This document shows, in pieces, positions 1-64,000 of a stretch of 64,000 nt of DNA (its first letter is position 1; each line of letters begins with the position of its first letter). The stretch comes from Sphingomonas sp. Leaf242 (GTDB lineage Bacteria > Pseudomonadota > Alphaproteobacteria > Sphingomonadales > Sphingomonadaceae). The notes beneath the pieces were generated by a model that saw nothing but the letters and a program-made list of their open reading frames with translations, ran no database searches and was not told the DNA's origin. The stretch spans positions 752,972 through 816,971 of the forward strand of contig NZ_LMLW01000001.1 in the NCBI RefSeq assembly GCF_001422045.1, written 5' to 3'. Made by a program: the position numbers and the translations under genes.

Positions 1-294
1 CGGTGCAAGCGCCGTCTGACGATGCGGCTTAGCCGCAGCGCATTTCTAAACTTCTCAGTTAGACGTCACCCAATCGGAACTAGGCCTAAAATCGCGCCCG
101 ATGTTCCCGCAACGTTCCAAATCATTATCCTACACCCCGTCGTTGTGGCATAAGCCGCGCATGACCCGCACTGCTCGCATCGCAAGTCCTGACACGCCAC
201 GCGCCGGCCTCCCGCCGCGCCGAAGTGCAGACCCTTTCCAGCGTGTGCACTTTGTGAACTTCCGTCCCCTTCGACAGCACGCGCAGCACCCGCT
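1..294. other. Upstream region of dnaX, no gene assigned
   Basis: No convincing coding frame is seen here: the open frame at 101-298 has no recognisable domain and abuts dnaX. GC-rich self-complementary stretches near 10-45 could be the 3' end of a structured RNA that begins before the window. The SRP RNA gene often precedes dnaX, but its conserved apical-loop sequence is not present, so no RNA is called. Confidence 0.3.
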
Positions 295-2001
295 ATGACG
301 CCTCCAATGTCAGATTCCTTCGACCTGGGCGAACCCCCGCAGCCGGTGAAAACGCCGGACGCCCCCGCCTACCGCGTGCTCGCGCGCAAATACCGTCCCC
401 AAACCTTTTCTGAGCTGATCGGGCAGGACGCGATGGTCCAGACGCTTGGCAACGCGATCAAGCGCGACCGGCTCGCGCACGCGTTCCTGATGACCGGCGT
501 CCGCGGCGTGGGGAAAACCTCGACCGCCCGCCTGATCGCCAAGGCGCTCAACTGCATTGGACCCGACGGCGAGGGCGGCCCGACGATCGATCCCTGCGGC
601 GTCTGCGAACCCTGCCGCGCGATCGCCGAGGGCCGCCATATCGACGTGATCGAGATGGATGCCGCCAGCCATACCGGTGTCGACGACGTCCGCGAGATCA
701 TCGACGCGTCACGCTATTCGGCGGTCACCGCACGCTTCAAGATCTACATCATCGACGAAGTCCACATGCTGTCGAAGAACGCGTTCAACGCGCTCCTCAA
801 GACGCTGGAGGAACCGCCCCCCCATGTGAAATTCCTGTTCGCGACGACCGAAGTGAACAAGGTCCCGGTGACGGTTCTCTCGCGCTGCCAGCGCTTCGAC
901 CTCCGCCGTATCTCCGCCGAACAGCTTGCCAGGCACTTCGCCTGGGTGTCGACCGAAGAGGGCGTCGTCGCCGATCCCGAAGCGCTGATGCTGATCGCGC
1001 GCGCCGCGGAAGGCTCCGCGCGCGACGGTTTGTCGATCCTCGACCAGGCGATCGCGCATGCCGGGCTCGAAGGCGGCGGCGTGACCGCGGACGCGGTACG
1101 TCAGATGCTCGGCCTGTCGGATCGCGGCGCGGTGCGTGACCTGCTGACGCTGATCCTCGCCGGCGACGGGGCAGGGGCGCTCGCCTCGATGCGCCGCCAA
1201 TATGACTACGGCGTCGACCCGCTGTCGGTGCTGCGGTCGCTGCTCGAAACCGTCCACGGCATCACGCTGACGAAGGTCGGCACGCCGGCGGACGCCGCGC
1301 AGCCGATGGAGGAGCGTGCGGCACGCGAGGAATGGGCGGCATCGCTCGGCTTCCCCGCGCTGCACCGCCTGTGGCAGTTGTTCCTCAAGGGGCATGACGA
1401 GGTCGCCAAGGCCGCGCTGCCGATCGAGGCCGCCGAGATGGCGCTGTTGCGCGCGATCTACGCCTCGACGCTGCCCGACCCCGGCGAGCTTGCCCGCCAG
1501 ATCGCCAGCGGTGCGACTCTTGCGGCTACACCAACGGCGCCGCCGCCACCTACACCCCCGTCCGGCGAAGCGCCGCCCTGGAACGCTGGAGCTACGACAA
1601 AGGCGCCCGAACCCGTCGCGACCGGCCCGATCTTGCCGCCGACGTTCGAAGCGCTGGTCGATCTGCTTGACGAATCAGGCGGTCTCGCGATCGCCGCGCG
1701 GTTGCGCCACGGCGCCCGCGTCGTCAGTTATTCGCCGCCAGAATTCGTCCTCAGCGGTAGTCGCCCGGTCTCGGCCGACACGCTCGCCGAACTCAATACG
1801 CTATTGAAGAGCGTGACGCGGACCGCGTGGAAAGTTTCGATCGTCGACGCCCCGGGCGCGCCGACGCTGCGGGAGGCGCAGGACGCCGCCGATGCCGCGG
1901 TGCGCCAAGCCATTCTCGAATCCCCCATCATGAAGGCCGCGGTGGCAGCGTTTCCCGACGCCCAGCTCGAATCGTGGCCCGGTCAAAGGAGCAACGCATG
2001 A
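295..2001 (+). CDS. dnaX: DNA polymerase III subunit gamma/tau
   Basis: Clamp-loader ATPase subunit of the replicative polymerase. The N-terminal AAA+ core starts with YRVLARKYRPQTF. Walker A (GVRGVGKTS, about residues 68-76) is followed by a four-cysteine zinc module (cysteines about 87-107) and the Walker B/DExH-like IIDEVHML. Sensor-1 is FATTEVNKVP and the arginine-finger region is VLSRCQRFDLRR. A Pro/Ala-rich linker (about 415-450) leads to a C-terminal tau-type domain. At 568 residues it has the usual alphaproteobacterial length. An in-frame ATG at 307 is an alternative start. Its stop overlaps the ybaB start by 4 bp (ATGA), so the two are translationally coupled. recR, which often follows, is not present here. 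Confidence 0.97.
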   Translation: MTPPMSDSFDLGEPPQPVKTPDAPAYRVLARKYRPQTFSELIGQDAMVQTLGNAIKRDRLAHAFLMTGVRGVGKTSTARLIAKALNCIGPDGEGGPTIDPCGVCEPCRAIAEGRHIDVIEMDAASHTGVDDVREIIDASRYSAVTARFKIYIIDEVHMLSKNAFNALLKTLEEPPPHVKFLFATTEVNKVPVTVLSRCQRFDLRRISAEQLARHFAWVSTEEGVVADPEALMLIARAAEGSARDGLSILDQAIAHAGLEGGGVTADAVRQMLGLSDRGAVRDLLTLILAGDGAGALASMRRQYDYGVDPLSVLRSLLETVHGITLTKVGTPADAAQPMEERAAREEWAASLGFPALHRLWQLFLKGHDEVAKAALPIEAAEMALLRAIYASTLPDPGELARQIASGATLAATPTAPPPPTPPSGEAPPWNAGATTKAPEPVATGPILPPTFEALVDLLDESGGLAIAARLRHGARVVSYSPPEFVLSGSRPVSADTLAELNTLLKSVTRTAWKVSIVDAPGAPTLREAQDAADAAVRQAILESPIMKAAVAAFPDAQLESWPGQRSNA

Positions 2002-2321
2002 AGAATATCGATGAAATCCTCGCCATGGCGCAGAACGTCCAGAGCGAACTTGAAAAGGCGCAGGCCAGCCTCGATACGATCGAGGTCGAGGGCGCGTCCG
2101 GCGGCGGTCTGGTCAAGGTGAAGGCCTCTGCCAAGGGCCGCATCATCAACATCGCGATCGACGATTCGCTGATGCAGGTAAGCGAGAAGCAGATGCTTGA
2201 GGACCTGCTCACGGCGGCATTCAACGATGCGCGGGCGAAGGCGGATGCGGTGTCGGGCAGTGAGATGTCGAAGATGACGAGTGGCTTGCAACTGCCGCCA
2301 GGGTTCAAGCTGCCGTTCTGA
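1998..2321 (+). CDS. ybaB: YbaB/EbfC family nucleoid-associated protein
   Basis: A 107-residue DNA-binding nucleoid protein. It begins MKNIDEILAMAQNVQSELEK and ends in the family-typical PPGFKLPF. The central segment (GGGLVKVKASAKGRI) matches the beta core of the YbaB fold. The ATG at 1998 overlaps the dnaX stop in an ATGA junction, and GGTCAAAGGAG just upstream supplies a Shine-Dalgarno, so this start is preferred over a longer frame running back to 1827. The dnaX-ybaB order is conserved across proteobacteria. The family functions as dimers that bridge or coat DNA; the exact role in this organism is not shown by the sequence. Confidence 0.95.
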   Translation: MKNIDEILAMAQNVQSELEKAQASLDTIEVEGASGGGLVKVKASAKGRIINIAIDDSLMQVSEKQMLEDLLTAAFNDARAKADAVSGSEMSKMTSGLQLPPGFKLPF

Positions 2322-2401
2322 ACCAAATCGGGTTCGTTTCGGCACGGGAACAATCGCTCTTCGGCCGGCGTTGCGCTCTCCAGTAATCAGGGAGAGTCAA
2401 A

Positions 2402-2644
2402 ATGGCCGAAGAGCGTATCGTCGAAACCCCGACCACCCACACCACAATCATCGAACGCCGCGGCGGCGGCAGCGGCATGCTGATCGGCATCGTCCTGCTG
2501 ATCGCGGTCCTGATCGGCGGCTATTACCTGTTCAGCCGCCAAGGCGCGCAGAACAGCAAGGACGCGGCCATCACGTCGGCGGCGAAAAGCGTCGGTAGTG
2601 CAGCCGACAAGGCCGGCGACGCGGTCGAGAAGTCGACGCAGTAA
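2402..2644 (+). CDS. Small single-pass membrane protein, unknown function
   Basis: An 80-residue protein, not recognised. Residues 1-24 are hydrophilic and contain a Thr-rich patch and a Gly-rich turn. One transmembrane helix (about 25-44, MLIGIVLLIAVLIGGYYLF) follows, then a short Ala/Ser/Lys tail ending in an amphipathic AADKAGDAVEKS segment like that of small stress or envelope proteins. A GGGAG Shine-Dalgarno lies 5-10 bases before the ATG. It stands alone, downstream of dnaX-ybaB and convergent with mtgA. The codon pattern and the good ribosome site support it being real. Confidence 0.75.
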   Translation: MAEERIVETPTTHTTIIERRGGGSGMLIGIVLLIAVLIGGYYLFSRQGAQNSKDAAITSAAKSVGSAADKAGDAVEKSTQ

Positions 2645-2660
2645 CGTCTGCCAAGGGCAT

Positions 2661-2684
2661 GTGTCCCCTAGAAGGTGGGGACAC
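2661..2684. terminator. Hairpin between convergent genes
   Basis: GTGTCCCC at 2661-2668 pairs perfectly with GGGGACAC at 2677-2684 around an 8-base loop. It lies between the small plus-strand gene and mtgA on the minus strand, so it could end transcription from either side. There is no T-run, so intrinsic termination is uncertain. Confidence 0.5.
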
Positions 2685-2736
2685 CGCCTAGCCGTGGCCT
2701 AGGCCGGGGGGCTAGCTCCTAAAGGTCGCGGTGCCC

Positions 2737-3408
2737 TTATCGAAGACAGCTATCCAACCCATCGTTCCGGACAACCGAAACCCGCCGCGACAGCGTATTC
2801 CCGTGCTTCCGCACGAAACCATGAGGGTCGATCGCAGCGCGCTTCTTGGGCAGCGGCAAGACGGCGGCAATCCGCCCCGCTTCGGTAGGCGACAGTCGCG
2901 AAGCGTCGTGGTTGAAATACCGGATCGCCCCGGCGTTCGCGCCGTACGTCCCGATCCCCGTCTCGGCGATGTTGAGATACACCTCCATGATCCGCCGCTT
3001 CCCCCACAGCGTCTCGATCAGTACGGTGAAATACGTCTCAAACGCTTTCCGTACATAGCCGCCACCCTGAAACAGAAATGCGTTCTTCGCGGTCTGCTGG
3101 CTGATCGTCGAGCCGCCGCGGATCCGCCCGCCCTGCGCATTGCGTGCGGCCGCGCCTGCTATGGCCTTGAAATCGAAGCCATGATGCGAACAAAACCGCG
3201 AATCCTCGCCGGCGATCGCCGCGCGCGCCATGTCCGGATCCATCTCCGACAGCGGCATCCAGTCATTGGTCACGCCGTGCCCGTTGATGACGTCGCCCAT
3301 CATCGTCCAGGTGAACGGCACTGGCACGAACCGGTAGATGCCGACCCACGCGACCGTAATCAGGACGAAAGCGAAGACGATCTTGGCGGCGATGCGGATA
3401 AGGACCAT
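2737..3408 (-). CDS. mtgA: Monofunctional biosynthetic peptidoglycan transglycosylase
   Basis: A GT51 glycosyltransferase that polymerises lipid II into glycan strands at the inner membrane. The 223-residue protein has one N-terminal transmembrane helix (about 5-25). The GT51 motifs follow in order: the AIAGEDSRFCSHHGFD block containing the catalytic glutamate, GGSTISQQTAKNAFL, KRRIMEVYLNIAE with the second acidic residue, and the YFNHDASRLSPTEAGRIAAVLP block. No transpeptidase domain follows, which separates it from class A penicillin-binding proteins. It lies 9 bp downstream of the amine oxidase gene, on the same strand, and may share its transcript. Confidence 0.95.
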   Translation of the reverse strand: MVLIRIAAKIVFAFVLITVAWVGIYRFVPVPFTWTMMGDVINGHGVTNDWMPLSEMDPDMARAAIAGEDSRFCSHHGFDFKAIAGAAARNAQGGRIRGGSTISQQTAKNAFLFQGGGYVRKAFETYFTVLIETLWGKRRIMEVYLNIAETGIGTYGANAGAIRYFNHDASRLSPTEAGRIAAVLPLPKKRAAIDPHGFVRKHGNTLSRRVSVVRNDGLDSCLR

Positions 3409-3417
3409 CGCCGCTCC

Positions 3418-4686
3418 TTATGCGATCGGAGCAGGCTCGCCAATCACCGCGCGCGCGGCCGCAACGCCGGTCTCGTATGCCCCATGTGCGGTGGAGAAGT
3501 CGAACGGGTGGCATGCTTCGCCGGCGAAGTGGATGCGGCCGTCGACCGAGGCGGCCAGGACGGCACGCTGCCCGGCACTGCCAATTCGCGCGTGACTGTA
3601 GCTGCCGCCGATATAGGGTTCGTGCCGCCAGCGGGTCGCGGCGAGCGGGGTGAAGCGCTTGCGCCAGTCGCTGCCGAGCAAACCGACGAGTTCGTCGATC
3701 GCGAACTGGGCAGCATCGCCATCTTCCAGCATTTCCGCGCAATCGCCGCCAAAGAAGCTCTCGACGATCGGCCAGCCGAACGGCGACAGGCGGTGGCTCG
3801 CGGTGCAGGCGCTGTAGGGGTTGCCGATCAGGTGCGCGTTGGTTGGCCATTTGGGACGGTCGACGTGAACGAACACCTTGTCCGCGAGCCCGAGCGGGAG
3901 GTCGGCGGCGGCGGCGTGTTTGTCTGGGAGCGGCGGGTCGAACACGATCTGTGACCTGGCGAGGACGGTAGTGGGGACGCAGACGATGACGTGGTCCGCC
4001 TCGATCGTGCCGGCGGGGGTGTCGAGGTTGAGGCGGCGGCCGTTGTGGTCGATGCGCGTTACCGGGGTGGAGAGGCGGATATTCAGATCGGCGGCATGGC
4101 TGGCGACGAGCGTGCCGTAGCCTTCCTTGACTGTCCAATTGTCGTCGGTCGACGCTTTTTCATAGGCGGCCCAGTCGTGGAGCGAGACTTGCGTAAGGTT
4201 CGCGCCGTTGGCGTAGCCGGAGATCGCGTTGACCTTCGGGCGCCATTTGTCGTCGGGGGCGATGAAGTCGGAGAGGGGGCGGTCGGGGCCTTCAAGTGCG
4301 GAGAGGGCGCGGTCGTTCCACGTCAGGTAGGCTTCGGCGGATGCTTCTTGGTCTTCCGGCGGGAAACCAAGGTCTCGCCACTGGGTGCGCCAGTTCGCGT
4401 CCGAACGATCGACCGTGAAGCCGGTCGTTTCGGCAATTCCTGTCCAGGGATTGCGCTCGGCGGAATGTAGCCATCCGCAACCAGCGTCGACATGTTCCCC
4501 CGCGAAGGCGGGGGTCCAGTCTGGGCCCCCGCCTTCGCGGGGGAACAAGGAGGAGAGGGACAGGCTACGGGCTCGGCCACCTAAGCGGTCGCTGGCCTCG
4601 ACCAGCAGGACCTCGTGCCCCGCATCATGCAGCGTCCTTGCCGCAGCAATACCGGCCGCACCGCCGCCGATGACGACGGTGCGCAC
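3418..4686 (-). CDS. FAD-dependent amine oxidase (flavin monoamine oxidase family)
   Basis: The N-terminal Rossmann motif VVIGGGAAGIAAARTL, followed by VEASDRLGGRAR, is diagnostic of flavin amine oxidases. A second FAD-binding region lies at the C-terminus (GRIHFAGEACHPF). A GTG start at 4686 is chosen because it places the Rossmann motif at residue 4 and leaves 4 bp after the rpoH stop; the longer frame to 4722 would overlap rpoH. The product is about 422 residues. The substrate is unknown. Residues about 43-64 are encoded by a palindromic repeat of the intergenic family found elsewhere in this window, inserted in frame between GGRARS and the conserved VDAGCGWLHSAE. The gene still reads through without a stop. 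Confidence 0.88.
   Translation of the reverse strand: MRTVVIGGGAAGIAAARTLHDAGHEVLLVEASDRLGGRARSLSLSSLFPREGGGPDWTPAFAGEHVDAGCGWLHSAERNPWTGIAETTGFTVDRSDANWRTQWRDLGFPPEDQEASAEAYLTWNDRALSALEGPDRPLSDFIAPDDKWRPKVNAISGYANGANLTQVSLHDWAAYEKASTDDNWTVKEGYGTLVASHAADLNIRLSTPVTRIDHNGRRLNLDTPAGTIEADHVIVCVPTTVLARSQIVFDPPLPDKHAAAADLPLGLADKVFVHVDRPKWPTNAHLIGNPYSACTASHRLSPFGWPIVESFFGGDCAEMLEDGDAAQFAIDELVGLLGSDWRKRFTPLAATRWRHEPYIGGSYSHARIGSAGQRAVLAASVDGRIHFAGEACHPFDFSTAHGAYETGVAAARAVIGEPAPIA
4494..4546. repeat. Palindromic repeat family A, copy inside a coding region
   Basis: A 53-bp near-perfect palindrome: arms reading GTTCCCCGCGAAGGCGGGGG and its complement around a CCAGTCTGG centre. The same element occurs between genes at 24777, 27309, 34645, 40535, 41729 and 46389. 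Here it lies inside the amine oxidase gene and is translated in frame. Confidence 0.9.
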
Positions 4687-4690
4687 GATG

Positions 4691-5593
4691 TTACGCCGCC
4701 AGCAGGCGCTTCTCGCCAGCAATCCGCATCATCGCCTTTTGCAGCTTCTCGAACGCACGCACCTCGATCTGACGCACGCGCTCGCGCGACACGCCATAGA
4801 CCTGCGACAGTTCCTCGAGCGTCTTCGGATCGTCCGTCAGACGGCGCTCGGTCAGGATATGCTGCTCACGCTCGTTGAGGTCGTCCATCGCCGACACCAG
4901 CATCGAGTGGCGGACGTCCGCCTCCTGCGCATCAGCGACGATCTTGTCCTGCAGCGGTGCATCGTCCTGCAGCCAGTCCTGCCACTGGCCTTCGCCGTCC
5001 TCACGCATCGGCACGTTGAGCGACGTATCGCCGCCCATCGCCATGCGCCGGTTCATGCTGACGACGTCGGTCTCGGCGACACCCAGGTCCGTCGCGATCT
5101 TGGTAACATGCTCGGGGCGTAAATCGCCGTCCTCGAACGCATCCAGGCGGCTCTTCATGCGGCGCAGATTGAAGAACAGCTTCTTCTGCGCGGCGGTGGT
5201 GCCCATCTTCACGAGGCTCCACGAGCGCAGGATATACTCCTGGATCGACGCGCGGATCCACCACATCGCATAGGTGGCGAGACGGAAACCACGCTCGGGC
5301 TCGAACTTCTTCACGCCCTGCATGAGGCCGATATTGCCCTCGGAGATCAGCTCCGACGTTGGTAGGCCATAGCCGCGATAGCCCATCGCGATCTTCGCCA
5401 CGAGGCGGAGATGCGAGGTCACCAACTGCGCCGCAGCCTCGGTGTCGCCATGCTCCTGAAAGCGCTTGGCGAGCATGTATTCCTGCTCGGGTTTCAGGAG
5501 GGGAAACTTCTTGATCTCGGCGAGATAGCGATTGAGACCGGCCTCGCTGCCGAGCGCAGGAATCGTCGCTGGAACGTTGGAGCGGGCTGCCAT
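4691..5593 (-). CDS. rpoH: RNA polymerase sigma factor RpoH (sigma-32)
   Basis: Heat-shock sigma factor. The 300-residue protein has region 2 (SELISEGNIGLMQGVKKFEP, then RLATYAMWWIRASIQEYI), immediately followed by the RpoH-specific box TAAQKKLFFNLRRMK. Region 4 near the C-terminus (LEELSQVYGVSRERVRQIEVRAFEKL) is the helix-turn-helix that reads the -35 element. The ATG at 5593 is chosen over the upstream frame start (5659) because AAAGGGAT lies just before it and the protein then begins MAARSNVPATIPALG as in relatives. It lies between rluD and the amine oxidase on the same strand. Confidence 0.97.
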   Translation of the reverse strand: MAARSNVPATIPALGSEAGLNRYLAEIKKFPLLKPEQEYMLAKRFQEHGDTEAAAQLVTSHLRLVAKIAMGYRGYGLPTSELISEGNIGLMQGVKKFEPERGFRLATYAMWWIRASIQEYILRSWSLVKMGTTAAQKKLFFNLRRMKSRLDAFEDGDLRPEHVTKIATDLGVAETDVVSMNRRMAMGGDTSLNVPMREDGEGQWQDWLQDDAPLQDKIVADAQEADVRHSMLVSAMDDLNEREQHILTERRLTDDPKTLEELSQVYGVSRERVRQIEVRAFEKLQKAMMRIAGEKRLLAA

Positions 5594-5671
5594 GGTCGTA
5601 ATCCCTTTCTGCTGACCCCGAGTGCCGCACCGCGGCCCCCGATTGCCGCGTTGCGGCATGGTGTCGATTAT

Positions 5672-6619
5672 CTATACGTGAAGGTGGGTGAACAGTTCCT
5701 GCATGTCTGCGGGCATTTCGCTTTCGAACGCCAAAGCGATGCTTTTCACCGGATGGATGAACCCCAGGTGCGCCGCGTGCAAGGCCTGCCGGCGGAAACC
5801 GAGCGTTTCGAGCAACGACTTCTGAGCTTGCTTTGTTCTACCATAGACCGGGTCCCCCAACAAGGCGTGGCCGATCGACGCCATGTGCACGCGCACCTGG
5901 TGCGTCCGGCCCGTTTCGAGCCGGCATTCGATCAGCGCCGCATCGCGTAGAGTCTTTATAGTCGAGAAATGCGTTACGGCGCGCTTGCCGCCTTCAACGA
6001 TCGCGATCTTCTTGCGGTTCTGCGGACTGCGCGCGAGCGGTGCGTTGACCGTCCCGCTCGGCGGGCGCGGCAAACCGCCAACGATCGCCTTGTAGCGACG
6101 GTCTATGCTGTGGTCGTGGAACTGCTTGGCGAGCCCCTCGTGCGCGCGGTCCGTCTTGGCGGCGATCATCAGGCCCGACGTGTCCTTGTCGATGCGGTGG
6201 ACGATGCCGGGTCGCGCGACGCCGCCGATACCCGACAGGTTGCCGGCGCAATGGTGGAGCAGCGCGTTAACCAGCGTCCCGTCGAAATTGCCCGCAGCGG
6301 GGTGGACGACGAGGCCGGCGGGCTTGTCGATCACGATCAGGTCGTCGTCTTCGTAAGCGACGACGAGCGGGATATCCTGCGCTTCGTTGTGCAGCGGTGT
6401 CGGCGGCGGGATCGCAACCGCGAAAACCTGGCCCGTAGCCGCCTTCTTCGCCGAGTCGCGCCACTCGCGACCGTTGAGGGACACTTGGCCCGCGGCGATC
6501 AGCGCCTTCAACCGCTCGCGCGACATCTCGGGAAGCACTTCGGCAAGCGCACGATCGAGCCTCCAGCCATCGGTGGCCGGCGTGATCGATGCTTCGACGA
6601 TGGAAACCCCCCGGTCCAT
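5672..6619 (-). CDS. rluD: 23S rRNA pseudouridine synthase, RluD family
   Basis: A 315-residue RluA/RluD-type pseudouridine synthase. An N-terminal S4 RNA-binding domain (about 12-80: RLDRALAEVLPEMSRERLKALI) precedes the catalytic domain, which has DDDLIVIDKPAGLVVHPAAGN and the catalytic-aspartate motif GIVHRIDKDTSGLM. A third motif, LETGRTHQVRVHMA, is also present. Domain order and length match RluD (modification of helix 69 of 23S rRNA), though RluC/RluA-like specificity cannot be ruled out from sequence alone. AGGAC directly precedes the ATG. Its start codon is only 17 bp from that of the divergent JAMM gene. Confidence 0.93.
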   Translation of the reverse strand: MDRGVSIVEASITPATDGWRLDRALAEVLPEMSRERLKALIAAGQVSLNGREWRDSAKKAATGQVFAVAIPPPTPLHNEAQDIPLVVAYEDDDLIVIDKPAGLVVHPAAGNFDGTLVNALLHHCAGNLSGIGGVARPGIVHRIDKDTSGLMIAAKTDRAHEGLAKQFHDHSIDRRYKAIVGGLPRPPSGTVNAPLARSPQNRKKIAIVEGGKRAVTHFSTIKTLRDAALIECRLETGRTHQVRVHMASIGHALLGDPVYGRTKQAQKSLLETLGFRRQALHAAHLGFIHPVKSIALAFESEMPADMQELFTHLHV

Positions 6620-6636
6620 GTCCTACCGATGTGGCG

Positions 6637-7032
6637 ATGAGCGTGACGATTTCAAGCGAATTGCTGCAGCGGTTGGTCGCAGAGGCGGCTGCGTCGCCGG
6701 ATGCGGAGGTGTGTGGACTGTTGTTCGGGGCGGCGGGGCGGATCGAAGCGATCGCTGCGTGCGCGAACGTAGCGGCGAACCCTGCGCGGACGTTCGAGAT
6801 CGATCCGGCCGCGCTGTTTGCCGCGCATCGGCGTGCTCGGGCCGGGGGGCTGGCGGTGGTCGGGCATTACCATTCGCATCCGTCCGGTTTGCCGGTTCCG
6901 TCTCCTCGCGATGCGGCGCAGGCTATGGGGGACGGGGCGGTTTGGGTGATCCTTGGAGGCGGCGTGGCTCGGGCGTGGCGATCGGTCGAGGTGGGGGCGT
7001 TCGTCGAGGTGATGGTCAAGGTCGTTGGTTAG
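6637..7032 (+). CDS. JAMM/MPN (Mov34/PAD-1) metallopeptidase-like protein
   Basis: A 131-residue single-domain JAB1/MPN protein. The metal-binding signature is visible: a glutamate in EVCGLLFG, then HYHSHPSG (HxHPSG) followed by PSPRDAAQA, which supplies the serine and aspartate ligands. Free-standing bacterial JAMM proteins are thought to cleave isopeptide or ubiquitin-like/cysteine-carrier conjugates (for example Mec+-type enzymes in sulfur-carrier pathways); no such partner lies next to it. The ATG at 6637 is chosen because MSVTISSELLQRLV starts the domain. No clear Shine-Dalgarno precedes it. The start faces that of rluD across 17 bp. Confidence 0.85.
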   Translation: MSVTISSELLQRLVAEAAASPDAEVCGLLFGAAGRIEAIAACANVAANPARTFEIDPAALFAAHRRARAGGLAVVGHYHSHPSGLPVPSPRDAAQAMGDGAVWVILGGGVARAWRSVEVGAFVEVMVKVVG

Positions 7033-7046
7033 CGACGCCGACCTTC

Positions 7047-7157
7047 TCTCCCCTCCTGAAAGGGAGGGGCTGGGGGTGAATTGGCTTCCGCATATCCATC
7101 GGTCGTGAATCAAACCGGCCGACCCACCCCCAACCCCTACCTTCCAGGGAGGGGGGA
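7047..7157. repeat. Palindromic repeat family D
   Basis: CTCCCCTCCTGAAAGGGAGG near 7047 pairs with the complementary GACCCACCCCCAACCCC...CCAGGGAGGGG segment ending near 7157, enclosing a less conserved centre. A sister copy lies at 14159-14269. It fills the gap between the JAMM gene and chpT. Confidence 0.8.
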
Positions 7158-7302
7158 AGTGAGGCGGTGGTCACCCGTTCCGGGTATGGGGAACGGGACG
7201 GCGCCTTTCTTCATGCGCCTGCTCCTATGCACGGCATGCGAAGTTGGCATTGCGCACTTGCCGCCCGGTCGCCACAAGACGCTCCAGAATTAGGGGATTT
7301 TT

Positions 7303-7947
7303 ATGACGGTCAGCCCGGTCGATTTCGCGAGCTTGCTCTGTTCGCGCCTGTGCCACGATCTGCTGTCGCCGGTCGGCGCGCTCAACAACGGGCTCGAGCT
7401 GCTCGCCGACGAAACCGATCCCGCCATGCGAGAGCGGTGCATGGAATTGCTCCACGACAGCGCGCGGGTGTCGGCCAGCAAGCTGAAATTCTTCCGCCTG
7501 GCCTTTGGCGCGGCCGGCGGGTTTGGCGAGGCCGTCGACACACGCGAAGCGCGCTCGGCGATCGAGGGGCTGGTCGCGGAGAACAAGCGGATCACGTTCG
7601 TCTGGGCGGTCGAGACAACGGCGATGCCCAAGTCGGCGGTGAAGGTGCTGCTCAACCTCGTGCTGGTCGCCACCGAATCGCTGGTGCGCGGCGGGACGAT
7701 GGAGGTCGGCGGCGAAGATAACGAGGGCCAGCTCGAGATCGTCGTGAAGATCGAAGGCGCCAAGATCGTGCTCGATCCGGAGATACGCCGGACGCTGGTC
7801 GAAGGCGAAGGCCAGCACAGCGTCACGCCGCGCGCGGCGGCTGCCTATCTGATCAACACGCTCGTCCAGGAGGCTGGCGGTACCGTGATCGTATCGGAAC
7901 CAGCTGAAGGTATCATGATCTTCGGCGCCGTCTTCGATGCGCGCTGA
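7303..7947 (+). CDS. chpT: Histidine phosphotransferase ChpT
   Basis: A 214-residue protein resembling a histidine-kinase dimerisation/catalytic pair that has lost ATP binding. The H-box is LLCSRLCHDLLSPVGALNNG with the phospho-accepting His near residue 18. The degenerate ATPase-like domain lacks the N-box and G-box glycines. This is the ChpT family, which in Caulobacter passes phosphate from CckA to CtrA and CpdR. Here it lies just upstream of the chemotaxis operon, with a CtrA-like binding site in the gap. A histidine phosphotransferase dedicated to the che proteins is a less likely alternative. Confidence 0.82.
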   Translation: MTVSPVDFASLLCSRLCHDLLSPVGALNNGLELLADETDPAMRERCMELLHDSARVSASKLKFFRLAFGAAGGFGEAVDTREARSAIEGLVAENKRITFVWAVETTAMPKSAVKVLLNLVLVATESLVRGGTMEVGGEDNEGQLEIVVKIEGAKIVLDPEIRRTLVEGEGQHSVTPRAAAAYLINTLVQEAGGTVIVSEPAEGIMIFGAVFDAR

Positions 7948-8012
7948 CCCGTTCCGCGACGAAACCGGGCTGCCACAGGCTCGGGCGTCGCAGTCGAAGA
8001 CCCGCATCGACA

Positions 8013-8027
8013 CTAACGCGCCCTTAA
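8013..8027. promoter_or_regulatory. CtrA-like binding site before cheA
   Basis: CTAA-N7-TTAA at 8013-8027 matches the CtrA consensus TTAA-N7-TTAA with one mismatch. It lies 41 bp upstream of the cheA ATG. This is a motif match only. Confidence 0.4.
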
Positions 8028-8067
8028 CCTCCGCTAGGCATGACCGTGTGTGAAACGCGGGGCGCGC

Positions 8068-10377
8068 ATGGACGATTTGCTAGAGGACTTCATTGCCGAG
8101 ACGCGCGAAACGCTGGAGGCGATCTCCGGCGAGATCGTCGCGTGGGAATCGGACCCCGCCGATCGCGCCCGGCTCGATTCGATCTTTCGCTTCGTCCACA
8201 CCGTCAAGGGCAGCTGCGGGTTCCTCGATCTGCCGCGGCTCGGTCGCCTCAGCCACGCGGCGGAGGACGTCCTGGCGGCGGTACGCGATGGATCGCGCGT
8301 TCCCGACACGGCGATGGTCAACGCGGTACTCGCGATCGTCGACCGGATCGGCGAACTAGTCGAGGCGATCGATGCCGGCGCGTCGCTCGACGATACCAGC
8401 GAAAGCCTGCTGATCGCCGCGCTCGCACCGGACGCCAAACCGCTGGTGCATGTGGCCAGCGCACCGCAAAGCCGCGCCGCGAGCCGGAGCGTTCGCCTGA
8501 ACGTCGATCTGCTCGATCACATGATGAGCGGCATGTCCGAGATGGTGCTGGCACGCAACGAGCTCGCCCGACGGTTGCGGGACAGCGAGAGCAGCGTCGA
8601 TCCGCAGGTCGAGGCCGCGCTCGAACGCCTGTCGCTGACGGTGGCCGACATGCGCGATACGGTCACCCGGACGCGCATGCAGAAGGTCGACGCGCTGTTC
8701 TCCGCGTTGCCGCGCATGGTCCGCGACACGAGCGCGGAACTGGGCAAGGTGGTCAATCTCGTCATCGAAGGTGCCGACGTCGAGCTCGACCGCGAGATGA
8801 TCGAATTGATGCGCGATCCGCTGGTCCACATCGTCCGCAATGCGATCGACCACGGCATCGAGGCGCCGGGGATGCGCCGCGCCGCGGGCAAGCCGGAAAC
8901 CGGCCGTCTGGTGGTGTCCGCACGACAGTCCGGCAACCAGATCCTGATCGAGATCGCCGACGACGGACGCGGCATCGACGTCGCGCGGATCGTCGCCAAA
9001 GCGGAGCAGCAGAAGCTGTATTCGGCAGCCGAACTCGCAGCGATGAGCGATGCCGCCAGGCTCGACCTGATTTTTGCGGCCGGGCTATCGAGCCGCGACG
9101 AAGTGACCGCCATCTCGGGCCGCGGCGTGGGCATGGACGTGGTCCGCGCGAACATCGACCAGATCGGCGGCCGGATCGCCCTGACCAACGATCCCGGCCA
9201 TGGGCTGCGGATCGTCGTTCATGTGCCGCTGACGTTGTCGATCCTTTCGACGATCGTCATCGGCGTCGGTACGCAGCGGTTCGCGATTCCGCGCCAGTCG
9301 ATCGAGGAGATCGTGACGGTCCGCGGGGATCAGGTTCGGATCGAGACGATCGGCGACGCGGCCGCCGTCACCGTGCGCGGACGTCGCATGCCGATGGTGG
9401 CGCTCGCATCGCTGTTCGGACTACGGGCTGGCCGGCCGCCGACGCTGGTCATCGTTTCGACCCGTGAGGGGGAGTATGCGCTCGGGGTCGACAGCGTCGT
9501 CGATACCGAAGAACTGGTGGTGAAGCCGGCGTCGCCCGCGGTGATGGCAACCGGCGTCTATGCGGGCAAGACGCTTCCCGACAACGGTCTGCCGATGCTG
9601 CTGCTCGACACGTCGGGCATTGCCGCGGTCGCAGGGCTGCGGTTCGCGCCGACCCTGGCAAACCATGCGGCGGCGGAAGAAGCGGTCGTGCCGGGCATTC
9701 CCGCCTTGTTGTTTGACGATCTGGACGGTCAGCGGCGCGCGATCGCGCTTGCGGTGATCGACCGGGTCGAAGTCGTCCCGACCGACGCGATCCGGTGGAG
9801 CGGCGGCGCCATGCGACTGTCGGTCGGCGGCGCCCTCGTCCCGCTCTACGCGGTCGGCGAGTTCGGCGGCCGTGCCGACGTGTCCGTGTTGCGGCTTACC
9901 GATGGCGAGAGCGAAATGGCGTACGCGATCACCGACGCGATCGAGATCGTCGAATTGCCGGCGGAGGTCGCCCCGGCGCGCCAGGCGATTCCCGGGGGTG
10001 GCGGACCGATCGCGGGGGTCGTGCTGATCGACGGCGAGCCGGTCGAACTGGTCGACCCGCATGCGTTGTTCGCCGGCGAACCGATGAAGGCAGCGGCGCC
10101 GCCGGTCTGCCTGTTGCAGGTCGACGGGTCGGGCTGGATGGAGACGTTCCTCAAACCCGCGCTGGAGGCATCGGGCTATCGCTGCGTCACGGCACTCGCA
10201 GCGGGAGAAACCGCGGCGGTCGCGTTGGCGATGGAGGACGCGCCGATCCGCGAGACCGCAGCGCCGGTGGTCATGCTCCGACGCTTCCGCACTGCCGAAG
10301 GCGACGATGATGGCAGCATCTATCGGTACGATCGGCCCGCGCTGATCGCGGCGATTGCGGCACGGAGAGCGCAATGA
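8068..10377 (+). CDS. cheA: Chemotaxis histidine kinase CheA, unusual architecture
   Basis: Sensor kinase of the chemotaxis core. An N-terminal HPt domain (FRFVHTVKGSCGF, His about 44) leads almost directly into the dimerisation domain (about 130-200). The ATPase domain follows, with an N-box (HIVRNAIDHGIE), DDGRGID and GRGVGMDVVRANI. Next comes a CheW-like P5 domain (about 385-530). The CheY-binding P2 domain is not evident. After P5 there is a second, weaker CheW-like segment (about 540-670) and a receiver-like tail (about 670-769) without recognisable phospho-acceptor residues. The ATG at 8068 is preferred to a GTG at 8050 because MDDLLEDFIAETRE is the usual CheA beginning. It overlaps cheW by 4 bp. 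Confidence 0.93.
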   Translation: MDDLLEDFIAETRETLEAISGEIVAWESDPADRARLDSIFRFVHTVKGSCGFLDLPRLGRLSHAAEDVLAAVRDGSRVPDTAMVNAVLAIVDRIGELVEAIDAGASLDDTSESLLIAALAPDAKPLVHVASAPQSRAASRSVRLNVDLLDHMMSGMSEMVLARNELARRLRDSESSVDPQVEAALERLSLTVADMRDTVTRTRMQKVDALFSALPRMVRDTSAELGKVVNLVIEGADVELDREMIELMRDPLVHIVRNAIDHGIEAPGMRRAAGKPETGRLVVSARQSGNQILIEIADDGRGIDVARIVAKAEQQKLYSAAELAAMSDAARLDLIFAAGLSSRDEVTAISGRGVGMDVVRANIDQIGGRIALTNDPGHGLRIVVHVPLTLSILSTIVIGVGTQRFAIPRQSIEEIVTVRGDQVRIETIGDAAAVTVRGRRMPMVALASLFGLRAGRPPTLVIVSTREGEYALGVDSVVDTEELVVKPASPAVMATGVYAGKTLPDNGLPMLLLDTSGIAAVAGLRFAPTLANHAAAEEAVVPGIPALLFDDLDGQRRAIALAVIDRVEVVPTDAIRWSGGAMRLSVGGALVPLYAVGEFGGRADVSVLRLTDGESEMAYAITDAIEIVELPAEVAPARQAIPGGGGPIAGVVLIDGEPVELVDPHALFAGEPMKAAAPPVCLLQVDGSGWMETFLKPALEASGYRCVTALAAGETAAVALAMEDAPIRETAAPVVMLRRFRTAEGDDDGSIYRYDRPALIAAIAARRAQ

Positions 10378-10802
10378 GCGATCTGTTCCTGGTCGCGCAT
10401 ATCGCGGGTCGCGGCGTCGCGATCGATGCGGCGCAGGTCGATTCGGTGGTCGATATCGGCGATATCGTTGCGGTGCCGCGGGCCGGCACGTTCGTCCGCG
10501 GTTTGGCTGCGCTGCGTAGCCGGGTCGTCACGGTGATCGACACCGGCACTGCGCTCGGGCTGGCGCCGACGCCCGATACTGCGCGACGCGCGGTCATCAC
10601 GATGGTCGAGGGGCATCACTACGCGATCCTGGTCGACTCGGTCGAAGATGTTGCACCGTTCCAGCGACTCGCTCTGTCGCCGGGTCTGGCATTGCAGCAC
10701 GGCTGGGCCACGGCGGGGACGGGGATCGTCGAGCGCGATGGCGAACCGTTGCTGATCGTCGATCTGGCCGCGCTCATCCCCGCGTCCACGCTGGTGGCGT
10801 GA
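10374..10802 (+). CDS. cheW: Chemotaxis coupling protein CheW
   Basis: A 142-residue CheW-domain protein that links receptors to CheA. It starts with the beta strand FLVAHIAGRGVAIDAAQVDSV and contains VRGLAALRSRVVTVIDTGTALGL, the typical CheW core followed by the second barrel. The start codon overlaps the cheA stop (ATGA), so the two are likely made in fixed ratio. No methyl-accepting receptor gene is present in the window, so the receptors it couples lie elsewhere. Confidence 0.9.
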   Translation: MSDLFLVAHIAGRGVAIDAAQVDSVVDIGDIVAVPRAGTFVRGLAALRSRVVTVIDTGTALGLAPTPDTARRAVITMVEGHHYAILVDSVEDVAPFQRLALSPGLALQHGWATAGTGIVERDGEPLLIVDLAALIPASTLVA

Positions 10803-10905
10803 GCCAGCGGCGTGACGGGAAAAAGCGGTTGATCCGCTACCCTTAACCCGCCGCTTACGGTTTGCGGGCTATCATCACCCCAACGATTTCCCCGGAAGGC
10901 TTTTG

Positions 10906-11271
10906 ATGAAGACCTGTCTTGTCGTCGACGATTCGAAGGTGATCCGAAAGGTCGCCCGTCACATCCTCGAGACGCTCGAGTTCACCGTCACCGAAGCGTG
11001 CGACGGCCGCGAGGCGCTGCAGGCCTGCATGGCATCGGTGCCCGACGTGATCCTGCTCGACTGGAACATGCCGGTCATGAACGGCATGGATTTCCTGCGT
11101 GCGCTGCGCGAAGCCGACGTCCCGCGTCGTCCGAAGGTCGTGTTCTGCACCACCGAAAACGGCATGGCCTATATCCGCGCCGCGATCGAAGCCGGCGCGG
11201 ACGAATACGTCATGAAGCCGTTCGACCGTGACACGCTCGAATCGAAGCTCCAGATCGTCGGCATGGCCTGA
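10906..11271 (+). CDS. cheY: Chemotaxis response regulator CheY
   Basis: A 121-residue stand-alone receiver domain. The acidic pocket is D8/D9 (VVDDSKV), the phospho-acceptor is D52 (LLDWNMPVMNG), the switch Thr lies in FCTTENG and the conserved lysine is K104 (YVMKPFD). There is no output domain, as expected for CheY. The ATG at 10906 is preferred over the TTG immediately before it. GGAAGG lies upstream. The roughly 100-bp gap after cheW holds a TTAA-N8-TTAC sequence that only loosely resembles a CtrA site. Confidence 0.93.
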   Translation: MKTCLVVDDSKVIRKVARHILETLEFTVTEACDGREALQACMASVPDVILLDWNMPVMNGMDFLRALREADVPRRPKVVFCTTENGMAYIRAAIEAGADEYVMKPFDRDTLESKLQIVGMA

Positions 11272-11284
11272 TCCGAGCGATTCG

Positions 11285-12445
11285 ATGACGGCTCGGCCTC
11301 ATCCCTCTGCACGGCGCATCGCGGACGTTTCTACCGATACGACACGCGTGTTGATCGTCGACGATTCGGTCGTCGCGCGCGCTGTGATCGCGCGGCTGAT
11401 CGATGCAAGCGATCGGTTTTCGGTGGTCGGCGCAGTCGGCAATGTCGGGGCCGCGCTGGAGTTCCTCGCGCGGGCGACGGTCGACTTTATCCTGCTGGAT
11501 ATCGAGATGCCGGGCATCGACGGACTGACGGCGTTGCCCGATCTGATCGCGGCGGGGGATGGCGCGAAGGTTATCATCGTGTCGTCGTCGGTCGATGATG
11601 GGGGCGCGGCGACCGTTCACGCGCTCGCGATGGGGGCCGCGGAAACGCTCGTCAAACCGACCGCGAGCGAATTGTCGGCGCGGTTCGGCGCGGTGCTTGT
11701 CGCCAAGCTGGAAAAGCTTTGCGAGCATCCGGGACAGTTGCCGCCGGCACTCGTCGTTCGATCGACGCCATCGCCACTTCCCGGATCGTATTCCCCCATC
11801 ACCCAGCCTCCTGTCTCGCGCTCTATAGGCGTGCAGACGACGCCATTGGTTCGCCGCGCGACCGGCGACGATTACGACATCGTCGCGATCGGGGCATCGA
11901 CCGGCGGCATTCATGCCTTGAGCCGAATGTTTCGCGAACTGCCGAGCGGCTTTCGTCTGCCGATCGTCATCACCCAGCACCTGCCGGCATCGTTCATGCC
12001 GTATTTCGCTGCGCAGATGGCTCTGTTGTCGGGGCGGGTCTGCGAAGTCGCTGTCGACCGGTTGCGGATACGCCCGGGCCGCATCGTCGTCGCGCCCGGC
12101 GACGCGCATCTCAAATGCGTCAGGCTCAGCGATGGCGGGGCGGCGTTTCGCCTGACGCACGAGGCCGTCGCAAGCGGGTGCATGCCGTCGGTCGACCCGA
12201 TGCTGGCGTCGCTGGCCGATGTCTATGGCGCACGGGTCATGGCGGTCGTGTTGAGCGGCATGGGTCGCGACGGGGCCGAAGGCGCGCGCCGCGTCCATGA
12301 TGCGGGCGGTTGCGTCGTCGCGCAGGATCAGGAGACGTCCGTGGTGTGGGGCATGCCCGGCGCCGTGGTGGGATCGGGCGTTGCCGACGCGGTATTGGCG
12401 CCCGACGCGATCGGTCGCCTCGTCGCATCGCGACGGCGCGCATGA
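11285..12445 (+). CDS. cheB: Chemotaxis response regulator protein-glutamate methylesterase CheB
   Basis: Demethylates (and may deamidate) chemoreceptor glutamates. The 386-residue protein has an N-terminal receiver (VLIVDDSVVARAV, phospho-acceptor near D72 in LLDIEMPGIDG). A linker leads to the methylesterase domain with IGASTGGIHAL (catalytic Ser), TQHLPASFMPYFA (His) and VLSGMGRDGAEGARRV (Asp). The ATG at 11285 gives a normal start before the receiver; the longer frame back to 11228 overlaps cheY. The stop overlaps the cheR start by 4 bp. Confidence 0.94.
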   Translation: MTARPHPSARRIADVSTDTTRVLIVDDSVVARAVIARLIDASDRFSVVGAVGNVGAALEFLARATVDFILLDIEMPGIDGLTALPDLIAAGDGAKVIIVSSSVDDGGAATVHALAMGAAETLVKPTASELSARFGAVLVAKLEKLCEHPGQLPPALVVRSTPSPLPGSYSPITQPPVSRSIGVQTTPLVRRATGDDYDIVAIGASTGGIHALSRMFRELPSGFRLPIVITQHLPASFMPYFAAQMALLSGRVCEVAVDRLRIRPGRIVVAPGDAHLKCVRLSDGGAAFRLTHEAVASGCMPSVDPMLASLADVYGARVMAVVLSGMGRDGAEGARRVHDAGGCVVAQDQETSVVWGMPGAVVGSGVADAVLAPDAIGRLVASRRRA

Positions 12446-13299
12446 CCCATGCGGCACTCCCCGCGTCGCTCCCTACGTCGGTCGCCTCGCCGACCGCGGT
12501 CAGCGTTCTCACCGCATTGCTGGAGGCGCGGACCGGGCAGCAGATCGCCGCCTATCGATCATGGCGCCTCGATACGGCGCTGAAACCGCTGTTGCGCGAC
12601 CAGAAGCTGGATACGCTCGATCAGTTGGTGACCCAGTTGCTCAACGGAAGCGACCGGCTGATCGGCGACCGGATCGTCGATGCGCTGGTCAATCAGGAAA
12701 CCTCGTTCTTTCGCGATGCGCACATTTTCGAAACGATCGTCGAGGCGATCGCCGTTGCTGAAAGCACGGGTCAGCGTGCGCGGATCTGGTGTGCGGGCTG
12801 TTCGACCGGTCAGGAACCGCTGTCGCTGGCAATGCTGTTTGCGGAACGGCAGGAAACCACCGGCGCTGCGATGCCGGAAATCATCGCCACCGACGTGTCC
12901 GATGCGGCCATCGTCCGGGCACGGACGGGGCGCTTCACGCAATTCGAAATCCAGCGTGGGTTGCCGGTTCGCCGGATGGTCCGCTGGTTCGATACCACCG
13001 GGAGCGATTGGGTCGCCAAGCCGGAACTGGCCAAGGCGATCGCGTTTCGCCGGATGAACCTGGTGTCCGATCAGCCGCCGCCGGGTCGGTTCGATATCGT
13101 TCTGTGCCGGAATGTCCTGCTGTACCTGTCGAATGAGACCAAGCTTCATGTCTTTCCGAAAATCGCCGCGGCGATGCGGCCGGGCGGACTTCTGGTCATG
13201 GGCGCCGGCGAGACCGTGATCGGCCAGACCCGCGTGTTCGAACCGAGCAAGCGCTTTCGCGGATGCTACGAGACGCAAGGACCCTCAGGCCGAAGCTGA
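12442..13299 (+). CDS. cheR: Chemotaxis protein methyltransferase CheR
   Basis: A SAM-dependent methyltransferase that methylates receptor glutamates. The 285-residue protein has the N-terminal all-helical CheR domain, then the methyltransferase fold: NQETSFFRDAHIFE, the SAM-binding WCAGCSTGQEPLSLAM, EIIATDVSDAAIVRA and FDIVLCRNVLLYL. The ATG at 12442 overlaps the cheB stop (ATGA). It is the last gene of the recognisable che operon. Confidence 0.95.
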   Translation: MTHAALPASLPTSVASPTAVSVLTALLEARTGQQIAAYRSWRLDTALKPLLRDQKLDTLDQLVTQLLNGSDRLIGDRIVDALVNQETSFFRDAHIFETIVEAIAVAESTGQRARIWCAGCSTGQEPLSLAMLFAERQETTGAAMPEIIATDVSDAAIVRARTGRFTQFEIQRGLPVRRMVRWFDTTGSDWVAKPELAKAIAFRRMNLVSDQPPPGRFDIVLCRNVLLYLSNETKLHVFPKIAAAMRPGGLLVMGAGETVIGQTRVFEPSKRFRGCYETQGPSGRS

Positions 13300-13461
13300 C
13301 GGCATCTACAGTGCGCTAACCGCGCTGATCGGTATCCGCCGCAGCCTATTACTTCGGCAACCCGTTGACGCTACTGATGTCGTTGGGCAGTGGTCGGGCG
13401 GTACACGGCGTCGCGGCGCCCTCTGTGCCACGCGTGCAGAACGGCTCGAAGGGAAGCTGGT

Positions 13462-14151
13462 TTGAAGTTCATCGAGACGCCGTCACCCAATTTCGACGAT
13501 CGCACGCTGCCCATCACGATGATCGTGCTGCATTATACCGGCATGAAGGACGGCGCATCGGCGATCGCGCGGCTGCGCGATCCCGAGGCGAAGGTGTCGT
13601 CGCATTACCTGGTCGAAGAGGATGGCACGGTTCTGCGGATGGTCGCCGACGACCAACGCGCCTGGCACGCGGGCAAGTCGCACTGGCGGGGGATCGAGGA
13701 CGTCAATTCCGCCAGCATCGGCATCGAGATCGTCAATCCCGGTCACGAGTTCGGCTATCGCCCGTTCCCGCCCGAGCAAATCGCATCGGTCGTGGCGCTG
13801 GTCGCCGAGATCAAGGATCGCCACGAGATCACGCGCGGCAACATCGTCGGCCACTCCGATATCGCGCCGACGCGCAAACGCGACCCGGGCGAGCTGTTCC
13901 CGTGGCACGAACTGGCACGGCGGCGACTGGCATTGCCACGGCCAACCAAGAATTTGATGGATCCTGGCTGGACCGAGGGCGGCTTCTGTCTCGCGCTCGA
14001 ACGCTTCGGCTACGACGTCGAGAACCGGATGGCGGCGACGATGGCGTTTCAGCGGCGGTTTCGCCCGGAATTGGTCGATGGCGAGGTCGATGCGGAGTGC
14101 CGCTGCATTCTGCTGGCGTTGTTGCTGCCGAAACCGATGGGCGACGACTGA
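13462..14151 (+). CDS. N-acetylmuramoyl-L-alanine amidase (AmiD/AmpD type) with peptidoglycan-binding domain
   Basis: An amidase_2 domain (about 1-150) cleaves the bond between MurNAc and the stem peptide. Zinc-site residues are seen in MIVLHYTGM (His), the region around SSHYLV, and IVGHSDIAPTRKRDPG (His and Asp). A peptidoglycan-binding domain_1-like repeat follows (about 165-229). The TTG at 13462 is chosen because GGGAAG lies 5-10 bases upstream and the protein then begins at MKFIETPSPNFDDR; the frame extends further upstream without a ribosome site. The product is about 229 residues. No signal peptide is visible, so a cytoplasmic, AmpD-like recycling role is possible. Confidence 0.87.
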   Translation: MKFIETPSPNFDDRTLPITMIVLHYTGMKDGASAIARLRDPEAKVSSHYLVEEDGTVLRMVADDQRAWHAGKSHWRGIEDVNSASIGIEIVNPGHEFGYRPFPPEQIASVVALVAEIKDRHEITRGNIVGHSDIAPTRKRDPGELFPWHELARRRLALPRPTKNLMDPGWTEGGFCLALERFGYDVENRMAATMAFQRRFRPELVDGEVDAECRCILLALLLPKPMGDD

Positions 14152-14158
14152 CGTCTTT

Positions 14159-14269
14159 CTCCCCTCCCTGAAAGGGAGGGGCAGGGGGTGGGTCGGTTTC
14201 CACATCATGCCAGGGTTGCTACTAAAACCGGCCAACCCACCCCCGACCCCTCCCTTTCAGGGAGGGGAG
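14159..14269. repeat. Palindromic repeat family D
   Basis: Second copy of the CTCCCCTCCCTGAAAGGGAGG element: a left arm at 14159-14190 and a complementary right arm ending at 14269, with a unique centre. It separates the amidase gene from rnpB. Confidence 0.85.
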
Positions 14270-14347
14270 CGCGTCGCGCGTGTCGGAGAGCTTTTTGGCC
14301 ACGAAAACGGTGGTGCATCGCCCGCACTCACGCTAGGGCTCGCGTCG

Positions 14348-14728
14348 CCAGAGGGTCGGGCGGCCGCGGGTGTTTTCGGACACGCGAGGAAAGTCCGGGC
14401 TCCGCGAAACGACGGTGCCGGGTAACGCCCGGCGAGGGTGACCTCAGGGAAAGTGCCACAGAGAGCAGACGGCCAACCCTCGGCTTCGGTCGGGGCGGTC
14501 AGAGTGAAAGGGTGCGGTAAGAGCGCACCGCGCGCCTGGTAACAGGGGCGGCACGGCAAACCCCACCGGGAGCAAGATCGAATAGGGGTGGCACATGGGC
14601 TTCGTTTCAGCTCGTCACCCGGGTTGATTGCTTGAGGCGGCGGGTAACCGTCGTCCTAGAGGAATGGTCGCCTAACTTCCGTATCGAAGGATCGGAAATG
14701 GACAGAACCCGGCTTACAGACCCTCTGG
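14348..14728 (+). ncRNA. rnpB: RNase P RNA (class A)
   Basis: Catalytic RNA that matures tRNA 5' ends. CCAGAGGGTC at 14348-14357 pairs with GACCCTCTGG at 14719-14728 to close helix P1. Conserved core blocks are visible in order: GAGGAAAGTCCGGGCTCC (CR-I) near 14390, ACAGAGAGCAGACGGCC, GGTAAGAGCGCACCG, GGCAAACCCCACCGGGAGCAAG (CR-IV) and the terminal ACAGAACCCGGCTTACAGAC (CR-V). The length of about 380 nt fits type A RNase P RNA. No protein is encoded here; open frames across it are accidental. Confidence 0.96.
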
Positions 14729-14791
14729 CATCCTTTCCCGAACCGTAGCAGACTGCGCGCAAATGATGCGGGGTGCGACGTGGGGGAAGTG

Positions 14792-16816
14792 ATGCGGATC
14801 AAGACGATCGCGCTGTTGGGTGCAGGTGTGTTGACGATGTCGGGCGAGCTTGAGCCGGCAGGCGCCCAGACCCCGCCGCAGTCGACGACTACGGTTCAGC
14901 AAGATTTCGACGCAGCGACAGCGTTGGATGCGAAGCCTGATCGCGCGGCCTCTCTTGCAGCGTGGGAAAAACTGGAAGCGCGAACCAAGGCCGGGTCGCG
15001 CAGTCGCGGCATCGTACTGGTCCGCAAGGCGCCGACGCTGTTCGCGCTGAACCGCGCCGACGAGTCGGTGAAGGCCGCACGCGCAGGGCTCGCCTTGCTT
15101 CCGGCGGACGACGCCAGTCTCGCGGAGGATCGGACGCGCGCGTTCCTCATCCTCGGCCAGGTCGCGACCGACACGCTCGATTACGCGGGCGCCGTGACCG
15201 CGCTGCAACAGGCAGAGGCGAGTGCCATCACCACGGGGGACAAGCTGGGCGCGATGCTGGCGTTGGCGACCGCGCAGATTTTCATAGATCCCACTGCGGC
15301 AGCCGCCACTTTGGCACGAAGCGACACGCTGATCGCCAAGTCGAAGCTCGAGAAGAGCGTAGCCGCGCGGTTCGCACGCGAGCGGACCCTCCTGAAACTC
15401 AATACTGGCGATATCGCCGGCGCCCGTGCGAGCGCGTTGCAGGCGATCAGGCTTCTCGGCGGCCTCGAAACGGACAAGGTCGATATCATGGACGCCTCGG
15501 CACGGTCCGACGCCGCGATTGCGTTCCTGCTGGGGGGCAACGCGGAAGAGGCACGGCGGTACATGGCCTATACCGGTGCAGGACGCATGGTGAAAGGTTC
15601 GTTCGATCCCGCGGCGGAGATGCGCTCGCCGGATTGCGGCGGCGATGCCGGTCTCAAGCCGCAGGACGTCGCGGTGGTCGAGTTCAACATCGCATCCGAC
15701 GGCACGATCGACCAAGCGGTGCCGATCTATGCCGCGGGTGGCGGTCAGGTCGCGCTGGAGTTCGCGCGTGCGGTCAAGGGTTGGTCGTGGCCTGCCGAAA
15801 AGGTTCAGGCGATTCCGGCGTTCTATCGCTATCACGTGCGGGTCGAGATGCGCTGTTCGACCGCGTTCCAGCGTCCGTCGATCGGCGACGGGTTGGACGG
15901 TGTGTTGGAGCAATGGCTCTCCAGCAAGGGCGTCACGGTAGCGCCCGAACCGGTAGGGCCGCAGGCGGCAGCGCTCGCGGGGCAGCGGGCCGAACTCGCT
16001 TCGGCGACGGCCCGGTCGCCTGACGGTTTGCGCACGCTCGCCGCCATCTACCGCCTGACGAGCAATCCGACCGTCGCGCGCGAAGAGCGGGCTGCACTGT
16101 ACGCACGCGCTCTGGCGATCGCGAAGGCCAATGATGCGCCCCCCAGTGCGCGACTGACCTTCGATTTGCCAGGACGCGTCGATGCGGTCACCGATATCTG
16201 GAAGCCGGGTGTCTTTGAGCGCACGTTGACTCCGATGGTATCGGAACCCGTCTATGCGAACGATCCTCAGGCGCGAGCGGCGATCCGGCTGATCATGGTC
16301 GATGGCGCCGTTGCACGGACGCGAAAGTCCGAAAAGAACGACACGGCGATCGTCACGCTTAGGCAAGTGGCGGACGACAAGGCGTTGCGGCCGAACGATC
16401 CGCTCCGCGTCGGCGCGCTGATCCGCATCGCGTCGATCGAGGAACGCAACGGTCAGATCGATGCGGCCCGCGCGACGTTCGCCTCCAGTGGCCTGACGGC
16501 GAACCAGTGTGCGATCATGGATGCACCACCCAAGATGGTATCCAAGCCCGGATCGGAAGCGTTCCCGATGGAAGCCCAGCGATGGGGTTTCGAAGGCTGG
16601 ACCCAGGTTCAGTACGACATCGGCGCGGACGGCAACGTCGTCAACCAGCGCGCGCTGTTGAGCTATCCGCCGTTCATCTTCTCCGAAGCGGGGACCAAAT
16701 TCTTCACGATGGCGAAATATGCCAAGACTTATCGGCCCGACGGCGGCCTCGGTTGTGGTGCGACGACGAGCCGCATCAAGTTTCTGCTGCCGGAATCGGC
16801 GCGGCGTGGATTGTGA
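14792..16816 (+). CDS. Secreted protein with two TonB-C-like domains, unknown function
   Basis: A 674-residue protein with a signal peptide (MRIKTIALLGAGVLTMSG... cleaved near AGA-QTPP). The N-terminal half is Ala-rich and helical with tetratricopeptide-like spacing. Two segments, about 290-350 (DVAVVEFNIASDGTIDQAVP) and about 595-670 (WTQVQYDIGADGNVVNQRAL), look like TonB C-terminal or energy-transducer beta domains. It probably acts in the periplasm or outer membrane; the partner is unknown. GGGGAAG precedes the ATG at 14792; a GTG at 14780 is an alternative. It stands alone downstream of rnpB. Confidence 0.75.
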   Translation: MRIKTIALLGAGVLTMSGELEPAGAQTPPQSTTTVQQDFDAATALDAKPDRAASLAAWEKLEARTKAGSRSRGIVLVRKAPTLFALNRADESVKAARAGLALLPADDASLAEDRTRAFLILGQVATDTLDYAGAVTALQQAEASAITTGDKLGAMLALATAQIFIDPTAAAATLARSDTLIAKSKLEKSVAARFARERTLLKLNTGDIAGARASALQAIRLLGGLETDKVDIMDASARSDAAIAFLLGGNAEEARRYMAYTGAGRMVKGSFDPAAEMRSPDCGGDAGLKPQDVAVVEFNIASDGTIDQAVPIYAAGGGQVALEFARAVKGWSWPAEKVQAIPAFYRYHVRVEMRCSTAFQRPSIGDGLDGVLEQWLSSKGVTVAPEPVGPQAAALAGQRAELASATARSPDGLRTLAAIYRLTSNPTVAREERAALYARALAIAKANDAPPSARLTFDLPGRVDAVTDIWKPGVFERTLTPMVSEPVYANDPQARAAIRLIMVDGAVARTRKSEKNDTAIVTLRQVADDKALRPNDPLRVGALIRIASIEERNGQIDAARATFASSGLTANQCAIMDAPPKMVSKPGSEAFPMEAQRWGFEGWTQVQYDIGADGNVVNQRALLSYPPFIFSEAGTKFFTMAKYAKTYRPDGGLGCGATTSRIKFLLPESARRGL

Positions 16817-16829
16817 GTTTTAGGTAACG

Positions 16830-16853
16830 CCCTCCCAACGACCGTTGGGAGGG
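16830..16853. terminator. Bidirectional hairpin
   Basis: A 10-bp perfect stem, CCCTCCCAAC (16830-16839) with GTTGGGAGGG (16844-16853), closes a GACC tetraloop. It lies between the convergent secreted-protein and carbonic anhydrase genes. A run of T is lacking. Confidence 0.6.
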
Positions 16854-16861
16854 AGCGAGCC

Positions 16862-17500
16862 CTACACCAGAACCTTGTCCGGCCGACCGACCTCTTCGAG
16901 AACGGTCGTCGAGTCGATCTCCATCATCGGTTTGATCAGCCCGTCGCGGATGTCGTAGACCCAGCCGTGGAGCAGCACTTCCTGCCCGCGCGCGAACGCG
17001 CCCTGGATCGTCTTGGTACGCGCAAGGCGTAGAAGCTGGTCGCGGACGTTGACCTCGACCAGTCGGTTGACCTTTTGCTCGCGGTCGGGCTGCGCGTCGA
17101 TCTCGTCGGCATGGTCGTGCAGGACGCAGCGCGCGGTCGAGAGCCAGTCGTCGACCGGACCCGTCGTGCCGCCGTCGAGCGTAGCGCGGATCCCGCCGCA
17201 CGCATAATGGCCGCAGATGATGATGTGCCGCACGCCGAGCACGTCGACCGCATATTGCAGCACCGACATCAGGTTCATGTCGTCGTCGTTGACGAGGTTG
17301 GCGATGTTGCGGTGGATGAACATGTTGCCCGGCGGCGTCATCGTCATCTGTTCCGGGCTGACCCGGCTGTCCGAACAGCCGATCCACAGGAACTCCGGGT
17401 TCTGCCCGACTAGCTGGCGCTGGAAGAAATCCGCGCTTTCCTCGATGATCTCGGCCGACCACGCCTTGTTGGCGAGCAGGAGCTGTTTGTACTGCCTCAT
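16862..17500 (-). CDS. Beta-class carbonic anhydrase
   Basis: Interconverts CO2 and bicarbonate. The 212-residue protein has the zinc ligands C42 and D44 (IGCSDSRVSPE), H98 and C101 (ICGHYACGG), as in bacterial beta enzymes such as Can/CynT. The GNMFIHRNIAN motif is present. Its ATG overlaps the stop of the upstream SulP transporter gene (ATGA at 17497-17500), so the two are probably co-translated. The pairing suggests that it handles bicarbonate moved by that transporter, or balances cytoplasmic CO2/bicarbonate for biosynthesis. Confidence 0.94.
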   Translation of the reverse strand: MRQYKQLLLANKAWSAEIIEESADFFQRQLVGQNPEFLWIGCSDSRVSPEQMTMTPPGNMFIHRNIANLVNDDDMNLMSVLQYAVDVLGVRHIIICGHYACGGIRATLDGGTTGPVDDWLSTARCVLHDHADEIDAQPDREQKVNRLVEVNVRDQLLRLARTKTIQGAFARGQEVLLHGWVYDIRDGLIKPMMEIDSTTVLEEVGRPDKVLV

Positions 17501-19077
17501 GCGAAACGGACCTCGGTCTGGGGGGCGTTGATCAGCTTGACCGTGCGCAGCGCGAGATCGCCGCGGATGAGCACGGTGATGCCGCGATACGCGGCGCCCT
17601 TGATGAACGCGTTGATGATGTCGACATTGTCGAGATCGACATAGCTGGTCGACGACAGGTCGATCAGCAGGTTTGCGTTGTCGGGCACCTTGGCGAGCGA
17701 CTTCTGCAACTCGTATTTATGGATGAAATACAGATTGCGTCGCGCCCGGACGAGGCAGTCCTCGTCGTCGCAGGCAAAGGTGATCGCGGTGCGGAAGTTG
17801 CGCGCGACGACGAACACGAAGCCGACCGCGAGGCCGATGACGATCCCTTCTAGCAGGTCGGTAAACAGGATCGCGACCACCGTGACGACGAACGGGATGA
17901 ACTGCGTCCAGCCCTGCTTGAAGCGTTCGGTGTAGAGCTTGGGCTTGGTCAGCTTGTAGCCGGTCGCGATCAGCACCGCGGCGAGCGCGGACAGTGGGAT
18001 CAGGTTCAGCACTGCGGGGATCAGCGCGACGCTGACCAGCAGCCAGAAGCCGTGCAGGATCGTCGACAGCTTGCTCTCGGCCTTCGCGTCGACGTTCGCC
18101 GACGAACGCACGATCACCGAGGTGACGGGCAGGCCGCCGATCAGGCCGGACAGGATATTGCCGCCGCCCTGCGCCATCAGCTCCCAGTTCTTGTCGGTGG
18201 AGCGACGGCGCGGATCGATCTCGTCGACCGCCTTGACGCTCAGCAGTGACTCGAGGCTGGCGACGATCGCGAGCGTCACGGCACTGCTCCAGACGATGCC
18301 CATCGTAATACCGGAGAAATCGGGGAAGGTGAACAGCGACGGGAACTGCGACAGCGTCTGCGTGATCGGCACCTGGACGAGGTGCGTTGCCTGGAGCTGC
18401 CAGTCGGGCTTCACCAAACCGAGCAGCATATTGCCGAAGATGCCGATCAGCACGACGACCAGCGGGCCGGGGACGAAGCGCAGGGGACCGTCCTTCGGCT
18501 TGGCGCCATCCCACCAGAACAGGAAGGCGAGGCTGACGCCAGCAATCAGGATCGCGCCGGGCGTCACGCTCGCCGAGAGGCTGTCGAGGATCCGCGAGAA
18601 GGTGTTGACGCCGTTGGCCGTGGTGAATTCGAAGATGCCCACCGCCTCGCGGTCGAATCCGACCGCATGCGGGATCTGCTTCAGGATCAGGATCAGGCCG
18701 ATCGCCGCGAGCATGCCGGTGATGACCGACGACGGCACGAACTCGCTGAGAATACCGGCGCGGGTGAGCGAGAAGCAGATCTGGAGCACGCCCGACAGTA
18801 CGACCGCCATCAGGAACATCTGGTAGCTCGGCATGCTCTCGATCGCCGTGAGCACGATCACGGTAAGGCCGGCGGCGGGGCCGCTGACCGACAGCGGCGA
18901 CTTGGAGAACAGGCCGACCGCGATGCCGCCGACGATGCCGGAGATGATGCCGGCGAACAGCGGTGCGCCGGACGCGAGCGCAACGCCTAGACAGAGGGGC
19001 AGCGCGACGAGCGCGACGACGATGGAGGCGGGAAGATCCGCGCGCCATGTGGTAAGCTTTGGAATGAGAGTCGGCAC
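17497..19077 (-). CDS. SulP family anion transporter with STAS domain
   Basis: A 526-residue inner-membrane permease of the SulP/SLC26 family. About ten or more hydrophobic helices start with SIVVALVALPLCLGVALASGAP, which carries the SulP signature region, and the protein ends in a cytoplasmic STAS domain (about 415-526, NLLIDLSSTSYVDLDNVDII). The GTG at 19077 is chosen because AGGAG lies 5-6 bases upstream; a longer frame to 19143 lacks one. Fusion or linkage of SulP with carbonic anhydrase is typical of bicarbonate transporters, so bicarbonate is the likely substrate, though sulfate cannot be excluded. Confidence 0.9.
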   Translation of the reverse strand: MPTLIPKLTTWRADLPASIVVALVALPLCLGVALASGAPLFAGIISGIVGGIAVGLFSKSPLSVSGPAAGLTVIVLTAIESMPSYQMFLMAVVLSGVLQICFSLTRAGILSEFVPSSVITGMLAAIGLILILKQIPHAVGFDREAVGIFEFTTANGVNTFSRILDSLSASVTPGAILIAGVSLAFLFWWDGAKPKDGPLRFVPGPLVVVLIGIFGNMLLGLVKPDWQLQATHLVQVPITQTLSQFPSLFTFPDFSGITMGIVWSSAVTLAIVASLESLLSVKAVDEIDPRRRSTDKNWELMAQGGGNILSGLIGGLPVTSVIVRSSANVDAKAESKLSTILHGFWLLVSVALIPAVLNLIPLSALAAVLIATGYKLTKPKLYTERFKQGWTQFIPFVVTVVAILFTDLLEGIVIGLAVGFVFVVARNFRTAITFACDDEDCLVRARRNLYFIHKYELQKSLAKVPDNANLLIDLSSTSYVDLDNVDIINAFIKGAAYRGITVLIRGDLALRTVKLINAPQTEVRFA

Positions 19078-19293
19078 CAGGGCTCCTGTCGCTAAGGTGT
19101 CGGCTGGGAATACGTCCGCACCGGACGCATCTATCCATGCCACATGACAAATAGTTCATGTTCATTAATCGATGAACGGTGGCTGACTCAAGGCGGAATG
19201 TTGCGACGCGGAAGATAGTTGGAACGGACGAGTTTGGCTCGGCTTCGTCGCGCGCGGTTGCGTTGTCCGCGGGGACGCCTATCTCGGGCCGCT

Positions 19294-19833
19294 ATGGCTC
19301 GAAGCACGACACGATCTTCCGACTGGGGTTTTCCGCGCTGGCGCGAATATGGCGCGAGCACTGAGGCGGTGACCGTCCGGCTGTGCGACCGGCATGGCTG
19401 CAACGAGCCCGGTAATTGCCCGGCGCCGAAATCGCCGAACAGCCCGGACCGCTGGTATTTCTGCATGAACCACGCCGGCGAATATAATCGCGGCTGGAAT
19501 TATTTCGAAGGCTTGAGCGCGGAGGAAGCGGCCGAGCGCGAGGCGGCGGAAACGCGCACAGCTGACGGCTACACCGATCCGAAGCATTATGCCTGGGCTG
19601 GCTCGGGCGACGGAAGCCGGTCGCGTGACGAGATGCGCGCGTTGGAGGTACTGGACCTCGAACCCGATGCGACGTTCGAGGACGTGCGCGCGGCGTGGCG
19701 GCGGATGGCGAAGGCGAACCATCCGGATGTGCGCCCGAACGACAAGGACGCGGCGAAGCGGTTCCAGGGCGTGCAGGCGGCGTATGAGGTTTTGAAGGTC
19801 GCCGAGGATCAGCGGACCTGGAAACCGGCGTGA
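19294..19833 (+). CDS. J-domain protein with N-terminal cysteine cluster
   Basis: A 179-residue DnaJ-type co-chaperone. The C-terminal J-domain (about 115-178) contains the essential HPD tripeptide in AKANHPDVRP. The N-terminal half has a Cys/His cluster (LCDRHGCNEPGNCP, then WYFCMNHAGEYNRGW) that may bind zinc. Such J-proteins stimulate Hsp70 ATPase on specific clients. The start at 19294 is chosen because the preceding residues are low-complexity Arg-rich; an upstream start to 19219 is possible. The stop overlaps the next gene (GTGA). Confidence 0.82.
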   Translation: MARSTTRSSDWGFPRWREYGASTEAVTVRLCDRHGCNEPGNCPAPKSPNSPDRWYFCMNHAGEYNRGWNYFEGLSAEEAAEREAAETRTADGYTDPKHYAWAGSGDGSRSRDEMRALEVLDLEPDATFEDVRAAWRRMAKANHPDVRPNDKDAAKRFQGVQAAYEVLKVAEDQRTWKPA

Positions 19834-20177
19834 TCCGGGTTCTTGCCAGTCGCTGGCAGGGTAGCGTTCTGGTCTGCGGCAAATGTTCGAAAAAGCTCGA
19901 CGGCGGGTTCGGCGAGAAGGGCCGGACGCCACTCGTGAAACTGCTGCGTCAGGCGCTCGGCGTGAAGAAGGGCCGTAAGTCGGACCGCGGCGTTGTCGAG
20001 GTCAAGTGTCTCGGGGTGTGTCCGAAGAACGCGGTCGTGATAGTCGACGGCGCCCGGCCTGACCGCTGGATGCTGGTGCCGGCGGGGGCAGACGCCGACG
20101 AGGTTGTCGCAACTCTTCGCGAACACGGTAACGTGCTTTCACCCTTGCCGCCTCCAGCGTCTCCCCCTCTCTGCTGA
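19830..20177 (+). CDS. Thioredoxin-like [2Fe-2S] ferredoxin-domain protein
   Basis: A 115-residue protein with cysteines arranged VCGKCSKK near the N-terminus and VKCLGVCPKNAVVIV near residue 60, the pattern of thioredoxin-fold [2Fe-2S] proteins. The central strand pair and GVCPKN loop match the (2Fe-2S) ferredoxin family. The GTG at 19830 overlaps the J-domain gene stop by 4 bp, pointing to joint expression. The last dozen residues (SPLPPPASPPLC) are encoded by the edge of an intergenic repeat and may be a recent extension. The electron partner is unknown. Confidence 0.78.
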   Translation: MIRVLASRWQGSVLVCGKCSKKLDGGFGEKGRTPLVKLLRQALGVKKGRKSDRGVVEVKCLGVCPKNAVVIVDGARPDRWMLVPAGADADEVVATLREHGNVLSPLPPPASPPLC

Positions 20178-20190
20178 GAGAGGGAAGGGG
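20160..20190. repeat. Hairpin, partial family D-like repeat
   Basis: CTCCCCCTCTCT pairs with AGAGAGGGAAGGGG around CTG; outer CACCCTT and AAGGGTG extend the symmetry to about 20138-20220. It overlaps the last codons of the ferredoxin-like gene and lies before convergent sufE, so it may act as a terminator. Confidence 0.55.
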
Positions 20191-20230
20191 CCCGCTGCCA
20201 CTTGGCCGTAAGAAGGGTGAGGGCACTATC

Positions 20231-20638
20231 TCAGCCAGCGTACCGCTCGGCCGTCTCCCGGATCAACGCGATCATGTTTGGGATCCCCTGCGTCCGGTTC
20301 GAACTCAACTGCTTGCTCAGATCGAAAGGCGCTAGTTCCGCGGTGATGTCGGTCGCGACGATCTCGCCTGGCGCCTGATCCTGTACCGTCAGCAACACCA
20401 GCGCGATGATCCCCTTGGTGATCGCCGCATTCGAATCCGCGAGAAAGTGGAGCCGGCCATCATCGGTCGTGGTCGGATAGACCCAAACCGACGCCGAACA
20501 CCCGCGCACCAACGTCGCATCGGTCTTGAGCGCATCCGGCATCGCTTCGAGCTCTTTGCCGAGGTCGATCAGCAGGCGGTAGCGGTCGTCGGGTTCGAGG
20601 AAGTCGTATTCCTCGCGAATATCGGTGAGAGTGGCCAT
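20231..20638 (-). CDS. sufE: SufE family cysteine desulfuration protein
   Basis: A 135-residue sulfur acceptor that stimulates the cysteine desulfurase SufS during Fe-S cluster assembly. The active cysteine is C47 in LVRGCSASVWVY. The N-terminal EEYDFLEPDDRYRLLIDLGKEL helix pair and the C-terminal SKQLSSNRTQGIPNMIALI are family-typical. No suf operon genes adjoin it. It is convergent with the ferredoxin-like gene and separated from the psp operon by a family B repeat. Confidence 0.94.
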   Translation of the reverse strand: MATLTDIREEYDFLEPDDRYRLLIDLGKELEAMPDALKTDATLVRGCSASVWVYPTTTDDGRLHFLADSNAAITKGIIALVLLTVQDQAPGEIVATDITAELAPFDLSKQLSSNRTQGIPNMIALIRETAERYAG

Positions 20639-20710
20639 GGCGCGGTCGGTAGCGGTTCGGCCTCAGCGCTTCAACACCGGGGAACAAACCAGAGGCGTAT
20701 CTCTGGTTGC

Positions 20711-20816
20711 TACCACCCCGGCGAAGGCCGGGGTCCAGTTGGGGGACAGCTATGGTGAGGTACGGTAATTTGTTATTACTACCTCTCCAACTGGGCCCCG
20801 GCCTTCGCCGGGGTGG
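20711..20816. repeat. Palindromic repeat family B
   Basis: ACCACCCCGGCGAAGGCCGG (20711-20730) has its complement CCGGCCTTCGCCGGGGTGGT ending at 20816. The centre, rich in A/T, is not conserved. A second copy lies at 34721-34826. It sits between the psp operon end and sufE. Confidence 0.9.
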
Positions 20817-20836
20817 TCGTGTGGTTTTGGCGAGGC

Positions 20837-21076
20837 TTAAAGATCCACCCCGGCAGCGATCGCCTCGAGCTTCTTGATCCGCTCCCTCAAGTCGGCGATC
20901 TCGATCCGCGACCCGGTCGACACCGCGACCGGCATCCGACTGTCTTGTGTATGATCCAACTCCAGCCGCCGCAGCGAGAGCCATCCGCGCCATCCGGCCA
21001 AGCCACCGGCGACGATCATCGCTAGGCCCGCAAGGCTCGCCAGCGCCAGGGTGATGTAGACGTTCGGTTCGATCAT
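20837..21076 (-). CDS. Small PspB-like membrane protein (fourth extra gene of psp operon)
   Basis: 79 residues, not assignable to a named family. One transmembrane helix at about 8-30 (LALASLAGLAMIVAGGLAGW), a basic stretch, and a short C-terminal coiled-coil segment (IADLRERIKKLEAIAAG) that resembles the end of PspB and of its three upstream neighbours, but without the ERI-TD tail. It is the last gene of the pspA-led operon, 9 bp after the preceding gene. An inner-membrane role in envelope stress is inferred from position and topology only. Confidence 0.75.
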   Translation of the reverse strand: MIEPNVYITLALASLAGLAMIVAGGLAGWRGWLSLRRLELDHTQDSRMPVAVSTGSRIEIADLRERIKKLEAIAAGVDL

Positions 21077-21085
21077 GTCCGCCTC

Positions 21086-21328
21086 CTAGCGGTCGCGGAG
21101 CCGCTCGATCTCTCGGTCGAGATCGACGCTCTTGTGGTTGTCGGTGATCACGCGCTCCAACACCTGGATGCGCTCCTTCATCTGCTGCACCTCGTCGCGC
21201 AGCCGCAGCGCATCGACGCTGTCGACCGGGTTCGCCGGGGCGTCGCCCAGCGCGCGGTAGCGAGCGGTCAGCACCTTGGCGACCATCACGATCAGCACGA
21301 TGCAGACGACCATCGAAAAGGGGTTCAT
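21086..21328 (-). CDS. Small PspB-like membrane protein (third extra gene of psp operon)
   Basis: 80 residues. One N-terminal transmembrane helix (MVVCIVLIVMVAKVL), then a coiled coil with the shared motif MKERIQVLERVITDN and the terminal EIERLRDR that also ends the 97-residue neighbour. The same layout, TM followed by R-[IV]-x-V-L-E-R-[IV]-x-x-D, is seen in the two genes before it and loosely in PspB itself. Its ATG overlaps the stop of the preceding gene by 4 bp. The function is unknown; it is probably one of a set of paralogues arisen by tandem duplication. Confidence 0.78.
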   Translation of the reverse strand: MNPFSMVVCIVLIVMVAKVLTARYRALGDAPANPVDSVDALRLRDEVQQMKERIQVLERVITDNHKSVDLDREIERLRDR

Positions 21329-21675
21329 CGTGTCTCTCCTTCGGCGGGGCTCGCGGTGCGGCCCGTCAGCGTAAGCGTTGGCGACGTCTCTAAAGGTCGC
21401 GCTGGGGAGGGTGGATCGGCCCGGAGCCGTTCGATCTCGTCGGCAACGCCGATGCCCCGGTCAGTGACGATCCGTTCCAGTACCCGCACCCGTTGTTCCA
21501 GGCGTTCGGTGTGCGCCGCATATTGCGCGGACTTCTCGGCGGTCTGCGCATTGAGCGCGGTTGCCATGCGCTCCTTGTGCTTGATCCAGTCCTTGAAGAC
21601 GCTGCTGCCGATCCCGAGGATGACTGGCAGGCCGATCACGATGAAGACGAGAAGGAAGATCGTGAAGTTGTTCAT
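21325..21675 (-). CDS. Small PspB-like membrane protein (second extra gene of psp operon)
   Basis: 116 residues. A transmembrane helix at about 4-25 (FTIFLLVFIVIGLPVILGIG) resembles the PspB helix, which also contains FIGLPWVI. A long helix follows, then the motif LEQRVRVLERIVTDRG and DEIERLRADP. A Pro/Thr-rich tail of about 30 residues is extra compared with its neighbours. It overlaps the next gene by 4 bp (ATGA). The likeness to PspB supports an envelope-stress role; the partner is unknown. Confidence 0.8.
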   Translation of the reverse strand: MNNFTIFLLVFIVIGLPVILGIGSSVFKDWIKHKERMATALNAQTAEKSAQYAAHTERLEQRVRVLERIVTDRGIGVADEIERLRADPPSPARPLETSPTLTLTGRTASPAEGETR

Positions 21676-21687
21676 GATCCTTGTCCT

Positions 21688-21981
21688 TCAGCGGTCGCGA
21701 AGGGCTTCGATCTCGCGGGCAGTGCGCTCGGCGGGGTCGGTGGCGATGCGTTCGAGGACTGCGATCCGTTCCTCGAGCCGCGACACCTGCCCGGTCAACC
21801 GCTCGTTCTCGTTGCTGAGCAACAGGACCTTGCGGTCACCGTCGACATCGCCGTCTCGCCCGCGTTTGCGGCTACGCATTTCCGGTTCGAAGCCATGCTT
21901 GGCGCGGATCCAATTGTTCGCAACCCAAGCGACCGGTCCCACCGAAATCGCCACGATCGGTATCATCAAAGCCCAATCCAT
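21688..21981 (-). CDS. Small PspB-like membrane protein (first extra gene of psp operon)
   Basis: 97 residues. An N-terminal transmembrane segment (WALMIPIVAISVGPVAWVANN) is followed by a charged Arg/Asp-rich linker. The coiled coil contains NERLTGQVSRLEERIAVLERI and ends EIEALRDR. The ERIAVLERIATD core is the same as in the two downstream genes and similar to RVMTVERIIAAD of PspB. GGGAGA lies upstream of the ATG. It is placed 27 bp after pspC. It is not a known family by name; it is treated as a diverged PspB paralogue. Confidence 0.8.
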   Translation of the reverse strand: MDWALMIPIVAISVGPVAWVANNWIRAKHGFEPEMRSRKRGRDGDVDGDRKVLLLSNENERLTGQVSRLEERIAVLERIATDPAERTAREIEALRDR

Positions 21982-22008
21982 CGATATTCTCCCTGTTGAC
22001 GCCGCGTC

Positions 22009-22392
22009 TCAGCGCAGGCTGTCGATCTCTGCCGCGAGGCTGTTGCTGGAGCGGCTGGTATAGTGCGTCTCGATGTCGGCAAGTCGGCGGTCGATGTCGC
22101 GGAACTTGCTGCGGACCTCGGCGGTCGACCGCTTCGGGTTCGAGCGGACACCCTGCCAGAACTTCGCGTCGTCGGGGGTATCGTACAGGCCGATCGGCTT
22201 GGCGTGTCCCATCCATGCGACCATCCAATAGGCTAGCAGCGTCCAGGGAAATCCCCCGGCGAGCGTCAGGACGACCATGCCGACACGGACGAAGAGCGCG
22301 TCGACGCCGGTATAGTCGGCGATCCCGGCGCAGACGCCCTTCCACTTGGCGTTTTGCTTATCGAGATAAAACTGGGTGCGGCTACCGGACAT
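22009..22392 (-). CDS. pspC: Envelope stress response membrane protein PspC
   Basis: 127 residues. The PspC domain is clear: KWKGVCAGIADYTGVDALFVRVGMVVLTLAGGFPWTLLAYWMVAWM, with one strongly hydrophobic segment. In E. coli PspC senses secretin or membrane stress with PspB and releases PspA from PspF. Here the C-terminal extension (about 75-127) forms a predicted coiled coil (RSKFRDIDRRLADIETHY) ending AAEIDSLR, echoing the EIExLRDR tails of the extra small proteins. Only 1 bp separates it from pspB. Confidence 0.92.
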   Translation of the reverse strand: MSGSRTQFYLDKQNAKWKGVCAGIADYTGVDALFVRVGMVVLTLAGGFPWTLLAYWMVAWMGHAKPIGLYDTPDDAKFWQGVRSNPKRSTAEVRSKFRDIDRRLADIETHYTSRSSNSLAAEIDSLR

Positions 22393-22393
22393 G

Positions 22394-22693
22394 TCAGTTT
22401 CTCCGATCGATTGGGCGATCTGGCGTGCGGTCGGACTGGTGGTCCGACAGATACGGCGATTGCGTGGTGCCGAGACCCGGCTTCCAGTCGGGATTGTCGG
22501 CGGCGATGATCCGTTCGACGGTCATCACGCGGTCCTCGAGGCGGCGCGCGAGCGCCTGCATCTCGTCGAGCAGGCGTTCATCCTCTTCGGTGATCCGCGG
22601 CGCCTGCTTCCACTTGGTGATGTAGTGCAGGATCACCCAGGGCAGCCCGATGAAGAGGATGCCGCAGACCAGAACTGGCATGAAATCATCCAT
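22394..22693 (-). CDS. pspB: Envelope stress response membrane protein PspB
   Basis: 99 residues. One N-terminal transmembrane helix (MPVLVCGILFIGLPWVILHYI) followed by the coiled coil LLDEMQALARRLEDRVMTVERI and the DNPDW motif characteristic of PspB. It is longer than the usual 70-75 residues because of a polar tail (about 75-99). Together with PspC it relays membrane stress to PspA/PspF. It sits 1 bp after the pspA stop. Confidence 0.92.
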   Translation of the reverse strand: MDDFMPVLVCGILFIGLPWVILHYITKWKQAPRITEEDERLLDEMQALARRLEDRVMTVERIIAADNPDWKPGLGTTQSPYLSDHQSDRTPDRPIDRRN

Positions 22694-22694
22694 C

Positions 22695-23360
22695 TCAATC
22701 GTCCTTCCTCAGGCGCGCCTTGAGCGCGGCGAGCTGGGCGTCGACCTTGTCGTTGCTGCGCAACTCGGCGATTTCCTCTTCGAGCGTCTTGACGACCCCG
22801 AGCCCCATCGCGTCTGCGCGGCCCTCGGCTTCGTCGACGCGGCGATCGAGGATGTCGAAGCGGCTGAACGCCTCGTGCGTCTTCGGCCCGTTGTACATCT
22901 CGCGCAGCCGGGTGCGGTTGTTCGCGCTCTCGAGCCGGGTCTGCACCGCGTTCTGCTTGGTGCGCGCCTCGCGAAGCTTGGTCTGGAGCTTGGCGATGTC
23001 CTCTTCCGACGCGCGGAGCGCATCGTCGAGCACGCCGACCTCGGCCTTCAACTGCTCGGCCATGTCGAATGCCTTCTGGCGCTCGACCAAGGCTGCCTTG
23101 GCGAGGTCCTCGCGGTCCTTGCTCAGCGCCAGTTCGGCCTTCTCGGTCCAGTTGTCCTGGAGCTGCTCGAGCTTCGAGATGTGGCGGCGCATCTCCTTCT
23201 GGTCGGCGATGGTGCGCGCGGCGGAGGCGCGAACCTCGACCAGCGTTTCCTCCATCTCGAGGATGATCATGCGGATCATCTTCGACGGGTCTTCGGCCTT
23301 CTCGATGAGATCGGCGAAGTTGGCGGCGACGATGTCGCGGGTGCGGGAAAAGATGCCCAT
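22695..23360 (-). CDS. pspA: Phage shock protein A
   Basis: A 221-residue PspA/IM30 (ESCRT-III-like) coiled-coil protein. It starts MGIFSRTRDIVAANFADLIEKAEDPSKMI, the membrane-binding amphipathic helix plus the conserved turn. Long helices follow, and the EMEETLVEVRASAA block is characteristic. It binds damaged inner membrane and, when not bound, inhibits PspF. The ATG at 23360 is chosen to give the conserved N-terminus; the frame extends 12 codons upstream. It is the second gene of the transcript from the sigma-54 promoter, after a 47-residue ORF. Confidence 0.95.
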   Translation of the reverse strand: MGIFSRTRDIVAANFADLIEKAEDPSKMIRMIILEMEETLVEVRASAARTIADQKEMRRHISKLEQLQDNWTEKAELALSKDREDLAKAALVERQKAFDMAEQLKAEVGVLDDALRASEEDIAKLQTKLREARTKQNAVQTRLESANNRTRLREMYNGPKTHEAFSRFDILDRRVDEAEGRADAMGLGVVKTLEEEIAELRSNDKVDAQLAALKARLRKDD

Positions 23361-23408
23361 GTAAATCCTACTCCAGGGGTCGGCCCGAGGCTCCAAGCCT
23401 GCGGGGTC

Positions 23409-23552
23409 TTATGCCACGATCGAGGTGTGAACCGCGATAGGCGTTGTGGTGGTTGCGATGGCGGGGCCTACTGCGCCGAGGACGCAGGTTGCGCTGACGA
23501 CGATGGTGCAGAGCGTGGCGGCGACGGTGCGGGCGATGGTGGTGTTGAACAT
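23409..23552 (-). CDS. 47-residue secreted or membrane peptide, first gene of the psp operon
   Basis: Starts MFNTTIARTVAATLCTIVVS and continues through a hydrophobic core (CVLGAVGPAIA) to a Thr-rich end, HTSIVA. It looks like a cleavable Sec signal peptide with a short mature part, or a single membrane-spanning peptide. AAGGGG lies 6-9 bases before the ATG. It starts about 47 bases downstream of the predicted sigma-54 transcription start and ends 48 bp before pspA. It has no recognised family. Conservation in relatives would decide whether it is translated and functional. Confidence 0.6.
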   Translation of the reverse strand: MFNTTIARTVAATLCTIVVSATCVLGAVGPAIATTTTPIAVHTSIVA

Positions 23553-23608
23553 GGTGGGTCCCCTTTAAGGATGGTTAGTTCCGCTATTCGGCTGGTTGCC
23601 TGAAGCAT

Positions 23609-23624
23609 TGCATCTGTCGTGCCA
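23609..23624 (-). promoter_or_regulatory. Sigma-54 promoter of the psp operon
   Basis: Read on the minus strand: TGGCACGACAGATGCA. The GG and GC dinucleotides are 10 bases apart as required, and only one core base departs from TGGCAC-N5-TTGCA. It faces the 47-residue ORF and pspA. PspF is a sigma-54 activator encoded divergently next to it, which fits exactly. Upstream activator sites should lie between 23625 and 23724 but were not resolved. Confidence 0.85.
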
Positions 23625-23724
23625 GTTTCGAAAATGGCGGAATTGCAGGGGTTTACGCGATTTTGGCTGTCTGGGCGGTACCGCAAGCTTGCCAAGAGTT
23701 GGGAATTCGCGCCACATCTTCGCC

Positions 23725-24762
23725 ATGGAGCGAACAACCCAGGTCATCGGCGAGTCCGGCACGTTCATGGCGGCGCTCGAACGCGCATCGCGGGCGGCGG
23801 CGTTGGACCGTCCGGTGCTGGTGATCGGCGAGCGCGGGACGGGCAAGGAACTGGTCGCCGAGCGCCTCCACCGCCTGTCGCCGCGGTGGGACCAGCCGCT
23901 GGTGATCATGAACTGCGCGGCGCTGCCCGAGACGCTGATCGAGGCGGAATTGTTCGGACATGAGGCGGGCGCGTTCACCGGCGCGACCAAGGCGCGGGTA
24001 GGGCGGTTCGAGGAGGCCGATGGCGGCACGCTGTTCCTCGACGAACTCGGCACGCTGTCGATGGCGGCGCAGGACCGACTGTTGCGCGCCGTCGAATATG
24101 GCGAGATCACGCGGATCGGCTCGTCGCGGCCGATGCGCGTCGACGTGCGGATCGTGGCCGCGACCAACGAGCATCTCCCCGACAAGGTCGATCGCCATGA
24201 GTTCCGCGCCGATCTGCTCGACCGGTTGTCGTTCGAAGTGGTGACGTTGCCGCCGCTGCGCGCGCGCACCGGAGACGTTGTGGTCCTCGCCGAACATTTC
24301 GGCCGGCGCATGGCGTCGGAGCTGGGGCGCGAGCGCTGGGAAGGCTTCGGCCCGGCGGCGATGGACGCGCTGATCGCGTATCCCTGGCCCGGCAACGTCC
24401 GCGAACTCCGCAACGTCGTAGAGCGCGCGGTGTATCGTTGGGAGCAGGCGGGACCGATCGATGCGATCGAGATCGACCCCTTCCAGTCGCCGCATCGGCC
24501 GGGGGCGTCGACTGCGCCGAAACCTATCGTGGTGACCCCACGCGCGGCCGAGGCAGACGAGGGCGAAGATCCTGTCGTTGCCTGCGAAGAAGGCCCCTCA
24601 GACTTCAAGTCCCGCGTGTCGCGCTTCGAACGCGACCTGCTTTCGCGCGCGCTGTCGGAACACCGCTTCAACCAACGCGCCACAGCTGAAGCACTAGGCC
24701 TCAGCTACGACCAACTCCGTCATGCGCTGAAACGCCACGACCTGCTGAACGTGGGAGGCTGA
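23725..24762 (+). CDS. pspF: Phage shock operon transcriptional activator PspF
   Basis: A sigma-54-dependent AAA+ activator of 345 residues without an N-terminal regulatory domain, as in PspF. Walker A GERGTGKE, the sigma-54-contacting loop GAFTGATK, Walker B GTLFLDEL and the sensor motif [13 protein letters not shown] are present. The C-terminal helix-turn-helix ([19 protein letters not shown]) binds upstream activator sites. In the known system PspA inhibits it directly. The ATG at 23725 places the AAA+ domain at the start. It is divergent from the operon it controls and ends 15 bp before a family A repeat. Confidence 0.95.
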
Positions 24763-24776
24763 CCTATTTTCTTCGT

Positions 24777-24852
24777 TCTCCCGCGAAGGCGGGAGCCCAG
24801 GGTTGCGAACGATACCGGTCTTGGTCCCTGGACCCCCGCTTTCGCGGGGGAC
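24777..24852. repeat. Palindromic repeat family A
   Basis: Left arm TCTCCCGCGAAGGCGGGAGC and right arm CCCCCGCTTTCGCGGGGGAC, with about 25 unique bases between. It lies between convergent pspF and the antiporter gene. Confidence 0.85.
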
Positions 24853-24881
24853 AGTATCGGGATGCTCGCTGCTTGGTTTGC

Positions 24882-26090
24882 TCAGGCGCTCTTCCCCACC
24901 AACCCCGCCAGCTTCTTCAACTTCGGCGCGACGATCGGTACCGTCAGCATCGTGCTCGCCAGCGCCATCAGCAGCAGCGCCGTGAAGGTCTCGTTGGTGA
25001 TGATCTTCTTATCCAGCAGGATGTTGACGAAGATGATCATGATCAGCGCCTTAGTCTGGAGCAGCCAGCCGATCGCCGAAGCCTCGCCCGGCCGCCACTT
25101 CAGGATCCGCCCGGCGGCGTGAACCCCGGCCAGCTTGCCGCCCACCGACGCGACCAGCAGCAGCGCCGCCGCGCCGAACACCGCGTAACCACCGACCGCC
25201 CACTGCGTCTTCAGCCCCGTCGACAGGAAGAACACCGGCATCACCGCGAGCAGCACGAAGTGTCGGAACTGGTCCATCTTCGCGGTGGTGAACCATTTCG
25301 AATCAAGCACCGCGCCGGACAGGAACGCGCCGACCATGAAGTGCAGCCCCGCCCAGTCCGCCGCGAATCCGCAGCCAGCGAGCCAGATCAGGCTGACATA
25401 CCAGCGATCGCGCTCCTCGATCCGCGCCATCAGTTTGCGCACGATCACCGTCGCCACCGCGAAACCGACGAGGAAACCGCCCTGCCGCCCGACGCGCTCC
25501 CAGTCGAGTAGGATCAGCGCGAGCACACCCCAGATCGCGATGTCGTCGAGGCTGGCATAGCGCAGGATTCGTTGGCCGATCGGCTGACGCAGCACATCGA
25601 GCTTTTCGAGGAACAGCACGAGGATCGGCAGTGCGGTGACGGCGCATGCCATGCCGATGCCGAGTACCACCTGCCACGTCGCGCCGTCCGGCCCCCGCCA
25701 GCCCGGATAGCGCAGCATCAGCACCGCGGCGATGCTGCCGGTGATCAGCGGCGCCGCGAGCGCGAGCCCTGCGGTGACGCCGGTTTCGCCGCGCCGCTTC
25801 CAGGCCTCGCCGAGGTCGAGTTCAATGCCGGCGACCCACACGAACATCATCACCGCCCACCACGCGATCCCGTTCAGCGAGCCCAGCGTCGCGGGTGTGA
25901 AGACCGTCGCGTAATAATCGGGATACGCCGCGCCGAGTACGCCCGGCCCGAGCAGGATGCCGCCGAAGATCTGCACCACCACCAGCGGCGCCCAGTAATC
26001 GGTCCGCCCGAGCCGCCACACCAGATACGGCACGGTGAAGATGATGAGTATCGCGAGGAGGAAGACCTCCGTCGGCGTCATGGCGTGCAT
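24882..26090 (-). CDS. Cation/proton antiporter, CPA2 family
   Basis: A 402-residue integral membrane protein with 11-12 hydrophobic helices. Helix 3 onwards contains IFGGILLGPGVLG and FVWVAGIELDLGEAW, and the core has a helix pair with CAVTALPILVLFL and ASLDDIAIWGVLAL, where the acidic pair suggests cation exchange. This is the Na+/H+ exchanger (KefB/NhaS3-like) fold without the cytoplasmic TrkA-N domain. GGGGGAT lies before the ATG at 26090; an inner ATG (26081) is possible. The ion specificity is not readable. It is convergent with pspF. Confidence 0.88.
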   Translation of the reverse strand: MHAMTPTEVFLLAILIIFTVPYLVWRLGRTDYWAPLVVVQIFGGILLGPGVLGAAYPDYYATVFTPATLGSLNGIAWWAVMMFVWVAGIELDLGEAWKRRGETGVTAGLALAAPLITGSIAAVLMLRYPGWRGPDGATWQVVLGIGMACAVTALPILVLFLEKLDVLRQPIGQRILRYASLDDIAIWGVLALILLDWERVGRQGGFLVGFAVATVIVRKLMARIEERDRWYVSLIWLAGCGFAADWAGLHFMVGAFLSGAVLDSKWFTTAKMDQFRHFVLLAVMPVFFLSTGLKTQWAVGGYAVFGAAALLLVASVGGKLAGVHAAGRILKWRPGEASAIGWLLQTKALIMIIFVNILLDKKIITNETFTALLLMALASTMLTVPIVAPKLKKLAGLVGKSA

Positions 26091-26318
26091 GCAGATCCCC
26101 CGGCGCCGATCGGTTCCCCCCGCCGGCTTCGTTTCGCGTGCACACTATCCGCGCGTGGGTGCGGCGGCAATCGGCTGATGGTCGCGATCGACTACGCTGA
26201 GCTTGCGCCATTGCGGGACACGCAAACCGGCTGACATGGAGCGGTTCAACCTGATACGCCTCGCGTCACCGTCGGTGCCTTGCTCCGGGCGGGCGCGACC
26301 CCGCGAAAGGATTTCCGC

Positions 26319-27239
26319 ATGAAACGATCGTTGTTTGCGCTGGCGTTGCTGTCGGCGCCCGCCTTTGCTCAGGGCACCGCGCCGTTCACCGTCAACGGTC
26401 AGGGGTTCGCGACGCTCCAGGAGGCGGTGACGTCGATCCGGATGGGGACCGCGACGATCCTGATCGCCCCCGGCACCTATCGGCAGTGCGCGATCCAGCA
26501 AGGTGGCCACATTACCTTCAAGGCGGTGCAGCCCGGCAAGGCGATCTTCGACAGCGTCGCCTGCGAGGACAAGGCGGCGCTGGTGCTGCGCGGCAACGGG
26601 TCGGTGGTCGATGGCCTCGTCTTCCGCGGCTACCGCGTGTCCGACGGCAACGGCGCCGGTATCCGCACCGAATCGGGCGACCTGACCGTCACCAATTCGA
26701 TGTTCCTCAACAGCCAGGAGGGGATTCTGGGCGGCCAGCCGACCAACCAGCGGATCACGATCGACCGGTCGACCTTCTCGGGGCTTGGCCAGTGCGACCA
26801 GTCGCCAAGCTGTGCGCACTCGATCTATCTCGACAACAAGGGTAGCATCTCCGTCACCAATTCACGGTTCGAGCGCGGCAACGGCGGGCATTACGTGAAG
26901 CTGCGCAGCCCCACGGTCTCGATCACCGACAACAGCTTCGACGATACCGCGGGGCACAAGACCAACTACATGATCGATCTCCCCGAAGGCGCGACCGGCC
27001 TGATCGCGCGCAACACCTTCGTCCAGGGTAAGGACAAGGAAAACCATTCGGGGATGATCGTCGTCGCGGCGGAAGCGCGGACCTATCCATCGACCGGCCT
27101 ACGTGTCGAGAACAACGACGCGCGGCTGTCGCCCGGTGACACCACCAACCCGGCGTTCCTGATCGACTTCAGCCACGACAAGCTCGCGGTCGGCGCGAAC
27201 CGGTTGGGTGCGGGGCTGCGGGCGTTCGAGACCCGGTGA
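26319..27239 (+). CDS. Secreted right-handed beta-helix repeat protein
   Basis: 306 residues with a signal peptide (MKRSLFALALLSAPAFA-QG). The rest shows repeating short strands with N/S/G turns (SGDLTVTNSMFLNSQEGILGG, KGSISVTNSRFERGNGG, SPTVSITDNSFDDTAGH), the pattern of parallel beta-helix proteins such as pectate lyase-like or NosD-type folds. No catalytic residues of a polysaccharide lyase could be picked out. GAAAGGA precedes the ATG at 26319. It stands alone; a carbohydrate-binding or cleaving role is only a guess. Confidence 0.8.
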   Translation: MKRSLFALALLSAPAFAQGTAPFTVNGQGFATLQEAVTSIRMGTATILIAPGTYRQCAIQQGGHITFKAVQPGKAIFDSVACEDKAALVLRGNGSVVDGLVFRGYRVSDGNGAGIRTESGDLTVTNSMFLNSQEGILGGQPTNQRITIDRSTFSGLGQCDQSPSCAHSIYLDNKGSISVTNSRFERGNGGHYVKLRSPTVSITDNSFDDTAGHKTNYMIDLPEGATGLIARNTFVQGKDKENHSGMIVVAAEARTYPSTGLRVENNDARLSPGDTTNPAFLIDFSHDKLAVGANRLGAGLRAFETR

Positions 27240-27308
27240 CGAGCGGCGGGGTGGCGTGCTGGGTGCGTCACCCACGAACCAAAGTACTGCTCCAACCCGA
27301 AAGGCTGT

Positions 27309-27359
27309 GCTCCCGCGAAGGCGGGAGCCCAGTCTGGGCTCCCGCCTTCGCGGGAGAAC
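27309..27359. repeat. Palindromic repeat family A
   Basis: A compact, almost perfect copy: CTCCCGCGAAGGCGGGAGCC and its exact complement around CAGTCTG. It lies between the convergent beta-helix gene and phosphatase gene, and could form a strong bidirectional hairpin. Confidence 0.92.
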
Positions 27360-27387
27360 AAGCGCTACTTGAGAGCGTTGGCCAATC

Positions 27388-29016
27388 TTAGTTAGCGCAG
27401 GTACTCGCAGCACTCGGATCAAGATCGAGGCACCGCCCGTCGAGCCCCGACACCGGCAACCCGATCGTCGCCGCCAGCGTCGGCACGATATCCACCGTTT
27501 CGACCGACAGCGGCTGCTCGAACCCGGTCATCCCCTTGCGCCAGAACAGGATCGGCACGCGGCGATCATAGTCCCAGGGTGACCCATGCGTCTCGACATA
27601 GCCGCCAGCGGGCGAGACGATCGTGGTTACGCGCGGCTTGAGCAGCACCACCATCTGCCCCGACCGCTCCGGATAGAACGACGCGCGCGCCCGTTCGATC
27701 AGCGTCCAAGTCTCGGGCGGAGTCTTCGCCATCGGCGTCGCCATGATCTCGGCGGCGGAGTAGGCTCCCGCAATCTGCGGCATCGCGCGATACCGGCGCA
27801 GCGCCTCGGCAAGCACCTTCGCCTGCGTTTTGGCGGGCAGCGTGTCGTCGATATAGACGTCGCCCTCCGTCCCGAGCAGCACGCTGCCCGGCAGGCCAAG
27901 ATCCTTGGCGATCGCAGTGCCGACCTGCTTGGCGAGCACGTTCTCGTCCATGTGCGCCTCCATCGGCATCGCGCGCTGCTGCTGGCGTTCGGTCGCGTCG
28001 TGCGCACCGTGATCCGCAGTCAGCACGACCTCGTAATCGACCCCGGTCTCGTCCATCACGTTGAAGAAATCGCCGAGCGTCTTGTCGAGCTGTGCCATCT
28101 GGATGCACATCTCCGAGCCCTGCGTGCCATAGGTATGCCCGATATAATCGGTCGCCGATGCGCCGATGTCTATGATGTCGGTCTGCGGACCCTTGCCAAG
28201 CTTCATGTCCTGAACCAGCGCGGCCGCCATCGCGAACACCGCGGCGTCCGAGGCCGGCGATATGCGGAAGCCCTTCGCGTCGCCCGCCTCGCGCTCGAAG
28301 CGCCCCTGGCCGTAGGTCTTGCCCGCGATCATGATCGGATGGTTCACGCCCGCGCAATAGCCCGGCAGCGGCAGCGCCGCCTGCGGCTTGGCGATCAGCG
28401 CGGCGACCGCGTCGCGCGTCCGCTGCACCGCCGGCGGCACCGCGCGCCCCGCGTACGAAACGTACGTCTTGCCGTCCCACCACCAGAGCTCGTCGACCTT
28501 GTGGCCGCCCATCATCACCGCCGCACGATCTTTCCCCGCGACCGACACCGAGCGCGTCCGCGGATCGCGCGCCTTCATCATCTCGCCGAGCGTCGGCACC
28601 TTCAGGTGCATGTCGGACACGGTATAGCTCTCGTGAGTGCTGCCGGTGACGCGCTCGTCCTCCGAGCAATAGACCACCTTATCGGGCCGCCCGGCGCGCT
28701 GGTCGATCCAGTTGTTGGCGATGATCCCGGTATGCGCAGGCCGCATGCCGGTCAGGATCGTCGAGTGGCCCGGGCACGTCTCGGTCGCCGCATGGCTCTG
28801 ATACCCGCTCGGGAACACCGCGCCGTTCAGGAGTCGCGTAAAGCCGCCGGTGTAGTGATTGCGATATTGCTGGAACAGGTCGGCGGCGAACTGGTCGACC
28901 GAGATCGCGACGATCAGTTTTGGCGGCGTCGTCGGGGTCGCTGCAGGGGGCGGTGCCGTCTGGGCAGAGACCGAAGCGGCCGAAGTCAGCAGGAGCGCGG
29001 CGATAAGTGCTTTCAC
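27388..29016 (-). CDS. phoK: Alkaline phosphatase, PhoK/PafA type
   Basis: A secreted phosphomonoesterase of the type I phosphodiesterase/nucleotide pyrophosphatase superfamily. The 542-residue protein has a signal peptide (MKALIAALLLTSAASVSAQ), SVDQF as the first metal ligand, the nucleophile motif ATETCPGHST (a threonine), DIGASATDYIGHTYG, LTADHGAHD and ETHGSPWDYD as further metal ligands. This arrangement matches the sphingomonad phosphatase PhoK. The GTG at 29016 is chosen because AAAGGAC lies 6 bases upstream; a TTG at 29037 lacks one. No Pho box was seen upstream. Confidence 0.87.
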   Translation of the reverse strand: MKALIAALLLTSAASVSAQTAPPPAATPTTPPKLIVAISVDQFAADLFQQYRNHYTGGFTRLLNGAVFPSGYQSHAATETCPGHSTILTGMRPAHTGIIANNWIDQRAGRPDKVVYCSEDERVTGSTHESYTVSDMHLKVPTLGEMMKARDPRTRSVSVAGKDRAAVMMGGHKVDELWWWDGKTYVSYAGRAVPPAVQRTRDAVAALIAKPQAALPLPGYCAGVNHPIMIAGKTYGQGRFEREAGDAKGFRISPASDAAVFAMAAALVQDMKLGKGPQTDIIDIGASATDYIGHTYGTQGSEMCIQMAQLDKTLGDFFNVMDETGVDYEVVLTADHGAHDATERQQQRAMPMEAHMDENVLAKQVGTAIAKDLGLPGSVLLGTEGDVYIDDTLPAKTQAKVLAEALRRYRAMPQIAGAYSAAEIMATPMAKTPPETWTLIERARASFYPERSGQMVVLLKPRVTTIVSPAGGYVETHGSPWDYDRRVPILFWRKGMTGFEQPLSVETVDIVPTLAATIGLPVSGLDGRCLDLDPSAASTCAN

Positions 29017-29124
29017 GAACAGTCCTTTAGCCAGCAACGTCCCTTGAGCGGGGCCGTCGCTTTGAAGTGCAATACGACAAGGTCACCGCTATGGCTTTGC
29101 GCGATGAACGAAACAAGGATGGCC

Positions 29125-31173
29125 ATGCGCGGATTACGTTGCGTCCTCATGACGGTCTTGCTGGCCGTCTGCGGGCTGGCGGGTACGCCCGCGCTTGCGG
29201 AATCGCTGAACGGCTCCAGCCAGCATCTGATGATGAAGCTGGTCGCCGAAAGCGATCACCCGAAAGCCGGCACCCCGCTGACGATTGCGCTCGCGACGAC
29301 GCCCGAGACCGGCTGGCACGGCTATTGGCGCAATCCAGGCGATGCTGGTTTTCCAGCGACGTTCGACTGGACTTTGCCGACGGGCGCGAAGGCAGGCGAG
29401 CCCGAATGGCCGGTGCCGACGACGCTGCTGATCGCTGGCCTCATGAATTATGTCTACGAGGCGCCCTATGCGCCGCTCGTGACGATCCAGGTACCGGCCG
29501 GGCTGACGGCGGGGACTAAATTCCCGATCCGCCTGAAGACGAGCTATCTCGTCTGCTCGGCGACGATCTGCGTACCCGAAGAGAAGGCGCTCTCGCTCGA
29601 CCTTACGATCGGTGATGGCGCGCCATCGCAGGCCGCCGCGTTCGCGGGCTGGCGTCAGGCGATCCCCAAGCCGCTCGATGCCGGCGCGACGTACGCGGCG
29701 AGCAACGGGACGATGCGGATCGCGGTGCCGTTTCCAGCGGGCGCGAAGATCGACAAGGCGTATTTCTTCCCGGTCACCACCGGCACGATCGAGAATGGCG
29801 CGGCGCAAACGGTCACGCGCGACGGCGACCGGCTGACGATCAGCACCAAGGTTGCGGCGAACGCCAAGGCTGGCGGACCGATCGAAGGCGTGCTCCGGAT
29901 TGGCGACGGGCAGGGGCTCGGCGTCAAGGCAACGCCCGGTGCGGTGGCTGAAGCTGCCGGCGGCGACGCGACGAGCGCGAACGGCGAGAGTTTCTGGCTG
30001 ACCGCGCTGATCGCGTTCGCGGGCGCCGTGCTCGGCGGCTTGATCCTCAACATCATGCCGTGCGTCTTCCCGATCCTGAGCCTGAAGGCGCTCAGCCTCG
30101 CCCGCGGCGGCGCCAGCGAGAAGGACGCGCGCGGCGAGGCCTTGGCCTACACCGCTGGCGTCGTGCTGGTCTGCCTCGGCCTCGGTGGCGCGATCCTGGC
30201 CTTGCGCGCAGGCGGCTCGGCGGTCGGTTGGGCGTTCCAGTTGCAGCATCCCGGCGCGATCGTCGCGTTGCTGCTGCTGAGCACCGCGATCGCATTCAAT
30301 CTTGCCGGCCTGTTCGAGGTCCCGACCCCACGCTTTGCCGGTGAGAGTGGTGCGAGCGGCGCATTCGCGACCGGAGCACTTGCCGCGTTCATTGCGACGC
30401 CGTGCACAGGGCCGTTCATGGGCGCAGCACTCGGTGCGGCGCTGGTGCTGCCATGGCCGGCGGCGCTCGCCGTGTTCGGCGGGCTCGGGATCGGCTTGTC
30501 GCTCCCGTTCCTCGCGATCGGGTTCATTCCTTCGTGGCGGCGGTGGTTGCCTAAGCCCGGCGCGTGGATGGAGACGTTCCGTCACATCCTGTCGGTGCCG
30601 ATGTTCCTCACCGCGATCGCGCTCGGCTGGGTGCTCGGGCGCCAGACCGACGTTGATACGCTGACGCTAGCGCTGGTCGCGGTGCTGGCGGTCGGCGCGG
30701 TGCTTTGGATCGGCGGCTCGCGTCAGCGCAAGGGCAAGTCGTTCGGCATGGTTGCGCAAATCCTGCTGCTCGTCGTGTTCGTCGGCAGCGCGGTGCTAAT
30801 CTCACGCGCGCCGCCGGTCGCCGCCAAGACCGCCACCGCAGGCGACGAGGCGTTCACCGAGGCCAAGCTCGCCTCGCTGCGCGCCGAGAAGCGTCCGGTG
30901 TTCGTGTATTTCACGGCCGACTGGTGCCTGACGTGCAAGGTCAACGAGAAGGCAGCGATCGACACCACCGGCGTCCGCGATGCCTTTGCCAAGCACAAGG
31001 TGGCGGCTTTGATCGGCGACTGGACCGACGGCGACCCGGTAATGGGTCGATTCATCCAAGCCCACAACCGGGCGGGTGTGCCGCTATACCTATACTACGC
31101 GCCAGGTACAGATGAACCGACGGTCCTGCCGCAGGTTCTCACGCCAGGTCTGCTCGAAGGCCTAGGCGCCTAA
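29125..31173 (+). CDS. dsbD: Protein-disulfide reductase DsbD
   Basis: Carries electrons across the inner membrane to periplasmic thiol proteins. About 682 residues: signal peptide (MRGLRCVLMTVLLAVCGLAG), an N-terminal DsbD-alpha domain with the redox pair in YLVCSATICVPEE (C144/C149), eight or so transmembrane helices with NIMPCVFPILSLKAL and FIATPCTGPFMG, and a C-terminal thioredoxin domain with WCLTCKVNE. All three cysteine pairs are present. The ATG at 29125 has AAGG 6 bases upstream; 29104 and 29119 are alternatives. The open frame continues far upstream across phoK by chance. Confidence 0.93.
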   Translation: MRGLRCVLMTVLLAVCGLAGTPALAESLNGSSQHLMMKLVAESDHPKAGTPLTIALATTPETGWHGYWRNPGDAGFPATFDWTLPTGAKAGEPEWPVPTTLLIAGLMNYVYEAPYAPLVTIQVPAGLTAGTKFPIRLKTSYLVCSATICVPEEKALSLDLTIGDGAPSQAAAFAGWRQAIPKPLDAGATYAASNGTMRIAVPFPAGAKIDKAYFFPVTTGTIENGAAQTVTRDGDRLTISTKVAANAKAGGPIEGVLRIGDGQGLGVKATPGAVAEAAGGDATSANGESFWLTALIAFAGAVLGGLILNIMPCVFPILSLKALSLARGGASEKDARGEALAYTAGVVLVCLGLGGAILALRAGGSAVGWAFQLQHPGAIVALLLLSTAIAFNLAGLFEVPTPRFAGESGASGAFATGALAAFIATPCTGPFMGAALGAALVLPWPAALAVFGGLGIGLSLPFLAIGFIPSWRRWLPKPGAWMETFRHILSVPMFLTAIALGWVLGRQTDVDTLTLALVAVLAVGAVLWIGGSRQRKGKSFGMVAQILLLVVFVGSAVLISRAPPVAAKTATAGDEAFTEAKLASLRAEKRPVFVYFTADWCLTCKVNEKAAIDTTGVRDAFAKHKVAALIGDWTDGDPVMGRFIQAHNRAGVPLYLYYAPGTDEPTVLPQVLTPGLLEGLGA

Positions 31174-31197
31174 ATCGCATCGACTAACACTCGATCC

Positions 31198-31280
31198 CGT
31201 CATCCTGACGAAAGTCAGGATCCAGAGTACCATGTGTCACCGTCGATGACCCTAGATCCTGAGTTTCGTCAGGATGACGG
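31198..31280. repeat. Palindromic repeat family C
   Basis: CGTCATCCTGACGAAAGTCA at the left and TTTCGTCAGGATGACGG at the right form long complementary arms; CAGGATCC pairs inside with GATCCTG. Sister copies are at 49616 and 62354. It lies between dsbD and the ATP-grasp operon. Confidence 0.88.
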
Positions 31281-31374
31281 ACGTGTGCGGCGGCAGGCGA
31301 CATTCAACCCTTGTGCAGCGCAGCGATGCGTTGCAGCATGGAACCGCAACGCTTGATGGGGATTGACCGTTTCG

Positions 31375-32895
31375 ATGGGGAAACAAGCGTTCGACGAGAT
31401 CATGGGGACACCGGGCGACACGGTCGCTCGGCCCGAACTGGCGGCTTTGTGCAACTGGATCGAGGATACGCCCGATGCCGAGTTGCGGCGTCGACAAGAG
31501 GCGGCAGAAACCACGTTTCGCCAGCTCGGCATCACCTTCGCGGTCTACGGGGAGAACGAGGCGGCCGAGCGGATCATCCCGTTCGACATCGTCCCGCGCG
31601 TGTTCCTCCACGACGAATGGACCCGGCTGTCCGAGGGGCTGGTTCAGCGCGTCGAGGCGATCAACGCGTTCCTCGACGATATCTACGGCGAGCGTCGTAT
31701 CCTGAAGGAGGGCATCCTTCCCGAAGACCTCGTGCTCGGCAATGCGCAGTTCCGTCCCGAGATCGCCGGTATCCGCCCGCCGCACGGCGTATGGGCGCAT
31801 ATCTGCGGCATCGATCTCGTCCGCACCGGCCCCGACGACTTCTTTGTGCTCGAGGACAACGCGCGTACGCCGTCGGGTGTCAGCTACATGCTCGAAAACC
31901 GCGAGGCGATGCTCCGGCTCTGTCCCGAACTGTTCCGCGAGTTCCGTGTCGCCGCAGTCGACAGCTATCCCGACCTCCTGCTTGAAACGATGAAGTCGGT
32001 GGCGCCGCACGGCACGGGCTCCAACCCGACCTGCGTGCTGCTGACCCCCGGTCACTATAATTCGGCCTATTACGAGCACAGCTTCCTCGCGGATTCGATG
32101 GGTATCGAACTCGTCGAGGCCGCCGATCTTGTCGTGGACGACGATGTGGTCTGGATGCGGACGATCGCGGGGCGCGTGAAGGTCGATGTGATCTATCGCC
32201 GGATCGACGATGATTATCTCGATCCGCTCGTGTTCCGTCCGGACTCCGCGCTGGGCGTACCGGGTCTGATCGCAGCCTACGCAGCCGGCAACGTCGCGAT
32301 CATGAACGCGCCGGGCAACGGCATCGCCGACGACAAGGCGATCTACAGCTACATGCCCGACATCGTGAAGTTCTACTCCGGCGGCGAGTGCAAGCTGCGC
32401 AACGTCGAAACGTGGCGCTGCCGCGAACCGCAAGCGCTGCAATACGTCCTCGACAATCTCGAAGACGTCGTCGTCAAGCTGGTCGACGGTTCAGGCGGCT
32501 ATGGCATGCTCGTCGGCCCGACCGCCTCGAAGCAGGAGATCGAGGATTTCCGCGCCGCGCTGATCGCCGAGCCACACCGCTACATCGCGCAGCCCACGCT
32601 TGCGCTGTCGACCGTCCCGACGATGGCGAAAGGTGGGCTTAGCCCCCGTCACGTCGACTTCCGCCCGTTCGTGCTGAGCGGTTCGAAGGGTGTCCAGGTC
32701 GTACCGGGTGGCCTCACCCGCGTCGCGCTCAAGGAAGGATCGCTGGTGGTCAATTCCAGCCAGGGCGGCGGCACCAAGGACAGTTTCGTGCTCATGGCTG
32801 ACCAGTCGCAGCGGATGAACGCCGGCGGTATGACGCAGACGATGGGTGGCATTACGCAGACCCTCGGTGCACAGACTTCCGGCGGGAATTCCTGA
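31375..32895 (+). CDS. Circularly permuted type 2 ATP-grasp protein
   Basis: A 506-residue member of the circularly permuted ATP-grasp type 2 family. Visible blocks are PFDIVPRVFLHDEWTRLSEGL, QRVEAINAFLDDIYGERRIL, DFFVLEDNARTPSGVSYMLENR and VVKLVDGSGGYGMLVGP with the nucleotide-binding glycine loop. These enzymes are predicted amide or peptide ligases. It is the first of three overlapping genes (ATP-grasp, alpha-E, transglutaminase fold), a set widely conserved and proposed to make or modify a peptide. The ATG at 31375 is preferred; a TTG at 31363 is an alternative. The product is unknown. Confidence 0.92.
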   Translation: MGKQAFDEIMGTPGDTVARPELAALCNWIEDTPDAELRRRQEAAETTFRQLGITFAVYGENEAAERIIPFDIVPRVFLHDEWTRLSEGLVQRVEAINAFLDDIYGERRILKEGILPEDLVLGNAQFRPEIAGIRPPHGVWAHICGIDLVRTGPDDFFVLEDNARTPSGVSYMLENREAMLRLCPELFREFRVAAVDSYPDLLLETMKSVAPHGTGSNPTCVLLTPGHYNSAYYEHSFLADSMGIELVEAADLVVDDDVVWMRTIAGRVKVDVIYRRIDDDYLDPLVFRPDSALGVPGLIAAYAAGNVAIMNAPGNGIADDKAIYSYMPDIVKFYSGGECKLRNVETWRCREPQALQYVLDNLEDVVVKLVDGSGGYGMLVGPTASKQEIEDFRAALIAEPHRYIAQPTLALSTVPTMAKGGLSPRHVDFRPFVLSGSKGVQVVPGGLTRVALKEGSLVVNSSQGGGTKDSFVLMADQSQRMNAGGMTQTMGGITQTLGAQTSGGNS

Positions 32896-33830
32896 TGCTG
32901 TCGCGCACTGCATCCTCGCTCTACTGGCTCGGCCGTTATTTCGAGCGTGCCGACTTCATCGCCCGGCTGGTCGAAGCCACCGTCCGGCTCGACGTGCTCT
33001 CATCGCAACCCTCGGGCGATGCCGCCTGGGCGTCGGCGTTGGCCGTGACCGAAACCGACGAGGCCTTTGCCGCGACCGGCGTCGAGATCGGTCAACGCGA
33101 CGTCGTGCGGTTTCTGACGCTCGATTCGAGCCATCCGGGATCGATTGTCCGCTGTCTCGACATGGCGCGTAACAATGCCAAGGCGGTCCGCACCGCGTTG
33201 ACCCGCGAGGCATGGACCGCGATCAACCGCGCGTGGCTGCTGTTCGAGAACCGTGCGACGCCCGGAAGCACGACCTCGCAGCTGAACCTTGTCGAGGCGG
33301 TCAAGAACGAGACCCGCGGCTTCGAAGGCGCGGTCCACCGCATGCTCCGCAACCAGACGACGTGGTTCATCCGGCTCGGCCAGGCGGTCGAGCGCGCGGA
33401 CAACACCGCGCGTCTGCTCGACGTCAAATATCACATCCTGCTGCCCGAGGGCGAACGGCTGGGCGGTGCGATCGACCGCGACCAGTGGACTACCATCCTC
33501 CAGACCGTGTCCGCCGTTACGGCCTATCGCTGGCTCTATAATGACGGCTTGCGTCCCGCCGACGTCATCGACCTGCTTCTTGCCCGGTCCGAACTGCCAC
33601 GCAGTTTGGCCGCATCGGTCGAGGAAACGGTGGACGTGCTCAACCTGCTCGCCAAGCGGACGGGGAACCACGGCGAGGCCGATCGTATGGCCCGGATGCG
33701 TGCGTCGCGGATGGCGAAGACACGATCGGGCGAGGTCATCGCCTCCGGGCTGCACCAGTATTTGCAGGCGTTCATCGCCGAGAACGCGCTGCTGCACGGC
33801 GCGATCGGCCGTCAGTTCAAGTTCCTCTGA
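32895..33830 (+). CDS. Alpha-E domain-containing protein
   Basis: A 311-residue all-helical alpha-E protein. It starts MLSRTASSLYWLGRYFERADFIARLVE, the family hallmark, with a second repeat of the motif at TTWFIRLGQAVERADNTARLLD. The biochemical function is unknown; it always accompanies the permuted ATP-grasp protein. The ATG overlaps the preceding TGA (TGATG), and its own stop overlaps the transglutaminase start in the same way, so the three are translated as a unit. Confidence 0.93.
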   Translation: MLSRTASSLYWLGRYFERADFIARLVEATVRLDVLSSQPSGDAAWASALAVTETDEAFAATGVEIGQRDVVRFLTLDSSHPGSIVRCLDMARNNAKAVRTALTREAWTAINRAWLLFENRATPGSTTSQLNLVEAVKNETRGFEGAVHRMLRNQTTWFIRLGQAVERADNTARLLDVKYHILLPEGERLGGAIDRDQWTTILQTVSAVTAYRWLYNDGLRPADVIDLLLARSELPRSLAASVEETVDVLNLLAKRTGNHGEADRMARMRASRMAKTRSGEVIASGLHQYLQAFIAENALLHGAIGRQFKFL

Positions 33831-34639
33831 TGCGGTTGTCGATCGACCATCACACGATCTACCGCTTCGCGCAGCCGCAGGGCCGGCTGGTGCAGATGCT
33901 CCGGCTCACGCCCGAGAACACGCATGACCAGACCGTGGCGTCGTGGCGGATCGACGTCGATTGCGATGCGCGGCTCCGGCCGGGGCGTGACGGCTTCGGC
34001 AACGCGGTGACAATGCTGTATGCCGAAGGTCCGGTTGACGGGATCGAGATCACCGTCAAGGGCGAGGTGCTGACCAGTCATTCCGACGGCGTCCTGCACG
34101 GTGTGCACGAAACGCTCCCGCCCGCGCTGTTCCTCAGGGCTACCGAGGTGACCGCCCACGACACGGCGATCGCCAAGTTCGCCGCCAATGCGGCCGAGGG
34201 CGCGCGCGATCGGATCGGCGCATTGCATCGGTTGAACCGGGCGTTTCACGCGAGGTTCTCGTTCGATGCCGGGCGTCCCGAACCCGGTCGGACAGCCGCC
34301 GCGGCATTTCGCATGGACAGCGCCACGCCGCGCGACATGGCGCAGATGTTCGCCGTTGCCGCACGGTCGCTCGGCGCGCCCGCGCGGTATGTGTCGGGCT
34401 ATCATCACAACGATCACGAGGTCGTGCATCTCCCGACGCCGCACGGCTGGGCGGAGGCGTTCGTCGAAGGGCTCGGCTGGGTCGGGTTCGATCCGTGCAC
34501 GGGGATGTCGCCGGAGGAGCATTATGTTCGCGTCGCGATGGCGCTCGATGCGGCGGGCGCCGCGCCGGTGGCGGGCTCGCGGCTGGGCGAGGGTGGCGAG
34601 GAACTCGACGTTGACGTCGTGGTGCAGCGTGAGGACTAA
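33830..34639 (+). CDS. Transglutaminase-fold protein, probably inactive
   Basis: A 269-residue transglutaminase-like protein: N-terminal beta domain (MRLSIDHHTIYRFAQPQGRLVQMLRL, about 1-90), then the papain-like core. The downstream His and Asp of the triad are present in HGWAEAFVEGLGWVGFDP, and LGAPARYVSGY is typical. The catalytic-Cys block, normally like GVCQDHAH, reads ATPRDMAQ here, so the cysteine is replaced. It is therefore likely a pseudoenzyme or has a changed chemistry. It is the last gene of the ATP-grasp/alpha-E operon. The Anbu-type peptidase often found with this set is absent. Confidence 0.87.
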   Translation: MRLSIDHHTIYRFAQPQGRLVQMLRLTPENTHDQTVASWRIDVDCDARLRPGRDGFGNAVTMLYAEGPVDGIEITVKGEVLTSHSDGVLHGVHETLPPALFLRATEVTAHDTAIAKFAANAAEGARDRIGALHRLNRAFHARFSFDAGRPEPGRTAAAAFRMDSATPRDMAQMFAVAARSLGAPARYVSGYHHNDHEVVHLPTPHGWAEAFVEGLGWVGFDPCTGMSPEEHYVRVAMALDAAGAAPVAGSRLGEGGEELDVDVVVQRED

Positions 34640-34644
34640 GATGT

Positions 34645-34697
34645 GTTTCCCCGCGAAGGCGGGGATCCAGACTGGGCTCCCGCCTTCGCGGGAGAAC
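34645..34697. repeat. Palindromic repeat family A
   Basis: GTTTCCCCGCGAAGGCGGGG pairs with CCCGCCTTCGCGGGAGAAC around a CCAGACTGG centre. It is directly after the transglutaminase-fold gene and followed by a family B copy. Confidence 0.9.
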
Positions 34698-34720
34698 AAG
34701 GGGCAGGGGTTCTCGCGGGT

Positions 34721-34826
34721 ACCACCCCGGCGAAGGCCGGGGCCCAATTGGCAAGGTGGTCGTAATGGAGCGCTGCACTCAATTAGCGGTGTTTCCCAAT
34801 TGGACCCCGGCCTTCGCCGGGGTGGT
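34721..34826. repeat. Palindromic repeat family B
   Basis: ACCACCCCGGCGAAGGCCGG at the left and its full complement at the right, ending 34826, with inner CCCAATTGG and CCAATTGG also paired. It is in tandem with the family A copy, between convergent genes. Confidence 0.9.
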
Positions 34827-34868
34827 GGTTCTTGGGACCCGGGAGTGGACTAATTTAGTCCCCCAACT

Positions 34869-35645
34869 TCAAACCAGTGCCGCAACCCGCACGGCTTGCG
34901 TCGCCAGATCCGCATCCTCCAGCCGCCGCCATCCCGCCGGCCCCAGCACTTCCAGCGGCCGGTACCGCGTCTTATACTCCATCCGGGGCGAGCCCTTCAC
35001 CCAGTATCCAAGATACACGTACGGCAGCCCGGCATCACGCGCGCGGAGGATGTGATCCATGATGATAAAGTTGCCGAACCCCGGTCGCGCCGTGTCGTCG
35101 GCCGCGAAGAAGCTGTAGACCATCGACAGCCCGTCCGCCTGCCTATCCGTCAGGCAGGCGCCGATCAGCGCTCCCGGCACGCCGGCGACCGACGGCTCGC
35201 GATACTCGACGATCACCGAATTGACCGGCGAATGCTCGATCATGTCGGCATAGTCGTCCTCGTCCATCCCCGCCATGCCGCCACCGGGATGGCGCGTCCC
35301 TAGATAGCGCCGAAGCAACTGGAACTGCTCGTCCGTTGCCCATGCCTTGCACGCGGTCACCTCGATATCGCCAAGCCGCTTGAGCAATTTGCGCTGCGTC
35401 GCGTTGGGTACGAATTCGTCGGTCACCACGCGGACCGAGACGCATGCCGTGCAGCCCGCACAAGACGGCCGATACGCCACCCCCTGGCTGCGACGAAACC
35501 CGATCCGACCGAGCGCATCGTTCAACTCGTTCGCATGCGGACCGGTCAGCTCGGTGAACACCTTGCGCTCCTGACGATCCGGCAGATACGGGCACGGCGC
35601 AGGGCTGGTGACGAAGAAGCGCGGAAAACGAAAGGGCGCAGTCAC
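34869..35645 (-). CDS. bpt: Aspartate/glutamate leucyltransferase (arginyl-tRNA-protein transferase family)
   Basis: Transfers leucine from Leu-tRNA to N-terminal Asp/Glu of proteins, marking them for ClpAP (bacterial N-end rule). The 258-residue protein has the N-terminal [14 protein letters not shown] and the four-cysteine [19 protein letters not shown] block of the ATE/Bpt family. The C-terminal domain contains [22 protein letters not shown] and GPAGWRRL, typical of the family. Bpt rather than Ate1 is inferred from length and bacterial origin. It lies alone after the ilvA-type gene on the same strand. Confidence 0.92.
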
Positions 35646-35772
35646 CGAGCGGAAAGTCCTTCAGGCAGGCGCGATCAGCCGCGTCGCCTCGTATATGGCC
35701 GCCCAACGCAAACGTGCAATCGGTTTACCACGAATGTCGGTTAACGCGGTAAATCACCGTATCAGAATGGGA

Positions 35773-37032
35773 TTACGCGAGCTCGACGGTCGACGTCTCA
35801 TACCCGCCAGCCCGCAGTGCTCCCACCAGCCGATCGAGATGCGCACGGTCGCGGAGCTCGCATTCGATGTCAGTAATCAGGCCCTTCGCCGGCAACGTCG
35901 TGAAGACGCGTTGGTGATAGATCTCGATGATGTTGACGCGTTCCTGGTCGAAGATCCGGGCGACATGGAACAGCGCGCCCGGCTTGTCCTGCAACCGGAT
36001 CCGCAGCCGCGCGAGGCGACCCGACCGCGCCAGATCGCGCAACAGCACGTTGGCGAGCAGCCGCGTATCGATGTTGCCGCCGCACAGCACGATGCCGACG
36101 GTCTTTCCCGCGAACCGCTCGGGATGCGACAGCAGCGCGGCAAGCCCGGCTGCACCGGCGCCCTCGACCACCGTCTTCTCGATCTGGAGCAGCAGGCTGA
36201 CCGATTCCTCAAGGCTGCGTTCGCTGACCAGCACGATGTCGTCGACCAGTTCGGCGACGATCTTCGAGGTGATCGCGCCCGGCTCCTTGACCGCGATGCC
36301 CTCGGCCAGCGTATCGCCGGCGCAGGCCATGTCGGTGCCGTTGATGCGGTTATACATCGACGGGAACAGCTCGGCCTGCACGCCGACCACCTCGATCGGG
36401 TGACCGCCCGGCGCTTCGCTCAACGCCCGCGCGACCGTCGACATGCCCGATATCAGCCCGCCGCCGCCGATCGGGATAACCAGAGTATCGAGCTGCGGCA
36501 CGTCCTCCAGCATCTCGATCGCGACGGTGCCCTGCCCTGCAATGACGCGCGGGTCGTCGAACGGATGGACGAAGGTAAAACCGCACTCGCCCTCCAGAAT
36601 ACGCGCGTGCGCATAGGCCGCGTCGAACGTCTCGCCGTGCAGCACGACGTTGGCGCCGTGCCCTTCGGTCTGCATGACCTTCACGGTCGGCGTGTTGGTC
36701 GGCATCACGATCGTCGTCGGAATGCCGAGCCGGTTGGCGTGATAGGCGAGGCCCTGCGCGTGATTGCCCGCCGACGCGGCGATGACGCCCTTCGCGCGCG
36801 CTTCCGCCGACAGCTGCAACAGCGTGTTGAGCGCGCCGCGCTCCTTGTACGCCGCGGTGAACTGGAGGTTCTCGAACTTCAGATACACCGTCGCGCCGGT
36901 CATCTTGCTCAGCGTCTTGCTGATCAGCGTCGGCGTGCGGACGATCGAGTCGCGGATCCGGTCATGCGCGACGCGGACGTCGTCGATCGAGACGGGGAGG
37001 GTGGGTGCCGCTACGGCAGCGTGGGTAGCCAT
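35773..37032 (-). CDS. ilvA: Threonine ammonia-lyase
   Basis: A PLP enzyme that deaminates threonine to 2-oxobutanoate. The 419-residue protein has the PLP lysine in FENLQFTAAYKERGAL, the glycine loop SAGNHAQGLAYHA and the second loop PIGGGGLISG. A C-terminal ACT-like domain (about 335-419, RLRIRLQDKPGALFHVARIFD) suggests regulation by small ligands. It belongs to the short single-ACT type rather than the long IlvA. The ATG at 37032 avoids an Arg/Ser-rich 13-residue extension in the longer frame. It is divergent from the dehydrogenase gene at 37090. Confidence 0.92.
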   Translation of the reverse strand: MATHAAVAAPTLPVSIDDVRVAHDRIRDSIVRTPTLISKTLSKMTGATVYLKFENLQFTAAYKERGALNTLLQLSAEARAKGVIAASAGNHAQGLAYHANRLGIPTTIVMPTNTPTVKVMQTEGHGANVVLHGETFDAAYAHARILEGECGFTFVHPFDDPRVIAGQGTVAIEMLEDVPQLDTLVIPIGGGGLISGMSTVARALSEAPGGHPIEVVGVQAELFPSMYNRINGTDMACAGDTLAEGIAVKEPGAITSKIVAELVDDIVLVSERSLEESVSLLLQIEKTVVEGAGAAGLAALLSHPERFAGKTVGIVLCGGNIDTRLLANVLLRDLARSGRLARLRIRLQDKPGALFHVARIFDQERVNIIEIYHQRVFTTLPAKGLITDIECELRDRAHLDRLVGALRAGGYETSTVELA

Positions 37033-37089
37033 GCCCGACCCGCTAGACCATCTGGCGCGCGTGGGAAACACCGCTTATGCGCGAAGGCT

Positions 37090-37944
37090 ATGGCAAAACT
37101 GGCATTCATCGGAACCGGCGTCATGGGCGCGCCGATGGCGGGGCACCTCGCCGCGGCAGGACACGACGTCACCGTCTATAATCGGACTCAGGCCAAGGCG
37201 TTGGCATGGGCCGATAAATATGGCGGCAAGGTCGCCGACACGCCCGCGGCAGCGGTGAAGGACGCCGAGGCCGTGTTCGCCTGCGTCGGCAACGACGACG
37301 ATCTGGCCGGTGTCACTTTAGGCGAGGACGGCGCGTTCGCCGCGATGCGCGACGACGCGGTGTTCGTCGATCACACGACGGTCTCCGCCTCGATCGCGCG
37401 GCGGCTCGCGGGCAAGCGTGCGTTGGTGGTCGATGCCCCCGTATCGGGCGGACAGGCTGGCGCGGAGAACGGTAAGCTTTCGATCATGTGCGGCGGCTCG
37501 GCCGAAGCGATGGCAAAGGCCGAACCCTTCATGCAGGCCTATGCCGCGCGCATCGTCCATGTCGGCGAGGCGGGGGCTGGCCAGACGACCAAGATGTGCA
37601 ACCAGATCGCGATCGCCGGCGTGATCCAGGGCGTCGCCGAATCGCTGCGGTTCGCGCAAAACTCCGGGCTCGATCTCGACAAGGTGTTCGAGGCGATCTC
37701 GGGCGGCGCGGCGCAGAGTTGGCAGATGGTCAATCGCTGGCCGACGATGGCGAAGGAGGAGTTCGACTTCGGCTTCGCGGTCGACTGGATGCGCAAGGAC
37801 CTGGGCCTCGCGCTGGACGAAGCGCGACGCAACGGCGCGGTGCTGCCGGTCGCGGCGCTGGTCGATCAATTCTACGCGGACGTGCAGAAGATGGGCGGCG
37901 CTCGGCAGGATACGAGCGCGCTGGTGCGGAGATTGCCGAAGTGA
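37090..37944 (+). CDS. NAD(P)-dependent beta-hydroxyacid dehydrogenase
   Basis: A 284-residue member of the 3-hydroxyisobutyrate/tartronate semialdehyde dehydrogenase family. The NAD(P) motif FIGTGVMGAPMAGHL is at the N-terminus, with the VDAPVSGGQAGAENGKLSIMCGG substrate-binding block and the catalytic lysine in GAGQTTKMCNQIAIA. The exact substrate (3-hydroxyisobutyrate, 2-hydroxy-3-oxopropionate or other) cannot be told. GAAGG lies just before the ATG. The longer open frame upstream is antisense to the ilvA gene. The stop overlaps the next gene (TGATG). Confidence 0.92.
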   Translation: MAKLAFIGTGVMGAPMAGHLAAAGHDVTVYNRTQAKALAWADKYGGKVADTPAAAVKDAEAVFACVGNDDDLAGVTLGEDGAFAAMRDDAVFVDHTTVSASIARRLAGKRALVVDAPVSGGQAGAENGKLSIMCGGSAEAMAKAEPFMQAYAARIVHVGEAGAGQTTKMCNQIAIAGVIQGVAESLRFAQNSGLDLDKVFEAISGGAAQSWQMVNRWPTMAKEEFDFGFAVDWMRKDLGLALDEARRNGAVLPVAALVDQFYADVQKMGGARQDTSALVRRLPK

Positions 37945-39626
37945 TGCGTCTGATGGTTTCCGCAGCCGCGATCGCGCTGCTCTCCACACCAGCTTTTGCC
38001 GATGGGATCGTCGACAACGTCAACGGCATCACGGTCGCCGACGGTGGCCGCGTGATCCACTTCAAGGCGATCCTGGTCGACAAGGACGGGCGTGTGACGC
38101 GGCTCGTGCCGCCGGGCGAAGAAGCGCCCAAGCTCAGCCGCAAGGAGCTGAAAAAGAACGCCGGCAAGCCGCTCTACGACTGGCGCGTCGACATGGGCGG
38201 CAAAACGGTGCTGCCGGGCTTCGTCGATGCGCATGGCCATGTCCTCGAACTCGGCTTCGGCGCGTTGTCGCTCGATCTGTCGATGACCAAGTCGCTCGAC
38301 GAGGCGAAGGTGCGGATCGCCGCGTACATCGCGGGCAATCCCGATCGGAAGTGGATCCTCGGGCGCGGCTGGAACCAGGAGGTCTGGGGGCTGGGTCGTT
38401 TCCCGACCGCCGCCGATCTCGAATCCGTCTCGGGTGGCCACCCGATCTGGCTGTCGCGCGCCGACGGCCACGCCGGCTGGGCGAACCGCGAGGCCATGCG
38501 TGAGGCCGGTGTCACGAATGCGACGGTCTCGCCGTCTGGCGGCAGGATCGAGAAGACCGGTGGCGCCCCTGCGGGCGTGTTCGTCGATGGCGCGCAGGCG
38601 TTAATCGAGAAGGTCGTGCCGCAACCCCTCCCAAAGGAGCGCGACGCCGCGTTCCTCACCGCGCAAAGCATCCTGCTCGGCTACGGCGTCACCGCTGTCG
38701 CCGACATGGGCACCACCCTCGATGACTGGCTTACCTATCGCCGGATGGCGGACATCGGCGGGCTTCGTGTGCGGATCATGAGTTATGCGCTCGGGATCGA
38801 CACCGCGAGCCGGATCGGCGGCAAGGGGCCGACGCCTTGGCTGTACAACGATCGCCTGCGGATGGGCGGCGTGAAGCTGTATGCGGACGGTGCGCTTGGA
38901 TCGCGCGGCGCGTGGCTGCTGAGGCCGTATTCCGATGCACCGGGTCAGTCGGGCCTCGGCTTCCTGACCGATGCGCAACTTCAGAACCAGATGAGCCGCG
39001 CGGCGATGGACGGCTATCAGGTCGCGGTCCACGCGATCGGCGACAAGGCCAATCAGGAAGTGCTCGACGCGATCCAGGTCGAGAGCGACACCTATACCGG
39101 CGATCGCCGCTGGCGGATCGAGCATGCGCAGATCGTCGATCCGAGCGACCTGCCGCGGTTCGGCAAATACGGCACGATCGCGTCGATGCAGCCCACCCAC
39201 GCGACCAGCGACTGGAAGATGGCGGAGGCGCGGCTTGGGCCGAACCGGCTCGTCGGCGCCTATGCGTGGAAATCGATGCTGACCAATGGCGCCAAGCTCG
39301 CGTTCGGGACCGACTTCCCGGTCGAGAAGCCCGATCCGTTCGCGACCTGGGCTGCGGCGTTCACGCGGCAGGATGCCGATGGCCAACCTCAGGGCGGCTG
39401 GCAGCCGCAGGAACTCGTCACGCGCGAACAGGCTTGGTGGGCGATGACCGGTGCGGCGGCCTATGCCGGGTTCGCCGAGAAGCAGTTTGGTGCTTTGGCG
39501 CCGGGCCAGCGCGCGGACTTCATCGTCGTCGACAAGGACCCTATGCTTGCGTCGTCGACCGATCTACGCGCGACCAAGGTCAGCGAGACGTGGATCGGTG
39601 GCGAGAAGGTCTGGGTACGCAAGTAA
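37944..39626 (+). CDS. Secreted amidohydrolase, YtcJ-like
   Basis: A 560-residue metal-dependent hydrolase of the amidohydrolase superfamily. A signal peptide (MRLMVSAAAIALLSTPAFA-DG) suggests a periplasmic site. Metal-site motifs are GFVDAHGHVLELG (HxH), YQVAVHAIGDKAN, RIEHAQIVDP and FGTDFPVEKPDPF (Asp). The layout matches the YtcJ/NfdA (N-substituted formamide deformylase-like) family. The substrate is unknown. It overlaps the dehydrogenase stop by one base and is likely co-transcribed. Confidence 0.9.
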   Translation: MRLMVSAAAIALLSTPAFADGIVDNVNGITVADGGRVIHFKAILVDKDGRVTRLVPPGEEAPKLSRKELKKNAGKPLYDWRVDMGGKTVLPGFVDAHGHVLELGFGALSLDLSMTKSLDEAKVRIAAYIAGNPDRKWILGRGWNQEVWGLGRFPTAADLESVSGGHPIWLSRADGHAGWANREAMREAGVTNATVSPSGGRIEKTGGAPAGVFVDGAQALIEKVVPQPLPKERDAAFLTAQSILLGYGVTAVADMGTTLDDWLTYRRMADIGGLRVRIMSYALGIDTASRIGGKGPTPWLYNDRLRMGGVKLYADGALGSRGAWLLRPYSDAPGQSGLGFLTDAQLQNQMSRAAMDGYQVAVHAIGDKANQEVLDAIQVESDTYTGDRRWRIEHAQIVDPSDLPRFGKYGTIASMQPTHATSDWKMAEARLGPNRLVGAYAWKSMLTNGAKLAFGTDFPVEKPDPFATWAAAFTRQDADGQPQGGWQPQELVTREQAWWAMTGAAAYAGFAEKQFGALAPGQRADFIVVDKDPMLASSTDLRATKVSETWIGGEKVWVRK

Positions 39627-39635
39627 CCGCGCGGG

Positions 39636-40523
39636 TTACTGGCGCATCCGAATTAGCCCCTCCTGCGCGACGCTGGCGACGAGCCGGCCGTCTCGTGCGT
39701 AGATCTTGCCGCGGTTGAAGCCGCGTGCATGGCCCGACCATGGGCTGTCGCACGCATAGAGCAGCCAGTCGTCGGCGCGGAAATCCTCGTGCAGCCAGAG
39801 CGAATGGTCGAGACTGGCGGTCTGTAGGCCCGGCGTGATCCAGTTCTTGCCGTGCGGCAGCAGCGCGGTGCCGAGCAGCGCCATGTCCGACGCATAAGCG
39901 AGGATCGCGCGGTGCATCGCCGGATCGTCGCCGATCGGCGCGACCAGACGGAACCAGTTGGCGTAGTGGGGCTCTTGCGGGGCAGGGTCGATCCAGCTGC
40001 GTGGGTTGACCGGGCGCACCTCGATCGGCCGCCAGCGGAGCATGTGCGCGCGGAATTTCTCGGGGATGCCATCGATATTCTCGAGGCGCAGGTCGCGGTC
40101 GGAGCGAAGGTCTTCGGGCGGCGGTACGTCGGGCATCGCGTGCTGATGGTGCAGCCCCTCTTCCGGCATCTGGAACGACGCCGCCATGTTGAGGATCGGC
40201 TGGCCCTTCTGCATCGCGATCACACGCCGAGTGGCGAAGCTGCGGCCTTCGAAGTCGCGGACCACGCGGAAGACGATCGGATAGTCCTCGTTGCCCGGCC
40301 GCATGAAATACGCGTGCAGCGAGTGCGCCGTCTTCGGGCCGTCGGTCGAGCGTTGTGCTGCCTGGAGAGCCTGCGCGATGACCTGTCCGCCAAACACGCG
40401 ACCGACTCCGCCAGGCTGGCGCTTGCCGACGTAAAGATCGGTATCGACCTCCTCGATCTCGAGCAGGTCAACGAGACCCCGGGCGAGCGCTTCGGGCGAC
40501 GTATCGGCAGTTTCCGCGGTCAT
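39636..40523 (-). CDS. tesB: Acyl-CoA thioesterase II
   Basis: Hydrolyses acyl-CoA to free acid and CoA. The 295-residue protein has a double hotdog fold: first domain with VFGGQVIAQALQAAQRS and SLHAYFMRPGNEDYPIVFRV, second with ASLDHSLWLHEDFRADDWLLY, which supplies the Asp of the active site. RGFNRGKIYARDGRLVASVAQEGLIR is the TesB C-terminal signature. AAGGA from the end of a family A repeat lies before its ATG. It lies downstream of an acyl-CoA dehydrogenase on the same strand, which fits a role in fatty-acyl turnover. Confidence 0.94.
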   Translation of the reverse strand: MTAETADTSPEALARGLVDLLEIEEVDTDLYVGKRQPGGVGRVFGGQVIAQALQAAQRSTDGPKTAHSLHAYFMRPGNEDYPIVFRVVRDFEGRSFATRRVIAMQKGQPILNMAASFQMPEEGLHHQHAMPDVPPPEDLRSDRDLRLENIDGIPEKFRAHMLRWRPIEVRPVNPRSWIDPAPQEPHYANWFRLVAPIGDDPAMHRAILAYASDMALLGTALLPHGKNWITPGLQTASLDHSLWLHEDFRADDWLLYACDSPWSGHARGFNRGKIYARDGRLVASVAQEGLIRMRQ

Positions 40524-40534
40524 CTAACTTCCTT

Positions 40535-40588
40535 GTTCTCCTGCAAAGGCAGGAGCCCAGACTGGGCCTCCGCCTTCGCGGGGGGACA
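40535..40588. repeat. Palindromic repeat family A
   Basis: Left arm GTTCTCCTGCAAAGGCAGGA and right arm TCCGCCTTCGCGGGGGGAC, with several mismatches. Its outer GGAGAACAAGGA, read on the minus strand, provides the Shine-Dalgarno of tesB. Confidence 0.8.
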
Positions 40589-40596
40589 GGTTTGGG

Positions 40597-41724
40597 TCAA
40601 TACCCCGCCGCTACCGCTAGCCGATCTGCGTGGAAGTTCGCGTCCCCGAACATCTCCGCCAGCACCCGCGCGCGCTTCATGTAGAAGCCGATGTCGTATT
40701 CGTCGGTCATGCCGATGCCGCCGTGCATCTGGATGCCCTCCTGTACGCTGAGCGTGGTCGCCAGCGCGATCATCGCCTTGGCCACCGAGACCGCCTCGTC
40801 GGCGCGGTCGCTGCCCTGGTCGAGCAACTGCTGCGCCTTCAATACGGCGGCGCGCGCCACCTCCATCTCCGAATACAGATGCGCAGCACGATGCTGGAGC
40901 GCCTGGAAGCTGCCGATCAGCGTCCCGAACTGCTTGCGCTCCTTCATGTAGCCGATCGTCATGTCCATCGCGCCTCCGCCAACGCCGAGCAGTTCCGCCG
41001 ACGCCCCGGTCCGGCCTGCGCGCAACAGGCGATCGAGCGGCGTCCGGCCGGCATCCACCTCGCCGATCACCGCGTCCGCATCGACCTCGACGCCCTCAAA
41101 CTCGAGCCGCGCGGCCAAGCTCGAATCCGCGAGGCGCTCGGCGTGTGCCGTCAGTCCTGCGGCATCCTTCGGCACTGCAAAAAGCGTGATACCGTCCTTA
41201 TCGTCGGCACTACCGCCGGTGCGCGCGGCGACGATGATCAGGTCGGCGGTGTGGCCATGTGTGACGAACCGCTTGGCGCCGGTCAGCTTGAAGCCGTTGC
41301 CCGAGCGTTCGGCGGTCATCGCCACGGTGTCGCGGTGCTTGGCACCCTCGTCGATCGCCAACGCCGCGACGGTCTCGCCGGCGATGATGCCAGGAAACCA
41401 CCGCTCGGCCTGCGCCGTGCCCTTCAAGGCCTCGACCGCTGCGACCGCGGTGGACAGGAACGGGGAGGGGGACAGGTTACGCCCGATCTCCTCCAGCACC
41501 ACGCCCGCCTCGACATGGCCGAGCCCGAGCCCGCCCTGGTCCTCGCCGATCAGGATTCCGGTAAAGCCCATCTCCGCGAACTGCTTCCACAAGTCGCGTG
41601 AGAAGCCGGTCGCGTCCTCGGCATCGCGCAAGGCCCGCATGTGGCTCACGGGCGCGTGCTCCGCCACGAAATCGCGGATGGTGTCCTGAAGGACGGTCTG
41701 GTCGTCGTCTAGATACAGTGGCAT
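40597..41724 (-). CDS. Acyl-CoA dehydrogenase
   Basis: A flavoenzyme that introduces the 2,3-double bond into acyl-CoA. The 375-residue protein has the three acyl-CoA dehydrogenase domains: N-terminal helices, a middle beta domain (FKLTGAKRFVTHGHTADLIIV) and a C-terminal four-helix domain (RKQFGTLIGSFQALQHRAAHL, QMHGGIGMTDEYDIGFYMKRA). The catalytic acid position near that end could not be fixed. The ATG at 41724 is chosen because the longer frame would be translated from a repeat. It follows a second acyl-CoA dehydrogenase in tandem, perhaps as a heteromeric pair. Confidence 0.9.
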   Translation of the reverse strand: MPLYLDDDQTVLQDTIRDFVAEHAPVSHMRALRDAEDATGFSRDLWKQFAEMGFTGILIGEDQGGLGLGHVEAGVVLEEIGRNLSPSPFLSTAVAAVEALKGTAQAERWFPGIIAGETVAALAIDEGAKHRDTVAMTAERSGNGFKLTGAKRFVTHGHTADLIIVAARTGGSADDKDGITLFAVPKDAAGLTAHAERLADSSLAARLEFEGVEVDADAVIGEVDAGRTPLDRLLRAGRTGASAELLGVGGGAMDMTIGYMKERKQFGTLIGSFQALQHRAAHLYSEMEVARAAVLKAQQLLDQGSDRADEAVSVAKAMIALATTLSVQEGIQMHGGIGMTDEYDIGFYMKRARVLAEMFGDANFHADRLAVAAGY

Positions 41725-41728
41725 TCTG

Positions 41729-41807
41729 GTTCCCCCGCGGAGGCGGGGGCCCAGGAGCCCCACGCGCAGCGTTCGTGATTCTGGGCTCCCGCTTTCGCGG
41801 GAGAACG
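41729..41807. repeat. Palindromic repeat family A
   Basis: GGTTCCCCCGCGGAGGCGGG and CCCGCTTTCGCGGGAGAAC arms enclose about 30 unique bases. It lies between the two acyl-CoA dehydrogenase genes and ends 4 bases before the start codon of the second. Confidence 0.82.
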
Positions 41808-41815
41808 GTCAAAGG

Positions 41816-42997
41816 TCAGGCAGGCAATTCCAAAATCCGCTTGGCAATGATGTTGAGCTGGATCTCGCTCGTCCCGCCCTCGATCGAGTTCGCCTTGGTG
41901 CGCAGCCACGACCGCGGGATCGCCCCGCCGCGCGATCGATCGCTGTCCCATTCGAGCGCATCCGATCCGCCCGCCGCCATCATCAATTCGTACCGACCCT
42001 TGTTCAGCTCGGTCCCGTAATATTTCATCATGCTCGGCTGAGCCGGATGCGCCTTGCCCGCCTTCAGCTCGTCGATGAACCGCTCGGACATCGCCCCGAA
42101 CGCCTTCGCGCGCACCTCGAACAACGCGATCGACGCGCGCAGCAACGGATCCGCCAGCCGCCCGTCATGCCCAAGACCCACGGTCGCGATCGCCCCGTCG
42201 ATCAACGGATTGCCGCCGCTCGACGCCAGCCCCATCCCCGAGATCATCTCGCGCTCATGCCCGAGCAGGTATTTCGCGACGTCCCAGCCCTTGTTCTCCT
42301 CGTAGACGCGGTTGACCTTGGGCACCTCGACATTGTCGAAGAACGTCTCGCAGAACGGCGAATTGCCGCTGATTAGCAGGATCGGCTTGGTCGAGACGCC
42401 CGGCGACGCCATGTCGAACAGCACGAAGCTGATCCCGCCCTGCTTCGAGGTCTTGTCGGTGCGAACGAGGCAGAAGATCCAGTCGGCCTTGTCGGCGTAG
42501 GAGGTCCACACCTTCTGCCCGTTGACGAGATAATGGTCGCCCTTGTCCTCCGCCGATGTGGCGAGCCCGGCAAGGTCGGACCCCGCATTCGGCTCCGAAT
42601 ACCCCTGGCACCAGCGGATTTCACCGCGCGCGATCTTGGTTAGGTGATCGAGCTTCTGCTCCTCGGTACCGTATTTCAGCAACGCCGGCCCGAGCATCGA
42701 AATCCCGAACGAATTGAGCGGGTTGCGCGCCTTTATTGCCGCCATCTCTTCACGCAGGATCTTGGTCTCGGCGGGCGACAAACCGCCGCCGCCATAGGCC
42801 TTGGGCCAGTCGGGCACCGTCCAGCCCTTGGCCGCCATCTTGTCGAGCCACTCCTTCTGCGCAGGAGTCGAAGGCTTGAACTGGCGCCCGCCCCAGCAGA
42901 CGTCGTCCTCCGAGCGCACCGGCTTGCGCATCTCGGGCGGGCAATTCTCCGCGAGCCACGCGCGGGTTTCGGACCGGAAAGTATCGAGGTCGGACAT
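41816..42997 (-). CDS. Acyl-CoA dehydrogenase
   Basis: A 393-residue acyl-CoA dehydrogenase, distinct from its neighbour. It starts MSDLDTFRSETRAWLAENCP. The FAD/substrate region includes WCQGYSEPNAGSDLAGLATSAE and HYLVNGQKVWTSYADKADWIF, and the end is GGTSEIQLNIIAKRILELP, the typical C-terminal FAD-contact helix. The WCQGYSEPNAGSDLA block is like that of large acyl-CoA dehydrogenases acting on long-chain or steroid-side-chain substrates. Upstream lies an amidase gene 4 bp away, so the genes probably form one transcript. Confidence 0.92.
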   Translation of the reverse strand: MSDLDTFRSETRAWLAENCPPEMRKPVRSEDDVCWGGRQFKPSTPAQKEWLDKMAAKGWTVPDWPKAYGGGGLSPAETKILREEMAAIKARNPLNSFGISMLGPALLKYGTEEQKLDHLTKIARGEIRWCQGYSEPNAGSDLAGLATSAEDKGDHYLVNGQKVWTSYADKADWIFCLVRTDKTSKQGGISFVLFDMASPGVSTKPILLISGNSPFCETFFDNVEVPKVNRVYEENKGWDVAKYLLGHEREMISGMGLASSGGNPLIDGAIATVGLGHDGRLADPLLRASIALFEVRAKAFGAMSERFIDELKAGKAHPAQPSMMKYYGTELNKGRYELMMAAGGSDALEWDSDRSRGGAIPRSWLRTKANSIEGGTSEIQLNIIAKRILELPA

Positions 42998-43001
42998 CGG
43001 A

Positions 43002-44306
43002 TCAGCTCCTGCTTAGTCGATTGCACAGCGCGGCGACGGCGATCGCGTCGTGGTCGCGGTAACGGTTGGTGATGACCTGCACGCCGATCGGCAGGCCGCG
43101 CGGGTCGGTCCCGACGGGCACGCTGGTCGCGGGGAGATTGGGGAAGGTGGCGAGGCCTGCCCAGGCGAACTGGACGCCGAACGGGGTATCCTCGCTGTCG
43201 ATCGACAGCGTGCGCCGCGCGACGTTGCGCTCGGCGATGTGCGGGAAGGCGTTAACGCCGCTCGCCGGCGCGATCACCGCGTCGAACTGCTCGAACAGCG
43301 CACCCCAGGCGCGTTGCATCCGCGCCTGCGAATCGAGCAGGTCGAACCAGTGCGACAACGTCGCGACCTTGCCGTCGCGCGCAGGTCCGCCGCGGGTCAT
43401 CGCGATGCCGAGCATCCGCATATAGTCGGCGTGCTGAGCAGCGAGGTCGATCGGCGGGGGTGCGCTTGAAATGATGGCGCCGGCCGCGGCGAGGGCATCG
43501 CCGACGCGCCCGATTGCGCCGACGATCGACGAATCGACGCGTGCCGAGGGATGCGCGGTGAGCAGCAGGATGCGTGGTCGGGCTAAGTCGACGGTCGCGC
43601 GCGGCAAGGGGATGTCGGCGAGGATGGCCAGCGCAACGGCCAGATCCTCGGGATTGCGCGCGAGCGGTCCGATCACGCCGAGAGCCGCACTCGCCCCATC
43701 GGTGTCGGGCACGCGGTGGCCGATATCGGACAAGGCGCCATAGGTCGGCTTGTGCCCCCAGACGCCACAGAACGCGGCCGGCACGCGGATCGAGCCGCCG
43801 ATATCGGAGCCGAGCTCGAGCGGTACCATGCCCGATGCGAGCGCCGCCGCGGCACCACCCGACGATCCGCCGGGCGTCAGCGTCGGATCGAGCGGATGGT
43901 TTGTCCGGCCATGGATCGGGTTATCCGCCTGCCAGTCGCTCAACCGCACCGGCACGTTGGTCTTGCCGAGGATCACCGCGCCCGCCGCCTTCAGCCGGGT
44001 GACGGCGACGGCATCGCGGTCGACGATGTTGTCGCGGTGGACCCCGACGCCCCAGCTGGTCGGCAGGCCGGCGACGTCGAACGATTCCTTCACCGTCATC
44101 GGCACGCCGAACAGCAGCCGGTCGTCCGGACCCTCGGCATCGAGCGCCTGAGCCGCCTCTCGCGCCCGGCCAAAATCGCGCACGACGACGGCGTTGATCG
44201 CACCGTCGCGCGCCTCGATCCGCGCAATCGCCGCCTCGCACTCGGCGAGCGCGGTAGTCTCGCCCGCACGGATCGCCGCCGCGGTCTGGAGCGCAGACCG
44301 CTCCAT
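43002..44306 (-). CDS. Amidase, amidase-signature family
   Basis: A 434-residue hydrolase with the Ser-cisSer-Lys triad: lysine in VPMTVKESFDVAG, the amidase signature TPGGSSGGAAAALASGM (cis-serine) and the nucleophile serine in GSDIGGSIRVPAAFCG. It hydrolyses amides or aryl amides; it resembles the AmiE/GatA-like enzymes of aromatic-acid pathways, but gatB/gatC are absent, so it is not the tRNA amidotransferase. The substrate is unknown. It sits between the acyl-CoA dehydrogenase pair and the bifunctional beta-oxidation gene, on the same strand. Confidence 0.9.
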   Translation of the reverse strand: MERSALQTAAAIRAGETTALAECEAAIARIEARDGAINAVVVRDFGRAREAAQALDAEGPDDRLLFGVPMTVKESFDVAGLPTSWGVGVHRDNIVDRDAVAVTRLKAAGAVILGKTNVPVRLSDWQADNPIHGRTNHPLDPTLTPGGSSGGAAAALASGMVPLELGSDIGGSIRVPAAFCGVWGHKPTYGALSDIGHRVPDTDGASAALGVIGPLARNPEDLAVALAILADIPLPRATVDLARPRILLLTAHPSARVDSSIVGAIGRVGDALAAAGAIISSAPPPIDLAAQHADYMRMLGIAMTRGGPARDGKVATLSHWFDLLDSQARMQRAWGALFEQFDAVIAPASGVNAFPHIAERNVARRTLSIDSEDTPFGVQFAWAGLATFPNLPATSVPVGTDPRGLPIGVQVITNRYRDHDAIAVAALCNRLSRS

Positions 44307-44343
44307 CAGCGATCGACTACCGGCAAGAAACGACCGAGACCGA

Positions 44344-46374
44344 TCACTTCAGTCGACCACCCGATGCCGCGGCATCCTTCAGCGACTTCGCCACCGGGAA
44401 CCCATATTTTTCGAGCCCCGCGACGACCTTCGGCAACCCCTCGGACTGCGCCCAGAACATCGGCCCGCCGCGGTACACCGGCCAGCCGTACCCGTAGATC
44501 CACACCACATCGACGTCCGACGCACGTTGCGCCTTGCCCTCTTCGAGGATCAGTGCGCCCTCGTTGACCATCGTATAAAGCGTCCGCACGACGATCTCCT
44601 CGTCGCTGATCTCGCGCGGCGTCACGCCCGACTTCTTGCGGAAGTCGTCGATAATCTCGGTTACCCGTGGAGAGTTCGATGGCGTCCGCTTCTCGTCATA
44701 GTCGTAGAAGCCCGCCTTGGTCTTCTGGCCCCAGCGGTTCTCCGCCGCCAGCGCGTCGCGGATGTTCTCGATCCGGCTCGGGTCGCGGTGCCAGCCGATG
44801 TCGACGCCCGCCAGGTCGCTCATCTGGAACGGCCCCATCGGCATCCCGAACGCGACATGGACCTTGTCGATCTGCTCCGGGCTCGCGCCTTCGAGCAGCA
44901 GCTTGGTCGCCTCGACCTGCCGCGGCATTAGCATGCGGTTGCCGATGAACCCGTAGGTGACGCCCGCCACCACGGCGACCTTCTTGATCTTCTTGGCGAG
45001 CGCCATGACCGTCGCCAGCACATCGTCCGCGGTCTTGTCGCCGCGCACGACCTCAAGCAATTTCATCACGTTGGCGGGCGAGAAGAAGTGCATCCCGACC
45101 ACGTCCTCGGGCCGCTTCGTGCACGCCGCGATCGCGTCGATATCTAGATATGAGGTGTTCGACGCCAGGATCGCGCCCGGCTTGGCAATCGCGTCGAGCT
45201 TGGTGAAGATCTCCTTCTTCACCTCCATCGTCTCGTACACCGCCTCGATGATCAGGTCGCATCCGGCGAGATCGGCGAAGTCGAGCGTCGGCTTCAGCGC
45301 GCCCATCGCCTGCTCGACCTGCTCGGGCTTCATCCGGCCCTTCGCGGCGGTCGCCTCGTAGTTCTTGCGCACCACGCCGGTGCCGCGGTCGAGCGCGTCC
45401 TGCTGCATCTCGACGATCGTCACGGGGATACCCGCGGACAGGAAGTTCATCGAGATGCCGCCGCCCATCGTGCCCGCGCCGATCACGCCGACGCGCTTGA
45501 TCTCGCGAAGCTTGGTGTCGGCGGGGACGTCGTCGATCTTGGCCGCCTGGCGCTCGGCGAAGAAGATGTGGCGCTGTGCGGCCGACTGCACGCCCATCAT
45601 GAGCTTCATGAACTCCTGGCGTTCGAACGCGATGCCCTCTTCGAAGCTGGAGCCGTCCGCAGCCTTCTCGACGCAGGCAATGTTGGCGGCCGGCGCGTCG
45701 AAGTTCCGGAAACGGCGCGCATTCTCCTTCTTGAACGCGGCGACCGCATCGGGATCGGCCTGCGCGGTCTTCTCGGACGCACGGGGCAGGGGGCGCTTGG
45801 TCGCGATCTCGCGCGCGAACGCGACGGCATCGGCCTCGAGCGAGTCCTCACCGACGATCTTGTCGATCAGCCCGGCGTCGAGTGCCTTCTTGGCCGAGAT
45901 CGGATCGCCCTTCGCGGTCATCTCGAGCGCGAGCTTCACGCCGGCGATCCGCGGAATACGCTGCGTGCCACCCGCACCAGGCAGCAGGCCGAGCTTCACC
46001 TCGGGCGTACCGATCTTCGCCGACGGGACGGCGACGCGGTAGTGGCAGCCGAGCGTGACCTCGCAGCCGCCGCCGAGCGCAGTACCGTGGATCGCCGCGA
46101 CGACGGGCTTCGACGATGCCTCGATCATGTCGACGACGGTCGGCAAGCCCGGCTCGACCATCTCCTTGCCGAACTCGGTGATGTCGGCGCCCGCAAAGAA
46201 CGTGCGGCCGTCGCAGCGGATCACCATCGCGGTGATGCCGTCGTCGTTCACGCCTTCCCTAATCGCCGCTTCAAGGCCCTGGCGGACCGCGGCGCCAAGC
46301 GCGTTGACCGGCGGGTTGTTCGAGATGATGACGAGCACGTCGTCATGGCGTTCGGTGCGGATCGGCGATGTCAT
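44344..46374 (-). CDS. fadJ: Bifunctional enoyl-CoA hydratase/3-hydroxyacyl-CoA dehydrogenase
   Basis: A multifunctional beta-oxidation enzyme of 676 residues. The N-terminal crotonase domain (about 1-190: [19 protein letters not shown] and [17 protein letters not shown]) does hydration. The 3-hydroxyacyl-CoA dehydrogenase part follows, with the NAD motif [15 protein letters not shown] near residue 290, [20 protein letters not shown] and [11 protein letters not shown]-terminal helical domain holds [15 protein letters not shown]. The layout matches FadJ/FadB. The thiolase partner (fadI/fadA) is not in the window. AAGGAG from the end of the adjacent family A repeat precedes the ATG. Confidence 0.93.
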
Positions 46375-46388
46375 CGTCTATTCTCCTT

Positions 46389-46466
46389 GTTCTCCTGCGA
46401 AAGCAGGAGCCCAGGGCCACATCGGCAGCCCTGTGTGATACTGGACTCCTGCGTGCGCAGGAGAAC
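46389..46466. repeat. Palindromic repeat family A
   Basis: GTTCTCCTGCGAAAGCAGGAG on one side and ACTCCTGCGTGCGCAGGAG on the other, with a unique centre and a few mismatches. Read on the minus strand its edge gives GGAGAACAAGGAG, the ribosome site of fadJ. Confidence 0.8.
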
Positions 46467-46472
46467 GGAAAC

Positions 46473-47693
46473 TCAGGTCATCGCCGCGTAGATCATCGTC
46501 TTCAGTTCGCGGCGGATGGGATAGAAACTGCTCGGCGAAAGCTGCGTCATGAACACCATCGACAGGCGCTCGACGGGGTCGACGAAGAACGCGGTCGAGA
46601 ACATTCCGCCCCAGTAGAACTCGCCCTTCGACCCCGGCACCATCGTCTTCGCGACGTCGTCAGTGATCGCGAACCCGAGCCCGAAGCCGGTGCCCGCGTT
46701 CGACGCCTCGCTGAACAGCGACTTCGACATGGCCGCGAGATCGGATTTTCCGGGCAGATGGTTCTGCGTCATCAGGTCGAGCGTCTTGCGCCCTAGGATG
46801 CGCGCGCCGTCGAGTTCGCCACCGTTCAGCAGCATCGTATTGAACCGGTGATAATCGAGCGCGGTCGAGACGAGCCCGCCGCCGCCGGAAACGAGCTTCG
46901 GCTGCCGGCTCCACGCACTCTCAGTCCCGCGATCGTACATCACGCGGCCCTTGCCCGGCGCGAGCGTGTAGCAATCGGTCAACCGGTCGAGCTTGTCGGC
47001 AGGAACCTGGAAGAAGGTGTCGTCCATCTTAAGCGGCGCGAAGATGCGCTCCCTGAAGAACTGGTCGAGCGGCAGGCCCGACACGCGCTGCACGACCGCG
47101 CCGAGCACGTCGGTCGCGACCGAATAATTCCACGCGGTGCCAGGCGAGAATTCGAGCGGAATCTTCGCCAGCGCGCCGATGAAGCCGTCGAGGTCATACC
47201 CGCCGTGCCAGCCCTCGATCTTGCCCTCGCGGTACGCGGCATCGACGTTCGACCGGTTCTGGAAACTATAGGTCAGCCCCGAGGTGTGGCGGAGCAGGTC
47301 GACCATCCGCATCGGCTCGGCGGTCGGCCTGGTCACGAAGGGCACGCCGCCACCGCCGCCATCATAGACGCCGATATCCTTGAACTCGGGCAGCACGTGG
47401 TGGACCGGCGTATCGACCGCAACGAGGCCCTGTTCGACCAGCATCATGAACGCGACCGAGGTGATCGGCTTGGTCATCGACGCGATCCGGAACAGCGATC
47501 CTTCGTCGACGCTCTTGCCGCCCTCACGCGCCGCGCCCGCGTTCGAGAAATGGACGATCTCGCCGTCCCGCGCGATCAGCAATTGCGCATTCGGCAGCTT
47601 GCCCGAATCGATATAGCGCGTCCGGAGGAGCGTATCGATCGCCGCCAATCGGCTCGCATCGAAGCCGTGCGCGGCAGGTTCAGCGATTTTCAC
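46473..47693 (-). CDS. Serine hydrolase, beta-lactamase class C-like family
   Basis: A 406-residue serine hydrolase. The nucleophile motif SxxK is seen in FRIASMTKPITSV, and the YxN-like motif in WNYSVATDVLGAVVQ. A C-terminal KTG-like motif is not obvious. The family includes esterases, 6-aminohexanoate-dimer hydrolase-like and penicillin-binding-like enzymes, and few are true beta-lactamases. No signal peptide is visible, so it is probably cytoplasmic. It is the first gene of the minus-strand run that continues to fadJ, with a family A repeat between them. Confidence 0.88.
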   Translation of the reverse strand: MKIAEPAAHGFDASRLAAIDTLLRTRYIDSGKLPNAQLLIARDGEIVHFSNAGAAREGGKSVDEGSLFRIASMTKPITSVAFMMLVEQGLVAVDTPVHHVLPEFKDIGVYDGGGGGVPFVTRPTAEPMRMVDLLRHTSGLTYSFQNRSNVDAAYREGKIEGWHGGYDLDGFIGALAKIPLEFSPGTAWNYSVATDVLGAVVQRVSGLPLDQFFRERIFAPLKMDDTFFQVPADKLDRLTDCYTLAPGKGRVMYDRGTESAWSRQPKLVSGGGGLVSTALDYHRFNTMLLNGGELDGARILGRKTLDLMTQNHLPGKSDLAAMSKSLFSEASNAGTGFGLGFAITDDVAKTMVPGSKGEFYWGGMFSTAFFVDPVERLSMVFMTQLSPSSFYPIRRELKTMIYAAMT

Positions 47694-47841
47694 GATTCGA
47701 CCGTCCGTGCCATGACCCGCTCCATACCCCTAGTTCGAACTTGGTGCCTCTATTGCCTTGAGTGCGGCATGAATCAACTATAACCTGTCTTCGAACAGGC
47801 GATAAGCCAAACCCGAAATTCAACTCTGGAGTCAACCGGTC

Positions 47842-49593
47842 TTGGCAAGCGAACCGATCATCGCACTCGATCCCTCCTGGCCGGCGATGTCGCTCGCCGA
47901 TGCCGAGCGAATGCTGACCGCGCCCGGCGCGAAGTTCGAGATGGAGACGCTGACGATCGACGGCATCGAGACGCGCGTCTGGAAGAACGCGCCGCCGTCG
48001 TTGCGCTGGCTGGCCGAGGCGGCGCGCGCGCATGGCGACAGGGTCTTCACAGCGTATGAGGACGAGCGCGTCACCTACGAGGCGAACTTTCGCGCGATCG
48101 CCGTGCTGGCGCACCGATTGCGCGAGATGGGGATCGGTCCCGGCGAGCGCGTCGCGCTGGCGATGCGCAACCTGCCCGAATGGCCGGTCGCGTTCTTCGC
48201 GGGCGCGAGCATCGGTGCGATCATGGTGCCGCTCAACGCGTGGTGGACCGGCGCGGAGATGGAATACGGCCTCGCCGACTCGGGCGCGCGCGTGCTGATC
48301 ACCGACGACGAGCGACATCACCGGCTGGAGACGGCGTATGCGACGCTGCCGGCGCTGGAGCACGTGTTCGTCGCGCGCGCCGCCGAGCCGCTGACGGGGA
48401 TCGTGACGCGGCTGGAGGACGTGATCGGCACTCCGCACGACTGGGCTGCGCTACCCGACGTAGGTCTGCCCGAGGCGACCATTGCGCCCGACGACGACGC
48501 GACGATCTTCTACACCAGCGGCACCACCGGCGCGCCCAAAGGGGCACTCGGCACGCACCGCAACATGATGTCGAACATCATCTCAGGCGGCTATTCCTCC
48601 GCCCGCTCGTTCCTGCGGCGTGGCGAGGCACCGCCCGAACCGACGCCGCGCGTCACGCTGACGGTGATTCCGCTGTTCCACGTCACCGCCTGCTCGGCGG
48701 GGATGATGGGGGTGATCGCGACCGGCAGTACGATGATCTTCATGCGGAAATGGGACACGATCCGCGCGATGGAGATCATCGAGCGCGAGAAGGTCAACAT
48801 CACCGGCGGCGTGCCGACCATTGCGTGGCAGTTGCTCGAGCATCCCGACCGTGGCCGCTACGACCTCTCGTCGCTCGAATCGATCGCCTATGGCGGCGCG
48901 CCTGCGGCACCGGAACTGGTGAAGCGCATCTATGCCGAGTTCGGCGCGATGCCCGGCAATGGCTGGGGCATGACCGAGACGATGGCGACCGTCACGCACC
49001 ACGGCGGCGAGGATTACCTCAACCGCCCGACCAGCGCGGGACCACCAGTCGCGGCGGCCGACCTGAAGATCATGGCGGACGACGGCGTGACCGAGATGCC
49101 TCTGGGCGAAATCGGCGAACTCTGGGCACGCGGCCCGATGATCGTGAAGGGCTACTGGAACAAGCCAGACGCGACCACCGCGACCTTCGTCAACGGCTGG
49201 GTCCGAACCGGCGATCTCGCCCGGCTCGACGACGAGGGGTTCTGCTACATAGTCGACCGCGCCAAGGACATGATCATCCGAGGCGGCGAGAACATCTATT
49301 CGAGCGAGGTGGAGAACGTCCTCTACGCGCACCCGGCGGTGACCGACGCGGCGCTGATCGGCATTCCGCACCGGATGCTCGGCGAGGAGCCGGCGGCGGT
49401 GGTCCATCTCGCACCGGGGGCGGTGACGACCGAGGCGGAGTTGCAGAGCTGGGTGCGGCAACATCTGGCGGCGTTCAAGACGCCGGTTGCAGTGCGCTTC
49501 GTGCATGAGACTTTGCCGCGGAATGCGAACGGGAAGATCATGAAGAAGGATCTCCAGGCGCTGTTCGAGGACCGGGTGGGGGTGTCCACTTAG
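47842..49593 (+). CDS. AMP-dependent acyl-CoA synthetase/ligase
   Basis: An adenylate-forming enzyme of 583 residues that activates a carboxylic acid with ATP and joins it to CoA. Motifs are FYTSGTTGAPKGALG (A3/P-loop), NGWGMTETMATVTHHG (A5), NGWVRTGDLARLDDEGF (A7), VDRAKDMIIRGGENIYSSEVENVL (A8) and PRNANGKIMKKDL (A10 lysine). The closest resemblance is to fatty-acyl or aryl-CoA ligases; the acid is not known. The TTG at 47842 is chosen, with CTGGAG upstream and a protein beginning MASEPIIALD. It is divergent from the serine hydrolase and close to beta-oxidation genes. Confidence 0.9.
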   Translation: MASEPIIALDPSWPAMSLADAERMLTAPGAKFEMETLTIDGIETRVWKNAPPSLRWLAEAARAHGDRVFTAYEDERVTYEANFRAIAVLAHRLREMGIGPGERVALAMRNLPEWPVAFFAGASIGAIMVPLNAWWTGAEMEYGLADSGARVLITDDERHHRLETAYATLPALEHVFVARAAEPLTGIVTRLEDVIGTPHDWAALPDVGLPEATIAPDDDATIFYTSGTTGAPKGALGTHRNMMSNIISGGYSSARSFLRRGEAPPEPTPRVTLTVIPLFHVTACSAGMMGVIATGSTMIFMRKWDTIRAMEIIEREKVNITGGVPTIAWQLLEHPDRGRYDLSSLESIAYGGAPAAPELVKRIYAEFGAMPGNGWGMTETMATVTHHGGEDYLNRPTSAGPPVAAADLKIMADDGVTEMPLGEIGELWARGPMIVKGYWNKPDATTATFVNGWVRTGDLARLDDEGFCYIVDRAKDMIIRGGENIYSSEVENVLYAHPAVTDAALIGIPHRMLGEEPAAVVHLAPGAVTTEAELQSWVRQHLAAFKTPVAVRFVHETLPRNANGKIMKKDLQALFEDRVGVST

Positions 49594-49615
49594 GAGACCG
49601 TACCTGATATTACTC

Positions 49616-49699
49616 CGTGATCCTGACGAACGTCAGGATCCAGGGTAACGGAGGGCAGCGCTTTTTTGGCTCTGGGTCCGGACTTTCGTCAGGATGACG
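49616..49699. repeat. Palindromic repeat family C
   Basis: CGTGATCCTGACGAACGTCA on the left and GACTTTCGTCAGGATGACG on the right. Same design as the copies at 31198 and 62354. The central part is not conserved. It lies after the CoA ligase gene. Confidence 0.85.
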
Positions 49700-49831
49700 A
49701 AGAGCGGGTGTCTCCGGATCAAGACATGATCGGACATGACGCGCTCTTTTCGAGGAATTCCATCGCGCTGGCACCGCGCGCCGCTTGAATGCCGGCCGGG
49801 ATTACGGGATGGGAGTGGCAAAGGAATTGCC

Positions 49832-51103
49832 ATGATGGACGAGGGTCTTCGCGAGGAAACGCATCAGCCGCAGGGCGGGGACGGCGTCGTCGCGGAAGGT
49901 CCGCCGGCCGAATGTGCGTTTGGGTTGCCGATCGCGGTCGGGGTCGAGGATGCGATGCGGATCGCGCAGCGTCGCGATCGGTTGCTCGCGGCGCTGACGC
50001 TGACCGCTGGCGTGGGCCTGATCCTCGCGACGCCGTTCGCGCTGAAGTCGGGCGCGGAGTTTTTCCTACCGCTCACGATCGCGCTCGTGATTTCCGTCGC
50101 GCTCGTGCCTGTGCTGGAATGGCTCGAACGGCGCCACGTGCCGTCGCCACTCGCCGCGATCCTCTGCATCCTCGTGTTCCTGATCGCCGCGAACATCGCG
50201 ATCGCCGCGATCCTCGTCCCTGCGACCGACTTCTTTCGACTGTTGCCGACACGGTTGGACCGGATCCAGAGCAACCTCGCACCGCTGCTCGACCTGTATT
50301 CGAGCCTCGAGAAATACGTGAACAAGACGCTGCGGCAGGTCGCGTCGACGCCGATCAAGCAGCCGGCGACCGCTGGCGTCGCCGCGCCGGGCTCGATCCT
50401 CGAACTTGCGGCGACGTCGGCGCCGGCGGTTATCGTGCAATTCCTGTTCGGCGTGCTGATCGTGTTCTTCTTCCTCTCGGGCTGGACGCGGATGCGGCGG
50501 CAGACGATCACCGGGCGGACCAGCTTCGACGGGGCGATGGCGACCGCTCGGGTGATCCAGGATATCGTCGACGACGTGTCGGCGTATCTCGGGACGATCA
50601 CGCTGATCAATATCGTGCTCGGGATCGTCACCGGGACCGCGTTGTGGTTCATCGGCATGCCGTATCCGGCGATGTGGGGCGGGATCGTCGCGCTGCTCAA
50701 TTACATCCCGTATTTCGGGCCGGTGATCGGTGCGTTCCTACTCGCGCTGGGCGGGCTGATGACGTTCTCGGACATCTGGATGGCGATGCTGCCGCCGGCG
50801 CTGATGTACGGGCTGCATCTGGTCGAGGCGAACGCGATCACGCCGTTCGTGGTCGGGCACCGGTTGACGATCAGTCCGTTGCTGATCCTGATTTCGCTGA
50901 GCTTCTGGGGATGGGTGTGGGGCACGTCGGGCGCACTGCTCGCGGTTCCGCTGCTGATCATCATCCAGACGATCGTGAAGGCCGCTGGAAAGCCCGACAT
51001 CGCCGGGTTCCTGTTCGAGCACGGGACGCTGGTGCAGCCCAAGACCGGACGCAATCGCCGTCGTGGCGACCCGCCCGAGGCACAACGTGAAACTGGCGGA
51101 TAA
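49832..51103 (+). CDS. AI-2E family transporter
   Basis: A 423-residue integral membrane protein of the AI-2E (PerM/TqsA) family, with hydrophobic helices near residues 52-95, 108-135, 200-225 and several between 250 and 400. Family landmarks are LPLTIALVISVALVPVLEWLERR and the C-terminal YGLHLVEANAITPFVVGHRLTISPLLILISL. Members export diverse substrates, including autoinducer-2, ions and osmolytes, so the name does not prove a signalling role. AAAGGA precedes the ATG at 49832; the longer frame is not supported. It is followed by two tRNA genes. Confidence 0.9.
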   Translation: MMDEGLREETHQPQGGDGVVAEGPPAECAFGLPIAVGVEDAMRIAQRRDRLLAALTLTAGVGLILATPFALKSGAEFFLPLTIALVISVALVPVLEWLERRHVPSPLAAILCILVFLIAANIAIAAILVPATDFFRLLPTRLDRIQSNLAPLLDLYSSLEKYVNKTLRQVASTPIKQPATAGVAAPGSILELAATSAPAVIVQFLFGVLIVFFFLSGWTRMRRQTITGRTSFDGAMATARVIQDIVDDVSAYLGTITLINIVLGIVTGTALWFIGMPYPAMWGGIVALLNYIPYFGPVIGAFLLALGGLMTFSDIWMAMLPPALMYGLHLVEANAITPFVVGHRLTISPLLILISLSFWGWVWGTSGALLAVPLLIIIQTIVKAAGKPDIAGFLFEHGTLVQPKTGRNRRRGDPPEAQRETGG

Positions 51104-51157
51104 TTTGGGTTGACGGTATCCGAACCCTCGCCTAGTTGCCGCCTCCACGCTGTTTCA

Positions 51158-51234
<77 letters not shown>

Positions 51235-51332
51235 TCGTTTGCCCTGACCGGGTAGATGGTTCGAGATAGTGTTGAGGTTTTGACGAGCCTTCCCGCGTGT
51301 CCTTTGGGGCGCTAGGGTTCGTCATTGGGAAT

Positions 51333-51409
<77 letters not shown>

Positions 51410-51470
51410 CCCTATTGGGGTGGCCGAGACCCTTTTTAGATTTTGGATGCAGAGAGCATTCCACCCCATA

Positions 51471-51622
51471 CCGTTCGTGCTGAGTAGAGACCGAGTAGCT
51501 TCGTCAGAAGCGTATCGAGGGCTCGTATCGAAGCATGTGTTACGCGCGCCAACCTGTCCTTCGGTACGACCTCTCGATACGCCGCCTTCGGCGACTACTC
51601 GATGGCTACTCAGGACGAACGG
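51471..51622. repeat. Long palindromic repeat family E
   Basis: CCGTTCGTGCTGAGTAGAGA on the left and GGCTACTCAGGACGAACGG on the right; inner arms GTATCGAGGG and CCTCTCGATACG also pair. A shorter relative lies at 54342. It fills most of the 299-bp gap between the second tRNA-Asp and the DUF2842 gene; the rest (51623-51708) holds nothing recognisable. Confidence 0.8.
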
Positions 51623-51708
51623 TGGGGGGGCGGACGGAACGCGTCGGGTCAGGGAGACGGTAGTGGGGGTGGAGCGCATCGGCGCAGGGAGCCGACAGGT
51701 GGGCTGGG

Positions 51709-51909
51709 TTACCGCCCGAGCTCCATCCACCGCAGGACCGGCTTCAGCGGTGCGATCCAGATCAGGCCGGTGAACAGGTAGAACACCAGTTGCCCCAGCC
51801 AGTGCCAGCTGCCGACGATGTTCGACAGGCTGACGATTGCTACGCACCATACCAGGATCAGTAGCAAGATGCCGAGCATGCCGACGGGTTTGCGCCAGGT
51901 TGGCGTCAT
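51709..51909 (-). CDS. DUF2842 family small membrane protein
   Basis: 66 residues with two hydrophobic segments: PVGMLGILLLILVWCVAIVSL and LGQLVFYLFTGLIWIAPLKPV, then a short tail RWMELGR. This matches the alphaproteobacterial DUF2842 pattern (two helices, tryptophan-rich loop). The function is unknown. The ATG overlaps the stop of the 5-formyl-THF cyclo-ligase gene (ATGA), so the two are probably co-translated. Confidence 0.85.
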   Translation of the reverse strand: MTPTWRKPVGMLGILLLILVWCVAIVSLSNIVGSWHWLGQLVFYLFTGLIWIAPLKPVLRWMELGR

Positions 51910-52439
51910 GGCGTGATCCAGTCTGATTCGGTGGCGATGGCGTGGAGCGGGACGTCCCACGGGTCTGGGGTCAGCGTGTCGACTTCCTGCACCGACAACG
52001 CAACCCCGACGCGCCAGGCGTTCGGGTGGGCGAGGAAGGCGCGGTCGTAATAGCCGGCGCCCTGGCCGATCCGGTTGCCGCTGCGATCGAAGCCGACGAG
52101 CGGCGTGAGGATGATGTCGGGTTCGAGTTCGGCGGCGTCTGCGGCGGGCTGGTGCAGCCCGAACGGTCCGGCGATCAGCGCCGCCTCGGTTGCCCATGAC
52201 AGGAAGCGCATCGGCAGCGACCGGCGGACGACATGCGGCAGGGCGATGACGCATCCGGCATCGACCGCGGCGCGCGCGAAGGGCGAGGGGTCCGCTTCGC
52301 CCCCGAACGGGACATACGAGGCGACCGTCAGTCCGGGTTTCAGCCAGTCAAGGAACGCCGACGGCACCGGAAGCTCGACCGGCGGGCGCGCTTCTCGCGC
52401 GGCGCGGAGCGAGGCTCTGAGCGCGCTCTTGTCGGTCAT
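51906..52439 (-). CDS. 5-formyltetrahydrofolate cyclo-ligase
   Basis: Converts 5-formyl-THF to 5,10-methenyl-THF using ATP. The 177-residue protein begins MTDKSALRASLRAAREARPP, has PFGGEADPSPF, and the C-terminal substrate/ATP region DIILTPLVGFDRSGNRIGQGAGYYDRAFL, where the glycine-rich GQGAGYYDR motif is the family signature. The neighbourhood with 6S RNA and zapA upstream on the same strand is the classic zapA-ssrS-ygfA order of proteobacteria. Confidence 0.94.
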   Translation of the reverse strand: MTDKSALRASLRAAREARPPVELPVPSAFLDWLKPGLTVASYVPFGGEADPSPFARAAVDAGCVIALPHVVRRSLPMRFLSWATEAALIAGPFGLHQPAADAAELEPDIILTPLVGFDRSGNRIGQGAGYYDRAFLAHPNAWRVGVALSVQEVDTLTPDPWDVPLHAIATESDWITP

Positions 52440-52449
52440 GCGCTTGCGA

Positions 52450-52602
52450 CCCTGAGATAGGGGGAGGATGGTGGTGTGGCGGGCCCACCATGGCCGTGTG
52501 CCGGGTTATCCACTGACGCACGGTACGTCAGGTGGGGACCATGTGCTTCGGACCAGGATCCTAACAGGGACAGCCCCCTATGGATGATGAATAGCCTCAG
52601 GG
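52450..52602 (-). ncRNA. ssrS: 6S RNA
   Basis: Binds RNA polymerase holoenzyme and tunes transcription. On the minus strand CCCTGAG and ATAGGGGG near the 5' end pair with CCCCCTAT and CTCAGGG near the 3' end, forming the long terminal stem. The middle contains two long, imperfectly paired arms around an internal bubble, as in 6S RNA. It lies exactly between zapA and the 5-formyl-THF cyclo-ligase gene, the conserved place for ssrS. A TATTAT -10-like box is at 52603-52608, so the 5' end may be nearer 52596. Ends are accurate to about 10 bases. Confidence 0.82.
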
Positions 52603-52643
52603 ATAATAAAGGCTCGTACCGGGCAGAACCCGCCACAACCAAT

Positions 52644-52967
52644 CTAGGCGTTGGGCGGGCTAAGCTCAAGGGGCGTGCGTTCGAGAACCTGGGCGAGCCC
52701 TTCGAGACGATCGGCGATCCGGGTAAGTGCGATCTCGCTGACTGCGGAGCCTTCGGGTGGCCGGTGCGCGGCTTCGTCGAGGTCGTCGGCGAGCATCAGC
52801 GCGACGAACAGCATCGCGCGCTCGGCGCTGAGACCGCCGGCCGCGCGGTCCGCGGTCGCCCAGCGCTCGGCGACCATCGCGCCCAGCAGCCGCACGCGCG
52901 ACTCTTCGCCGTCACGGCAGGCGACGGCGTGGGGACGGCCGCCGATATCGAGCATGACCTGGGCCAT
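52644..52967 (-). CDS. zapA: Cell division protein ZapA
   Basis: A 107-residue ZapA-type FtsZ-ring stabiliser. The N-terminal domain starts MAQVMLDIGGRPHAVACRDGEE, followed by the RVRLLGAMVAERW helix, and the C-terminal part is a coiled coil (MLFVALMLADDLDEAA). The family identity is supported by the position next to 6S RNA. The start overlaps the stop of a short coiled-coil gene by one base (TGATG), so it is the second gene of the unit. Confidence 0.87.
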   Translation of the reverse strand: MAQVMLDIGGRPHAVACRDGEESRVRLLGAMVAERWATADRAAGGLSAERAMLFVALMLADDLDEAAHRPPEGSAVSEIALTRIADRLEGLAQVLERTPLELSPPNA

Positions 52968-53161
52968 CAGTTGGGGCTCCCGCGCGTGATGACGTCGTCG
53001 AGCGCGGCGACGGCTTCGGCCATCCGCGCCTTGAGGGCGGCGTGGCGCTTGGCGAGCGCGTCGCCGGCTTCGGTGCGGGCTGCAATGGCGGATTCGATCC
53101 GTGCGATCGCGGCGTCGATCCGTTCGACGGCAGTTGGTCCGTCGGGAAGTGTTTCTGACAT
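52967..53161 (-). CDS. Short coiled-coil protein upstream of zapA
   Basis: 64 residues, Ala/Arg/Glu-rich and predicted to be almost wholly helical: AVERIDAAIARIESAIAARTEAGDALAKRHAALKARMAEAVAALDD is one continuous heptad pattern. No named family is recognised. Its position before zapA and coiled-coil nature suggest a partner in division (a ZapB-like role), but that is a guess. The ATG at 53161 gives a compact protein; the longer open frame upstream is antisense to gap. Confidence 0.72.
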   Translation of the reverse strand: MSETLPDGPTAVERIDAAIARIESAIAARTEAGDALAKRHAALKARMAEAVAALDDVITRGSPN

Positions 53162-53305
53162 GCCATGCGAGATAGCATGGACGGGGGGTGCGACAAGTCG
53201 GTTTAGGCGAAACCCATCACCATCCACGGTGTTGACAGGGCGCCCCACCGCCCCGCAAAGGCTGCGCGCCCGGAACGGACTCGCGGGCGTAGCGGAGATA
53301 CAGCA

Positions 53306-54316
53306 ATGACGGTCAAGGTTGCGATCAATGGTTTCGGGCGCATCGGCCGTCTCGTCGCCCGTGCGGTACTCGAACAGTCGAACGGCGCACTCGAACTCGT
53401 CGCGATCAACGATCTCGGCGATGCCAAGTCGAACGCCTGGCTGTTCAAGCGTGACAGCGTGCACGGCAAGTATCCGGGTGAGGTTTCGGCCGAGGGCAAC
53501 GAGCTGGTCGTCGACGGCAAGCGCATTCGCGTTACCGCCGAGCGCGACCCCGCCAATCTGCCGCACGCCGAGCTGGGCGTCGACATCGTCCTCGAATGCA
53601 CCGGCTTCTTCACCGACAAGGCGAGCTGCCAGAAGCATCTCGATGCGGGTGCCAAGAAGGTGCTGATCTCGGCGCCTGGCAAGAACGTCGACCTGACCGT
53701 CGTTTACGGCGTCAACCACGACAAGCTGACCGCCGAGCATACGATCGTCTCGAACGCGTCATGCACCACCAACTGCCTCGCGCCCGTCGCCAAGGTGCTG
53801 AACGATGCGATCGGCATCGAGCGCGGCCTGATGACGACCGTGCATGCGTACACCAACGACCAGAAGATCCTCGACCAGATCCACCCGGATCTGCGTCGTG
53901 CGCGTGCTGCGGCGATGTCGATGATCCCGACCACGACGGGGGCCGCGCGTGCGGTTGCCGAAGTGCTGCCGGAGCTGAAGGGCAAGCTCGACGGTTCGGC
54001 AATCCGCGTGCCGGTGCCGGACGTTTCGCTGATCGACCTGACCTTCACCCCGTCGCGCGATACGACGCGTGAAGAGGTGAATGCGGTGCTGAAGGCGGCC
54101 TCCGAGAGCGGCCCGCTGGTCGGCGTGCTCGACTGGTCGGACGAGCCGCTCGTCTCGATCGATCTCCAGCATACCCCGGCGTCGTCGACGATCGACAGCC
54201 TGGAGACCGCGGTGATCGACGGCAAGCTGGTCCGTGTCGTCAGCTGGTACGACAACGAGTGGGGCTTCTCGAACCGCATGGTCGATACGGCCACGGCGAT
54301 GGCGAAGTTCATCTAA
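53306..54316 (+). CDS. gap: Glyceraldehyde-3-phosphate dehydrogenase, type I
   Basis: Catalyses the NAD-linked oxidation of glyceraldehyde 3-phosphate in glycolysis/Entner-Doudoroff. The 336-residue protein has NAD motif [14 protein letters not shown], the active-site cysteine C153 in [12 protein letters not shown], the catalytic His region (VHAYTNDQ) and C-terminal [14 protein letters not shown]. The presence of pgk and fba nearby gives a glycolytic gene group. GGAGA lies upstream of the ATG. Confidence 0.98.
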
Positions 54317-54341
54317 GCTCGCGATCTATGCGTCCCCTCTT

Positions 54342-54416
54342 CCGTTCGCTTCGAGCGCAGTCGAGAAGTCGTTTCCCGTGACAGATGGTGTCTCGACTGC
54401 GCTCGACACGAACGGG
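54342..54416. repeat. Palindromic repeat family E
   Basis: CCGTTCGCTTCGAGCGCAGT pairs with TGCGCTCGACACGAACGG, and TCGAGAA with TCTCGA. Its right edge, AACGGGGAGGGA, appears to act as the ribosome site of the MOSC gene. Confidence 0.82.
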
Positions 54417-54425
54417 GAGGGAGCG

Positions 54426-54911
54426 GTGGCTCAGGCCCCGGCCTCGACGACAGTCGGCACGATCGCCGGGATCGCTCGCCACGCCCGCGCCAAAGCCCCT
54501 ATGGAGGTCATCGACGATGTCGAGATCACCATCGAGGCTGGTCTGCACGGCGACTTCCGCGGTCGCGTGAAGCCCGGCGGCAAGGGGCGGCGGCAGGTCA
54601 CGTTGCTCGAACGTGGCGACTGGGACGCCGCGATGGCCGAAGTCGGGCGCGATATTCCGTGGTACGAGCGCCGTGCGAACCTGCTCGTCGACGGCTTCGA
54701 TCTTCCCCAGATACCCGGCACGCGGCTGCGCATCGGCGCGGACGTCGTCCTGGAGGTGACGCGCCATACCGATCCGTGCGACCGCATGGATGCACTGGCG
54801 CCAGGATTGTTCGCCGCGCTGACGCCGGACTGGCGGGGCGGGGCGTGTACCCGAGTTTTGATGGGCGGCAGAATCGCCGTCGGTGATGAGATCAGGATCG
54901 AAGAACCATGA
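54426..54911 (+). CDS. MOSC domain-containing protein
   Basis: 161 residues. The MOSC (molybdenum cofactor sulfurase C-terminal) fold shows as [50 protein letters not shown] and the conserved cysteine region [20 protein letters not shown] proteins bind molybdopterin-linked or sulfur-carrying groups; the substrate here is unknown. The GTG at 54426 is chosen because GGGGAGGGA lies 5-12 bases upstream; the frame runs further upstream through the repeat and gap. Its stop overlaps pgk by 4 bp (ATGA), an odd partnership. Confidence 0.85.
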
Positions 54912-56098
54912 CCAAGCCATTCAAGACGCTCGATGATATGGGCGATGTCCAGGGCAAGCGCGTGCTCGTGCGCGAAGACCTCAACGTGCCGATGGCCGAG
55001 GGTCGCGTCACCGACGATACCCGTCTGCGCGCCACCGTCGCGACGGTTGGCGAACTCGCCGACAAGGGCGCGATCGTCCTCGTCCTCGCGCATTTCGGCC
55101 GTCCGAAGGGGGTGCCGAGCCCCGAATTCTCGCTTTCGCAGGTCGTGAAGCCGTATAGCGAAGTGCTCGGCCGCGAAGTACGCTACATCGACTGGGAAGG
55201 GGCGGATGACGCCGTCGCTACGCTCGAACCCGGCGATATCGCGGTTCTGGAGAACACGCGCTTCTTCGGCGGCGAGGAGACAAACGACGCGGCGGTCGTC
55301 CAGCGGTTTGCAAGCCTTGGCGATCTCTACGTCAACGATGCCTTCTCGGCTGCGCACCGCGCGCATGCCTCGACCGAGGGTATTGCCCACGTATTGCCCG
55401 CCTTTGCCGGCCGGGCGATGGAAGCCGAACTCGATGCGCTCCAGAAGGCGCTTGGCGAGCCCGAGCATCCGGTTGCGGCGGTCGTGGGGGGCGCGAAGGT
55501 GTCGTCGAAGCTCGACGTGCTGCGGCATCTCGTCACCAAGGTAGATCATCTGATCATCGGCGGCGGCATGGCGAACACCTTCCTCGCGGCGCGCGGGGTC
55601 GATGTCGGTAAAAGCCTTTGCGAGCATGATCTTGCGAGCGTTTGCGAACAGATCATGGAAGCTGCGGACAAGGCGAACTGCACCGTCCACCTGCCGTACG
55701 ACGTCGTGGTCGCCAAGGAGTTCAAGCCGAACCCCGCCACCCGTACGGTCAACGTGCACGAAGTCGCCGCCGACGAGATGATTCTCGACGTCGGTCCGGC
55801 TGCGGTCGAGTCGCTCGGCGACGTGCTGAAGAACTGCCGCACGTTGGTATGGAACGGCCCGCTCGGCGCGTTCGAGACGCCGCCGTTCGACAAGGCAACC
55901 GTCGCGCTCGCCAAGACCGCTGCGGCGCTTACCGAAGGCGGTTCACTCGTCTCGGTCGCGGGCGGTGGCGATACGGTTGCGGCGCTCAATCACGCGGGCG
56001 TCGCGGATGCGTTCACCTTCGTCTCGACGGCGGGCGGCGCGTTTCTCGAGTGGATGGAAGGCAAGGACCTCCCCGGCGTCGCGGCGCTGACGCGTTAA
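54908..56098 (+). CDS. pgk: Phosphoglycerate kinase
   Basis: Makes ATP from 1,3-bisphosphoglycerate in glycolysis. The 396-residue protein has the N-terminal [28 protein letters not shown], the substrate-binding [22 protein letters not shown], and the C-terminal nucleotide-binding [14 protein letters not shown] and [11 protein letters not shown]. It overlaps the MOSC gene by 4 bp. Its TAA shares a TTAA with the stop of the convergent thioredoxin-like gene. Confidence 0.97.
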
Positions 56099-56583
56099 GG
56101 CGCTGGTTCCCGCAGCAACGGGACCAGCAAGGTATTGAGTTCATTCAGGTCGAACGCGCCGGCTTTCGCATAGCGAACCATGCCGGCGCGATCGATGATG
56201 TAGTTGGTGGGGAGGGCGCCCATCACCGCGAACGGTCCCTTGATTCGCCGCGCCGACGGGATCGTCATCGCGGCGAACAGGGGTTTCAGCTTGAACGCAG
56301 GCAGCGAATCCTCCGTCGCCACTGCGAACACGCGCAGGCCGTTGTCCTTGCGAATGCGGTAATAGCTGTCGAGCAGCGGAAGCTCCGCCTTGCACGGCCC
56401 GCACCATGTCGCCCAAAAGTTCAAGACGACGACCTGTCCGTGCAGATCGGCACTGCGCACCTTGGTCCCGTCGATCAACGTCAGTTCGAACGGCGGCGCT
56501 GGTTCGCCGATCTTGACTGCGGCCGTCGCAGCGGAGGCGATCGCGATCATCGCGCATGCGACGACGCTTTGCATAATCTTCAT
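56095..56583 (-). CDS. TlpA-like thioredoxin-fold lipid/periplasmic thiol protein
   Basis: 162 residues. An N-terminal signal peptide or anchor ([21 protein letters not shown]) is followed by a thioredoxin domain with the redox motif [15 protein letters not shown] (C61, C64) and the cis-proline region [11 protein letters not shown]. It likely works in the periplasm, reducing or transferring thiols, as do TlpA/ResA-type proteins. The ATG at 56583 is chosen because it begins at the signal peptide; the longer open frame upstream overlaps the toxin-antitoxin operator. Convergent with pgk, sharing stop bases. Confidence 0.87.
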
Positions 56584-56700
56584 TTGCCCGCCCCTGTGCC
56601 GTCCGCCCCGTATTTCGAGAGTGTCGGCGTCGAGAGATCCAACGTCAATTACCAGGTTTGCAGTGCAGCCGGGGTTGATCCTCGACACCCGCCCACCTAT

Positions 56701-56716
56701 GTTTAACATGTTAAAC
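56701..56716. promoter_or_regulatory. Perfect 16-bp palindrome before the toxin-antitoxin pair
   Basis: GTTTAACATGTTAAAC is an exact inverted repeat, 10 bp before the antitoxin ATG and next to its ribosome site. Ribbon-helix-helix antitoxins normally repress their own operon through such a site, so it is the likely operator. Confidence 0.7.
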
Positions 56717-56726
56717 GGAGACTCGG

Positions 56727-56993
56727 ATGCTCGGCGTCAGGCTCGATAGCGAACTCGAAGAGCGACTCGCGGCGGTTGCGCGCACCCAAGGGCGCAGCAA
56801 GAGCGATATCGCACGCGAAGCCGTACGACGCTATGTCGAACGCCACGACGAGGCTTTCCTTGCCGAGGCTAAGCGGCAGTCGCTCGCGGCGGCGGCACTT
56901 GGCTGGGCCGAAGAAGACGACGCATGGGAGCGGTTGGGTGTGGCTTGGGATGATCCGGAGCCTGCCAGCAATCGCCGTGATGCCGCCGAATGA
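56727..56993 (+). CDS. Ribbon-helix-helix (CopG-type) antitoxin
   Basis: An 88-residue protein. The N-terminal 45 residues are a ribbon-helix-helix motif: MLGVRLDSELEERLAAVARTQGRSKSDIAREAVRRYVERH. The C-terminal half is acidic and rich in Glu/Asp, as expected for a flexible toxin-binding tail. It sits 4 bp overlapping (ATGA) with the toxin gene. A palindrome upstream is the probable operator. It could regulate by forming a complex with the toxin (conditional cooperativity), as in related systems. Confidence 0.88.
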   Translation: MLGVRLDSELEERLAAVARTQGRSKSDIAREAVRRYVERHDEAFLAEAKRQSLAAAALGWAEEDDAWERLGVAWDDPEPASNRRDAAE

Positions 56994-57322
56994 AACGCGG
57001 TGACATTGTTACTATTGCCGACGCCAACGCAGGGGACTTTGCCAGCAAGCCGCGCCCGGCGCTCGTCGTTCAGACCAACGCGTTTCTTCAGGATCACGAC
57101 AGCGTGACGGTCTGTTTGATTACCAGCCAGCTTGCCGGCCTGGGCATGTTCCGCATACCGATTGCGGCAAATCCCGATACGGGACTCTTCAAGCCGAGCG
57201 AGATCTGTATCGACAAGGTTCAGTCGGTCTGGCGGCATCGCGTCGGCCGACGGATCGGTAATGCTTCCAACGAAACCATGTTTGCGGTTGATCAGGCACT
57301 GCGCCGATGGCTGGAACTTTAA
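56990..57322 (+). CDS. MazF/PemK-type endoribonuclease toxin
   Basis: 110 residues. Begins MKRGDIVTIADANAGDFASKPRPALVVQTNAFL, the typical PemK/MazF opening, with a conserved arginine-proline PRPALVVQ and strand VTVCLITSQL. The fold is SH3-like; the catalytic pair (Arg and Ser/Thr) is expected near residues 20-50. It would cleave mRNA at short sequences. The ATG overlaps the antitoxin stop. It ends 22 bp before fba, an unusual neighbour for a toxin. Confidence 0.88.
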   Translation: MKRGDIVTIADANAGDFASKPRPALVVQTNAFLQDHDSVTVCLITSQLAGLGMFRIPIAANPDTGLFKPSEICIDKVQSVWRHRVGRRIGNASNETMFAVDQALRRWLEL

Positions 57323-57344
57323 AATATTGAGAAAGGACTTACCC

Positions 57345-58265
57345 ATGACCTCCACGATCACTCCGCAAGTCAAAACCATTCTCGACAAGTACGAAGCCAC
57401 CAGTTCGGCGGTGAAGGCGAACCTCGCGCGCATCCTGATGCAGGGCAAGCTTGGCGGCACCGGCAAGCTCGTGATCCTACCGGTCGACCAGGGCTTCGAG
57501 CATGGCCCGGCGCGCAGCTTCTCGGTCAATCCGGCGGCGTACGACCCGCATTACCACTATCAGCTCGCGATCGACGCAGGGCTCAGCGCCTATGCGGCGC
57601 CGCTCGGGATGCTCGAAGCGGGTGCGGATACGTTTGCGGGGCAGATCCCGACGATCCTGAAGTGCAACAGCTCGAACAGTTGGGCGACGACGATCGACCA
57701 AGCGGTGACGGCGACGGTATCCGACGCGGTGCGGCTCGGGTCGGCGGCGATCGGCTTCACGATCTATCCGGGCGCGGACCAGTTCTTCGATCTCGTCGAG
57801 GAAATCCGCGAGCTGAGCGAAGAGGCGAAGTCGGTCGGCATCGCGACCGTCATCTGGTCTTACCCGCGGGGCGGCGAGCTCACCAAGGACGGCGAGCTCG
57901 CTTTGGACGTCGGCGCCTATGCCGCGCACATCGCGGCGCTGCTCGGCGCGCACATCATCAAGACCAAGCTGCCGACCGCGCATATCGAGCAGAAGGAAGC
58001 CAAGCAGCTCTACGCGAACACCGACTGGTCGAAGCAGTCGGACCGCGTGAAGCATGTCGTCCAGTCGAGCTTTGCCGGGCGTCGCATTAACGTCTTCTCG
58101 GGCGGCGCGTCGAAGGGCGAGGACGCGATCTTCCAGGACGCGCGCGACATTCGCGACGGCGGCGGTAACGGCTCGATCATCGGCCGCAACACCTTCCAGC
58201 GTCCGCGCGACGAAGCGCTGGCGATGCTCGACCGGATCATCCGGATCTACAAGAACGAGGAGTAA
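57345..58265 (+). CDS. fba: Class I fructose-bisphosphate aldolase
   Basis: Cleaves fructose 1,6-bisphosphate to triose phosphates. The 306-residue protein is of the archaeal/FbaB-like class I type (DhnA family), not class II: LVILPVDQGFEHGPARSF and IIKTKLPTAHIEQKEAK are present, the latter holding the probable Schiff-base lysine region. GAGAAAGGA lies upstream of the ATG at 57345. It is 22 bp downstream of the MazF toxin and could share its transcript; no clear separate promoter was found. Confidence 0.93.
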   Translation: MTSTITPQVKTILDKYEATSSAVKANLARILMQGKLGGTGKLVILPVDQGFEHGPARSFSVNPAAYDPHYHYQLAIDAGLSAYAAPLGMLEAGADTFAGQIPTILKCNSSNSWATTIDQAVTATVSDAVRLGSAAIGFTIYPGADQFFDLVEEIRELSEEAKSVGIATVIWSYPRGGELTKDGELALDVGAYAAHIAALLGAHIIKTKLPTAHIEQKEAKQLYANTDWSKQSDRVKHVVQSSFAGRRINVFSGGASKGEDAIFQDARDIRDGGGNGSIIGRNTFQRPRDEALAMLDRIIRIYKNEE

Positions 58266-58282
58266 GCCTCGGTTTGCCTGCG

Positions 58283-58311
58283 CGTCACTCTGGTCCTGCG
58301 CCGGGGTGACG
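58283..58311 (+). terminator. Hairpin after fba
   Basis: CGTCAC (58283-58288) and GTGACG (58306-58311) pair, with CTGG/CCGG continuing the stem. It lies 18 bp after the fba stop. A T-run is absent. Confidence 0.45.
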
Positions 58312-58341
58312 TGGCGGATATGAGCGGCTAGGGGGGCGGAC

Positions 58342-59031
58342 ATGACCGAATTCGAAGATCCGCTGGGCCCGCTCGATCCCAATTTCGCCGAGAATTTCCG
58401 CCGCGACATACGTAGGCCGGCTTGCCAGCTTTATCTGGTGTCGCCGCTGGACGTCGGTGGCGACTTTCCGGAGCGTCTTGCTCGGGCGCTCGACGCCGGG
58501 CCGGTGGCTGCGTTCCAGTTTCGCGTGAAAGATATCGATCAGCATGCAGCTGCGGCGCTGGGCGAGCCGTTGCGCGCGATCTGTGCCGAGCGCGATGTCG
58601 CGTTCATCGTCAACGACGATATCGGGTTGGCGAAGCGGCTCGATGCTGACGGCGTGCATCTCGGGCAGGACGATGGCGATCCGCGCGAGGCGCGGGCGCA
58701 GCTTGGGCCCAATGCGCAGATCGGCGTGAGCTGTCACGGCAGTCGTCATCTGGCGATGGAAGCGGGCGAGGCTGGGGCCGATTACGTTGCGTTCGGGGCG
58801 TTCTATCCGACGACGACGAAGGTCGCGACGCATACCGCCGAGCCGGTGATCCTGTCCTGGTGGTCGACCTTGTTCGAGATGCCTTGCGTCGCGATCGGTG
58901 GCATCACGCCGGAAAACGCCGCGCCGCTCGTGGCGGCTGGCGCGGACTTCATTGCGGTGTCGGGCGCCGTCTGGGGCGGCGACGAGGTCGCGGCCATCAA
59001 GGCCTTCGGCGAGGTTCTCGCCCGGCGCTGA
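58342..59031 (+). CDS. thiE: Thiamine phosphate synthase
   Basis: Joins the pyrimidine and thiazole moieties of thiamine. The 229-residue TIM-barrel protein has [70 protein letters not shown] and [29 protein letters not shown], covering the pyrophosphate-binding loops. The N-terminal 25 residues are extra compared with E. coli ThiE. No TPP riboswitch was seen upstream. It lies alone after fba. Confidence 0.92.
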
Positions 59032-59098
59032 GATCGCGCTGAACCGTTGGAAACAACCGTCGTCCCGACCGTTTGATGCACGAGCGTAACGGTTTGGG

Positions 59099-60121
59099 AT
59101 GACGGGCATGACGGCATTTGTGACGAAAGCTTCGGTTCTTGCTGCGTGCCTGTTCGGGGGCGCGTCGCCCGCGTTGGCGCAGACAGAGCCGGCCAAGCCC
59201 GTACCGATCGATCGCAATATCCTGCACGTGCAGGTGATCCTCGACCATCTCGGCTTCGGGCCGGGCGTACTGGACGGTCGCGGCGGGCAGTCGTTGGTCG
59301 CCGCGCTGAAGGGGTTCCAGGAGGCGAAGGGGCTGCCGGTTACCGGCAAGGCTGACGCGCGGACGTTGCAGGCGCTGTATCCGTACCGCGCCGCGCGGCC
59401 GACCGTGACGGTCGCGCTGACGCCGGAGATGCTGGCGGGGCCGTTCGTCAATCCGTTCCCGAAGGATCCCGCCAAGCAGGCCGAACTGCCGTCGCTGGGC
59501 TACAAGACAGTCATGGAGAAGCTCGGCGAGATGTTCCACACGACGCCGGCGGTGATCCTCGCGCTGAACTCGCCGACGACGAAGCTGTCGCCGGGGACGA
59601 AGGTGGTGTTCCCCAACGCGCTGCCATCGTCGCGCGCCTATGATCCAAAGCTGAAGCCGGACTGGATCGCGACGCTCACCATGCTGAATGTCGACGCGGT
59701 GCAGCCTAAGGCGGATCATGTCGTTGTCGACAAGTCCGACGGTGTGCTCCGCGTTATGGACGCTAACGACAAGCTAATCGCGCAATTCTCGGCGACGATG
59801 GGATCGAGCCACGATCCGCTGCCGCTCGGTACGTGGACGATCAAGGGTTCGGATTACAATCCGAAGTTCCATTTCAACCCGGCGCTGTTCTGGGATGCGA
59901 AGAAGGGGCAGCAGAAGGAGATGCTGCCGCCGGGGCCGAACGGTCCGGTCGGGGTGGTCTGGATGGATCTCTCTAAGCCGCATTACGGCATTCATGGTAC
60001 GCCAAACCCCGAGACGATCGGACGTGCGGAGAGCCATGGCTGTATCCGCCTGACCAACTGGGATGCGGCGCGGTTGTCGATGATGATCAAGCCGGGGACC
60101 AAGGCCGTGTTCCAGGCCTGA
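59099..60121 (+). CDS. L,D-transpeptidase with peptidoglycan-binding domain
   Basis: 340 residues. Signal peptide (MTGMTAFVTKASVLAACLFGGASPALAQ), then a peptidoglycan-binding domain_1 (about 40-98: VILDHLGFGPGVLDG, ALKGFQEAKGLPVTGK). The YkuD catalytic domain ends the protein with HGTPNPETIGRAESHGCIRLTNWDA, in which the HGC motif supplies the nucleophile cysteine. It acts in the periplasm to make 3-3 cross-links or to anchor proteins. It is 4 bp upstream of an M23 peptidase gene. An ATG at 59108 is an alternative start. Confidence 0.93.
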   Translation: MTGMTAFVTKASVLAACLFGGASPALAQTEPAKPVPIDRNILHVQVILDHLGFGPGVLDGRGGQSLVAALKGFQEAKGLPVTGKADARTLQALYPYRAARPTVTVALTPEMLAGPFVNPFPKDPAKQAELPSLGYKTVMEKLGEMFHTTPAVILALNSPTTKLSPGTKVVFPNALPSSRAYDPKLKPDWIATLTMLNVDAVQPKADHVVVDKSDGVLRVMDANDKLIAQFSATMGSSHDPLPLGTWTIKGSDYNPKFHFNPALFWDAKKGQQKEMLPPGPNGPVGVVWMDLSKPHYGIHGTPNPETIGRAESHGCIRLTNWDAARLSMMIKPGTKAVFQA

Positions 60122-60125
60122 GGCG

Positions 60126-60731
60126 ATGACGCGGACGTTCTGGATCATTCTCGGGCTGATCGTGGTGGCGATCGGCGCGTTCGCCTCGATGGTGTCGTTC
60201 GGCAGCAGCGGTAGCGGCATCGAGCGGCGGATACCTTGGCGCAAGCCGGTGCCCGCCGCGGAGGGTCCCACTGTTTCCGTGACGCCGGGAGCGCTGGCCA
60301 TCCCCGTGGCTGGCGTGTCGCGGAAAGCAATTGCGGACAGCTGGAACGATGCGCGGGGCGGCGGTCTACGCGGCCATCATGGCACCGATATCATGGCACC
60401 GGCTGGCACGCCCGTGGTCGCGGCCGCGCCGGGGCGGGTCGAGAAGCTGTTTCAGAGCGGGCTTGGCGGGATCACGCTGTACGTGCGTTCGCCCGACCGG
60501 CGCTGGACCTATTATTATGCGCACCTTGCCGGGTACGCGGCTGGCATCCGCGAGGGGATGCCGGTCAAGGCGGGCGATACGCTCGGCTATGTCGGCGACA
60601 CCGGCGATGCGGGTGCGGGCAATTACCACCTGCATTTCGGGCTGACCAAGATGCAGCCGGGTGAGCGCTGGTGGCAGGGCGAGAACGTGAACCCGTACCC
60701 GCTGCTTGCCGGACGCGAGCGCGCCCGTTAA
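60126..60731 (+). CDS. M23 family metallopeptidase
   Basis: 201 residues. One N-terminal transmembrane helix or uncleaved signal (FWIILGLIVVAIGAFASMVSF) and a C-terminal LytM domain with the zinc ligands in HHGTDIMAP (HxxxD) and the second motif HLHFG. The domain is a DD-endopeptidase of peptidoglycan, or an amidase activator if degenerate; here all ligands appear intact. It follows the L,D-transpeptidase by 4 bp, so the two probably remodel peptidoglycan together. Confidence 0.9.
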   Translation: MTRTFWIILGLIVVAIGAFASMVSFGSSGSGIERRIPWRKPVPAAEGPTVSVTPGALAIPVAGVSRKAIADSWNDARGGGLRGHHGTDIMAPAGTPVVAAAPGRVEKLFQSGLGGITLYVRSPDRRWTYYYAHLAGYAAGIREGMPVKAGDTLGYVGDTGDAGAGNYHLHFGLTKMQPGERWWQGENVNPYPLLAGRERAR

Positions 60732-60818
60732 AGCCCGCCGCTTCGGGTTTCCGCAGAGCCACGCCTTGATGGCCATGCTTGGCGGACGGCCCCTAGCTCT
60801 TTCCAGCAGGAATCGGTC

Positions 60819-61382
60819 ATGAAGATCAACGCGGTCGAGATTCGTCCCGGCAACATTCTTGAATATGAGGGCGGCATCTGGCGCGCCGTCAAGATTCAGC
60901 ACACCCAGCCCGGCAAGGGCGGTGCCTATATGCAGGTCGAGATGAAGAACCTCATCGACGGCCGCAAGAACAACACCCGCTTCCGCTCCGCCGAGAGCGT
61001 CGAGAAGGTGCGGCTCGAGACCGTCGACTTCCAGTTCCTGTTCCGCGAAGGCGACATGCTGACGTTCATGGACAAGATCAATTACGAGCAGATCTCGCTC
61101 GACGCCGACATCCTGGGCGACGCCGCGGCGTTCCTGCAGGACGGCATGGACGTGGTGATGGAGCTCTGGGAAGAGCGGCCGATCTCGGTCCAGCTGCCTG
61201 ATACGATCGAGGCGCTGATCGTCGAGGCGGATGCCGTCGTGAAGGGGCAGACCGCCTCGTCGAGCTACAAGCCGGCGGTGCTTGAGAACGGCGTCCGCGT
61301 GATGGTGCCGCCGCATATCGGCGCTGGCACGCGGATCGTCGTCGATGTGTACGAGCAGACCTACGTTAGGCGCGCGGACTAA
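60819..61382 (+). CDS. efp: Elongation factor P
   Basis: Relieves ribosome stalling at proline stretches. The 187-residue protein has the KOW-like N-domain ([45 protein letters not shown]), with the loop lysine near residue 33 that is modified in species with EpmA. The two OB domains follow. Its position beside an inositol monophosphatase gene is common in sphingomonads. No epmA or epmB is in the window. Shine-Dalgarno CAGGAA lies upstream. Confidence 0.97.
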
Positions 61383-61383
61383 A

Positions 61384-61482
61384 TTCCCCTTCCGCTTGCG
61401 GGAGGGGTTAGGGGAGGGCCTTCTTCCAGCTTCGCGTATCGGTTCAAGCCCTCCCCCGACCCCTCCCGCAAGCGGAAGGGGA
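61384..61482. repeat. Palindromic repeat family D-like
   Basis: TTCCCCTTCCGCTTGCGGGAGG pairs with CCTCCCGCAAGCGGAAGGGG, and inner GGGGTTAGGGGAGGG with CCCTCCCCCGACCCC. Its right edge (GGGGAGGAG) serves as the ribosome site of the next gene. Confidence 0.85.
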
Positions 61483-61493
61483 GGAGATTTCTA

Positions 61494-62306
61494 ATGCCTA
61501 GCCATTCCGGCATCATGACCGTCATCGAGCGCGCAGCCCGCAAGGCAGCGCCGCGCCTGCGCCGCGACTTCAACGAGGTCCAGCAGCTCCAGGTGAGCCG
61601 CAAGGGTCCAGCCGACTTCGTCAGCCAAGCCGACCAGCGCGCCGAGCAGACGATCTTCGAAGAGCTCAGCCACGCTCGTCCCGACTGGGGCATGCTCATG
61701 GAGGAGCGCGGCGAGGTCGCGGGCGATCCGAACAAGCCGCGGTTCATCGTCGATCCGTTGGATGGGACGTCGAACTTCCTCCACGGCATCCCGCATTTCT
61801 GCATCTCGATCGCGGTCGAGGAGCCGATGGCGAACGGCAAGCGCGAGGTCACGACTGCGCTCGTGTATCAGCCGCTGACTGATGAGAGCTTCTGGGCGGA
61901 GAAGGGGCGGGGGGCGTGGCTCACCGACCAGCGTCTGCGGGTGTCGTCGCGGCGTGATTTGTCCGAATCGCTGATTGCTACGGGGATTCCGTTCCTCGGC
62001 CACGGCGACTTCGCGCAGTGGAGCCGGATTTTCGGTGCGGTTGCACCTGAGGTTGCGGGGATCCGTCGTTTGGGTGCTGCGGCGCTCGATCTGGCGTGGC
62101 TTGCGGCTGGACGGTTCGATGGGTTCTGGGAGTCGAACTTGAAGCCTTGGGACGTTGCTGCGGGCATGTTGCTGGTGAAGGAAGCCGGCGGCTTCGTCAC
62201 CGACTTCCGCGGTGGCGACCGTGCGATGGAGCGCAACGAGTTTCTTGCGGCGAACGACGCGCTGCATTCGCGGCTGCATAAGCTGGTGGCCGGCGCACTG
62301 CGTTAA
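61494..62306 (+). CDS. suhB: Inositol monophosphatase family protein
   Basis: A 270-residue metal-dependent phosphatase. Metal and substrate motifs are EERGE (MEERGEVAGDPN), DPLDGTSNFLHGIPHF and, near the C-terminus, PWDVAAGMLLVKEAGGFVTDFRGG. This matches SuhB/IMPase; in E. coli SuhB also acts in rRNA antitermination. The start at 61494 is supported by GGGGAGGAG upstream; an ATG at 61515 is possible. It is placed 112 bp after efp, separated by a repeat. Confidence 0.92.
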   Translation: MPSHSGIMTVIERAARKAAPRLRRDFNEVQQLQVSRKGPADFVSQADQRAEQTIFEELSHARPDWGMLMEERGEVAGDPNKPRFIVDPLDGTSNFLHGIPHFCISIAVEEPMANGKREVTTALVYQPLTDESFWAEKGRGAWLTDQRLRVSSRRDLSESLIATGIPFLGHGDFAQWSRIFGAVAPEVAGIRRLGAAALDLAWLAAGRFDGFWESNLKPWDVAAGMLLVKEAGGFVTDFRGGDRAMERNEFLAANDALHSRLHKLVAGALR

Positions 62307-62353
62307 GGCTAGCTGTTCGTAACGGACGGCCGGGCAGATCGGCACCCTTCTTC

Positions 62354-62435
62354 CGTCATCCTGACGAAAGTCAGGACCCAGAGCCAATAGGGTTGCCGTT
62401 TGTAACCCTGGATCCTGACTTTCGTCAGGATGACG
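62354..62435. repeat. Palindromic repeat family C
   Basis: CGTCATCCTGACGAAAGTCA and its complement TGACTTTCGTCAGGATGACG, with partly paired central GACCC and GGATCC. Same design as copies at 31198 and 49616. Confidence 0.9.
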
Positions 62436-62493
62436 AGGAATGGGGGAGGGTATCGAATTCTCCACCTTCGGGGTGGAGGATCGTTAAGTTGTT

Positions 62494-62592
62494 CCGTCAT
62501 GCCGGGCTTGTTCCGGCATCCACCGTTTCGCAACCTCTCCCACCGTTGGTTTGCAGCACCGTGGCCCCCGGAACCAGTCCGGGGTGATGGAG
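62494..62592. repeat. Palindromic element, family F
   Basis: CGTCATGCCGGGCTTGTTCC begins near 62496 and GGAACCAGTCCGGGGTGATGG ends near 62592; the arms are complementary with some mismatches. Only this copy is in the window, but the wording is typical of sphingomonad dispersed repeats. Confidence 0.55.
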
Positions 62593-62703
62593 AGGGTTTG
62601 GCGATGTTGCGCTATTTGCAGCACCCCCGGCTGTAGCTGGGCACGTCAAGTGCAGCCGTGCACGCCGAGTAACGCATGTTTCCCGCCACCCCGGCCCCTC
62701 CAC

Positions 62704-62720
62704 TTGCGAGTGATTCTCAC
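62704..62720. promoter_or_regulatory. Possible Fur-like box before the nuo operon
   Basis: TTGCGAGTGATTCTCAC resembles Fur-box variants such as GCGAATGATTCTCA. It lies 75 bp upstream of the nuoA start. Motif likeness only. Confidence 0.25.
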
Positions 62721-62794
62721 ACCCTCCACGCCTTGCCCATCACCCCCCATCGGCCTAAAGCGGGCCCGTTCCGTTCGCACTTGCGAGAAGCAAT

Positions 62795-63169
62795 TTGGTC
62801 GACCTGTCGCACTATCTTCCGATCCTCCTGTTCCTCGGGATCGCCATCGCATTGTCGAGCACGTTCGTGTTCCTGCCGATGGCCGTCTCGCGCCTCACGG
62901 GATCGCACAAGCCTACGCCCGAGAAGCTCAGCGAATACGAGTGCGGCTTTCCCGCATTTGAGGATCCGCGGAGCCAGTTCGACGTACGCTTCTACCTGAT
63001 CGCCATCCTCTTCATCATCTTCGACCTAGAGGCCGCGTTCCTGTATCCCTGGGCCGTCTCGGTCTTCACGCTCGGCTGGACCGCGTGGATTTCGATGATG
63101 ATCTTTATCGGCGAATTGGCTCTTGGCCTCGTCTACGCATGGAAGAAGGGAGCACTCGATTGGGAGTAG
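62795..63169 (+). CDS. nuoA: NADH-quinone oxidoreductase subunit A
   Basis: A membrane subunit of complex I. 124 residues with three hydrophobic helices: [42 protein letters not shown] and [20 protein letters not shown]. The loop with [24 protein letters not shown] is the conserved quinone-site loop of NuoA. The TTG at 62795 is chosen because no ATG or GTG starts the conserved N-terminus; GAGAAG lies upstream. Its end overlaps nuoB by 10 bases. Confidence 0.95.
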
Positions 63170-63708
63170 AGCTTCAGCCCGCACCCGGTTCGCCCAGTTC
63201 GCTGGTGCCACCCGACCAGGGCTTTTTCGACGGATTGAACGGTGAGCTGACGGACAAGGGTTTCCTCGTCACGTCGACCGAGGAGCTGTTTCAGTGGGCC
63301 CGTACGGGCTCGCTGTGGTGGATGACGTTCGGGCTCGCCTGCTGCGCGGTCGAGATGATCCACGTTAACATGCCGCGTTACGATCTGGAGCGCTTCGGCG
63401 CCGCACCGCGCGCGTCGCCGCGCCAGTCGGACGTGATGATCGTTGCCGGCACGCTCTGCAACAAGATGGCGCCTGCGCTGCGCAAAGTCTACGACCAGAT
63501 GTCGGAGCCTAAGTACGTGATCTCGATGGGATCGTGCGCGAACGGCGGCGGCTATTATCATTACAGCTACAGTGTCGTGCGTGGCTGCGATCGGATCGTG
63601 CCGGTGGACATCTACGTCCCCGGCTGCCCGCCGACGGCTGAGGCATTGCTGTACGGCATCATGCAGTTGCAGCGGAAGATCCGGCGGTCCGGGAGCATCG
63701 AGCGTTGA
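63160..63708 (+). CDS. nuoB: NADH-quinone oxidoreductase subunit B
   Basis: Carries the terminal iron-sulfur cluster N2 of complex I. The 182-residue protein has the four cluster cysteines: adjacent C61 and C62 ([12 protein letters not shown]), C126 ([11 protein letters not shown]) and C156 ([11 protein letters not shown]). The TTG at 63160 gives [14 protein letters not shown], a likely family N-terminus, with AAGGGAG about 7 bases upstream; an ATG at 63142 is an in-frame alternative. It overlaps nuoA by 10 bases and its stop overlaps the nuoC start. Confidence 0.95.
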
Positions 63709-64000
63709 GGGCTCCCGCACCAGCTTACACGTCGAACGACGGCGTGATCGACAGCGCCCGCGCGGCGCTCGGCGGCATGTTGCTCGACGCGGTCGACCAT
63801 GTCGGCGAAGTCGCGCTGCACGTTCGGCGCGAAGACCTGTACGACGCGATGATCGCGCTGCGCGATACGCCGGGGCTTGCCTACCAGCAGCTCATGGAGA
63901 TCGCTGGCGTCGACTATCCGGATCGCCCAGAGCGGTTCGAGGTTGTTTATTGCATGTTGTCGCTCACGCGGAATCACCGCCTGCGCGTGCATGTCGCGAC
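63705..64000 (+). CDS. nuoC: NADH-quinone oxidoreductase subunit C, partial
   Basis: Cut off by the window end after about 98 codons. The frame begins at TTG 63705, overlapping the nuoB TGA by 3 bases, and reads [21 protein letters not shown], then the 30-kDa-subunit pattern [20 protein letters not shown] and [14 protein letters not shown], which matches the NuoC N-terminal domain. Gene order nuoA-nuoB-nuoC fits a standard complex I operon continuing past the window. Whether it is NuoC or a NuoCD fusion cannot be seen. Confidence 0.9.

Follow-up and report, generated by a model that had tools for sequence, protein, structure and literature searches.

PspB (PF06667, TIGR02976) is a protein with one N-terminal transmembrane (TM) helix and a cytoplasmic helix carrying the heptad core RIxxLExI, and its gene lies beside pspC. 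To our knowledge it is still open which membrane signal PspB and PspC detect. In their accessible parts, one paper describes binding of PspA by the C-terminal cytoplasmic domain of PspC in the on state, as well as complexes of Psp proteins with mislocalized secretins in Yersinia (PMC5596341), and another says that interaction with PspA requires the leucine zipper of PspC (PMC3068692). A 2024 survey, in its available part, devotes one sentence to "PspB duplicates" in psp operons, with AOL22920.1 as the example; its main text, to the same extent, mentions neither Erythrobacter nor Novosphingobium nor Sphingobium (PMC11237479). Here we analyse 64,000 nt of the Sphingomonas sp. Leaf242 genome (NZ_LMLW01000001.1, positions 752,972 to 816,971; hereafter the window). 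As a preliminary description had proposed, its psp operon is not the textbook pspABC(DE): it contains an array of PspB-related coiled-coil membrane genes, and this array is conserved across Sphingomonadaceae.

The four small genes that the preliminary description placed behind pspABC, here X1 to X4, are indeed present on the minus strand before sufE (Table 1). Each codes for a single-TM protein in which a single hydrophobic segment lies at the N-terminus and a helix at the C-terminus, and the shared coil motifs quoted for them were found letter for letter. X3 overlaps the stop of X2 by 4 nt. The pspF frame is listed from a TTG, although translation probably begins at the ATG near 23725.

Table 1. 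Features of the psp locus, numbered from the first nucleotide of the window.
Feature	Position	Strand	Remarks
sufE-like gene	20231..20638	-	PF02657 E 7.6e-34; syntenic marker bounding the array
X4, type f, 79 aa, end RIEIADLRERIKKLEAIAAGVDL	20837..21076	-	conserved last array gene
X3, type e, 80 aa: TM helix, coil ERIQVLERVITD, tail EIERLRDR	21086..21328	-	
X3 N-module, hypervariable, allele e1 of two main alleles	21206..21328 (border approximate)	-	
X2, type c, 116 aa: TM helix, coil QRVRVLERIVTD, tail EIERLR plus extension	21325..21675	-	
X2 N-module, hypervariable, allele c1	21547..21675 (border approximate)	-	
X1, type a, 97 aa: N-terminal TM helix, variable linker, long C-terminal helix, end EIEALRDR	21688..21981	-	
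X1 N-module, ~45 residues, hypervariable, allele a1	21847..21981 (border approximate)	-	
pspC, canonical C-terminal tail	22009..22392	-	TIGR02978 107.9 bits (cut-off 104)
pspB	22394..22693	-	PF06667 E 3.8e-24; TIGR02976 77.5 bits (cut-off 51.7)
pspA	22695..23360	-	TIGR02977 270.7 bits (cut-off 242.95)
small leader gene, 47 aa, hydrophobic/signal-like, between promoter and pspA	23409..23552	-	
sigma54-type -24/-12 element TGGCACGACAGATGCA	23609..23624	-	
pspF, divergent activator, TTG ORF as listed	23596..24762	+	TIGR02974 473.9 bits (cut-off 443.55)

The layout is that of a PspF-sigma54 psp operon: pspF is divergent, a -24/-12 promoter is present, and the X genes follow pspABC without large gaps. 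Altogether 298 of 328 gene junctions measure 60 nt or less, 41 of these being overlaps of 4 or 1 nt, and we infer from sequence that X1 to X4 would be co-transcribed with the psp genes. When 700 nt per locus were scanned, a sigma54 element with at least 10 of the 12 consensus bases was seen in 76 of 80 loci, compared with 2 of 80 shuffles of the same stretches. A narrower 260-nt scan reached at least 10 matches in only 14 of 80 loci (the window scored 8), because the leader gene sits between the promoter and pspA. The window's genome encodes rpoN. A sigma70 scan gave no site, and a terminator scan gave 3 sites against 2.5 in shuffles. The first round of an iterative search with the leader gene gave raw matches in 38 of 81 loci; later rounds drifted to antisense pspF frames and were discarded. 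Neither the sigma54 promoter nor the leader gene figured in the preliminary description, which likewise lacked the likeness to the PspC tail, the fixed gene order and the swapped hypervariable N-halves reported below.

In Sphingomonadaceae, X1 to X4 are members of an ordered array of paralogues, types a to g, lying between pspC and sufE. We compared the window with 80 loci (27 of its own genus, and 53 genomes from 52 other genera) picked not at random but from genomes with a match to X1 or PspC, in the case of PspC among the best matches listed; at least one array member was present in 80 of these 81 chosen loci and three to five in 65. Among loci carrying both types, e precedes f in 66/66, a precedes b in 34/34, a precedes e in 53/53 and c precedes e in 63/63, and this order of types repeats in loci of 53 genera. 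Type f closes the array in 75 of the 81 loci and sufE follows on the same strand in 73, totals that include four f genes (L075, L085, L104 and L138) initially masked by the stop-to-stop frame of sufE. Neighbouring strains vary in which types they carry. The independently annotated S. parapaucimobilis record NZ_CP155749 has the same layout, with four "hypothetical protein" genes between pspC and sufE (the fourth annotated at 222 aa, longer than type f) and a further "hypothetical protein" at the leader position. When type profiles were run at E<1e-3 over all six-frame ORFs of at least 35 aa in the 81 loci, nothing matched outside the array ORFs except PspB, in 14 loci, and PspC, in 45; neither PspB nor PspC of the window itself gave a match within this threshold. 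Operon conservation, which had been suggested as a check, was thus borne out, the array standing with the psp operon in loci across the family.

How far the array is PspB-like depends on the gene. X1 to X3 match the PspB models below their cut-offs (11.9–16.0 against 25.6 bits for Pfam PF06667, 16.2–21.3 against 51.7 for NCBIfam TIGR02976), X3 being the best of the four (16.0 bits with PF06667, 21.3 bits with TIGR02976, E 2.4e-4), while X4 matches neither model; the proposed profile check against PF06667 therefore gave sub-threshold matches for three genes, none for X4 and none above the cut-off. No match to the PspC domain (PF04024) was found in X1 to X4, and their family-model matches include no PspD or PspG model. 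In hhalign, types a, b, c, e and g reach 97.8–99.9% against each other, 84–96% as queries against the PspC tail (columns about 85–128) and 74–92% when PspB is the query (15–92% in the reverse direction, type e as query giving 15%); the maximum of 25 reversed-decoy comparisons was 61.7%. The label PspB-like is not supported for X4, whose type f reaches only 1.5–2.2% with PspB and 1.6–2.3% with the PspC tail. As f matches the X3 type (e, 99.5%) but not PspB, X4 is kin to PspB only by transitivity; f against g gives 62–76%, near the decoy level.

A 37-member array profile run against the window's own genome (4.3 Mb, six frames, E up to 10) recovered X1 to X4 at E 3e-28 to 1e-7, PspB in fifth place at E 0.0025, and three weaker matches at E 0.086–0.956; since X1 to X4 are rows of the profile, independent evidence comes only from the lack of further copies and from PspB ranking fifth. 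Scanning the 37 members against NCBIfam at E<=0.01 gave matches to the PspC model TIGR02978 in 16, to the PspB model in 12, to PRK09458 (also PspB) in 7 and to the next model in 4, and against Pfam at the same threshold gave PspB in 5, with unrelated coiled-coil models also appearing. Against the combined array profile, E. coli PspB scored 25.0 bits, the PspC tail 8.4 and PspA -5.2, and for neither the PspB tail nor the PspC tail did any of 1000 shuffles score as well. With single-type profiles, the shuffles per 1000 that outscored the E. coli PspC tail numbered 39 for e, 189 for f, 52 for g, 6 for a and 0 for b and c. The array tail resembles the PspC tail at least as well as it does PspB. 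That PspC had gained a coiled-coil tail, as had been claimed, is rejected: the standard model TIGR02978 already includes the tail, covering residues 6–124 of 127 (model positions 2–119 of 121), and the tail of E. coli PspC is similar.

As in PspB, an N-terminal TM helix and a cytoplasmic heptad helix are predicted for the X proteins. The mean number of K+R residues is 0–0.36 before the TM segment and 2.2–4.2 after it across array types, pointing to an N-out/C-in topology with a single TM segment; on the scale used, no more than 65% of type a and 2/5 of type g have a hydrophobic segment that attains 1.6. An AlphaFold2 monomer model of X1 has helices at residues 3–28 and 46–96 (mean pLDDT 79.6, pTM 0.36).

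Within the S. faeni group, to which the window belongs, X1 to X3 have hypervariable, reassorted TM/juxtamembrane halves on coils that are far more constant: the median dN is about 0.22 for the N-halves and 0.019 for pspABC. In a 100-nt bin at the X1 N-module, 10 of the 14 relatives are 38–59% identical to the window, one is 67% and three are 84–100% identical, and no type c gene was found in 4 of the 14. To compare modules we took the 133 close pairs with PspA identity of at least 95%, dropping pairs in which a type was missing, doubled or without a motif match. N-module identity fell below 60% in 50/120 pairs for a, 17/63 for c, 47/130 for e and 5/29 for b (start codons outside the window were picked by script, so some N-modules may be cut). 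No C-module did so, and among the 133 pairs the first 40 residues of PspB did so in 5, the PspC domain in 3 and the TM part of f in none. Strong swapping is limited to the S. faeni group, where 21 of 78 pairs were usable for type c, and is weak elsewhere: in the 55 pairs outside this group the counts below 60% are 3/42 for a, 5/29 for b, 6/42 for c and 3/52 for e, with median identities of 0.82–0.89 for N-modules and 0.90–0.98 for coils.

The alleles of the S. faeni group, assigned by eye (a1 to a5 for X1, c1/c2/absent, e1/e2; the c of L158 is c1 and the e of L154 is e1), are scattered on the tree of the flanks, e alone needing 6 changes of which at least 4 are forced by well supported branches. 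They are discrete and are common, at very low dS, to strains that are not nearest neighbours on that tree. Between the window and L156, dS is 0.01 for X1, 0.11 for X2 and 0.00 for X3, compared with 0.15 for PspA, 0.35 for PspB, 0.37 for PspC, 0.19 for X4 and 0.19 for SufE. Some c comparisons span only the C-terminal ~80 codons (X2 dS 0.061 there, 0.11 over the full length), because in the window, L156 and L157 an internal Met was taken as the start of X2. In L161, L162 and L077, PspABC are free of amino-acid changes across the aligned codons, while the membrane modules differ on nearly the same coil. Single-gene dN/dS against the window is below 1. The swapping of N-modules between close relatives suggests interchangeable sensors or anchors on one stress switch.

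Where the array came from was framed in the preliminary description as tandem duplication of PspB. The relation to PspB is upheld; a simple recent duplication is not, the types being old and PspB forming a clade of its own. In favour of recent duplication of pspB in the window's operon are the profile similarity to PspB, strongest in X3, and the rank of PspB as next best genome match after X1 to X4. Nevertheless, the array types recur in order across loci of 53 genera, and in the type tree, which is short and poorly resolved (few columns, many open forks), PspB is a separate clade (support 98/75) while similar genes from further families and classes lie close to c and e. Only b, and likewise PspB, forms one side of a branch there; a needs 2 changes (g lies inside), c 2 (outside genes lie inside) and e 2 (PspC tails stand beside some rows), and all 8 groups together need 10 against 59.0 when shuffled. 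We consider such a recent duplication improbable and, on the profile comparisons, the recurrent order and the tree, rejected it as the main model. Similar small TM proteins occur elsewhere in the phylum, including other Alphaproteobacteria (L145, L269–L277, L279, L280), and match the same profile at E down to 8e-17; no psp operon was found near these genes within the same 3–7.5 kb stretch, and they stand alone or as two adjoining genes (L145, L274). In another family of the same order, L023 has one copy directly behind a duplicated pspC. That these are unrelated small coiled-coil membrane genes sharing composition only is hardly credible: the motif is short and some Pfam coiled-coil models give sub-threshold matches, yet the mutual hhalign values of types a, b, c, e and g, the conserved synteny and the specificity of the matches contradict it. 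Finally, an origin in a phage or plasmid was rejected. X1 and X3 had no homologue in 50,697 phage records, viral-contig scans yielded no relatives, and in the plasmid collection the complete psp locus is present on one record, a replicon of S. parapaucimobilis of 880 kb.

As to function, we propose, at about even chances of being right, that X1 to X4 belong to an array whose membrane modules are interchangeable and whose shared coil docks on the Psp switch. Each X protein would join a membrane module (TM helix plus linker) to a cytoplasmic coiled coil like those of PspB and the PspC tail; the constant coil would dock on the conserved switch (PspA, PspB and the PspC tail), and the membrane module would choose which membrane disturbance or membrane protein engages it. 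Array content and alleles would set the inducer range or the sites to which PspA is brought, and X4 (type f), conserved and nearly always last, may be an invariant partner. We infer docking and sensing from sequence, the latter by analogy with PspB and PspC and from the variability pattern. A real if minority possibility is that the X proteins act as effectors or scaffold, as extra anchors helping PspA coat or stabilise the membrane after induction, with N-variation reflecting weak TM constraint, ordinary recombination and differential loss of old paralogues. TM helices usually tolerate sequence change, N-modules are the faster part in other groups too, type presence differs among neighbours, and, with the array behind a sigma54-type promoter, X proteins would be made mainly after induction. 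Two observations speak against this reading: in the pairs compared, the TM parts of PspB, of PspC and of f vary far less, and in the S. faeni group discrete alleles are common at very low dS to strains that are not nearest neighbours on the flank tree. It is rather unlikely, though worth stating, that interchangeability serves defence, the membrane modules being in an arms race with foreign membrane-acting proteins such as filamentous-phage secretins, holins, bacteriocins and conjugation pores, and the array an exchangeable cassette for recognition coupled to the Psp response. Divergent alleles reassorted among strains with near-identical PspA, the recent replacement of X1 to X3 between the window and L156 or their forebears, and the Psp-secretin complexes reported for Yersinia in the accessible part of PMC5596341 fit this reading. 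Against it, the strong variation is found in one species group only and single-gene dN/dS stays below 1, and a phage arms race is without direct support because no phage or viral homologue was found with the queries tried. We know of no phage or plasmid partner of the array. That the psp operon of Sphingomonadaceae carries a modular recognition cassette, its membrane-sensing modules reassorted among strains by recombination, kept diverse by an arms race with foreign membrane-acting agents and all joined to one Psp switch through a common PspC-tail-like coil, so that a housekeeping stress response serves as a polymorphic innate-defence sensor, is a speculative idea that we likewise consider rather unlikely.

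The array amounts to a natural exchange experiment in which the same PspABC meet differing membrane modules on nearly the same coil, and it offers a possible meaning for a gene block called "hypothetical protein" in one annotated record. It also hints at a wider class of coiled-coil docking modules, borne by other single-TM proteins, to which the PspC tail would belong. The X proteins differ from PspB in that their C-terminal end is TDxxxxLxxEIxxLR rather than the PspB ending and that all lie below the curated cut-offs. The end of the window's PspC (RRLADIETHYTSRSSNSLAAEIDSLR; tail at TIGR02978 positions about 85–121) resembles the array tails, but X1 to X4 lack the PspC domain. The small TM proteins outside the family share endings like LExIVTDxxYxLxxxIxxL with the array but are lone or paired genes. 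AOL22920.1, the survey's example, is presumably an Erythrobacter protein. The available part of the survey describes no array, types, order, copy number or alleles for its "PspB duplicates" (PMC11237479), and accessible passages on Zymomonas discuss ZMO1061-1065 with no mention of an array (PMC3495753, PMC8645129); our literature searches found no description of an ordered array or of module swapping. So far as the accessible sources go, "PspB duplicates" were known before, and what is new here is the ordered array with its hypervariable, reassorted N-modules in the S. faeni group.

The window carries a complete psp locus, in which pspF lies on the plus strand and the other genes run divergently on the minus strand in the series small leader gene, pspA, pspB, pspC, X1–X4 and sufE. 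X1–X4 encode four single-TM proteins, and the positions assigned to them in the preliminary description match genes in the window exactly. The genome encodes rpoN, and an upstream -24/-12 element that matches the consensus at 10 or more of its 12 bases is present in 76 of 80 loci versus 2 of 80 shuffled sequences (for the window copy, see the table). Of 328 gene junctions, 298 do not exceed 60 nt, including 41 overlaps; another 17 measure 61–100 nt and 13 are longer than 100 nt. Small ORFs resembling the leader gene are visible by eye in many of the 80 loci. Its position may match that of Zymomonas ZMO1062, an equivalence judged from gene numbers only; text from PMC8645129 names that gene pspD and describes it as upregulated together with pspABC.

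Features around the psp operon of the window
Feature	Position	Strand	Description
Sigma54-type -24/-12 element	23609-23624	-	window copy TGGCACGACAGATGCA
Small leader gene	23409-23552	-	47 aa, hydrophobic, signal-like; between sigma54 promoter and pspA
Inverted repeat	20712-20817		31 nt, 97% complementary, 44-nt spacer, core CCCCGGCGAAGGCCGGGG, REP-like; between X4 and sufE

To the window we added 80 more psp loci, from 27 genomes of the same genus and 53 genomes representing 52 other genera of the family. All but 2 of the 333 plus-strand ORFs behind pspC could be sorted into types (a 57, b 46, c 68, e 71, f 70, g 5, and the short, hydrophobic d 11 and h 3), X1, X2, X3 and X4 being of types a, c, e and f, respectively. 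Operon conservation, which the preliminary description had proposed as a check, is borne out within the family: all but one of the 81 loci carry array genes, and their order is fixed apart from types c and g. Type a precedes b (34:0) and e (53:0), b precedes e (44:0), c precedes e (63:0), e precedes f (66:0), and f is the final array gene in 75/81 loci. Type c is mobile (a before c 46:9, b before c 29:14), and the position of the five g genes varies. Counted by a sensitive six-frame search and excluding d, the array comprises 0 genes in 1 locus, 1 in 3, 2 in 5, 3 in 14, 4 in 29, 5 in 22, 6 in 5, 7 in 1 and 8 in 1. Type d is a membrane peptide of 39–45 aa with an arginine-rich DRPxRRA-like tail (L064, L086, L136 and other loci) and precedes e in 11/11 ordered cases, while h is an extra hydrophobic gene of 58–63 aa right behind f, which it overlaps by 4 nt (L122, L129, L131).

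A PspC relative was found in 287/298 Sphingomonadaceae genomes. Searching genome contigs with the f alignment gave at least 479 relatives among at least 594 pattern matches; the titles of the best 80 of these relatives are mostly Sphingomonas, with a few Sphingobium, Hephaestia, Stakelama, Sphingomonadales and uncultured entries, one Arthrobacter and one Microvirga, a list that is no measure of spread because the query came from Sphingomonadaceae and ranking is by likeness to it. In the window's own genome, a six-frame search with the array profile returned X1–X4 first and then PspB (E 0.0025); no further array copy was seen, since everything after PspB scored E 0.086 or worse.

The preliminary description had called all four proteins PspB-like. 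This is partly supported for X1–X3, for which PspB and PspC are the closest curated NCBIfam models, although below the cut-off in every case (PspB model TIGR02976: E 2.4e-4 for X3, 3.6e-3 for X2, 9.5e-3 for X1); X4 had no NCBIfam match, and a direct link of it to PspB or PspC was not found. In Pfam, certain unrelated models equal or beat PspB for the window's proteins (X1: Ctf8 E 0.0038 versus PspB E 0.24). Among 37 members scanned with NCBIfam at E<=0.01, the PspC model matched 16, the PspB model 12, a second PspB model 7 and any other model at most 4; Pfam PspB matched just 5/37, and unrelated Pfam models 1–3 members each. Profile–profile comparison makes types a, b, c, e and g one family (mutual 97.8–99.9%), and places f at 99.5% with e, 97% with a, 92–95% with b and c and 62–76% with g, the last being close to the level of reversed decoys (maximum 61.7% in 25 comparisons). 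Against a, b, c, e and g, PspB as query gave 74–92% and PspC 88–95%, the match lying on the PspC tail every time; with the array as query, PspC reached 84–96% and PspB 86–92%, save for e (15%). PspB versus PspC directly gave just 30–68%. Against a combined array profile E. coli PspB reached 25.0 bits and the E. coli PspC tail 8.4 bits, and 0/1000 shuffles equalled the real tail of either protein. The PspC tail match is less clear with single-type profiles (as-good shuffles: a 6, b 0, c 0, e 39, f 189, g 52; for the PspB tail: a 0, b 2, c 0, e 0, f 12, g 2). In the DNA, the codons for the EIxxLR ends of X2, X3 and PspC belong to a single family of short direct repeats (19 nt, 79–84% to the reference).

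The closest named relatives of the window are S. faeni, S. aurantiaca, S. aerolata, S. albertensis and their kin. In 14 related loci, identity to the window is 97–100% for PspA, 73–95% for PspB, 81–99% for PspC and 82–96% for X4 (SufE: 87–98% in 13 loci). X1 is 63–68% identical in 11 loci and 91–100% in 3; X2 is 48–100% identical in 10 and was not found in 4; X3 is 66–71% identical in 8, 78% in one and 89–100% in 5. DNA identity follows a saw-tooth, with N-terminal parts at 38–69% wherever the allele differs and coil-coding parts mostly back at 81–99% (less in L154 and in L162, where an additional g gene distorts the alignment). The N-modules, i.e. the TM/juxtamembrane halves, are discrete alleles atop nearly constant coils. 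Across the 15 loci of this group median dN is 0.22 for a, 0.225 for c and 0.223 for e, whereas f has 0.035 and pspABC 0.019 (105 pairs; c, 55 pairs).

Repeated recombinational exchange of the array interior would give such a pattern. Gene dS is more than twice that of pspABC in 55/105 pairs for a, 38/55 for c, 16/105 for e and 11/105 for f, and less than a quarter of it in 2/105, 3/55, 2/105 and 0/105. Loci L161, L162 and L077 have pspABC dN 0.000 among them; L161–L162, L161–L077 and L162–L077 give dN 0.164, 0.166 and 0.055 for a and 0.319, 0.011 and 0.310 for e. On a flanking-DNA tree, 5 of whose 12 inner branches are open, alleles are scattered (e 6 changes, equally low in 460/500 shuffles; a 7, 103/200; c 6, 25/200), with some clustering of c absence (10/500) and allele a3 (29/500). 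The same pattern could come from differential loss of numerous old paralogues, but such loss would need many repetitions and leaves near-zero dS without explanation: between the window and L156, dS is 0.01 for X1, 0.11 for X2 and 0.00 for X3, and 0.15 for PspA, 0.35 for PspB, 0.37 for PspC and 0.19 for both X4 and SufE.

As to how general the swapping is, 133 locus pairs with PspA at least 95% identical (55 loci) had N-modules below 60% identity in 50/120 pairs for a, 17/63 for c, 47/130 for e and 5/29 for b, and coils below it in none; the controls gave 5/133 (first 40 residues of PspB), 3/133 (PspC domain) and 0/133 (TM part of f). Because most of the diverging pairs belong to the S. faeni group, the data show swapping in one species group and give no more than hints of it elsewhere (55 pairs from other groups: a 3/42, c 6/42, e 3/52, b 5/29).

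Outside the family, matches, which may include PspB and PspC, occurred in 16/241 genomes of a class sample (more than two in four genomes only, all Sphingomonadaceae), 103/118 of an order sample (2–9 places per genome in the Sphingomonadaceae listed, 0–3 in other families) and 38/249 of a phylum sample. The outside genes inspected are single small TM genes or neighbouring pairs, with no psp operon in the same stretch except in L023 (1-1752), from another family of the order, where pspA-pspB-pspC and a second PspC-domain gene are directly followed by one array-like gene. This suggests, without proving, that an array-like gene entered the psp operon and that its multiplication followed early in Sphingomonadaceae. 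The small TM genes whose ends resemble LExIVTDxxYxLxxxIxxL (L145, L269–L277, L279, L280) lie in unrelated neighbourhoods and may represent a protein family not yet described, its coil being similar to the PspC tail.

Charge bias predicts an N-out/C-in topology for the array proteins, and an AlphaFold2 model of X1 (54 relatives; mean pLDDT 79.6, pTM 0.36) has helices at 3–28 and 46–96 joined by a loose linker. That the coil stays constant while the membrane part varies suggests a fixed partner inside and a changing target on the membrane side; sensing, anchoring or defence may be the role. Excerpts of the literature place PSP genes in all Qipengyuania strains studied (PMC9241875), give PspC as an entry in a phage-region table (PMC5443232) and mention PspA and PspC paralogues, such an array not being found in the excerpted text (PMC9239133). 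As excerpted, work on Yersinia reports that the cytoplasmic C-terminal domain of PspC contacts PspA in the on state and that Psp proteins are in complex with misplaced secretins (PMC5596341), and in E. coli contact with PspA requires the PspC leucine zipper, which the source puts in a putative periplasmic part while weighing two topologies (PMC3068692). Given this role of the PspC C terminus, the same kind of coil and the shared operon, the array is most simply read as a set of proteins that would feed additional input into this one Psp switch or anchor it.
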